This document shows positions 1-28,193 of a stretch of 28,193 bases of DNA, piece after piece. Numbering within the stretch: the first letter of the stretch is position 1; each line of letters begins with the position of its first letter. Source of the DNA: a virus; the IMG/VR virus record IMGVR_UViG_3300025769_000632, positions 1 to 28,193 of that record; one strand, written 5' to 3'. The position numbers and the translations under genes are program-made. The notes below the pieces were generated by a model, which was not told the DNA's origin, did not search any database, and worked only from the letters and a program-made list of their open reading frames with translations.

Positions 1-2
1 GT

Positions 3-887
3 TCATTTAGTGGTTCATTTACAGGAAGTTTACTTTCTACAAATGGGGTGATATCATCATCAGCACAAGTGGTGGGTAGTTTACCCATTGGTGTAATATC
101 GGGTTCAGACCAATTACCAAATGGTTTGATATCAAGTTCGGCACAATTACCAAACGGCTTGATATCTGGTTCAGCACAAATCGTACCAACTGATTTAACA
201 ATTGATTACTTTAATCTTTCAAATTTACCTGTTACAATCACTCCATTCCAAGCTAATTCAATTTTAGCAAATAGTGCATTGCGTAATAACTTTGCAACAA
301 ATGTAAAAAATAGATTAAACGCTGAGAATGTACTTAGTGGTTCATTAGAGGAACTACTGCCAGATGGTACTATAAGTGGTTCATCACAAATCACAGATGT
401 TGTTACAGATACATATATGTCTGCTTCTATAGCAGCATCGGGATTTGGTGATGTGCCTGATGGTACAATCTCATCATCCGCACAAATATCAGCATTAGGA
501 TACATCACACGTGCAGAAGAAACAAACAAACTAACAATTACAGGGAATCAACTAAGTATATCAAATGGTAATATTGTTACATTACCACAAGCGGGTGTTG
601 GTTCTGGTGCAAGTATATGGGATACTGGTTCGCAAGACCCTGGCGTATACACTTACCTTCAAACACAAAATAATCTAAAGGTAACTGGTAGTTTTGATAT
701 TCAAGGTGATTTAACGGTTAATGGTAAATCGGTATTCATACAAGATGTAGGTACTGATGATGGATTGGCAGTAGAAGTACAAGGTAGAATGAAAATATTA
801 GAGAAAGAATTAGCAGGATATATAGCATCAGCATCTATTCAAATAGGTGGTACTAAAGATTCTATAGATTGTGGGGGATTTTTCTGA
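3..887 (+). CDS. Tail fibre / virion surface protein, 5'-truncated
   Basis: The reading frame is open to the first bases of the window, so the gene begins upstream; the GTG at 48 is an internal valine codon rather than a convincing start. The visible 294 or so residues are rich in Ser, Gly, Thr and Asn. The first 60 hold four copies of a motif of the form G[VL]IS[GS]SxQ[VLI], and two more copies (PDGTISGSSQI, PDGTISSSAQI) follow. The C-terminal part (NLKVTGSFDIQGDLTVNGK) resembles the beta-rich segments of phage fibres. The end, IDCGGFF, resembles the end of the 3491-4645 product (IDGGNF). Composition, repeats and neighbours support a virion fibre component; which receptor or fibre position it serves cannot be told. 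Confidence 0.75.
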   Translation, partial: SFSGSFTGSLLSTNGVISSSAQVVGSLPIGVISGSDQLPNGLISSSAQLPNGLISGSAQIVPTDLTIDYFNLSNLPVTITPFQANSILANSALRNNFATNVKNRLNAENVLSGSLEELLPDGTISGSSQITDVVTDTYMSASIAASGFGDVPDGTISSSAQISALGYITRAEETNKLTITGNQLSISNGNIVTLPQAGVGSGASIWDTGSQDPGVYTYLQTQNNLKVTGSFDIQGDLTVNGKSVFIQDVGTDDGLAVEVQGRMKILEKELAGYIASASIQIGGTKDSIDCGGFF

Positions 888-895
888 TAATCTAT

Positions 896-905
896 CATAT
901 TTATA
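896..905 (+). promoter_or_regulatory. Putative late promoter element CATATTTATA
   Basis: Copy of the recurrent decamer, 48 bases before the ATG at 954. No TTTG box is seen about 20 bases upstream. It serves the 954-3473 gene and possibly the genes after it up to 6906. Confidence 0.5.
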
Positions 906-953
906 AAGGATAATGGCGAGATATCGCACATAGATACATAATGGGATAAAAAT

Positions 954-3473
954 ATGGCTCAAACAATTAAACATAGAAGAGGTTCGATATCAGGCGTATC
1001 AAGTATTACCTCTTTTGGTGAAGCAGAAGTAGTAATCGGTAGTGGTTCGGTAGATTCAAAAGTAAATGGACCAATAGTTTATATAGGTAAACCGGGTGGA
1101 ACAAACGCAGCAAACGATTATGTACCTGTATCTAAATTATATGCGGGTTCTGGTATACCCAGTATGCTTTCTGCAGAATATGGTTCTACCTTAAATGGAT
1201 TACCATACTACGATACAACAAATAAAAAACTGTACATTTTAGGTTCAAGTGGTGATGGCACATCAGGACATACTGAAATCATAATCACAACTGCATCATT
1301 ACAAAACTTTGATACTCATGTATCAGCATCAGCTGCAGCTGCGGGATTTGGTAGTGGTGGAAGTGGTATTTTTGAGCTAGTATCTGGTACAATATACGCA
1401 TCATCTGATAAGAACTTACAAATTAGTGGTTCTGGTGGTAAATACGCATTAGAAGTATCAGAATCGGTTCATGCATACAACATTAATGCAGGTAATCCAA
1501 CTTCTAATGCTTGGCAAACAAACTTAGATGGTTCATACTTTAACAATTTTGATGCAAATACTGATGTATCTGAGATTTTAAGATTTGTTGCAGGATTGTT
1601 ATCATCATCGGCTGCAAATCCTACTGCAAATACAAGAACTTACAATAGTATTTCCGAAAATAAAACATTGGGGTCAACATCCGCTACGCCAGCTGGATAT
1701 GTTCCACAAGATAATGATATAGATGATATCCAATACTTAATTGATAAGGGATTCGCATCAGAGGGGGGTACTTTATTCCCAGGTAAAACAATTTACTCAT
1801 CAGCTACCCCATTAATTTCATACACATCAGTAGCTGGTGGTTCTTCAGATGTAGAATCATCAGATGATGACCAATTATTTGGATTGGGCGGATTGAGTAG
1901 TGGTGCTGGTACTGAATTTAGAGTAAGTGGTTCGCACGATTGGAGTTTTTATCAATCTCAAACAGCTATTAGTGGTGATACTGCTACCGAAACATCACAT
2001 TCGGCTCAGATATTAAGTAACTCAACATTAGATACCACATCTAATGGATTAACACTTGGTAAGATTAATACTGTAAACCCAGCTGTAATACCAGCGGCAT
2101 TCCAAGATGGTAAATTTGTATCAGTTTTCAGTAAAAACTTAGTAAACTGGACAGCTCAATCATTATCATCTGTATCGGCATCCGGTCAGTATAAAATTGA
2201 TACTACAATTGGAATCGCAACTGGTTCTCAAAGTGGATATGTTGATAAAACTGCTAGTGAAACTATTTTCTGGGCACCTGTATCTACAATTAATTCAAAT
2301 TTAGGTTCACAAACCATCGCTGGTTCAAATGTTGGTGTAACTGCATTAACATTAACATCGGGTTCTCTATCAGGAGCACCATATATTAGTGGTGGTACGT
2401 GGAGATTGGTTGGAAGTGCTAGTGGATTATTCGAACCAATGTATGTTGCATCAACTACAATAGTAGATACTTCAATTGGTAGCACTTCAGGATATACAAT
2501 ATCAAAATCATCGGGTACCGATGCGGTGAGCACTTCTGGTGGAACAATCCAAACGGCTAACGCTGTTTATAGTAATGATGGTACTTCAGTAAGAACTACA
2601 TCAACTGTTCCGTTTAGAACTGATAACGTACACATTAACGCTGTTTACTCAATTAGTGGAACGGGTGATACATTCTCAGAATCAGGATTTAGTGATACAT
2701 CATATACACTAACATTCAGAGGAAGAAACAGAAGTGGTACACAATCTAACTTATCAGTACAAACTGTAAATCTACATACTGCAGGAACATTTGGGCAGGA
2801 TGCTGCTAGTGGTTCTATGGGATACTTCGGTGGCGGAACGGCTTCAACTACACTGGTTGAAAGATTTACAAACGAAACATACAGAAGAGCTATTTCAAAC
2901 TCAACAACATTAAGTACATCTTGGAACTCAGATTCGTTACTTACATTAGGTAATGGTGGTGATTTGCAAGTTAAGCCGGGTTATTTGGTAAACCCAGAAT
3001 CTACAAATAGATATTGGTATGATGATGGTTCATATAACGCATCGCACGTAAAGTGGTATCTAAGAGAATTTGATACAAACGCAGCTGCTGGATTAAGCGA
3101 ATTGGTAATTGATTTAAATCCTGATACATCAGCAGATTTAACAACGTTTGATGATACTACTTCGGGTAAAATTGCAGTTGGTGTAATCTTCAGCGCAACT
3201 AATTCAGTAATCTATGATGCTGTTAAGGGTGATGGTTCATATGGTGGAAGTTTGAATTCACAATCAACTGGTAACACAAATCCATTTAGTGATTCGGTTA
3301 ACGTTAGAGGTGATTTCTCATCAATAACAAATTCAAATGGTACTTTAACATTAGGATTGAGTGGTGCTGCGGGACAGGAAATTGACGCAACAAATGATAA
3401 AATTTGGTTATTGGTAAGATACATAGGTACACCATCAAACACATTAGAAAGAATAACGGTTTCAGCATCGTAA
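954..3473 (+). CDS. Large virion surface / tail-fibre-like protein (839 aa)
   Basis: An 839-residue Ser/Thr/Gly/Asn-rich protein with no membrane segment. The N-terminus (MAQTIKHRRGSISG followed by a segment ending KVNGPIVYIGKPGG) has the pattern of the short N-terminal module found on many phage fibres, IKxRRG then a GE..V..G..YIG strand pair; the 4664-5059 product has a related start. The rest looks like long beta-structured adhesin sequence, with repeated GSTSGY/GSQSGY-like segments. The C-terminal third is richer in Trp, Tyr and Arg (NRYWYDDGSY, HVKWYLREFD), which suits a folded receptor-binding domain. I recognise no enzymatic motif. The start is supported by GGGA eight bases upstream and the promoter-like element at 896. 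A host-recognition role is inferred from context. Confidence 0.75.
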   Translation: MAQTIKHRRGSISGVSSITSFGEAEVVIGSGSVDSKVNGPIVYIGKPGGTNAANDYVPVSKLYAGSGIPSMLSAEYGSTLNGLPYYDTTNKKLYILGSSGDGTSGHTEIIITTASLQNFDTHVSASAAAAGFGSGGSGIFELVSGTIYASSDKNLQISGSGGKYALEVSESVHAYNINAGNPTSNAWQTNLDGSYFNNFDANTDVSEILRFVAGLLSSSAANPTANTRTYNSISENKTLGSTSATPAGYVPQDNDIDDIQYLIDKGFASEGGTLFPGKTIYSSATPLISYTSVAGGSSDVESSDDDQLFGLGGLSSGAGTEFRVSGSHDWSFYQSQTAISGDTATETSHSAQILSNSTLDTTSNGLTLGKINTVNPAVIPAAFQDGKFVSVFSKNLVNWTAQSLSSVSASGQYKIDTTIGIATGSQSGYVDKTASETIFWAPVSTINSNLGSQTIAGSNVGVTALTLTSGSLSGAPYISGGTWRLVGSASGLFEPMYVASTTIVDTSIGSTSGYTISKSSGTDAVSTSGGTIQTANAVYSNDGTSVRTTSTVPFRTDNVHINAVYSISGTGDTFSESGFSDTSYTLTFRGRNRSGTQSNLSVQTVNLHTAGTFGQDAASGSMGYFGGGTASTTLVERFTNETYRRAISNSTTLSTSWNSDSLLTLGNGGDLQVKPGYLVNPESTNRYWYDDGSYNASHVKWYLREFDTNAAAGLSELVIDLNPDTSADLTTFDDTTSGKIAVGVIFSATNSVIYDAVKGDGSYGGSLNSQSTGNTNPFSDSVNVRGDFSSITNSNGTLTLGLSGAAGQEIDATNDKIWLLVRYIGTPSNTLERITVSAS

Positions 3474-3490
3474 TATAAAGAGGAATAACA

Positions 3491-4645
3491 ATGGCATATA
3501 ATTCAAATAACAGGTCGGAACGATTACTACAAGGTAGACGATTTACAACCGATGAACTTACACTAACACAAGAAGCATTTACTGATGTTTTTGATTTGGG
3601 TGCTGGTGAGATTTATACCGATGATGGTTTAATTCCAACTGGCTCAACGCAATTACCATATAGTGGTTCATCACAAGATGGTGGTATCGTATCTGGTAGT
3701 GTAGTAAACCCATCTATTGGAACGGATGTTGCCGTATTGAAATATTGGTACAGACACAAACTAAGACCAGCTAAAAATGGTAATAGAGAAGTGTATTACT
3801 TTACTGAATCTGAACCTACCTCTTTAACTGATACTGTTGGTAATGATGGTTTGATTGAAAGTGACCAATTAACAAACTTTATATCTTCAAAATATATTAT
3901 AGCAACAGATTCACCAAATACAACAGAAGGTTTACAGCCAGGATATAAAATTCAGGTATTCAAAAGTACAGCAGCTTCGGCGGGTTCAATTACCGAAGGT
4001 GCATCAAGCCCATCGGAATTTGTATTTGATTATAAGACGGGTGTTTTGACTTGGGTTGATGGAAATATTCCAACATCAAACCAATACGTTTATATGACCG
4101 TTTATCAATACGTTGGTAGAACACTTCGTTCACAGATTGATGATGGTTCAATTGGTGGTGGTGGTAGTTCAACTGATATTTCAGCATTGAACACATTCAC
4201 TGGTTCAGCTCAAACAAGCATCGATGCACTTAATGCAGCAACTTCATCATACCTAACATCAGTTCCATCTGGAACAATTAGTGGTTCACAACAGATTACT
4301 GATTTTGGATTTATTTCATCATCATCTGAGGTAGACTTTACTAGTATTACAAATGTTCCATCGGGATTAGTATCTGGCTCAGCTCAAATTATTGCTGGAT
4401 TACCAGATGGTGTGGTTAGTGGTTCTGCTCAAACTGTTGCTAACTTAGTTGGACAGGATGTAGTTGTAACATCGTTGACTGCTGAGACTTACATTATTAG
4501 CTCATCGGTAACATTTATGACTACATCATTTAGTAGTGGTTCTACAATTTTTGGTGATGATATTACAGATACGCACCAAATGACGGGTTCATTATTTGTA
4601 TCGGGGAGTATTTCATTTTATGAAATTGATGGTGGAAACTTCTAA
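3491..4645 (+). CDS. Virion structural / fibre-associated protein with SGSxQI repeats
   Basis: 384 residues. The N-terminal half (about 1-215) is a more ordinary folded region, with LKYWYRHKLRPA near residue 80 and the run FDYKTGVLTWVDG followed by YVYMTVYQYVGRTL near 180-210; it looks like an anchoring or collar domain. After a GGGGSS linker the C-terminal part is made of fibre repeats: SGTISGSQQI, SGLVSGSAQI and DGVVSGSAQT. These match the repeats in the truncated gene at the window start. An AGAGGA ribosome site lies just before ATG 3491. A virion fibre or fibre-connector role is inferred from composition and neighbours; no database family is claimed. Confidence 0.72.
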   Translation: MAYNSNNRSERLLQGRRFTTDELTLTQEAFTDVFDLGAGEIYTDDGLIPTGSTQLPYSGSSQDGGIVSGSVVNPSIGTDVAVLKYWYRHKLRPAKNGNREVYYFTESEPTSLTDTVGNDGLIESDQLTNFISSKYIIATDSPNTTEGLQPGYKIQVFKSTAASAGSITEGASSPSEFVFDYKTGVLTWVDGNIPTSNQYVYMTVYQYVGRTLRSQIDDGSIGGGGSSTDISALNTFTGSAQTSIDALNAATSSYLTSVPSGTISGSQQITDFGFISSSSEVDFTSITNVPSGLVSGSAQIIAGLPDGVVSGSAQTVANLVGQDVVVTSLTAETYIISSSVTFMTTSFSSGSTIFGDDITDTHQMTGSLFVSGSISFYEIDGGNF

Positions 4646-4663
4646 AACTAAAGGATTCCACAG

Positions 4664-5059
4664 ATGGCCGCAACTAATACCATTAAACTAAAAAGGAGTA
4701 ATGTACAGTCCAATGTTCCAAGCTTAGGCGATTTAACATTGGGTGAATTGGCTGTCAATACTTTTGATGGTAAGGTTTTTATAAAGAAAAACGATGGTTC
4801 GGATTCATTAGAAACAATTGTTACAACTCATGCACAGATAACGGGTTCAATTGAACTTACATCAGCAGTAACTTCATCATTTCAACTTATAACCAACGAT
4901 TCTCCGACTGGAGACTTATTAACTATTAGAGTGGGTGGTGATGATAAAGTAACAGTGAATTCGGATGGTACATTTATAATAAAAGAAGTAAATACACTTC
5001 CAACTGGAGAATTCGGTGGGCTTGCTGTAAGTGGAAGTAATTTTTTCATATACTTATAA
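4664..5059 (+). CDS. Short fibre-type protein (131 aa)
   Basis: Small protein starting with a sequence typical of phage fibre N-termini: TIKLKRSNVQSNVPSLGDL, then LGELAVNTFDGKVFIKKNDG. This pattern (IKLKRS...P....L..GELA.NT.DGK.FIK) recurs at the head of many phage fibre and tropism proteins. The middle is a short beta-rich stretch and the C-terminus (FGGLAVSGSNFFIYL) parallels the C-terminus of the next gene (VGNIRVESSEIYIYV). It is therefore a miniature fibre with an N-terminal attachment module and a C-terminal cap but no long shaft. An AAGGA ribosome site precedes the ATG. Confidence 0.7.
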   Translation: MAATNTIKLKRSNVQSNVPSLGDLTLGELAVNTFDGKVFIKKNDGSDSLETIVTTHAQITGSIELTSAVTSSFQLITNDSPTGDLLTIRVGGDDKVTVNSDGTFIIKEVNTLPTGEFGGLAVSGSNFFIYL

Positions 5060-5076
5060 TGGAAAAGATATTTTTT

Positions 5077-5086
5077 AATATTTATT
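5077..5086 (+). promoter_or_regulatory. Weak match to the late promoter element (AATATTTATT)
   Basis: The 82-base gap before 5142 holds AATATTTATT, two mismatches from the recurrent decamer, 55 bases before the start codon. It is the poorest of the series and may be chance in AT-rich DNA. Confidence 0.25.
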
Positions 5087-5141
5087 GTTAAACACATATA
5101 ACTAACGTTCGAATAGAACACATTTAAAAGAGGAAACTAAA

Positions 5142-6701
5142 ATGGCAGAATGGAAAAAGGTCATAGTTAGTGGTAGTAATATATCACAACTTAACAACGA
5201 TTTGAACTATGTAGCATCAACGGGTGGTGGTATTGTATCAGGTTCATCACAAATTACAATGGGTGGAGACCTATCAGGCACCGCAAACAACGCACAAATC
5301 GTGGCGGCCGCTGTAGGAACATCCGAACTCGCATCCAACGCAGTAACAACTGTTAAGATTACAGATGCAAACGTAACAGCGGCTAAACTTGCATCCAACG
5401 CAGTAACAACTGTTAAAATTGCAGCTGATGCAGTAACTCAAGCTAAGATTGCTGATGATGCAGTAGGTGCAGACCAATTAGCATCAGATTCAGTAGTAGA
5501 AGCATCTATTGTAGATGGAAACGTAACAAATGCAAAATTAGCAAATAACGCTGTGGCTACGGCAAACATTGTAGATGCAAACGTAACAGCAGCTAAACTT
5601 GCAACCAACGCAGTAACAACTGCTAAGATTACAGATGCAAACGTAACAAACGCAAAACTTGCAAACTCTGCAATCACAATAGCTGGAACTTCGACTAGTT
5701 TAGGTGGTTCAATTACAGCAGCAACAATACTAACGGGTACTGATGTAATATCAGGTTCAGCTGGTGTAACTATGGGTGGTGATTTATCAGGCCCTGCATC
5801 CAATGCACAAATCGTATCAGGCGCTGTAACTTCAACAGAACTTGCAACTAACGCAGTAACTACTATTAAGATTACAGATTTAAACGTAACTGAAGGTAAA
5901 CTTGCTGATAGCGCGGTATCAACCGATAAAATCGCAGCTGATGCAGTAAATGGTGATAAAATCGCTGATGACTCAATTAATTCAGAACACTACGTTGATT
6001 TATCTATCGATGCAGCTCATATTGCAGCCCTTGCAGTAACAGAAGCAAAAATCAATGGTGGAGCTGTAACAACTGCAAAACTTGCAGCTGATGCAGTAAC
6101 TAACGCTAAGTTAGCAGACGACGCAGTTCAAACAGCTAACATTGTAGATTTAAACGTAACAACCGCAAAACTTGCAAACGATGCAGTAACAGATGCAAAA
6201 CTTGCAGACAACGCAGTTGGAGCAGAGCATATTCAAGCAAACGCAGTAGGTACATCTGAATTAGCAGCAACCATCGCAGGTTCACATACATTCTTTGCAT
6301 TGACAACAACAGGTGATATGGTAGTTGGTGGTAGTTTATCTGTAGCTGGTACAACAACAACTATTAACACTACTAATTTAACGGTAGATGACCAATTAAT
6401 TCTATTAAATTCAGGATCTTCAGGAACAGGCGATTCAGGTATTGTGTTTGGAGGTTCTAATGGTACTGCAAACGTTGGTAGTGCACTTGTACACGATGAT
6501 TCAGAGCAGAGACTTAGGTATCTTACTGGAAACATTGACCCATCATCTACTGGTAACTTCTTTATACCAGCAGCAGGCAACGCGAACTTCTACTCAATTG
6601 TAGGTGCATTTGAAGGTTCAGAAGCAAATGCAGCACTTGCAGAGGCTGATAAAGTAGGTAACATCAGAGTTGAATCATCAGAGATTTACATTTACGTTTA
6701 A
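5142..6701 (+). CDS. Tail fibre with decapeptide-repeat shaft (519 aa)
   Basis: The N-terminus MAEWKKVIVSGSNISQLNND is shared in pattern with the fibre at 8808 (MPNWKKVITSGSDATLNSLN), suggesting a common attachment module. Residues 55-174 and 226-375 are two arrays of a 10-residue repeat, consensus [DNS].AVT.AK[IL]A, 12 and 15 units. Each array is preceded by GGDLSG.A.NAQIV. A spacer with ISGSAGVTMGG separates them. Residues about 380-519 form a non-repeat C-terminal domain (TTTINTTNLTVDDQLILLNSG, then VFGGSNGTANVGSAL) of a kind seen in marine phage fibres. AGAGGA lies ahead of the ATG. Likely role is an elongated shaft with a distal domain; the receptor is unknown. No S74 chaperone is present, unlike in 8808-10499. 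Confidence 0.82.
   Translation: MAEWKKVIVSGSNISQLNNDLNYVASTGGGIVSGSSQITMGGDLSGTANNAQIVAAAVGTSELASNAVTTVKITDANVTAAKLASNAVTTVKIAADAVTQAKIADDAVGADQLASDSVVEASIVDGNVTNAKLANNAVATANIVDANVTAAKLATNAVTTAKITDANVTNAKLANSAITIAGTSTSLGGSITAATILTGTDVISGSAGVTMGGDLSGPASNAQIVSGAVTSTELATNAVTTIKITDLNVTEGKLADSAVSTDKIAADAVNGDKIADDSINSEHYVDLSIDAAHIAALAVTEAKINGGAVTTAKLAADAVTNAKLADDAVQTANIVDLNVTTAKLANDAVTDAKLADNAVGAEHIQANAVGTSELAATIAGSHTFFALTTTGDMVVGGSLSVAGTTTTINTTNLTVDDQLILLNSGSSGTGDSGIVFGGSNGTANVGSALVHDDSEQRLRYLTGNIDPSSTGNFFIPAAGNANFYSIVGAFEGSEANAALAEADKVGNIRVESSEIYIYV
5304..5663 (+). repeat. 30-bp (10-codon) tandem repeat array 1, 12 units
   Basis: Units read SNAVTTVKIT, DANVTAAKLA, SNAVTTVKIA, ADAVTQAKIA and so on. 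DNA identity is high between some units: the 26 bases from 5331 recur exactly from 5391, 60 bases later. Confidence 0.9.
5817..6266 (+). repeat. 30-bp (10-codon) tandem repeat array 2, 15 units
   Basis: Same repeat as array 1 (TNAVTTIKIT, DLNVTEGKLA, DSAVSTDKIA to ANAVGTSELA), more diverged in the middle (DDSINSEHYV, DLSIDAAHIA). It is introduced by the same GGDLSG.A.NAQIV lead-in, suggesting duplication of a lead-in plus array block. Confidence 0.88.
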
Positions 6702-6726
6702 TATTTAATCAAAAAAGTTATAGAGT

Positions 6727-6906
6727 ATGGGACTTTCAAATATAAGACGTAAAGATACAATTGAATCTAAAGTTGAGCATCAATTTACAAATGAGGAGTT
6801 AGATTTCCTCTTACAATTAATTGCCAACTCTTCATTTGAAGGAAAAGATGTACAACTTGTGTATCAAACGGCATTGAAGATTCAAAATCTGATTAAAAAC
6901 GGATAA
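6727..6906 (+). CDS. Small conserved-type phage protein, 59 aa, unknown function
   Basis: A short gene starting MGLSNIRRKDTIESKV, followed by FTNEELDFLLQLIANSSFEG and KDVQLVYQTALKIQNLI, ending at TAA 6904-6906. The sequence is a plausible small helical protein, with two amphipathic helices joined by the NSSFEGKD turn. Small proteins of this pattern (E.L.FLL.LI..SSF.G.D....Y.T..K.Q) are familiar in marine phage genomes, but I know of no function. It lies 25 bases after the fibre gene and ends immediately before a strong terminator, so it is the last gene of that unit. The ribosome site is weak (TAGAG). Confidence 0.65.
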   Translation: MGLSNIRRKDTIESKVEHQFTNEELDFLLQLIANSSFEGKDVQLVYQTALKIQNLIKNG

Positions 6907-6911
6907 AACAG

Positions 6912-6940
6912 AAACCCCCACAGAAATGTGGGGGTTTTTT
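6912..6940 (+). terminator. Intrinsic terminator
   Basis: Perfect 11-bp stem, AAACCCCCACA with TGTGGGGGTTT, closing a GAAA tetraloop and running into six T residues. It lies 5 bases after the 59-aa gene and ends the first fibre unit. Confidence 0.93.
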
Positions 6941-6959
6941 GATTTAATATTATGAATTA

Positions 6960-6969
6960 CATATTTATA
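6960..6969 (+). promoter_or_regulatory. Putative late promoter element CATATTTATA
   Basis: Exact copy of the recurrent decamer, 19 bases after the terminator and 22 bases before ATG 6992. A TTTG at 6938-6941, 18 bases upstream, could act as a -33 box, but it is also the end of the terminator T-tract. Confidence 0.55.
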
Positions 6970-6991
6970 CTAAAGAATAAAAGGTATAGAT

Positions 6992-7234
6992 ATGTCTAGA
7001 AATTATATGATTCTATCTACTTCCGAAACGGGAAGTGTTAATTACAATGAAGTACTACAATCAGGTTCAGATACACACAGAACAGACGCAAGTGGTTCTT
7101 TAACCTTTGTGAAGTGGGAAGGGGAAAGTGTTCCAGCATCTATAAATGCCCTTACAACAAAAGATGGGCCATATACATACTCAGAAATGGTAAATATATT
7201 AACGGGTTCAGATTGGGCCGCAGAAGAGAGTTAA
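6992..7234 (+). CDS. Small protein in fibre cassette, 80 aa, unknown function
   Basis: Starts MSRNYMILSTSETGSVNYNE and ends LTGSDWAAEES. The composition, LSTSE..SVNYNEV.QSG followed by FVKWEG and PYTYSEM, suggests a small globular protein with beta strands rather than a fibre. The first gene after a terminator and promoter-like site, with AAAGG ahead of the start. It lies 3 bases before the LamG pair, so it is probably co-expressed with them. I do not recognise the family; a virion accessory role is inferred only from position. Confidence 0.6.
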   Translation: MSRNYMILSTSETGSVNYNEVLQSGSDTHRTDASGSLTFVKWEGESVPASINALTTKDGPYTYSEMVNILTGSDWAAEES

Positions 7235-7237
7235 GAT

Positions 7238-7954
7238 ATGAAAGTAGGACCAAAACTTTTAGGTAGTGAAAACGTAGTTTTTTCTATAGATGCGGGGAAT
7301 CAAAAATCATACACTGGTTCAGGAAGTGGTTGGCGTAATAAAGCGGGGCGTGGTTCAAATGGTACATTAGAAAATGGAACTACATACAATACCACAGCAT
7401 TAGGTTGTATGGATTTTGATGGTACTGATGATTTTGCCTCTATTGAAGTAGATACATCTGTATTTAACTACCAGTCTCCATTTACAATCTCTTGTTGGTT
7501 TTATATTGATAGTTTAGTAAGTTCTACAAATGCAAGGTTGTGGGATAAAAGTGATGAAGCTACAACCGGGAGGCGCGCGGATAGAGAACGAACTGATGCG
7601 GGGTTCTCACTTTTAATCAAAACCGATGGTACTAACAACACATTAGTTCCAGCATTAGATGGAGCACAAACATCAATGGCAGTCGCAGTTGATACACTAA
7701 GATGGAATCATATAGCAGTAGTATATAATACCAACTCAGTTTCACTAATGATAAATGGTGGTTCAGCTACAACAACATCACATAGTGGTAATCTATCAAA
7801 CATTACAACAACCAACAATTTAACGATTGGTAATGTATTGAGAGGGAATCGACCATTAGGTGGTAAAGTAAGTAATTTACAAATATACAGTAAAGTACTA
7901 ACTAACAGTGAAAATAATAATAATTATAGAGTTACAAAAAATAGATATCAATAA
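7238..7954 (+). CDS. LamG / concanavalin-like domain protein 1
   Basis: 238 residues that form essentially one laminin-G/concanavalin A-like jelly-roll domain. Diagnostic segments: VFSIDAGNQKSYTGSG near residue 14; CMDFDGTDDFASI near 57-69, the usual FDG.DD strand; FTISCWFYIDS near 80-90, the usual FT.S.W.[YF] strand; LRWNHIAVVYN and SLMINGG near 150-170; and KVSNLQIYSKVLTN near the C-terminus. Domains of this kind bind glycans or proteins; on a phage they are commonly fibre tips or decorations. It has no signal peptide. A sister gene follows 3 bases later. A virion location and glycan binding are inference. Confidence 0.8.
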   Translation: MKVGPKLLGSENVVFSIDAGNQKSYTGSGSGWRNKAGRGSNGTLENGTTYNTTALGCMDFDGTDDFASIEVDTSVFNYQSPFTISCWFYIDSLVSSTNARLWDKSDEATTGRRADRERTDAGFSLLIKTDGTNNTLVPALDGAQTSMAVAVDTLRWNHIAVVYNTNSVSLMINGGSATTTSHSGNLSNITTTNNLTIGNVLRGNRPLGGKVSNLQIYSKVLTNSENNNNYRVTKNRYQ

Positions 7955-7957
7955 ATT

Positions 7958-8704
7958 ATGGCAATTTTTAGAGCACCAAATATACCAACCGATAATTTAG
8001 TATCATGCGTAGACCCCGCAAATCACAAATCATACGACCCGAGCGAACCGTTTTCGTATGATATTGTTTCAAACACTAATTCTACTTTCAGCCAAATTAA
8101 TAGTGCCGGTGTTATATTGAATGATACTGTCGGACCAAGATGGTCGTTAAATGGGTCAAATCAGTACATCAAAGGAAACTCAATTCCAAATGGTACACGT
8201 CCAACCGAGTCTGAATTACAGGCAAGCGGATATACAGTTCACGCATGGATACTTCCTGAACAGAATGATGGGGGTATTTTTAGCAATGACGGTGGGGCAC
8301 AATCAATATATTATGGGCTAGATACATTCATAAATGCATCGGGAAATTTAGGTATGGGTAAATATGATGGAGGTGGTTCAAATCCTTCAGATAGACTTAC
8401 TGTGCTTTCAACCGCTACTATACAATTGAACAAATGGCACTTTGTATCATTTTCTTGGTTTGATGCAGTAACCACTGGTAAATGGGCTATATTCCAAAAT
8501 GGAAGTCAACTCTCTACATCTGCATCGGGAACAGGAGGTTCGCTCGCATATGGTACAGGAACTCGTGGTGGAATTGGAATAAAACGTACTAGTTATTTTG
8601 GCGGAGGAATTGGTGCGGTTTGGATATATAATAAATTCCAAAGTATTGATACTCACAAACAAATTTACGAAAGAACCAAACAGAAATATAACAACCCTGC
8701 TTAA
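7958..8704 (+). CDS. LamG / concanavalin-like domain protein 2
   Basis: 248 residues, same architecture as its upstream neighbour but clearly diverged: NLVSCVDPANHKSYDPSE near residue 13, WSLNGSNQYI near 62-71 in place of FDG.DD, YTVHAWILPEQ near 92, LNKWHFVSFSWFD near 152, WAIFQNGSQL, and AVWIYNKFQSIDTHKQIYE near the C-terminus. This fits a tandem duplication followed by divergence at the surface. It probably binds a glycan or another virion protein; the ligand is unknown. It is the last gene before a weak hairpin. Confidence 0.78.
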   Translation: MAIFRAPNIPTDNLVSCVDPANHKSYDPSEPFSYDIVSNTNSTFSQINSAGVILNDTVGPRWSLNGSNQYIKGNSIPNGTRPTESELQASGYTVHAWILPEQNDGGIFSNDGGAQSIYYGLDTFINASGNLGMGKYDGGGSNPSDRLTVLSTATIQLNKWHFVSFSWFDAVTTGKWAIFQNGSQLSTSASGTGGSLAYGTGTRGGIGIKRTSYFGGGIGAVWIYNKFQSIDTHKQIYERTKQKYNNPA

Positions 8705-8750
8705 CTTTTATTAAAGCATCTACATACTTATTAGTACAAGCTTTTGTATC

Positions 8751-8775
8751 GGCCCGAAAGGGAAGTGGGCTTTTT
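8751..8775 (+). terminator. Weak candidate intrinsic terminator
   Basis: GGCCC at 8751-8755 can pair with GGGC at 8767-8770, followed by TTTTT; CCCGAAAGGG at 8753-8762 is a competing small hairpin. The stem is far weaker than the other terminators here, so this may be a leader structure of the 8808 gene instead. The 103-base gap also contains CATACTTATT at 8723, a poor match to the promoter decamer. Confidence 0.4.
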
Positions 8776-8807
8776 AGTAACCAACCATATAAAACGGAAT
8801 AAAGGAT

Positions 8808-10499
8808 ATGCCAAATTGGAAAAAGGTAATCACTTCAGGAAGTGATGCAACGTTAAACTCTTTAAACCTATCCAGCGTAGTAAACGCAGCAACTGATACT
8901 GATAAATTCTTAGTATTAGATTCTGCGGGAAATGTTGATTTTAGAACCGGAGACAATGTAAAATCAGACATTGGGTTAAGTAATGTTGAAAATACAGCAT
9001 TATCAAATTGGGCGGGTTCTACTAACATTACAACATTAGGTACAATTACAACTGGTACTTGGCAAGGTTCAGCTATTTCAACCACATACATTGCAAATAC
9101 AAGTGGTACAAATACAGGCGATGAACCAGATGCATCGACTACGGTAAAGGGTATTGTAGAATTAGCAACAACTGCTGAAACTACTACTGGTACTGATACG
9201 ACAAGGGCGGTAACTCCAAACGGATTAGAAAACGGCTTTAATGGTTCTACCAATATTACAACTCTTGGAACGATTGCAACTGGTGTTTGGCAAGGTAGTG
9301 AAATTTCAACCACATACATTGCAAATACAAGTGGTACAAACACAGGTGACGAACCAGATGCTACTACATCTACAAAGGGTATTGTAGAATTAGCAACAAC
9401 TGCTGAAACAACAACTGGTACTGATACGACAAGAGCGGTAACACCAGATGGATTGAAAGATGGTTATCAAGGTTCTACTAATGTAACAACATTAGGTACA
9501 ATTTCTACAGGTGAGTGGGTCGCAACAGATATTGGATTAGCACATGGTGGTACTGGTGCATCTCTTGCAGACCCTAATGATGATAGAATTCTTTTTTGGG
9601 ATGATTCGGTCGGTTCTGTCGCTTGGTTAGATATTGGTACGGGGCTATCTATAACAAACCAAACCATATCTGCAACAGGAGGTGGTGGTAGTGGATACGA
9701 ATGGTTTGATGGTACAACATATGCATCGGCATCAGTAGACGTTAGGGTAACGGGTTCGATAGAAGTTTACAAATCTGGTTCAACTGGTGATGATATTGTA
9801 ATGGCCATTGATGGGGCACAAGGTAGATTGTTTGAAGTAACAGACCAGCTATCGGGTTCTTTATTTTCGGTAAATGATATATCAGGTATTCCAATTTTTG
9901 AAGTATTCTCAGATGATACTGTTAATATTGGTACATTTAATGATGAAGCAATTGTAGTAGAAGGTAATGAAGCAACTATTGGGTTGGCAAATGGAACAGT
10001 TGGCGCGCCATCGCTTAATTTCACCTCAGATGGAAACACAGGATTTTATAGAAGTACTACGGATACAATTGCGATTGCAATTAATGGGCAGAGTAAATTT
10101 AATATAAACAGCAGCCGAGCGTATGTTGCAGGGGCATTGGGTGTGGGTACTACAACCCCCACAACCACAGGTTTAATCAGAGCAACCAATGATGTGGTTG
10201 CATTCTATTCTTCAGATGAAAGATTAAAAGATAACATTAAAAAAATTGAAAATCCAATAGATAAATTAGAAAATATAAATGGTGTAGAATTTGATTGGAT
10301 ACCAATGGAAGGTATACATGAAAACGAAGGGCATGATGTTGGTGTAATCGCACAAGAAGTTGAAAAAGTAATTCCTGAAATAGTTGAAACCAGAGATAAT
10401 GGGTATAAGGCTGTTAAATATGAAAAGATAGTTCCACTATTAATTGAATCAATCAAAGAGTTGAAAGATGAGATTGAGAAACTTAAAGGGAGATTGTAA
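8808..10499 (+). CDS. Tail fibre with C-terminal S74 intramolecular chaperone
   Basis: 563 residues. The N-terminus MPNWKKVITSGSDATLNSLN matches the attachment-like start of the 5142 fibre. Residues about 70-237 are a 76-residue tandem repeat containing KGIVELATTAETTTGTDTTRAVTP, cited here as VELATTAETTTGTD and RAVTP[ND]GL, a familiar tail-fibre repeat. Then come a GGGGSGYEWFDGTTY linker and a segment with PSLNFTSDGNTGFYRS near 400, typical just ahead of S74 domains. Residue 469 onward (SDERLKDNI, DVGVIAQEVEKVIPEIV, KYEKIVPLLIESIKEL) is a peptidase S74 chaperone: in that family the Ser of SD.RLK.NI is the new N-terminus after self-cleavage, and the domain assists trimer folding. It ends with a coiled coil. 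Self-cleavage before Ser469 is inferred. Confidence 0.9.
   Translation: MPNWKKVITSGSDATLNSLNLSSVVNAATDTDKFLVLDSAGNVDFRTGDNVKSDIGLSNVENTALSNWAGSTNITTLGTITTGTWQGSAISTTYIANTSGTNTGDEPDASTTVKGIVELATTAETTTGTDTTRAVTPNGLENGFNGSTNITTLGTIATGVWQGSEISTTYIANTSGTNTGDEPDATTSTKGIVELATTAETTTGTDTTRAVTPDGLKDGYQGSTNVTTLGTISTGEWVATDIGLAHGGTGASLADPNDDRILFWDDSVGSVAWLDIGTGLSITNQTISATGGGGSGYEWFDGTTYASASVDVRVTGSIEVYKSGSTGDDIVMAIDGAQGRLFEVTDQLSGSLFSVNDISGIPIFEVFSDDTVNIGTFNDEAIVVEGNEATIGLANGTVGAPSLNFTSDGNTGFYRSTTDTIAIAINGQSKFNINSSRAYVAGALGVGTTTPTTTGLIRATNDVVAFYSSDERLKDNIKKIENPIDKLENINGVEFDWIPMEGIHENEGHDVGVIAQEVEKVIPEIVETRDNGYKAVKYEKIVPLLIESIKELKDEIEKLKGRL
9015..9518 (+). repeat. 228-bp tandem repeat in fibre gene, 2.2 units
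   Basis: Units begin at 9015, 9243 and 9471 (GGTTCTAC), a period of exactly 228 bases or 76 codons. The first two units are full length and highly similar; the third matches only for about 48 bases (GSTNVTTLGTISTGEW) before diverging. Confidence 0.88.
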
Positions 10500-11188
10500 T
10501 GCCATTACAAAGCTCAGGAACAATAACTGTGGATGATATTTACACAGAATTAGGTAATTCTAATATAGGGTTATCCGGAGGTGTAGCTCTAAGTGCATTA
10601 GAAACTGGTGCTTTTGGGAGTATTAATACAAATTCTACAAATAAACCCGATGGTTCAACACCATACGCCATGTCTGAGTGGTATGGGTACGACCATAATG
10701 CAACAGGTGCTACTTTAACAGCTTATAACAGTAGCAACTTCGGCCAATTAAGTGCATTTAACGCGTGTAGTGATAAAAGTAGTGTTACATATTACCACGA
10801 TGGCGCCCTTTCCGACCCTGCTGTGGGTGATACGTTATATTCGGATTCTGCTGGAACCAATTCATTGGCGGCTGGTTATTACCGGCTGACAACACCAGGT
10901 ACGTGGGTTCTTACTAATAGTAGTGGCACAGTCACATCGGCTGGTAGTTGCCGTTCTGAACGAAGATTAAAGAAAAACATTGAATATATCGGAATATCAC
11001 CAATGGGAATTCCAATATATCATTTTGAGTATAAAAACTCAGAACACGCTCCAAATGGTAAGGGTAGATATGTTGGTACTATGGTAGATGAGTTACAAAA
11101 ATTAGGGTTTTTGGATGTACTATTTACTAAAGATGGTGATGTGTGGGTAGATTACAATAAATTAGATATAGATTGTAAATTAGTATAA
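10499..11188 (+). CDS. Fibre-tip-like protein with short S74-type C-terminal domain
   Basis: 229 residues; ATG shares the last A of the previous stop (TAATG), implying translational coupling. The N-terminus MPLQSSGTITVDDIYTELG, followed by PYAMSEWYGYDHN near 58, is a module seen in many marine phage fibre proteins (P.SG.I...DI..E.G...P..LSE.YG). Residues about 80-152 (ACSDKSSVTYYHDG, GDTLYSDSAGTNSLAAGYYRL, SSGTVTSAGSC) form a small Cys-bracketed domain. Residue 153 onward (SERRLKKNI, GIPIYHFEYK, GRYVGTMVDELQKLG) is a compact S74-like chaperone. The canonical SD is SE here, so self-cleavage is uncertain. Probably a small trimeric fibre or tip working with the 563-aa fibre. Confidence 0.78.
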   Translation: MPLQSSGTITVDDIYTELGNSNIGLSGGVALSALETGAFGSINTNSTNKPDGSTPYAMSEWYGYDHNATGATLTAYNSSNFGQLSAFNACSDKSSVTYYHDGALSDPAVGDTLYSDSAGTNSLAAGYYRLTTPGTWVLTNSSGTVTSAGSCRSERRLKKNIEYIGISPMGIPIYHFEYKNSEHAPNGKGRYVGTMVDELQKLGFLDVLFTKDGDVWVDYNKLDIDCKLV

Positions 11189-11767
11189 ATGGGCCTTTTT
11201 GAAAAATATTTAGAAGGTAATGTATCATATGATGAACATTCCTTAATAGCAGAGGGTATTGAATGCTGTCCAATAATGTCGGATGATGAAGATGAATTGA
11301 TGTATGAAAGTGCTAAAATTCTATGTTCAAATGGTGGTTCTGTATTAAACGTTGGCTTTGGTATGGGTATAATTGATTCATATATTAGAGAACATAACCC
11401 AACTGAACATTGTATTATAGAAGTCCACCCACAGGTATCTATTAAGGCGCTAGAAATGGGATTCAACCCCATTCAGGGTGCTTGGGAGGAGATTATTCCA
11501 CAATTCATTAAAGATGGTAAGAAATTTGATAGTATCTATTTTGATACATTTCCATTTGATTATGAGAATTGGCCACAATGGGCAAAATTCTCGGAAATTG
11601 TACCTAAAATTTTAAAACCAAACGGTATTTACTCTTACTTTAATGAAATTTCATCATATGTTGAGAAATGTGAAGAAGTAGTAGATTCCTTTGGGTGGGA
11701 AAAGCATATAAAAGTAATTCCATTTGAGAGAGGTGATTATAATCTGATTTGGTACATAAACAAATGA
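11189..11767 (+). CDS. SAM-dependent methyltransferase, GAMT/RMT2-like
   Basis: 192 residues, starting at the base after the previous stop. Class I methyltransferase features: motif I SVLNVGFGMGIID at about 51-63, an acidic post-I strand CIIEVHP at 75-81, FDSIYFDTFPFDYENW at 113-128, and ILKPNGIYSYFNE at 141-153. The VGFGMGI form of motif I, with II[EN].HP and the YFDTF strand, is what guanidinoacetate and RMT2-type arginine methyltransferases use; the preceding PIMSDDEDELMYESAKILC matches their N-terminal segment. These relatives methylate guanidino or arginine nitrogens. The target here is unknown; being tied to the fibre genes, it may modify an arginine of a virion or host surface protein. 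Length is close to the catalytic core only. Confidence 0.82.
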   Translation: MGLFEKYLEGNVSYDEHSLIAEGIECCPIMSDDEDELMYESAKILCSNGGSVLNVGFGMGIIDSYIREHNPTEHCIIEVHPQVSIKALEMGFNPIQGAWEEIIPQFIKDGKKFDSIYFDTFPFDYENWPQWAKFSEIVPKILKPNGIYSYFNEISSYVEKCEEVVDSFGWEKHIKVIPFERGDYNLIWYINK

Positions 11768-11782
11768 TTCTTTAGTTATCTC

Positions 11783-11792
11783 CATATTTATA
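11783..11792 (+). promoter_or_regulatory. Putative late promoter element CATATTTATA
   Basis: Exact copy of the recurrent decamer in the 45-base gap, 20 bases before ATG 11813 and upstream of the neck gene block. No TTTG box about 20 bases upstream. Confidence 0.55.
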
Positions 11793-11812
11793 ACAAAGAT
11801 TAAGGAGAGTAT

Positions 11813-12967
11813 ATGGCGGTAAATATTCCAATATGGCCGGGTTCATCATCGTTTTCAGAAGGAAGTACTCCATTTGGGTATTATGATAGTGATGTAGAGT
11901 TCACATCATCTGCAGATAAAACTGCAGGGTGGTGCGCTAAACGATTGGGGTATCCTATTGTCGATATTGAACTACAGGATATTAATTTTTATGCGTGTTT
12001 TGAGGAAGCAGTTACTGAGTACTCATCACAAGTAAACCAATTCAATATTAGAGAAAATCTATTAAACCTTAGAGGTAGTTCGACGGGTTCAAACTTATCA
12101 CAAACACAACTAAACGCAAACTTAGGTGGATTAATTTCATTATCTAAAGATTATGGAACTGAAGCGGGTAGTGGTGGTAGAGTAACATACTATACGGGTT
12201 CATTTGAAGTAAATACAACTCAACAAGTTTATGATTTAACAGATGCATCAAATGTAACACTTGAAGTTGGTACTCCTGGTGTTGATAAGATTGAGATTAA
12301 AAAGATGTTACACAATGCACCTCCTGCTATGGTAAGATACTTTGACCCATTTATTGGTACTGGTTTAGGTTCACAACAAATGATGGATACTTTCGGCTGG
12401 GGTAACTACTCACCAGGGGTATCGTTTATGATGCAACCACTTTATGATGACCTTTTAAGATTACAAGCAATCGAATTCAATGATATGGTTCGTAAATCTC
12501 AATATGGATTTGATATCCAAAACAATAGAGTAAGATTATTTCCAGTTCCTGAGCATGCGTATACTGTACACTTCCATTACATTTTAGAATCTGATAGAAA
12601 TAATCCAATAATATCAAATTCGGTAGTATCTGATTACTCAAATGCTAGATTTGATAGAATTCAGTATTCAAATATCAATCATGTGGGTAAGCGTTGGATT
12701 GAAAAATATACATTAGCATTGGCGAAAGAGATGTTGGGTGCTGTTAGAGCTAAGTTCTCATCAATTCCAATTCCAAATTCAGAAGTAACTTTGGATGGTG
12801 CTGATTTGAGAAGTGAAGCAGCTACTGAAAAGGAAATCCTAATCTCAGAATTGAGAGAAAACTTAGAAGCAACCTCTCGTAAAGCATTATTACAAGCACA
12901 ACAAGAAGAATCTGAAGCAATGGAACAAACATTGAACAGAGTTCCTCGTGCAATTTATATAGGATAA
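11813..12967 (+). CDS. Neck protein, T4 gp13-like
   Basis: 384 residues (T4 gp13 is 309). The N-terminal half has the neck-protein pattern of a structured helix near residue 40 (AGWCAKRLGYPIVDIELQD, then FEEAVTEYSSQVNQFNIRENL), seen in gp13-type head-completion proteins. The middle carries VRYFDPFIGTG and a long aromatic segment, and the C-terminal third holds GKRWIEKYTLALAKEMLGA, AKFSSIPIPNSEVTLDG and a final charged helix. In T4, gp13 and gp14 seal the head and make the site where the tail docks. The following two genes (gp14-like and gp15-like) keep T4 order, which supports the assignment. Strong GGAGAG ahead of the ATG. The family call is moderate; virion neck context is strong. Confidence 0.7.
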   Translation: MAVNIPIWPGSSSFSEGSTPFGYYDSDVEFTSSADKTAGWCAKRLGYPIVDIELQDINFYACFEEAVTEYSSQVNQFNIRENLLNLRGSSTGSNLSQTQLNANLGGLISLSKDYGTEAGSGGRVTYYTGSFEVNTTQQVYDLTDASNVTLEVGTPGVDKIEIKKMLHNAPPAMVRYFDPFIGTGLGSQQMMDTFGWGNYSPGVSFMMQPLYDDLLRLQAIEFNDMVRKSQYGFDIQNNRVRLFPVPEHAYTVHFHYILESDRNNPIISNSVVSDYSNARFDRIQYSNINHVGKRWIEKYTLALAKEMLGAVRAKFSSIPIPNSEVTLDGADLRSEAATEKEILISELRENLEATSRKALLQAQQEESEAMEQTLNRVPRAIYIG

Positions 12968-12970
12968 CAA

Positions 12971-13498
12971 ATGGCATTGTTTGGTGGACAGAGAGATGCA
13001 GATTTGTTTAGGAAACTTAACAAAGAGTTAATTACGGATATCATTGATACCGAAGTTTACTACTATAAGATTATTTTGGATGATACCAAGCGTAATCTAT
13101 ATGGTGAAGGTAAAGATAAGGTGTACTACAATCCAGTAAAAATTCCTACGTTAGTTGATAGAACAAATGCAGAAACAATTTTTGATGAATTTGGTTCATC
13201 ATACACCAGAAATGTTAATTTCTATTTCCTAAGAGATACTTTGGTTGAGAAAAATGTATATCCTGAACTTGGTGATGTGATTGAATGGAACGATGAACAA
13301 CATATCGTTGATGTAACCTTTACAAATCAGTTCTTTGCCGGTAAAAATCCTGAAACTTGGGATGGTGGTAATACACAAGGTTATAATGTATCAATTATAT
13401 GTGAAACTCACGTTGCTAAGAAGAGCCAATTAAAGTTAAGAGATGATTTTAGAGTTGGTAACAATGATAATAATAACGATTTACCTGTAGGAATCTAA
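12971..13498 (+). CDS. Neck protein, T4 gp14-like
   Basis: 175 residues (T4 gp14 is 256). Begins MALFGGQRDADLFRKLNKEL and contains an EVYYYKIILDDTKRNLYGEG segment and NVYPELGDVIEWNDEQHIVD, which parallels the GDLIYF....FEI segment of gp14-type neck proteins. It lies 3 bases after the gp13-like gene and 1 base before the gp15-like gene, the T4 order 13-14-15. Its expected role is to complete the head-tail interface together with the gp13-like protein. It is shorter than T4 gp14 and lacks the acidic C-terminal tail; assignment rests on pattern plus position. Confidence 0.65.
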   Translation: MALFGGQRDADLFRKLNKELITDIIDTEVYYYKIILDDTKRNLYGEGKDKVYYNPVKIPTLVDRTNAETIFDEFGSSYTRNVNFYFLRDTLVEKNVYPELGDVIEWNDEQHIVDVTFTNQFFAGKNPETWDGGNTQGYNVSIICETHVAKKSQLKLRDDFRVGNNDNNNDLPVGI

Positions 13499-13499
13499 A

Positions 13500-14303
13500 A
13501 TGGCACAAAAATATAGACAAAATAGGGATGAAAAAGTTGATTTGAAGAGAACTCAGAGTTCTTTTTCAGATGACCCTAAGTTGAATAAAGCCAGACAGGT
13601 ATCACGACGTAATGATGATGTAAAAAATGTATCGGTTGGTATCTATGATATTGACTTGGCATTCAAAGATTTCTTAGAAAGAGATGTAAAACCAACAATC
13701 GAAGAAAATGGGAAGTTTATACCTGTACCTGTGATGTACGCATCGCCTGAAAATTGGGCATCTGCCCAAAAAGATGGGTTTATGCGAGATGGGAATGGTA
13801 AAGTACAAACTCCTTTGATTTCATTCAAACGAAATTCATTGGATATCAACACCGAATACTCTAAGTTGAAGGTTTTGACCGATGAAGATACATCACACCC
13901 ATTTGTAAAAAAGTATTCCAGAGAAAATAGATATGATGCATTTTCCGAATTGATTGGTCAACGACCTGTGCAAGAGAAATACATTGTAGATAGACCAGAT
14001 TACGTTAACATTCAGTATGATGTGATAGTTTGGTGTGATTTTATGGAAGATTTGAACAAATTAGTTGAACAAATCGTATATTTTCAGGGTGGCGCGTTTG
14101 GAGATAGATATAAATTCCAAATTAAGGGAGAATCTTACTCATTTGAAACCACAAATGGTGTTGGTGAGGAAAGATTGGTTAGAAGTAACGTAACACTCAC
14201 CACAAAAGCGTATATTATACCAGAAAACACTGGAACAAAGATAAATACATCCAAAACTTTTGGTACATCAAAAGTGGTTTGGAAATTAAGAGCAGATATT
14301 TAA
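13500..14303 (+). CDS. Tail terminator / sheath stabiliser, T4 gp15-like
   Basis: 267 residues, close to the 272 of T4 gp15. Central segments NVSVGIYDIDLAFKDFLERD, PVPVMYASPENWASAQKDGF, PLISFKRNSLD and the C-terminal YDVIVWCDFMEDLNKLVEQI followed by GERLVRSNVTLTTKAYIIP match the tail-completion pattern of gp15-type proteins, which cap the top of the tail tube and sheath and join the tail to the neck. The N-terminus (residues 1-40) is basic and probably flexible. It follows the gp14-like gene with one intervening base and ends the neck unit. No terminator is visible after it, so readthrough into the next gene is likely. Confidence 0.78.
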   Translation: MAQKYRQNRDEKVDLKRTQSSFSDDPKLNKARQVSRRNDDVKNVSVGIYDIDLAFKDFLERDVKPTIEENGKFIPVPVMYASPENWASAQKDGFMRDGNGKVQTPLISFKRNSLDINTEYSKLKVLTDEDTSHPFVKKYSRENRYDAFSELIGQRPVQEKYIVDRPDYVNIQYDVIVWCDFMEDLNKLVEQIVYFQGGAFGDRYKFQIKGESYSFETTNGVGEERLVRSNVTLTTKAYIIPENTGTKINTSKTFGTSKVVWKLRADI

Positions 14304-14321
14304 TCTTTGAGAAAAAATTTT

Positions 14322-14331
14322 CATATTTATA
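14322..14331 (+). promoter_or_regulatory. Putative late promoter element CATATTTATA
   Basis: Exact copy of the decamer, 40 bases before ATG 14372. A TTTG lies at 14306 but only 12 bases upstream, too close for a standard -33 box. Confidence 0.5.
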
Positions 14332-14371
14332 TACTGAAACGTATTTGAAATCAAAAATTTATTAAAAAGTT

Positions 14372-14671
14372 ATGGCTGACGTTAAGAAAATGGAAGAAAA
14401 GCAAGTAATCGGTATCGAACAATCGGATATCGATAGAATTAAAAAATTCAGAACGGAATATACTGAGATTGTTTCTCAGTTGGGAGAGATAGAGGCTGAA
14501 ATTCTAAACGCAGAGTTAGTACTTGAAAATATTAAAGCTGTGAAGAATAACCTATCAGATGCATTTAGAAAACTGAGGATAGATGAGAAAAATCTAACCG
14601 AAGAATTTCAAAAGAAGTATGGTAATGGGGAATTCAATATAGAAGAAGGTACTTTCACTCCTATCCAATAA
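14372..14671 (+). CDS. Small coiled-coil protein between neck and sheath genes
   Basis: 99 residues, highly charged. Residues about 18-80 have long heptad-like helices (IKKFRTEYTEIVSQLGEIEA, then ILNAELVLENIKAVKNNLSD and FRKLRIDEKNLTEEFQKKYG), so a helical hairpin or coiled coil is likely. The C-terminus, KYGNGEFNIEEGTFTPIQ, is a pattern that recurs in small marine phage proteins. In T4 the corresponding place holds the terminase genes 16 and 17; this protein lacks any recognisable terminase feature, though small terminase subunits also have coiled coils. Function unknown; tail assembly factor or terminase small subunit are the two candidates, the first preferred from the sheath and tube context. 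Confidence 0.65.
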   Translation: MADVKKMEEKQVIGIEQSDIDRIKKFRTEYTEIVSQLGEIEAEILNAELVLENIKAVKNNLSDAFRKLRIDEKNLTEEFQKKYGNGEFNIEEGTFTPIQ

Positions 14672-14695
14672 ATATAATCGTTTTGAGTTTTTTGA

Positions 14696-14705
14696 TGTAT
14701 TTATA
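14696..14705 (+). promoter_or_regulatory. Putative late promoter element TGTATTTATA
   Basis: Decamer variant with two differences, 39 bases before ATG 14745 of the sheath gene. Confidence 0.45.
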
Positions 14706-14744
14706 GATATATTAAAAACCAAAAGAAATCAATAGGAGAATCAA

Positions 14745-17108
14745 ATGGCAGAAAGAATAGTAAGTCCTGGTGTATTTACAAGAGAAAAGGACTTGTCATT
14801 TCTACCTCAAGGGATTGGTGAAATCGGAGCAGCATTAATCGGGTCTACAGTTAAAGGACCTGCATTCGTTCCAACACAGGTACAATCTTTCCAAGAGTTT
14901 CAGCAAGTGTTCGGTGGATTGACAGAAGATTCATATCTACCATATACTGCTCAATCTTATTTGGAAGATGCCGGAACTGCAACAATCGTAAGGGTATTAG
15001 GACAAGGTGGATACACACTCGAAAACCCAGTGGCATTGACAGTATCATCATCGTATGGTAGTAAAGTAGTAGCAGTACTACACCCAACAACACAAATCGT
15101 AACAGATACAGATGTATTTAAATCATCATCAATTACAGACCACAATGGTTCAGCTAATGTATCAGCATCATTGTTCACATTAACATTGAGTGGTTCTGAA
15201 GCAACCGTAGCTAATTACTCAGCATCTTTAAATCCTACAAATGATAACTACTTTACTAAGTTATTTGGATTTGGAGCTAGAGGTTCTGAAGATGCATATG
15301 TACTATCAAACTTCAAAACATTCCAATCTGCTTCATTTGCAATGGGTGGTGAGATTCCTGTAGTAACAATTGATGTTGCTAAAGATATTGATTACTCAAA
15401 AGCATATACTGAAGCAGCTACTCCTTGGATTACTTCACAAAAAGTTGGTGGTAACACAACTAACTTAGTTAAGTTCCATACGTTATCACATGGTAATCCA
15501 ACTAACTACGAATTCAAAGTGGGTATCCAAGATATCAAACCAGCTGGAACTGTTGCAGGTTCTGAGTATGGTTCATTCACTGTAGTGGTTAGAAGAGTAG
15601 ACCAAGACAAAATTAGTGGAACTCCATTCGTAGGTGTGGTTGATTCAGATATCAGACCTAACTTAGTAGAATCATTCCAAAATGTTAACTTAGACCCTGA
15701 TTCACCAAACTATATCGCAAGAGTGATTGGTGATAAGTACATTACTGTTGATGCAAATGGTAAATTATCAACTAATGGTGATTACCCTAACAATTCAGCA
15801 AATATCAGAGTTGAAGTATCAACTGCTGTTGCTAACAAAGGTATCGATGTATCATTAGTACCATTTGGATTCGCAGCACTACAAAATCCGTATGGAAGTA
15901 AGTTCGCATTACCAAACCCATCATACGTTGTATCACAATCAATCAACGCATCTTACAATGAGAAGGCATTCTTAGGATATAACTTTGATTTCGCTACAAC
16001 TGATAACTTAAACTTCTTAGCACCAACACCTGATTCGGCAACTGCTACTGTAGGTACTGCATTCTACTTAGGTGATTGTCGTGATGAATCGGCTGGTGTA
16101 TCTGTAGCACTAAGCGGAACATTATCAGCTAAGAAATTCTTAGTACCATTCCAAGGTGGTTTTGATGGATACAAACCAAACAGAGTTGTTAAGACTGGTA
16201 ATGATATCATTGCAGGAAACACACAAGGATGGGATTGTTCTTCAAACACAGCAACAGGTACTGTGGCATTTAGAAAAGCAATCAATTCAGTATCTAACCC
16301 AGATGAGTTTGATATCAATATGTTGGTAATCCCTGGTCTTATCCACAGATTACACTCTTCAGTAACCACATTCGCTAAAGATATGTGTGAAGATAGACAA
16401 GATACATTCTTTGTAATGGATGCATCCGCATGGGGCGATTCAATCGCAACTGCAACTAACGCAGTTCAGTCATTTGATTCAAACTATGTAGCATCTTACT
16501 ACCCTTGGGTTAAGATTCTTAACACAGATAAGAACAAACCAGTATGGGTGCCACCATCAGTAGTTCTACCAGGCGTTATCGCATTTAACGACCAGGTTGC
16601 CGCTGAGTGGTTCGCTCCAGCAGGTTTGAATAGAGGTGGTTTAACTTCAGTTATCGAAGCTAAGACACGTTTGACAAGAACTGAGAGAGATACACTTTAC
16701 GAAGGTAGATTGAATCCAATCGCTACGTTCCCAGGTCAGGGTGTTACGGTATTCGGACAGAAAACACTACAAGCTAAACCATCAGCATTGGATAGAATCA
16801 ATGTAAGAAGATTGTTAATTGCTGTTAAGAAGTTCATCGCTTCTTCAACTCGTTACTTAGTGTTCGAAAACAACACAGCGGCTACGAGAAACAGATTCTT
16901 ATCAATCGTTAACCCTTACTTGGAATCAATCCAACAAAGACAAGGTTTATACGCATTCCGTGTTGTAATGGATGAAACTAACAACACACCAGACGTAATC
17001 GATAGAAACGTTATGGTGGGTGAGATTTTCTTACAACCAGCTAAGACAGCGGAATTCATAGTTCTTGACTTCAATGTATTACCAACTGGGGCAGCATTTC
17101 CAGAGTAA
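14745..17108 (+). CDS. Contractile tail sheath protein, T4 gp18-like
   Basis: 787 residues (T4 gp18 is 659). The N-terminus MAERIVSPGVFTREKDLSFL, with GIGAALIGSTVKGPAFVPT-type sequence (here EIGAALIGSTVKGPAFVP) and VQSFQEFQQVFGG, is the standard sheath signature. The conserved C-terminal domain is intact: KTRLTRTERDTLYEGRLNPI, GQGVTVFGQKTLQ, LDRINVRRLLIAVKKFI, ENNTAATRNRFLSIVNPYLE and the final FIVLDFNVLPTGAAF. It polymerises around the tail tube and contracts to drive the tube through the envelope. The extra 130 or so residues fall in the middle surface-exposed region. AGGAG at 14734, six bases from the ATG, fixes the start. One of the best ribosome sites in the window, fitting an abundant protein. 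Confidence 0.97.
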   Translation: MAERIVSPGVFTREKDLSFLPQGIGEIGAALIGSTVKGPAFVPTQVQSFQEFQQVFGGLTEDSYLPYTAQSYLEDAGTATIVRVLGQGGYTLENPVALTVSSSYGSKVVAVLHPTTQIVTDTDVFKSSSITDHNGSANVSASLFTLTLSGSEATVANYSASLNPTNDNYFTKLFGFGARGSEDAYVLSNFKTFQSASFAMGGEIPVVTIDVAKDIDYSKAYTEAATPWITSQKVGGNTTNLVKFHTLSHGNPTNYEFKVGIQDIKPAGTVAGSEYGSFTVVVRRVDQDKISGTPFVGVVDSDIRPNLVESFQNVNLDPDSPNYIARVIGDKYITVDANGKLSTNGDYPNNSANIRVEVSTAVANKGIDVSLVPFGFAALQNPYGSKFALPNPSYVVSQSINASYNEKAFLGYNFDFATTDNLNFLAPTPDSATATVGTAFYLGDCRDESAGVSVALSGTLSAKKFLVPFQGGFDGYKPNRVVKTGNDIIAGNTQGWDCSSNTATGTVAFRKAINSVSNPDEFDINMLVIPGLIHRLHSSVTTFAKDMCEDRQDTFFVMDASAWGDSIATATNAVQSFDSNYVASYYPWVKILNTDKNKPVWVPPSVVLPGVIAFNDQVAAEWFAPAGLNRGGLTSVIEAKTRLTRTERDTLYEGRLNPIATFPGQGVTVFGQKTLQAKPSALDRINVRRLLIAVKKFIASSTRYLVFENNTAATRNRFLSIVNPYLESIQQRQGLYAFRVVMDETNNTPDVIDRNVMVGEIFLQPAKTAEFIVLDFNVLPTGAAFPE

Positions 17109-17119
17109 ATGAAAGATAA

Positions 17120-17161
17120 TTTAGTTCCCCCGAAAATTTTGGGGGGACTAAATACTTTTTT
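17120..17161 (+). terminator. Intrinsic terminator after the sheath gene
   Basis: Twelve-pair stem, TTTAGTTCCCCC with GGGGGGACTAAA (one G-T pair), loop GAAAATTTT, followed after TAC by TTTTTT. Starts 12 bases after the sheath stop. Confidence 0.85.
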
Positions 17162-17170
17162 GAAAAGAAC

Positions 17171-17180
17171 TATATTTATT
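17171..17180 (+). promoter_or_regulatory. Putative late promoter element TATATTTATT
   Basis: Variant of the decamer, 10 bases after the terminator T-tract and 24 bases before the tube gene ATG at 17205. Confidence 0.5.
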
Positions 17181-17204
17181 AGAAAGAGATAATAGGAGAC
17201 ATAA

Positions 17205-17693
17205 ATGGCACAATTATTAGACCCAACAGAAGTAATGTTCACATCATTCGAACCGAAGATGTCGAACAGGTTCATTATGTACATCGAAGGAATTCCAGCG
17301 TACTTAGTGAAAGCGGCCAACAGACCTGAGATAACAAATGGTAAAGTTACCATTGACCACATTAACGTTAGAAGATACGTGAAGGGTAGAAGTGAGTGGA
17401 GTGATTTAGCAATTTCATTGTACGACCCAGTAGTTCCATCAGCAGCACAAGCCGCAATGGAGTGGGTACGTTTACATCACGAATCTGTAACTGGTAGAGA
17501 CGGTTACTCTGATTTCTACAAGAAGGATATCACATTTAACAGTTTGGGTCCTGTTGGTGATAAAGTAGAAGAGTGGACGTTGAAGGGAGCTTACATCCAA
17601 ACGGCTAAGTTCTCAGATATGGATTACACAGGTGAAGATTTAGCAACTGTAGATTTGACACTTACATACGATTACGCAATACTACAATATTAA
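17205..17693 (+). CDS. Tail tube protein, T4 gp19-like
   Basis: 162 residues, almost the length of T4 gp19 (163). Begins MAQLLDPTEVMFTSFEPKMS with NRFIMYIEGIPAYLVKAANRP next, the conserved tube start (NRF......IPA.L.K...RP). Further matches: SEWSDLAISLYDPVVPSAAQ, MEWVRLHHESVTGRDGYSDF, KKDITFNSLGPVGDKVEEW and the ending DLTLTYDYAIL. The protein stacks as hexameric rings to make the inner tube around which the sheath is built. AGGAG at 17194 is six bases from the start codon, as for the sheath. It has its own promoter-like site and is followed by its own terminator, so the sheath-to-tube ratio can be set separately. Confidence 0.95.
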   Translation: MAQLLDPTEVMFTSFEPKMSNRFIMYIEGIPAYLVKAANRPEITNGKVTIDHINVRRYVKGRSEWSDLAISLYDPVVPSAAQAAMEWVRLHHESVTGRDGYSDFYKKDITFNSLGPVGDKVEEWTLKGAYIQTAKFSDMDYTGEDLATVDLTLTYDYAILQY

Positions 17694-17732
17694 TTTTCGG
17701 ATTATACTACTAATTACAAATTGGTAATTGAG

Positions 17733-17760
17733 AACCCCAACATAAATGTTGGGGTTTTTT
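17733..17760 (+). terminator. Intrinsic terminator after the tube gene
   Basis: Ten-pair stem, AACCCCAACA with TGTTGGGGTT, loop TAAA, then TTTT. A second small hairpin (AATTAC 17712-17717 with GTAATT 17724-17729) lies just upstream. Confidence 0.92.
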
Positions 17761-17780
17761 CACTTATAAATCCAGAGTTA

Positions 17781-17790
17781 CATATTTATA
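17781..17790 (+). promoter_or_regulatory. Putative late promoter element CATATTTATA
   Basis: Exact copy of the decamer, 20 bases after the terminator and 43 bases before ATG 17834. Confidence 0.55.
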
Positions 17791-17833
17791 TACGGTTAAC
17801 CACTAATATAGTTTTAAAACAAAGAGTAATGTT

Positions 17834-18721
17834 ATGAGCACAGAAAAGCAATTACAAGATGAGTACACTGCACCAACTTCCAATCAGGAAATGGTGGAGA
17901 TGGCTAAACAACAATACGAACAACAGAAGGTATCTGATTATAAGTTCCCTACTGAAATCGTAGAGTTACCATCCAGAGGGTTGATATACCCACAGGATAA
18001 TCCACTTTCATCAGGAAAAGTGGAAATGAAATATATGACCGCAAAAGAAGAGGATATCCTTACAACACAGTCATATATCAAAGATGGTTCGGTATTAGAC
18101 CGATTGTTCCAATCCCTAATTATTTCAAATGGTGAAGGTAAGCCGGTCAAATACGTTGATATCACAATGGGTGATAAGAACGCAGTAATGATTGCCGCCA
18201 GAATCTTAGGTTATGGTAAGGATTACGAAGTTGAGATTGATGACCCAACCTCACCAGGAAATAAGCAAAAAGATGTTATTGATTTAACTCAATTCGAAGC
18301 AGTTGAGTACGATGGTTCAAATCAAACCGAACTAAACAAAAATGAATTTGAGTTTGAGTTACCACAATCCAAAAGAAAGATTACATTTTCGGCATTAACT
18401 GAAAGTAAGGAGCGAAAAATCAAACATCAGTTAGAGGATTCTAAGAAAGCCGCTCGCCGGATGAAAGATACAACCGACAGGCAACTTACGACGAGGTTAA
18501 AAAACACAATCACATCAGTTGATGGTGAAACCGACCAGAAGCTAATAAACGAATTTGTGGATAACGAATTATTTGCGGTAGACTCAAGGGCCCTCAGAGC
18601 GTACATAAATACAGTTGTTCCAGATGTTGATTTAACATATGAATTTATATCTGAGGAAACCGGGGAAAGGAGAGAGATGCTACTGCCGATGGATATCGGG
18701 TTTTTTTGGCCTAAATCCTAA
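17834..18721 (+). CDS. Baseplate hub/tail assembly protein, T4 gp26-like; frameshift donor
   Basis: 295 residues in the zero frame (T4 gp26 is 208). The signature is EIVELPSRGLIYPQ near residue 41-54 followed by VEMKYMTAKEEDILTTQSYI near 63-82 and then GDKNAVMIAARILGYGKDYE near 125, the pattern of T4-type baseplate gp26 proteins. The C-terminal half is charged and helical (KERKIKHQLEDSKKAARRMK). It sits between the tail tube and the tape measure, where long-tailed phages keep their tail assembly chaperone pair. The last codons pass through GGG TTT TTT TGG and stop 12 bases later, while the +1 frame continues into the next feature. An assembly-chaperone role is inferred. AAAGAG is the weak ribosome site. 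Confidence 0.8.
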   Translation: MSTEKQLQDEYTAPTSNQEMVEMAKQQYEQQKVSDYKFPTEIVELPSRGLIYPQDNPLSSGKVEMKYMTAKEEDILTTQSYIKDGSVLDRLFQSLIISNGEGKPVKYVDITMGDKNAVMIAARILGYGKDYEVEIDDPTSPGNKQKDVIDLTQFEAVEYDGSNQTELNKNEFEFELPQSKRKITFSALTESKERKIKHQLEDSKKAARRMKDTTDRQLTTRLKNTITSVDGETDQKLINEFVDNELFAVDSRALRAYINTVVPDVDLTYEFISEETGERREMLLPMDIGFFWPKS

Positions 18722-18914
18722 TTACAGAAAGCATCTTCACTCACAACTTTTTGATTTAATTTATCACGGAAATGGTGGATTTACATGGAATGATGTTTAT
18801 AATATGCCTGTTTGGGCTAGAACATTCTACATTACTAAAATTGTAGAATTTAAAGAAGCTGAAAAGAAGGCACATGATAAAGAAATGAAGAAAGCAAAAT
18901 CAAGAAGAAGATAA
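18639..18914 (+). CDS. Overlapping +1-frame gene, probable frameshift extension of the gp26-like protein
   Basis: The longest ATG in this frame is at 18639, but no ribosome site precedes it and its first 23 codons are out-of-frame gp26-like sequence. Meaningful sequence begins at the slip site: FFGLNPNYRKHLHSQLFDLI, then YHGNGGFTWNDVYNMPVWAR and TFYITKIVEF with a basic tail. This resembles the small gp51-type or gpT-type parts of tail assembly chaperones (...GGF....VYNMP..LR.FY...). A +1 shift at 18701-18707 would join 291 gp26-like residues to 68 residues from here, a 359-residue fusion. A -2 shift gives the same frame. The alternative is separate initiation at 18639. Confidence 0.72.
   Translation: MNLYLRKPGKGERCYCRWISGFFGLNPNYRKHLHSQLFDLIYHGNGGFTWNDVYNMPVWARTFYITKIVEFKEAEKKAHDKEMKKAKSRRR
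18698..18709 (+). promoter_or_regulatory. Candidate programmed frameshift / slippage site GGGTTTTTTTGG
   Basis: In the zero frame the codons are GGG TTT TTT TGG CCT AAA TCC TAA. A +1 move (or -2, or loss of one T by polymerase slippage) on the seven-T run reads GGG TTT TTT GGC CTA AAT CCT and enters the downstream frame. The run lies at the exact border where conserved-looking sequence passes from one frame to the other. Confidence 0.68.
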
Positions 18915-18918
18915 TATG

Positions 18919-18946
18919 AATACCCAACAATTTTGTTGGGTATTTC
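18919..18946 (+). terminator. Intrinsic terminator before the tape measure unit
   Basis: Ten- to eleven-pair stem, ATACCCAACA with TGTTGGGTAT, loop ATTT, then a T-rich tail TTTCTATATTTATA that merges with the next promoter element. Starts 5 bases after the frameshift extension. Confidence 0.85.
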
Positions 18947-18956
18947 TATATTTATA
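18947..18956 (+). promoter_or_regulatory. Putative late promoter element TATATTTATA
   Basis: Decamer with T in the first place, immediately after the terminator stem and 27 bases before ATG 18984. It matches TAnnTTTR of the Bacteroidota -7 box. Confidence 0.52.
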
Positions 18957-18983
18957 CTATATAGAACAAACGGAGTATCTAAT

Positions 18984-19187
18984 ATGGCTAGACTTACAAA
19001 AACAAATTTAACAGAACATTTCAGAAACCAAGGGTTATCTGAAGGATTTATTGATAGGTTTTTCAAAAATATCAAAAAGCAGAACAAAGAAAAGGAACTT
19101 GAAAAGCTTACTCAAGACCCAGAGTATCAGAGAATCCTTAAAAAATACAACATAAAACCAGTAGACTGGAATCAGACATCTCTATAA
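18984..19187 (+). CDS. Small basic helical protein, 67 aa, unknown function
   Basis: The start is ATG 18984, because GGAG at 18972-18975 lies eight bases before it and the promoter element falls upstream; a longer frame from 18933 would run through the terminator and promoter. Sequence: MARLTKTNLTEHFRNQGLSE, then GFIDRFFKNIKKQNKEKELE and DPEYQRILKKYNIKPVDWNQ. It is charged, predicted all-helical, and looks like a small binding or assembly factor. It precedes the tape measure gene by 13 bases and must be co-expressed with it. Such small genes next to tape measure genes are common. Function unknown. Confidence 0.65.
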   Translation: MARLTKTNLTEHFRNQGLSEGFIDRFFKNIKKQNKEKELEKLTQDPEYQRILKKYNIKPVDWNQTSL

Positions 19188-19200
19188 TTTGAGTTTATAA

Positions 19201-21867
19201 ATGGCAGAAGATTTCAATAAAGATACACAAAAACGAATCGCAGCTGTAAAAGGTGAAGAGGCGATTCAAAGAAATCTGTCTGCCATATTGCAAGATAGGA
19301 TTACAAAGACTGGAAATCTAACCACTGCTCAAAAGGAGTTGATAGATGAGATAAAAGGTCAGAAGTCCTTGGAATCAAAACTCACATCAATACAAGAAAA
19401 GAAAAATGAGATAATTGAGAAGTATAAGGGTGTTAATAAAGATATTGGCATCGCACTACTTAAACAATTAGAGGATGCCGAAGAGTTAGTTAAGCAGGAG
19501 AAACAGCGTAAAGATTTAGCTGATGAAATAAATGGGTATTACGAAGATGCTAATGATAGTCTATACACCAGTTTAGGTACTATGGGTGATATGCTCAAAG
19601 CAGGTACTGGTATTGCTGCAGCTATGGCTCTATTCAAAGGATTAACTGAACAGATTGGAGCAGCATTTCAAAACACAATTGGATTCGCATCAGAACTAAA
19701 TAAAGAATTGGGTATGGATGGTGGGCAAGCAATGCTTCAGGGAATCAAAAACCTATCACCGGAGATTCTTTTTTCTAGATTTAGTGTAGAGGAGTTGAAT
19801 CAAGCAACTAAAGATTTTGCAGAAACAATGGGTACAACTGCTGGGTTAACGAACAATATGCGTAACGCAATGGCAGAAATGACTAAATTTGGTGTGGGTG
19901 GTGAAGATGCAGCTAAGTTAGCACAATCATTTGATAGTGCTACAGGTGATTCTCAACAACTAACTACCGACATCAAAAATATGGCTAAAGATGCGGGTGT
20001 GATGGCGAGTGGTGTATTCAAAGATTTAGGAGCTCAGCAGAGACGAATAGTGGGACTAACCGAAAAAGAAATAAAGTTACTCGCTAAAAAAACAATCGAA
20101 CTAAGTAAGCAAGGATTACACCTTTCAGATATGCAGGATATTGCTAATAATATGATGGATATCGAAAGTACTATGAAAGCTCAATCTAAAGCCAGAGTGA
20201 TGTTACAGGGTAAGTTAACACAAGACCAAATTCAGGGTATGGGTGCTATGCAGGCAGCCGCTTTAGAGTATCAGAGAACAGGCGACGAGAAAGCACTACA
20301 GAAAGCCATAGAACAGACCAAGATGTCCGCTGAACAATTCGCCGAGCTCGGACCACGTGGGCAAGAGGTATATGCGGAAGCTATTGGTGTGAGTGCTGAT
20401 AAGTTAGCAGAGATGATTCAAATTCAAAGTGCAACTGTTACCGAATCTGGCCCACTAGCCGATGCCGCATCGACCGCAATGGAACTGTGGGAAAGAGTAC
20501 CTGGTGGTTTAAAAGAAGCAACTACTGGATTGATTGCATACATCGCACAAATGGCTATCCTAAATACTATGCAGGGTAGAGGTACAGGTCTTGGTAATCT
20601 GAATCCATTTAAGAAAAAAGGTGGCGGTGGTGGTGGAGTTCCAGGAATGGAATCTACACAAGATGCCGGAGGGCAAGCAGGTCAAGCCGCACAAGGTAGT
20701 GGTGGTGGATTAAAATCATTAGCCGATGGTTTAAGAGAAATGGGTGATGCTAAAGTATTAGCAGGTGTTGGTGTAGTTGCATTAGCAGGGCCAGCATTTG
20801 TTATAGCACTTCCATCCATCCCATTCCTATTGTTTATGGGTAAAGTTAAACTAAAGGCATTGGAAGAAAATTTTGGAAGTTTGGGTAGAGGTTTGGCTCA
20901 AATGCCACAAGGTGCGTTAGGTGCATTAACAATGATGTTAGTGGGACCGGCACTTGCGGTAGGACTATTAGCAATTCCATTCTTAGCATTCATGTCCATC
21001 CCAGCAACTGGACCTATAATTCAAGCAAACTTTACAGCATTAGCCGCTGGTTTAGCAGCATTTGGTAATCCGGGTACGGCTGTGTTTGTATTAATTGGTA
21101 TTGGATTGATGGCAGCATTAGGTGCGGCTATGATTCCATTCGCATTCGCATTATCTTTGCTATCACCATTAATAGAGGCATTTGGTAATGTTATTGTAGG
21201 TGTTATGAGTGCAGTTCCACCAATCATTCAGGCAATAGCCGATGGATTTGTAACAATGTTAGGTGCGATAACACCAGAAGCAATCGCAGGATTGTTACTA
21301 TTAGGACCTGCTTTGATGCTGGCATCGGTTGGTATGTTGGCATTCTCAGCATCATTATTAGTAGGTGCATTTGCTAGTTGGTTTGGTGGTGGATTAGTAG
21401 ACCAAATAGTAGAATTATCAAAAGTTGGACCAGGAGTTAAAGATGCTGGTGATGGGTTGGCAGCGGTGGCAGATAATATGTCGATAGTTACCGAATCTAT
21501 GAGTGGTATGGGTGATTTAGTATCACCAATGTTCCAATTATCAAGCGCATTATATTCTATAAGTGGTGGATTGGTAGCAGTTGCTGGTGCGGGATTACTC
21601 GCAATACCAATATTCGGTGCAATAGCTGGATTGGCAGCTCTAGCACCTACATTAATGGGTCTTGGTGAGTTCTTCGGAATGGGTGGCGGTGATTCTGAGA
21701 GTTCAGATAGTAGTGGTGGTGGTAACGCAGAATTATTAGAAGAGATAAAAGGGTTACGCAGTGATATTAAAGCACAACCTATTGTACTAAACATCGATGG
21801 TAAAGCAGTACAGAAGATAACAAGAGTACAAAGTAGACAGAGTGTATCAACAAGAGGATTTAGCTAA
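19201..21867 (+). CDS. Tape measure protein
   Basis: 888 residues. The N-terminal 110 residues are charged coiled coil (TTAQKELIDEIKGQKSLESK, QLEDAEELVKQEKQRKDL). Hydrophobic helices follow near 135 (TGIAAAMALFKGL), and residues about 515-800 are a long run of Ala/Gly/Leu-rich hydrophobic helices (for example AGVGVVALAGPAFVIALPSI, LGALTMMLVGPALAVGLLAI). A Gly-rich linker near 470-490 (KKKGGGGGGVPG) divides the halves. The size, pattern and position after tube and chaperone genes identify the tail-length ruler. It spans the tail lumen and is ejected on infection. At the usual 0.15 nm per residue, the tail would be around 130 nm, a rough estimate. Confidence 0.9.
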   Translation: MAEDFNKDTQKRIAAVKGEEAIQRNLSAILQDRITKTGNLTTAQKELIDEIKGQKSLESKLTSIQEKKNEIIEKYKGVNKDIGIALLKQLEDAEELVKQEKQRKDLADEINGYYEDANDSLYTSLGTMGDMLKAGTGIAAAMALFKGLTEQIGAAFQNTIGFASELNKELGMDGGQAMLQGIKNLSPEILFSRFSVEELNQATKDFAETMGTTAGLTNNMRNAMAEMTKFGVGGEDAAKLAQSFDSATGDSQQLTTDIKNMAKDAGVMASGVFKDLGAQQRRIVGLTEKEIKLLAKKTIELSKQGLHLSDMQDIANNMMDIESTMKAQSKARVMLQGKLTQDQIQGMGAMQAAALEYQRTGDEKALQKAIEQTKMSAEQFAELGPRGQEVYAEAIGVSADKLAEMIQIQSATVTESGPLADAASTAMELWERVPGGLKEATTGLIAYIAQMAILNTMQGRGTGLGNLNPFKKKGGGGGGVPGMESTQDAGGQAGQAAQGSGGGLKSLADGLREMGDAKVLAGVGVVALAGPAFVIALPSIPFLLFMGKVKLKALEENFGSLGRGLAQMPQGALGALTMMLVGPALAVGLLAIPFLAFMSIPATGPIIQANFTALAAGLAAFGNPGTAVFVLIGIGLMAALGAAMIPFAFALSLLSPLIEAFGNVIVGVMSAVPPIIQAIADGFVTMLGAITPEAIAGLLLLGPALMLASVGMLAFSASLLVGAFASWFGGGLVDQIVELSKVGPGVKDAGDGLAAVADNMSIVTESMSGMGDLVSPMFQLSSALYSISGGLVAVAGAGLLAIPIFGAIAGLAALAPTLMGLGEFFGMGGGDSESSDSSGGGNAELLEEIKGLRSDIKAQPIVLNIDGKAVQKITRVQSRQSVSTRGFS

Positions 21868-24803
21868 TGGCACTGAAAGATATGAAATCGGATTTGTCCA
21901 AGTTTAGAATGCCAAAGAAAGAACCTTTGGAATCTAAAAAGAGAGAGGATATAAAATCAAACCAGAACCAAACACCATTGAGTTCACTGGTAGATTCAGC
22001 GCCGAAAATCCCACGTTCCCAAACAACAACAAATAAAGAGGGTGTAAACCCAAATAAAGTTCAGCAGGGTGATAAGTTCAAAGGCGAAACATCAGCAACA
22101 CCTATGGATAACTCAGAGAAGTTCAAAGGCGAAACTACACCGACTCGAATGAGTTTGGAACAAAGATATTTAGGTCAGACTACACCAGAGAAGATGGATA
22201 ATTCACCAAACTACTTAGGTGAAACAAATCCACAAGCGATGGATAACTCAGAAAAATTCTTAGGGGAAACAACCCCATCAAAAATGGATTCATCAGAGCA
22301 GTTTTTAGGGGAAACTACTCCAAATCGTATGGATACATCGGAGAGATTTTTAGGTGAAACGAATCCATCTAAAATGGATAATTCTGAGAAATTCTTAGGG
22401 GAGACAACACCAAAAACAATGGATAATTCCGAAAATTATCTCGGAGAAACAACCCCTACATCAGCAGCACCACAATCTAAGTTTTTGGGTGAAACCAACC
22501 CAACTCCTATGGATAATACATCAAAATTCTTAGGCGAAACTACTCAGAAGTCAGCTGCACCAGAATCAAAATTCTTAGGAGAAACAACTCCAACTGAGAT
22601 GAACAATGAATCACAGTATTTAGGAGAAACAACACCAAATTCAGCTGCACCACAATCTCAGTACTTAGGAGAAACAACTCCAACTGAGATGAATAATCAA
22701 TCTCAGTACTTAGGTGAAACTACTCCAAGCGATATGGATTTGGGGGCACAATTCTTAGGTGAAACTACTCCAAGTGATATGAATTTAGGTGCACAGTTCT
22801 TAGGTGAAACGACTCCAAAGAATTTCAAAACCCCAAACAACAAAGATAAGCAGGCGGTTACTCCACCATCTGTGGATATGTTTACAAACGATAAGGCAAT
22901 TGGGTTTACTCAGAACTTTACTGATAAAACTAAAACCAAATTTGTTGGTATAAATCCCGATAATACTCAGTTTGATAATGTAAGTTCATTATATAGTAAC
23001 TTTAGTGGGGCATTTAACGGATTATCGTTCAGAGCTGGATATGGTAAGTTTAAGGTGGGTAAAGAAACTGGATTGACTCAGAGATATAACTTTGATACAA
23101 AGTATTATGTAGATACTGAATTAACAAATCCAAGCATATCCAAATTACATGAGATGAAGAACTCACCTTCATTCTTAGATGAAATGTATCACAAATATAA
23201 TCTTAGAGATGATGCATTTAATTTAGGAACGGCTGCGTTCGCACATCCATTGATTATGAGAGGTATTCAACGAAAGCCAATTGATAAAGGTGAACCACAA
23301 AAGTGGGGATTTGGATTCCCAGTCGATGACGGGTTGGTTAGAGGTGGTATTGTTACTGCAGTTGATAGGTCGGTAGTAGATGCTGTTAGACTTGGTAAGT
23401 GGATGATTTCTGTAAATGGATTGCTGTGGGGAATCAAAAATTTGGGGTTACAAGCATCTAATCCAAATGTGGAAACATTGACCGGTAAGAGGTTAACTAA
23501 AACTTGGACTCCAATTAACACAATCGCATCCGCAATTGGTGGATTTGTTGGATTACGACCAAAGAGACACGGATTCACTCCATTTGACCCTGAAGTTGAA
23601 ACTTATAGCGCAACACAAAAAGGTAAGAAATTAACTCATATTGATGATGTAACCCTTGGTGTTCCAGTTACTGGAAACCGATTGATACAATTGTACAATG
23701 AAACATTTACAATAGCAGCTAACACAATCAGTACGAGTAAATTTGTTGGTGAACAATTTAATACTCTAGCTCTTGGGACGGGCGGCCCTAACTCATTATA
23801 TGGGTTAATTCCGAATGGGTTATTACCATCTAGAAATGTAAGTACACTTCCAGATTTATTTAGCGGATATACAACCCAAAACCAATATAATCCAACTGAG
23901 GGTGGACCTAATCAATCAGGTTTGCCAGGCCTTCCATTTGAACCAGATAATACTGAGTTAGGATTAAATGCAAACAACCTACCAGATTCTTTTAAGAATA
24001 ATACTAAAAATACTGAAGGTACTATCCACCCATTAGAAAAGAATACAGCGGCCGCAGAAATCATAAAAAACTACGAAACAATCTCATATGGTAAGATACC
24101 AAAAAGAGTTGCTGGTGATACGACGTTCAACGATTTCAGAAATCTTTATGATGGTAATGGAAAGAAGCGAGCTGATAACCAAAACTACACAAACGATAAC
24201 ATAGAAGCTCGTGTAGGATTCCCATCTGCGCCAGCACATGGTACAGATAGAAGTGATAGAACTAAATCATTATCAAGTGATGCTGTACAAACATCTGCAA
24301 TTGGTGCTGAAGCACAAAATGATTTAATTAAACTACTATTTAATGTTTATGGTGGTGGCTCCCAAATACAATTCAGAGGTGCTGTGAGTGGTATTACAGA
24401 AACATTCTCACCATCTTGGGATTCGTTCAAATATAATGGTAGAGCTGACCAGGCATACAAATATTCTACGTTTGAGAGAAGTTTAAGTTTTAACTTTCAG
24501 GTGTATCCCACATCAAAAGCAGAGTTAAAACCACTATACACAAAATTAGAAAGATTATCATCGATGACGATGCCAACTTATGGTACAAAGGGGTATACTG
24601 GTACTTTGGTTACATTCACATTGGGTAATCTTTGGAAGAATAAATTATCATTCATTGAATCGCTATCATACACATTCTCTGATGAAGTACCTTGGGATGT
24701 GGATGAAGAAGCTTCAATGGGTATTGATGTGGCAATTGGAATGAAGATATTAGATGATGCGATTCCACAATATGCAATGTCTAACGTTTACGATTTGGGA
24801 TAA
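21867..24803 (+). CDS. Baseplate protein with 15-residue repeat array and tube/hub-like C-terminal domain
   Basis: 978 residues; its ATG shares the tape measure stop (TAATG). Residues 1-70 are basic and low complexity. Residues 71-325 are 16 full and one partial copies of a 15-residue repeat, consensus [FY]LGETTP..MDNSE., likely unstructured. Residues about 330-700 are a unique region (GFTQNFTDKTKTKFVGINP, VYGGGSQIQF later). Residues about 760-975 (FRGAVSGITETFSPSWDSFK, RADQAYKYSTFERSLSFNFQ, VTFTLGNLWKNKLSFIESLS) form a beta domain of a type found in baseplate and tube-initiator proteins next to LysM genes in contractile tails. Position between tape measure and LysM gene supports a baseplate hub role. 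I cannot name a T4 equivalent; gp48/gp54 are candidates. Confidence 0.75.
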   Translation: MALKDMKSDLSKFRMPKKEPLESKKREDIKSNQNQTPLSSLVDSAPKIPRSQTTTNKEGVNPNKVQQGDKFKGETSATPMDNSEKFKGETTPTRMSLEQRYLGQTTPEKMDNSPNYLGETNPQAMDNSEKFLGETTPSKMDSSEQFLGETTPNRMDTSERFLGETNPSKMDNSEKFLGETTPKTMDNSENYLGETTPTSAAPQSKFLGETNPTPMDNTSKFLGETTQKSAAPESKFLGETTPTEMNNESQYLGETTPNSAAPQSQYLGETTPTEMNNQSQYLGETTPSDMDLGAQFLGETTPSDMNLGAQFLGETTPKNFKTPNNKDKQAVTPPSVDMFTNDKAIGFTQNFTDKTKTKFVGINPDNTQFDNVSSLYSNFSGAFNGLSFRAGYGKFKVGKETGLTQRYNFDTKYYVDTELTNPSISKLHEMKNSPSFLDEMYHKYNLRDDAFNLGTAAFAHPLIMRGIQRKPIDKGEPQKWGFGFPVDDGLVRGGIVTAVDRSVVDAVRLGKWMISVNGLLWGIKNLGLQASNPNVETLTGKRLTKTWTPINTIASAIGGFVGLRPKRHGFTPFDPEVETYSATQKGKKLTHIDDVTLGVPVTGNRLIQLYNETFTIAANTISTSKFVGEQFNTLALGTGGPNSLYGLIPNGLLPSRNVSTLPDLFSGYTTQNQYNPTEGGPNQSGLPGLPFEPDNTELGLNANNLPDSFKNNTKNTEGTIHPLEKNTAAAEIIKNYETISYGKIPKRVAGDTTFNDFRNLYDGNGKKRADNQNYTNDNIEARVGFPSAPAHGTDRSDRTKSLSSDAVQTSAIGAEAQNDLIKLLFNVYGGGSQIQFRGAVSGITETFSPSWDSFKYNGRADQAYKYSTFERSLSFNFQVYPTSKAELKPLYTKLERLSSMTMPTYGTKGYTGTLVTFTLGNLWKNKLSFIESLSYTFSDEVPWDVDEEASMGIDVAIGMKILDDAIPQYAMSNVYDLG
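22077..22841 (+). repeat. 45-bp (15-codon) tandem repeat array, 16 units plus a partial
   Basis: Each unit encodes [FY]LGE[TN][TN]P followed by MDNSE-type sequence (FLGETTPSKMDSSEQ, FLGETTPNRMDTSER). Units 9, 11 and 13 carry an SAAP[QE]S variant at the second half, alternating with M-type units in that stretch. DNA differs mainly at third codon positions, so the peptide is under selection. Confidence 0.95.
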
Positions 24804-24806
24804 GAT

Positions 24807-25106
24807 ATGGCTAACAGATACGAATACATAGAAGTACTTAAAACGGAAAATGGTAAGAGATACCGAAAAACCGTAAGATATCCTGAAATGAAAAGAAATT
24901 CAAAGGATAGATATATCATATCCATACAGGGTGATAGATTAGATAATCTAGCCCACAAATACTATCAAGATGCTAGATTGTGGTGGATATTGGCTAGAGC
25001 AAACAATTTGGGTAAGGGTGATTTAAATATTCCAATTGGTATTCAACTACGGATACCATATGACCACTTATCAATCGTTGAAGAATACAATAACTTAAAC
25101 CAATAA
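24807..25106 (+). CDS. LysM-domain baseplate protein, T4 gp53-like
   Basis: 99 residues. A LysM fold is clear at about residues 36-84: YIISIQGDRLDNLAHKYYQD, then ARLWWILARANNL and IPIGIQLRIP, matching the V..GD.L..IA..Y......W..I...N......I..G..L.IP signature. The N-terminal 30 residues are a basic lead-in (TENGKRYRKTVRYPEM). In contractile tails, short LysM proteins (gp53 in T4, gpX in P2) sit between tube initiator and wedge and need not bind peptidoglycan. It starts 3 bases after the large baseplate gene. T4 gp53 is about 196 residues, so only the LysM half is represented. Confidence 0.85.
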   Translation: MANRYEYIEVLKTENGKRYRKTVRYPEMKRNSKDRYIISIQGDRLDNLAHKYYQDARLWWILARANNLGKGDLNIPIGIQLRIPYDHLSIVEEYNNLNQ

Positions 25107-25118
25107 TAGTAAAAAAGT

Positions 25119-27041
25119 ATGGCACTTAGTTTTGAGAAAAGTATAGACGGGGCACAGAAAACCGAATTGGATGCTAGGAAAGCATATGTTTCAGGTAAGA
25201 ACGTAAAATGGAACTATCAGAAATATGCTTGGGTTAGTATGCAGGGTACTGGTAAGAGTACAACGGTATTTTGTTCCACAGGTGGCCAGAAGATAGGCGA
25301 CCCTGGACTTAGAGGGCCTCATATTGATTTGTACGAAACCGAAGGTGGTGTTCGTAGATTTAAACCACAATTAAAATCGGTTAAAATCAGTAATCAAGGT
25401 GCACAAGATTATGCTGATTCATTCATATACGAAATTGAAGCCAGTTTTACGTGTTACACTCAAGCACAATTAGAAGCTATTGATGCGTGTTACTTCAGAG
25501 TGGGTGCTGAGGTTGAATTTAATTTTGGTTGGGAAGGATACTCTGGTGGAGCTAACGTTGGTAAAGTAACAGCGAATGTATATAACTTTGGATTCTCAAT
25601 GGCAGATGATGGTTCATTTGATTGTAATATAAAATGTATGTCAGCCGCAGGATTGTGGTCAGCTGATGATATGGGTGGTATTGAAAAAGATGAGGACGGT
25701 GATGCAGATGCAGAGTCGGACCCGCAGGCTGATTTCTTAAAGGGATTACAAAAAGGATTCCGTAGAGCATTTGGTCTTGATGATGATGAAGGGCCAGATT
25801 CGGTAGATGATATAGGAAATAATAAATTGGTTTATAAATCACATAGAGACCCTTGGGGAACGGGATATTATTATGCTGCGGAAATTATAACTGCTCCTGG
25901 TTACCTCAATGATACTGAAGTGTATGTAGGATATACGACTGTCGAACATCTATTAAATTTTATAAATTATCAGTCCACTAAAAATCCAGATAGTATATAC
26001 ACATACAAACTCGCTGAGGGTAAATTAGGAACTTGGCCTAAAATAGAAGCAATTGGGTGTGCAGACCCGAGAAAATTTATACTTCCGGGTAATCAAAGTA
26101 ATTATGGCGACCCTAATGATGATAGCTGGTACGAAGGTAATTACGCAGAAAATTTCTCAAAATGGGGTAGTGTAGTAGGAGGTGGTGGCACAACTGATGT
26201 GGGTGAAATAGCAGTATCAATACAGTTCTTAAATGAGAAGTATATGGAATTATCACGAAAGGCTGGATATAAAAGTGGTGTAAAAATGAACCCAAAAGTA
26301 GTTGATTACTTAAAAGCGGTTTTTGCTGAATTGGAGGATTTGACAGGTGGTTTGATTTCTTTACAACTTATCCCAACTGATGTGAACGGTAATATGCTAG
26401 GACCAAACCAGATAGTTAATACCGAAACGCCAATGACATTACTTCTTGGAAACAAAAAAGCAGTAACGGTATCTAAAGTAGAACCATATGAATTTAAAGC
26501 AATGGGTGATGAGTGTATAACGAGGGCAATATCGTTGGATTCTGATTTTGATACTGATATGATGATTGCTGCTACCCCCGCAAACATTACAAAGGGAACG
26601 AGTGTAATTGGTGGACAGTTGGCTGGTGGTGTAAAAACACCATTTAATTCGAAATGCCCAACCCCGCCAAAGTTTGGTGGAGGCTCACCTCCAGATGAAC
26701 CGGAATTAAAAAAAATCAGATTAAAATATGGTAATGATGGGTTTGATGATGCCAAAATTTCATCGTATAAAGAGGCGTGTAGAAACTATATTTTAAGAAA
26801 TTGTGCTACTGATTCAAAATTAAAAGATGGTGGTAGATATGGGGAAATTCAGTTTGTTTTGAACCTAAGTATTACTTTGGATGGGATTTGGGGAATTCCA
26901 TATTTAGCCAATATTACAACCGATAGAATACCATCAGTATATAAGCAAAATGCGTTCTTCAGTATAACTGGTGTTGAACATACTTTTGATGGGCAGGGTG
27001 ATTGGGAGACTTCAATAAACACTGTAATGAGGATGCAATAA
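25119..27041 (+). CDS. Baseplate hub-like protein (640 aa)
   Basis: 640 residues. N-terminal region (about 65-175) with LKSVKISNQGAQDYADSFIY, EIEASFTCYTQAQLEAIDAC and FRVGAEVEFNFGWEGYSGG, then YNFGFSMADDGSFDCNIKC, resembles a tail hub beta-barrel. An acidic linker (EKDEDGDADAESDPQADF and DDDEGPDSVDD) follows near 190-230. The C-terminal 90 residues (LNLSITLDGIWGIPYLANIT, SVYKQNAFFSITGVEHTFDG, DWETSINTVMRM) match the hub barrel pattern ...LTLDG.GGI......IP..Y....F.I.GV.H....DW.T.I, seen in gp27/gpD-type hubs. It is the likely trimeric centre of the baseplate. The assignment to a hub is moderate; no lysozyme domain as in T4 gp5 is visible. Confidence 0.68.
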   Translation: MALSFEKSIDGAQKTELDARKAYVSGKNVKWNYQKYAWVSMQGTGKSTTVFCSTGGQKIGDPGLRGPHIDLYETEGGVRRFKPQLKSVKISNQGAQDYADSFIYEIEASFTCYTQAQLEAIDACYFRVGAEVEFNFGWEGYSGGANVGKVTANVYNFGFSMADDGSFDCNIKCMSAAGLWSADDMGGIEKDEDGDADAESDPQADFLKGLQKGFRRAFGLDDDEGPDSVDDIGNNKLVYKSHRDPWGTGYYYAAEIITAPGYLNDTEVYVGYTTVEHLLNFINYQSTKNPDSIYTYKLAEGKLGTWPKIEAIGCADPRKFILPGNQSNYGDPNDDSWYEGNYAENFSKWGSVVGGGGTTDVGEIAVSIQFLNEKYMELSRKAGYKSGVKMNPKVVDYLKAVFAELEDLTGGLISLQLIPTDVNGNMLGPNQIVNTETPMTLLLGNKKAVTVSKVEPYEFKAMGDECITRAISLDSDFDTDMMIAATPANITKGTSVIGGQLAGGVKTPFNSKCPTPPKFGGGSPPDEPELKKIRLKYGNDGFDDAKISSYKEACRNYILRNCATDSKLKDGGRYGEIQFVLNLSITLDGIWGIPYLANITTDRIPSVYKQNAFFSITGVEHTFDGQGDWETSINTVMRMQ

Positions 27042-27682
27042 TGGCACAAGGTGAATACAAACGTAGTAGGGTATATTACTCAAAAGCACAAATTACCAAT
27101 GGTTTGATTACCAATGGTGGTGAGTGGATGTATTTGGATACCACCGAATATGTGGGGCAATATCACAAATATGTTACGGGTGAGGTATTTTCTGAATCAA
27201 ACTTCGTTGAAGGCAAGTCCAGAAGGTTAATACCATATATCGATGTAGAAAGTATTGGTTCAGTTAATGATATGGGTATTGATATCGCAACAAACTATGA
27301 GTACGATAGAGTTAAGCAAGTTGATATCAAAAAAACTTTCATTCCAAATCAAAATGTAGAAGAAATTACAGATAAAGATACAAAACGAGCTTATTTCGAA
27401 AGATATTTTGGATATAAGCAGAACGATGGTAGAGTTTTAGAATTATCACAAGAAGATTACGCTAAAATTGGAACAAAAGATGGATTAGCAGCTCCAATCT
27501 GGGTGGGTTTTAAATTGAAGTGGAAAATCAAAGGACCTGTTTATGATATATTGGATGAAATGGGAAATGTTAAAGAATCTGGTGTATTTGATACGAACAA
27601 ACGTACAACCGAACTCTATTCAGAACAGTATCCCAATCTAAAAAGCAAACTGCTGGACTTTTTGGAATATTATACTCCATAA
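27041..27682 (+). CDS. Baseplate-associated structural protein, 213 aa
   Basis: Start chosen at ATG 27041, which overlaps the previous stop (TAATG); the frame is open 13 codons further upstream but those codons overlap the hub gene. Sequence: MAQGEYKRSRVYYSKAQITN, then GLITNGGEWMYLDTTEYVGQ and YHKYVTGEVFSESNFVEGKS with RLIPYID near 58-65, a pattern (YKR..VY..K.QI.NGL.T.GGEWM..D..EY.G.YH.Y.TGE.F) that recurs as a small structural protein next to baseplate genes of marine phages. The C-terminus (YPNLKSKLLDFLEYYTP) is helical. It is the last gene of the tail block. Role in the baseplate is inferred from coupling and position. Confidence 0.65.
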   Translation: MAQGEYKRSRVYYSKAQITNGLITNGGEWMYLDTTEYVGQYHKYVTGEVFSESNFVEGKSRRLIPYIDVESIGSVNDMGIDIATNYEYDRVKQVDIKKTFIPNQNVEEITDKDTKRAYFERYFGYKQNDGRVLELSQEDYAKIGTKDGLAAPIWVGFKLKWKIKGPVYDILDEMGNVKESGVFDTNKRTTELYSEQYPNLKSKLLDFLEYYTP

Positions 27683-27720
27683 CCCATTAACAAAATTTAA
27701 CATTTATTTAACATTAGAAA

Positions 27721-27752
27721 TTTGGATATCTCAACTATTATTCGTACTTTAG
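27721..27752 (+). promoter_or_regulatory. Putative Bacteroidota-type promoter TTTG-N20-TACTTTAG
   Basis: TTTG at 27721-27724 and TACTTTAG at 27745-27752 with 20 bases between, matching the Bacteroidota housekeeping pattern TTTG / TAnnTTTG. The -7 box ends 11 bases before ATG 27763, so the transcript would start near 27758, leaving a leader of only about 5 bases, or 14 bases to the second ATG at 27772. Confidence 0.62.
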
Positions 27753-27762
27753 TAGTGTAAGA

Positions 27763-28038
27763 ATGAGAGATATGAATAAGATAGAAGAATTTCAAAAAGC
27801 GATTGAGGGTGTTAAATTTACTCCCGCTCAACAAAAGATTGTTAACAAACTTCTCAATGGGTATGAGATTGAGATAGTGAACAAACATCATATGAGTGGT
27901 GGTCAGTTAATGTGGAAGAATCCTAACTCTGATTATTTGGAGCATGCTGGAAAGGTTTACAAAGCATTCTTCAATGTGTTCTATCAGATTAAGAAACAAA
28001 AAGGAATTGAGATTCCTACCAATCAATTTGTAAGTTAA
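27763..28038 (+). CDS. Small phage protein, 91 aa, unknown function
   Basis: Begins MRDMNKIEEFQKAIEGVKFT, then PAQQKIVNKLLNGYEIEIVN and KHHMSGGQLMWKNPNSDYL with a final helix VYKAFFNVFYQIKKQ. It has helical ends and a central beta-turn region (EIEIVNKHHMSGGQLMWKN). Not a structural type: no repeats and a non-virion composition. Start uncertain: ATG 27763 or ATG 27772, where GAGAG lies just before; both are within reach of the putative promoter. It follows the baseplate block with an 80-base gap and is the first gene of a new unit. No function can be assigned. Confidence 0.65.
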   Translation: MRDMNKIEEFQKAIEGVKFTPAQQKIVNKLLNGYEIEIVNKHHMSGGQLMWKNPNSDYLEHAGKVYKAFFNVFYQIKKQKGIEIPTNQFVS

Positions 28039-28042
28039 GAGT

Positions 28043-28174
28043 ATGGGATTACATTATACAGTTACACCCGAACAATGGGAAAAGTTAAATAGGGGTAGTA
28101 AACCTCGCTATATGACCGATAAGGAACGTAGTGAATTAGAAAAACTATACAAAAGTTTGCTTGATAAGAAATAA
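28043..28174 (+). CDS. Very small protein, 43 aa, unknown function
   Basis: Reads MGLHYTVTPEQWEKLNRGSK then PRYMTDKERSELEKLYKSLL and a stop at 28172-28174. Charged, with an amphipathic C-terminal helix (DKERSELEKLYKSLLDK). It begins 4 bases after the previous stop (TAAGAGTATG), with AAGAG as a weak ribosome site, so it is likely translated with the 91-aa gene. A short length makes coding status less sure, but the reading frame fills the gap exactly between two units and its codon use looks like that of its neighbours. Confidence 0.6.
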   Translation: MGLHYTVTPEQWEKLNRGSKPRYMTDKERSELEKLYKSLLDKK

Positions 28175-28187
28175 TTTCGTATATTTG
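28156..28187 (+). promoter_or_regulatory. Putative Bacteroidota-type promoter TTTG-N20-TATATTTG
   Basis: TTTG at 28156-28159 and TATATTTG at 28180-28187, spacer 20, exactly the same geometry as the site at 27721 and a full match to TTTG / TAnnTTTG. It would drive a gene beyond the window's end; the -33 box lies inside the 43-aa gene. Confidence 0.65.
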
Positions 28188-28193
28188 ATGTAT

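Follow-up and report, generated by a model that had tools for sequence, protein, structure and literature searches.

An uncultured marine phage, recorded in IMG/VR, carries, directly after its tail-fibre genes, a gene for what is very probably a guanidino N-methyltransferase of the GAMT/RMT2 type. Tentatively, and at somewhat less than an even chance, we favour the explanation that this enzyme is expressed late and methylates an arginine of the fibre tip, with residue R152 of the tip as the leading candidate site. The window, by which we mean the whole stretch of DNA analysed, is an IMG/VR record of 28,193 bases, and the ORF of the predicted SAM-dependent enzyme (192 aa, ATG start) occupies exactly positions 11189-11767 of its + strand.

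The methyltransferase gene and its family

An earlier note on this DNA had placed the start of the gene immediately downstream of the stop codon of an S74-type tip gene, and had picked out in it the motifs VGFGMGI, IIEVHP and YFDTF. The ORF coordinates agree, the tip ORF at 10499-11188 ending in TAA and the methyltransferase ORF beginning at the very next base, and all three motifs are present in the translation (protein positions 55-61, 76-81 and 117-121, respectively). The arrangement of fibre, tip and enzyme recurs in 22 IMG/VR loci where the flanks allow it to be seen, and pairwise dN/dS of the methyltransferase gene was about 0.07-0.45; the arrangement is therefore more than chance, and the gene is under purifying selection.

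When the protein was compared with PDB sequences by phmmer, GAMT was the sole convincing match (E 3.5e-15), and alignment of the phage family to GAMT with hhalign gave a probability of 99.8% (E 1.8e-28). The AF2 model (pLDDT 88.5) has a class I methyltransferase fold nearest to that of GAMT, which ranked first in Foldseek (TMq 0.82) and gave a structural Z of 21.5 (186 residues, rmsd 2.4), the next family reaching 16.0. By sequence alignment, E45 and D134 of GAMT, its two guanidino-binding acids, correspond to E34 (codon 11288-11290, +) and D119 (codon 11543-11545, +) of the phage enzyme, and these are conserved in 76 of 76 rows of an alignment composed of phage members, two GAMTs and one protein from a Bdellovibrio MAG. 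It is because of the sequence match, the structure match and these conserved residues that we assign the ORF product to the GAMT/RMT2 type, as the earlier note had done from its motifs. A DNA or RNA methyltransferase was considered and rejected, Pfam and PHROG giving no match, NCBIfam weak ones only, and GAMT coming first by structure. Classical PRMT (types I-III) gave no Pfam match at E 0.1 and was not among the 50 structural matches listed, an absence that is weak evidence.

GAMT converts guanidinoacetate to creatine by methylation, and is thus a small-molecule enzyme. The earlier note had counted a small-molecule methyltransferase as closest structural match against its reading, and GAMT is indeed closest; nevertheless, being the sole member of the superfamily matched in the PDB, it is compatible with either a small molecule or a protein as substrate. 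Yeast Rmt2, by comparison, methylates the delta nitrogen of an arginine in ribosomal protein L12 and has an additional N-terminal region, and we presume that the GFGMGIID, E-x-HP and YFDT-type motifs of the phage enzyme are closer to Rmt2 than to GAMT. With GAMT (PDB 1xcj, 3orh), its best match by both sequence and structure, the phage enzyme shares the E45/D134 equivalents and the VGFGM and FDxIxxDT motifs, but identity in the structural alignment is only about 27%, GAMT is longer (about 235 aa), the NDG of GAMT is replaced by HPQ, and the phage enzyme is encoded within a phage fibre unit. The top viral structural match, UniProt A0A8D9CBY1 from an uncultured marine phage (195 aa, 26% identity), is called a putative guanidinoacetate methyltransferase, a name that is annotation only.

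The fibre unit and the distribution of the enzyme

Upstream of the enzyme lie the genes for a tail fibre (8808-10499, +; 563 aa, with an S74 domain at its end by Pfam, E 6e-18, and matches to PHROG tail/fibre families) and for the fibre tip (10499-11188, +), a 229-aa protein in which a tip domain with two conserved cysteines is followed, by Pfam and PHROG, by a divergent S74 self-cleaving chaperone domain. The Pfam Peptidase_S74 match of the tip falls below the curated cut-off (E 0.0026, 18.5 bits against 22), and the PHROG S74-type match has an E of 1e-7; the Ser-x4-Lys catalytic dyad is present as SERRLK, one of the forms (SERRLK, SDRRLK or SERRYK) found in S74-bearing tips. Downstream, a neck or head-tail adaptor protein (11813-12967, +; 384 aa, phrog_211) forms the conserved 3' boundary of the slot, and beyond it are matches to tail sheath stabiliser, sheath and tube, the nearest named sheaths being those of a Microcystis phage (60%) and of Flavobacterium phages (53%).

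A promoter-like motif, CCATATTTATA (11782-11792, +), precedes the neck gene. Matches to it with at most one mismatch numbered 7 against 3.8 expected, so a promoter role is suggestive only, and so is the resulting placement of the methyltransferase gene at the end of the fibre transcription unit. The sequence CATATTTATA was seen in intergenic gaps before genes (window positions 895, 6959, 11782, 14321 and 17780) and is perhaps a late promoter, its count being modestly above chance.

The order fibre, tip, enzyme, neck held in all members of the clade that were found, where the flanks allow. Among 81 neck loci, the window included, the enzyme is present in 22 and absent from 45, and 14 could not be scored; locus L092 was excluded from this set, its match being another, longer protein. 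On the neck tree, presence of the enzyme requires 9 changes, at least 4 of them on supported branches. Two loci, L083 without and L084 with the enzyme, have identical neck proteins, and the methyltransferase ORF is cleanly absent from one and present in the other, with DNA identity of 99.5% after the ORF and 93% before it; from this pair, the gene is gained or lost as a unit. The slot between tip and neck in relatives holds LamG genes, nothing, or the methyltransferase. At one locus a fibre tip ending in CPL is followed by a class I enzyme of another kind (L262:2723-3262; 179 aa), spermidine-synthase-like by eye. At another (L003:4803-5865) the neck gene is broken into ORFs of 146 and 214 aa that overlap, through either a frameshift or an error of assembly. 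No isolated phage carrying the gene was found, only the metagenomic LR745206, nor was any plasmid; the sole cellular relative found, a weak one, is a distant GAMT-like protein on a Bdellovibrio MAG contig (L106:3000-3716).

At least 555 relatives were matched in IMG/VR, and genomic context was seen for the best 80 of them. A second clade, at about 30% identity (L109-L115, L165, L169, L178, L184-L189 and LR745206), adjoins fibre-like proteins and mostly also a CBM96-like protein, in other gene orders. A large third branch (L140-L191, for example L157:5890-6555) stands directly after the gp44 clamp loader, and some members of the superfamily have neighbours other than fibre genes or gp44. In a quick tree the first clade formed one group (98), as did the second at low support (44), and linkage to gp44 needed two changes. 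The earlier note had raised the question of whether homologues are always beside fibre genes. They are in the enzyme's own clade and in the second clade, but not in the gp44-linked branch, and fibre linkage therefore marks two clades rather than the whole superfamily; the target of the gp44-linked members probably differs from that of the fibre-linked ones. A more distant member, at L135, follows an adhesin that ends in ..CGR without S74, a further instance of the enzyme beside a terminal arginine, and there a glycosyltransferase-like protein (by eye; 774 aa, L135:2985-5309) comes after the methyltransferase. The GRG arginine of the CBM96-like neighbour was considered as the substrate in the second clade and rejected, as this invariant residue is also present at loci that lack the enzyme (L274, L276), in a comparison of few loci for which one protein alone served to sample the neighbour.

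It is reasonable to consider that the substrate is either a small molecule, for example a free guanidino metabolite, or a protein of the host, such as one of its surface or translation proteins, and that late expression is the only reason why the gene lies in the fibre unit. That the closest solved structure is a small-molecule enzyme is consistent with this, as are the relatives beside the clamp loader and away from fibres, which imply that members of the superfamily need not act on fibres. On the other hand, the strict place by fibre tips in one clade and by fibres in a second argues against it, as does the co-occurrence of the enzyme with a terminal arginine described below, and we regard such a target as unlikely, though it is the best of the alternatives.

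The predicted C-terminal arginine of the fibre tip

In S74 domains, cleavage takes place ahead of the serine of the Ser-x4-Lys dyad (PMC3742443). Applied to the tips, this rule predicts a mature end of the form ..C(x)nR, and in the window the predicted C-terminal residue after S74 self-cleavage would be R152 (R152|S153; codon 10952-10954, +). Mature ends were set by the S74 motif or by the end of the protein, an earlier last-Cys rule having misread some tips.

With S74 self-cleavage assumed, a terminal arginine was present in 20 of 20 enzyme-bearing and 12 of 34 enzyme-lacking tips, from 54 loci of the neck set. Tips with S74 showed no contrast (17/17 with the enzyme, 5/5 without), so the contrast comes from tips without S74 (3/3 against 7/29); and since all S74-bearing tips of the neck set end in arginine, much of the association is with S74. 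A wider, non-redundant set, with one entry per distinct tip end, gave 22 of 22 with the enzyme against 7 of 57 without (Fisher 8e-14, uncorrected for relatedness), and for its tips without S74 the counts were 3/3, all from one clade, against 3/53. The locus with the spermidine-synthase-like protein was scored as enzyme-lacking by eye, on its want of GAMT-type motifs (..VLIAGLGFG..), a judgement made after its CPL ending had been seen. On the neck tree there are 4 supported independent pairs, of which the arginine tracks the enzyme in about two and runs against it in none, which is not significant; shared ancestry may thus underlie the association, the independent events being too few. The idea of a terminal arginine arose from the alignment of the first tips, and counts that include these tips are therefore not an independent test, while the loci fetched afterwards provide a partly independent one only.

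Arginine columns were scanned in the tip, the C-terminal region of the fibre and the neck. R152 was the sole tip column with at least 90% arginine in enzyme-bearing tips (100%, against 37% in those without). These scans also bear on the proposal that the methylated arginine lies in a different virion protein of the fibre unit, namely the 563-aa fibre, the LamG proteins or the neck. Enzyme and fibre do share one unit, and methylated arginines are reported in structural proteins of Cellulophaga phages, a tail fibre among them (PMC13288928); however, the C-terminal region of the fibre has just one invariant arginine, which belongs to the S74 motif and is as frequent without the enzyme as with it, and at no neck column did the arginine frequency differ by more than 0.4, and so we judge this proposal improbable.

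Equally improbable is a cargo gene functionally unrelated to the fibre in a permissive tip-neck slot, for which the varied slot content, the different class I enzyme after one tip and the clean gain or loss can be cited, but against which stand the second clade beside fibres in other gene orders, the purifying selection and the terminal-arginine pattern.

Proposed methylation of the fibre tip and its meaning

Returning to methylation of the fibre tip, the enzyme's gene would probably come last in the fibre transcription unit and be expressed late, and the enzyme's likeliest substrate would be an arginine of the tip encoded by the preceding gene. We put a substrate somewhere in the tip at about an even chance; that it is the terminal arginine is more doubtful. 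On this proposal the S74 domain would cut itself off, R152 would become the C-terminal residue of the tip, and the enzyme would methylate it. At the adhesin's end the methyl group would alter how charge is distributed, as well as hydrogen bonding, and this may in turn change receptor binding or stability. Such a maturation module, in which self-cleavage bares a C-terminal arginine and a dedicated GAMT/RMT2-type enzyme methylates it to give a modified receptor-binding end, is, taken as a whole, a rather unlikely possibility. The earlier note had suggested modification of fibres or of host surface molecules. Gene position and the terminal-arginine pattern are what favour fibres as the target, and the suggestion does not extend to the family as a whole.

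A search of the open-access literature yielded no account of a fibre-linked methyltransferase of arginine type encoded by a phage. In phages of Cellulophaga baltica, lysine and arginine methylation was reported in 2026 on structural proteins, including a tail fibre, both in infected cells and in free virions, and according to the authors a methyltransferase is not known to be encoded by any of these phages (PMC13288928). They differ in this from the virus described here, in which a methyltransferase is encoded alongside the fibre genes. The natural occurrence of relatives with and without the enzyme makes methylation of the tip directly testable, and, if true, it would mean that phage adhesins receive a chemical finishing step, adding a layer with a possible influence on how hosts are recognised.

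Follow-up and report, generated by a model that had tools for sequence, protein, structure and literature searches.

A probable +1 ribosomal frameshift in a gp26-like tail assembly chaperone gene and its relatives

Introduction

Phage T4 gp26 and gp51 are named as hub assembly chaperones in the available part of a 2010 review (PMC3004832). Recoding of tail chaperone genes by −1, −2 and +1 shifts is known in other phages, as described in the accessible sections of PMC5009743. According to an excerpt of the PRFect paper, which cites Vladimirov et al. 2022, some T4-like phages obtain both chaperone forms from two genes (PMC10885494), and poly-T −1 signals in T4-like chaperone genes are cited in an excerpt of PMC12846349. 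A two-gene chaperone form has also been proposed for phage 0305phi8-36 in the portion seen of PMC2147016.

The locus described here lies in a 28,193-nucleotide stretch of viral DNA (IMG/VR record IMGVR_UViG_3300025769_000632), the whole of which we call the window. A first-pass annotation had proposed that a programmed +1 (or −2) frameshift joins a gp26-like protein to a downstream extension, in the manner of lambda gpG/gpGT. Our comparative evidence supports a programmed +1 shift of this kind.

Results

Layout of the locus

The chaperone locus lies in a run of tail genes on the plus strand, with the following features:

14745..17108, + strand: tail sheath protein (phrog_23, 8.2e-70; PF04984, PF17482)
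17205..17693, + strand: tail tube protein (phrog_4542, 5.2e-23; PF06841 gp19 at 1.1e-4, below the curated cut-off)
17834..18721, + strand: putative short chaperone, gp26-like, and N-terminal part of the proposed long form (295 aa; phrog_150)
18639..18641, + strand: ATG opening the listed +1-frame ORF, inside the gp26-like gene and probably no start
18701..18712, + strand: predicted shift site TTT TTT TGG CCT
18704-18706 and 18707-18709, + strand: proposed P-site codon UUU and A-site codon UGG, with a predicted +1 slip from UUU_U to UUU
18708..18914, + strand: +1-frame C-terminal extension, GLNPNYRKHL...KSRRR (68 aa), the T-like part of the proposed long form
18918..18945, + strand: terminator-like hairpin just past the extension stop (12-pair stem)
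18984..19187 (from 18933 with a TTG start), + strand: small ORF separating the extension from the presumed tape measure gene (67 to 84 aa by start)
19201..21867, + strand: presumed tape measure protein (888 aa; by position and size only)

At the junction the zero frame reads GGG TTT TTT TGG CCT AAA TCC TAA, with GGG at 18698, the T7 run at 18701-18707 and the stop at 18719-18721. The +1 frame holds 68 open codons, from GGC at 18708 to the stop at 18912-18914. The ORF layout is thus as the first-pass annotation had claimed, and the fusion of the two parts would be 359 aa long. There is no other T7 on the plus strand of the window. The length of the extension was dropped as evidence: 68 codons ranks only third among 50 ORF-end/frame tests in the window, and length by itself is weak proof because two other off-frame openings are longer (233 and 217 codons). 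The evidence, taken from sequence comparison, is instead the conservation of the extension and its codon pattern.

The overlapping ORFs in two frames, with a conserved offset, lie between the tail tube gene and, judged by position, the tape measure gene. A tail tube gene is found upstream in all 75 loci with enough flank among the matches listed. The presumed tape measure protein had no confident PHROG or Pfam match, and its N-terminus was recognised downstream in 44 of 75 loci. Of the 75 loci whose flank is 350 nt or longer, 44 contain a match to the small ORF, beginning 45-81 nt past the extension stop. The placement of the chaperone between tail tube and presumed tape measure therefore stands, but it is not immediately before the tape measure as first described, since the small ORF intervenes. 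In 79 of 80 sequences (best 80 of at least 599 matches), the window among them, the stretch past the extension has a fold below −6 kcal/mol. Further downstream, at 21867-24803, the window carries a 978-aa ORF without a PHROG or Pfam match, and its first third includes degenerate repeats of 45 nt (15 aa) built around the core LGETTP.

Conservation among close relatives

As close relatives we took the 80 best of at least 599 IMG/VR matches. All 80 carry TTTTTTTGGCCT at the junction, in a set skewed toward FFW because one of its six search patterns, PMDIGFFW, overlaps the junction. The patterns used for the wider family had no such overlap. The +1 extension is open in 80/80 of these best-matching loci and is 65-72 aa long, apart from the 51 aa in L078, which the contig end cuts; in the −1 frame these loci are extended by 2 to 46 aa. 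Three of the relatives (L001-L003) may be the same virus as the window, because they are 100% identical to it across the 295-aa query. Among the matches listed, 57 distinct window-clade sequences have 22, 13 and 43 variable sites at the first, second and third codon positions of the extension frame.

The point of the shift can be bracketed by stops. Fourteen loci of the window clade, and one that is immuto-like, have a +1-frame stop 2 nt before the T run; the zero-frame stop comes as early as 15 nt past the run start (L075). The shift interval is 20 nt from L004 alone and 17 nt when the loci are combined.

Direction of the shift in the wider family

In the wider family, we searched the three frames surrounding every gp26-like stop with an HMM of the extension. 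Immuto-like loci had the extension in the +1 frame in 79/79 cases with a stop (80 retrieved, one open), Mel-JY01-like loci in 78/78 (80 retrieved, two open, 22 previously counted) and SP-15-like loci in 2/2. Among LR756508-like loci it was in the +1 frame in 16 of the 18 with a stop (20 retrieved, two open). The two exceptions, L279 and L284, have a separate ORF with an ATG just past the first stop, and their slip sites are altered to TTC TTG TAT CCT and TTC CTT TGG CCA, respectively. L086, too, has the extension as a distinct ORF that starts at an ATG of its own.

In Melnitz/cyanophage-like loci, U_UUU_UUN was followed by a −1-frame extension in 78/78 testable cases (80 retrieved, one at a contig end and one open), and the sole relative from the GXN1 query was also −1. 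Named phages with the +1 offset are Mel-JY01, immuto, LR756508, LIS04, GXN1 and SP-15; those with −1 are Melnitz, XacN1, Syn1, S-H9-1, phiN3, Yut2, Aeh1, SE14, KP6, D531 and PG216, with weaker −1 sites in SE14, KP6 and D531. In phiN3, Yut2, D531 and PG216 an ATG overlaps the stop as well, so coupled initiation may occur there. LR756511 has a separate overlapping ORF. Folding of the −1 clade (L107-L186) at 12-72 nt past the slip site is more stable than shuffles (mean z −1.67, n=40), and this RNA structure is a possible −1 stimulator.

A tree of 53 N-terminal domains, with the root at midpoint, is divided by a single deep split (100/100). On one side are the 24 sampled +1 proteins together with XacN1 (−1) and LR756511 (separate gene), the latter two weakly placed (support 86/20). 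The other side holds the remaining 18 −1 proteins, and T-even gp26 and gp51 form one nested clade in it (98/97). On these sequences, the +1 direction appears to characterise a deep branch within the family rather than this phage alone. In the simplest reading, the T-evens would have replaced the −1 frameshift by duplication.

The slip site

In the window clade, 55/55 distinct slip sites among the matches listed are TTTTTTTGGCCT. The 69 distinct immuto-like sites comprise TTTTTTTGGCCT (35), TTTCTTTGGCCT (29), TTTCTATGGCCT (4) and TTTCTTTACCCT (1); the 13 distinct +1 sites of LR756508-like loci are TTCTTTTGGCCT (11) and TTTTTTTGGCCT (2), and the 50 new Mel-JY01-like sites are TTTTTTTGGCCT (45), CTTTTTTGGCCT (3) and TTTTTTTACCCT (2). 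Common to the +1 sites is a YUU codon directly before a U-initial codon, nearly always UGG, and then CCU. Across the four close +1 groups, almost every site has UUU or CUU before UGG (rarely UAC), and the P-site codon can re-pair one base 3′; this codon is UUU in the window. The exception is CTA TGG in 4 of 69 immuto-like sequences, where a CUA_U slip pairs poorly. LR756508, SP-15, LIS04 and GXN1 themselves lack the shared UGG. Judged by pairing, the shared site permits a forward P-site slip to UUU except at the CUA sites, and it resembles CUU_UGA of RF2.

The base before the U-run differs between the clades, although these counts are inflated by kinship of the sequences and no naive probabilities were used as tests. 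The codon before the run ends in T in 0/55 distinct window-clade sequences (28.5 expected from codon usage) and 0/69 distinct immuto-like sequences (33.2 expected), versus 65/65 in the −1 clade (42.3 expected). In the new Mel-JY01-like set it ends in U in none of the 47 distinct sequences scored. The rule is seen with different codons for several amino acids. It fails in the LR756508-like set because GGT precedes the Phe pair TTC TTT in 4 of 13 distinct sites, although GGT TTC TTT is not a −1 heptamer. A canonical −1 heptamer X_XXY_YYZ, with U before in-frame UUU UUN, was found in 0/55 window-clade and 0/69 immuto-like sites. Among the commonest 18-nt stretches before the run, which end in GGG, ACC, AGC or GGC, no constant AGGGGG-like SD element was seen by eye. 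RNA structure was rejected as a +1 stimulator, since folding downstream of the site in the window clade did not exceed that of shuffles (mean z +1.03, n=40).

Alternative explanations

A homopolymer of seven invites the suspicion of a sequencing or assembly error, with both parts truly in one frame. This explanation is improbable in the extreme. The junction is identical in 80/80 metagenomic contigs (best 80 of at least 599), and deposited phage genomes show the same offset. An error in a single genome is excluded because offset and 12-base string recur in all 80 relatives along with a conserved extension; these relatives keep both parts out of frame, which refutes the one-frame reading raised in the first-pass annotation. 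The extension could also be a separate gene with its own start, as the annotations of relatives suggest. Those of Mel-JY01, immuto and SP-15 split it off at least partly, LR756511 shows a TAATG overlap, the two LR756508-like exceptions have an ATG right past the first stop, and 37 of 57 distinct window-clade sequences carry some in-frame ATG upstream of the run. We give this explanation a slight chance for the window. Neither an ATG after the run nor an ATG with an SD-like site occurs in any of the 57 distinct window-clade sequences among the matches listed, in agreement with the earlier claim that there is no ribosome site for a separate start. Only 2 of the 57 have some start with an SD-like site, 20 lack any extension-frame ATG before the conserved GG[FY] motif, and 10 lack ATG, GTG and TTG alike before it. 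Moreover, the slip site is where the alignment of the extensions begins. For the immuto-like clade the case against separate starts is less clear, and separate initiation may occur there: an SD-like site accompanies some start in 35 of 66 sequences and an ATG in 5 of 66; an ATG follows the run in 14 of 66, and 5 of 66 have no start at all.

Two other kinds of slippage would reach the same frame. RNA polymerase slippage on the T7 run, with one U lost or two gained, would bring part of the mRNA into frame, and a −2 ribosomal frameshift would give GFFFGLN in place of GFFGLN. The T7 run present in 80/80 close relatives (best 80 of at least 599) and a small hairpin at 18686-18699 ahead of the run in the window are consistent with the former. 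The U7 of the window permits the latter, and −2 shifting is known in phage Mu according to the sections seen of PMC5009743. Both are made less likely by the many +1 relatives whose site is only TTT CTT TGG or TTC TTT TGG. Of the distinct immuto-like sites, 29/69 read TTTCTTTGG and 4 read TTTCTATGG, and 11 of 13 distinct LR756508-like sites read TTCTTTTGG, so no long homopolymer is required. The T7 itself is not kept in the wider set, while the +1 offset is kept in all 80 close relatives and in the wider +1 relatives. Upstream folding in the clade is also no better than that of shuffles (mean z +0.78, n=40), and we consider transcriptional slippage unlikely, against its mention as an alternative in the first-pass annotation. 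By our reading of the pairing, a −2 slip would force the P-site tRNA to re-pair with UCU at UUC UUU UGG and would pair poorly at UUU CUU UGG, whereas a single +1 slip at YUU_U suits nearly all sites in the four close +1 groups. Of the two directions first proposed, +1 is thus supported and −2 is left with a similarly low probability to that of transcriptional slippage.

Protein family and structure

The N-terminal part of the window protein matches phrog_150 'baseplate hub' (E=1.8e-8) and had no Pfam match of its own; PF12322 (T4_baseplate) is matched by 28 of 54 aligned relatives at E<=0.01. T4 gp26 and gp51 both match PF12322 and phrog_150. They are paralogues, and gp51 is the longer, reaching position 280 of the 282-position profile versus 235 for gp26. 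With the extension added, the match of the window to phrog_150 lengthens from position 233 to 271, with a small gain from 35.2 to 37.9 bits.

The extension can be linked to gp51 in two steps. The −1-type extensions of nine phages match the gp51 C-terminus (97% probability, E=5.1e-11), and window-type extensions match −1-type extensions (87%, E=3.7e-6) with a score of 31.8, which beats 200 column shuffles (maximum 19.3) and the reversed alignment. Direct homology to gp51 was kept only within this transitive chain. The window-extension profile matched gp51 weakly (11%, score 19.6, with 19.2 as the best of 200 shuffles), the whole-length profile more weakly still (0.6%), and BLASTP of the fused product against gp51 gave nothing significant. 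Through these intermediates only, the long form would carry a gp51-type C-terminal extension. Of 35 homologous extensions, 9 match phrog_634 'baseplate hub assembly catalyst' at E<=0.1 (lowest E 0.0028); that of the window had no match to it at that threshold.

The AF2 model of the short form has a pLDDT of 88.8, and that of the extension is of low confidence (66.6). In VIA-align, the best row for the short form is the HK97 tail assembly chaperone 2ob9 (95/107 residues, rmsd 4.7), with a weak Z of 4.2 that may reflect merely a common arrangement, and this resemblance of a predicted model is suggestive only. Foldseek of the short form against solved structures gave E 0.63 and prob 0.57 at best, with none at E<=0.001, and comparing an N-terminal profile HMM with the PDB yielded no match below E 0.065. 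Against predicted viral structures, the short form has 55 matches at E<=0.001, several of them named baseplate hub, including that of SP-15. By analogy, the role of the gene is likely that of a tail assembly chaperone pair like lambda gpG/gpGT. The first-pass annotation had likewise taken a T4-like hub gene to act as a tail assembly chaperone, which is supported; it is no departure from what is known, since gp26 and gp51 are already listed as chaperones in the part available of PMC3004832.

Discussion

Judged from the comparative sequence data, the gene very probably gives rise to two forms of a tail assembly chaperone through a +1 ribosomal slip, with the extension carried by the long form. 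Most ribosomes would complete the 295-aa short form. A minority pausing on UGG would slip one base forward at the preceding UUU, with tRNA-Phe re-pairing from UUU to UUU across U_UUU, and would continue in the +1 frame. The slipped product would be the 359-aa long form with a helix-rich, T-like C-terminal part. From the analogous lambda gpG/gpGT and T4 gp26/gp51 pairs, we would expect the short form to cover the tape measure protein and the long form to bring in tube subunits.

A broader scenario can be sketched, which we put forward tentatively and consider rather doubtful as a whole. A deep gp26-type branch, spanning phages from marine and freshwater metagenomes to Firmicutes phages, would have kept a +1 shift; its environmental members would use YUU_UGG, with a Trp codon in place of the RF2 stop, and the base before the run would be selected against −1 slippage. 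The sister branch would shift −1, and the T-evens would have duplicated the gene. If this is true, the ratio of short to long form would respond to the supply of tRNA-Trp in the infected cell, and one chaperone family would have three interchangeable routes to two isoforms. Recoding is predicted on both sides of the T4 chaperone family, in opposite directions on two deep branches and with the opposite base before the run, which offers a natural experiment on the causes of forward and of backward ribosomal slippage at near-identical sequence.

The results also bear on annotation, as small ORFs labelled 'gp51' or hypothetical in many cyanophage-like and environmental phages may be the C-termini of frameshift products. 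In Syn1 (L096:2768-2899), Melnitz (L090:5756-5899) and phiN3 (L098:2714-2875), the U_UUU_UUN of gp26 is followed in the −1 frame by small ORFs that carry the annotation gp51, 'baseplate hub assembly' or 'baseplate hub assembly catalyst'. These ORFs are probably the C-termini of −1 frameshift products, although the ATG of phiN3 also overlaps the stop.

The tail assembly chaperones of T4-like phages were reportedly identified by Vladimirov et al. in 2022 (Virology 566:9-15); −1 cases may be described there, and perhaps +1 cases too. In a limited search of open-licence PMC articles, in which '+1' is unsearchable, we found no report of +1 recoding in the gp26/gp51 family, which is weak evidence of absence, and none of a YUU_UGG site or of a rule for the base before the U-run. 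In the portions of the literature consulted, the two-gene chaperone pair of T4-like phages is already published, and the +1 branch, the YUU_UGG site and the base rule were not found in print.

Among known systems, the N-terminal part of the window protein belongs to the same family as the T4 hub and tail assembly chaperones gp26 and gp51 (PF12322, phrog_150). T4 gp51 has its own C-terminal extension, to which that of the window is linked through intermediates; T4 and the four relatives examined have two paralogous genes and, unlike the window, no extension following gp26. Kyanoviridae, Melnitz, phiN3, Aeh1 and the KVP40-like PG216 have the same two parts in different frames, meeting at the same FF motif. 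In these phages, however, the small 'gp51' ORF is in the −1 frame after U_UUU_UUN, whereas the shift in the window would be +1.

Lambda gpG/gpGT provides a short and a frameshifted long chaperone, as proposed here (PMC5009743, in the sections seen), but by a −1 shift, and the likeness is drawn here by description. Other than −1, tail chaperone recoding in the same excerpt (PMC5009743) is very likely +1 in HSTV-2 and −2 in Mu, likened here by description. Bacillus phage 0305phi8-36 gp143/gp144, also compared by description, uses no frameshift. The closest mechanistic parallel to the proposed slip is the forward P-site slip at a YUU_U sequence in E. coli prfB (RF2), which occurs at CUU_UGA according to the available part of PMC10274946. 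The CUU UGG of 29/69 immuto-like sites is one base off CUU UGA. Unlike the window, prfB has a stop in place of the sense codon, and no constant SD-like element was seen here.
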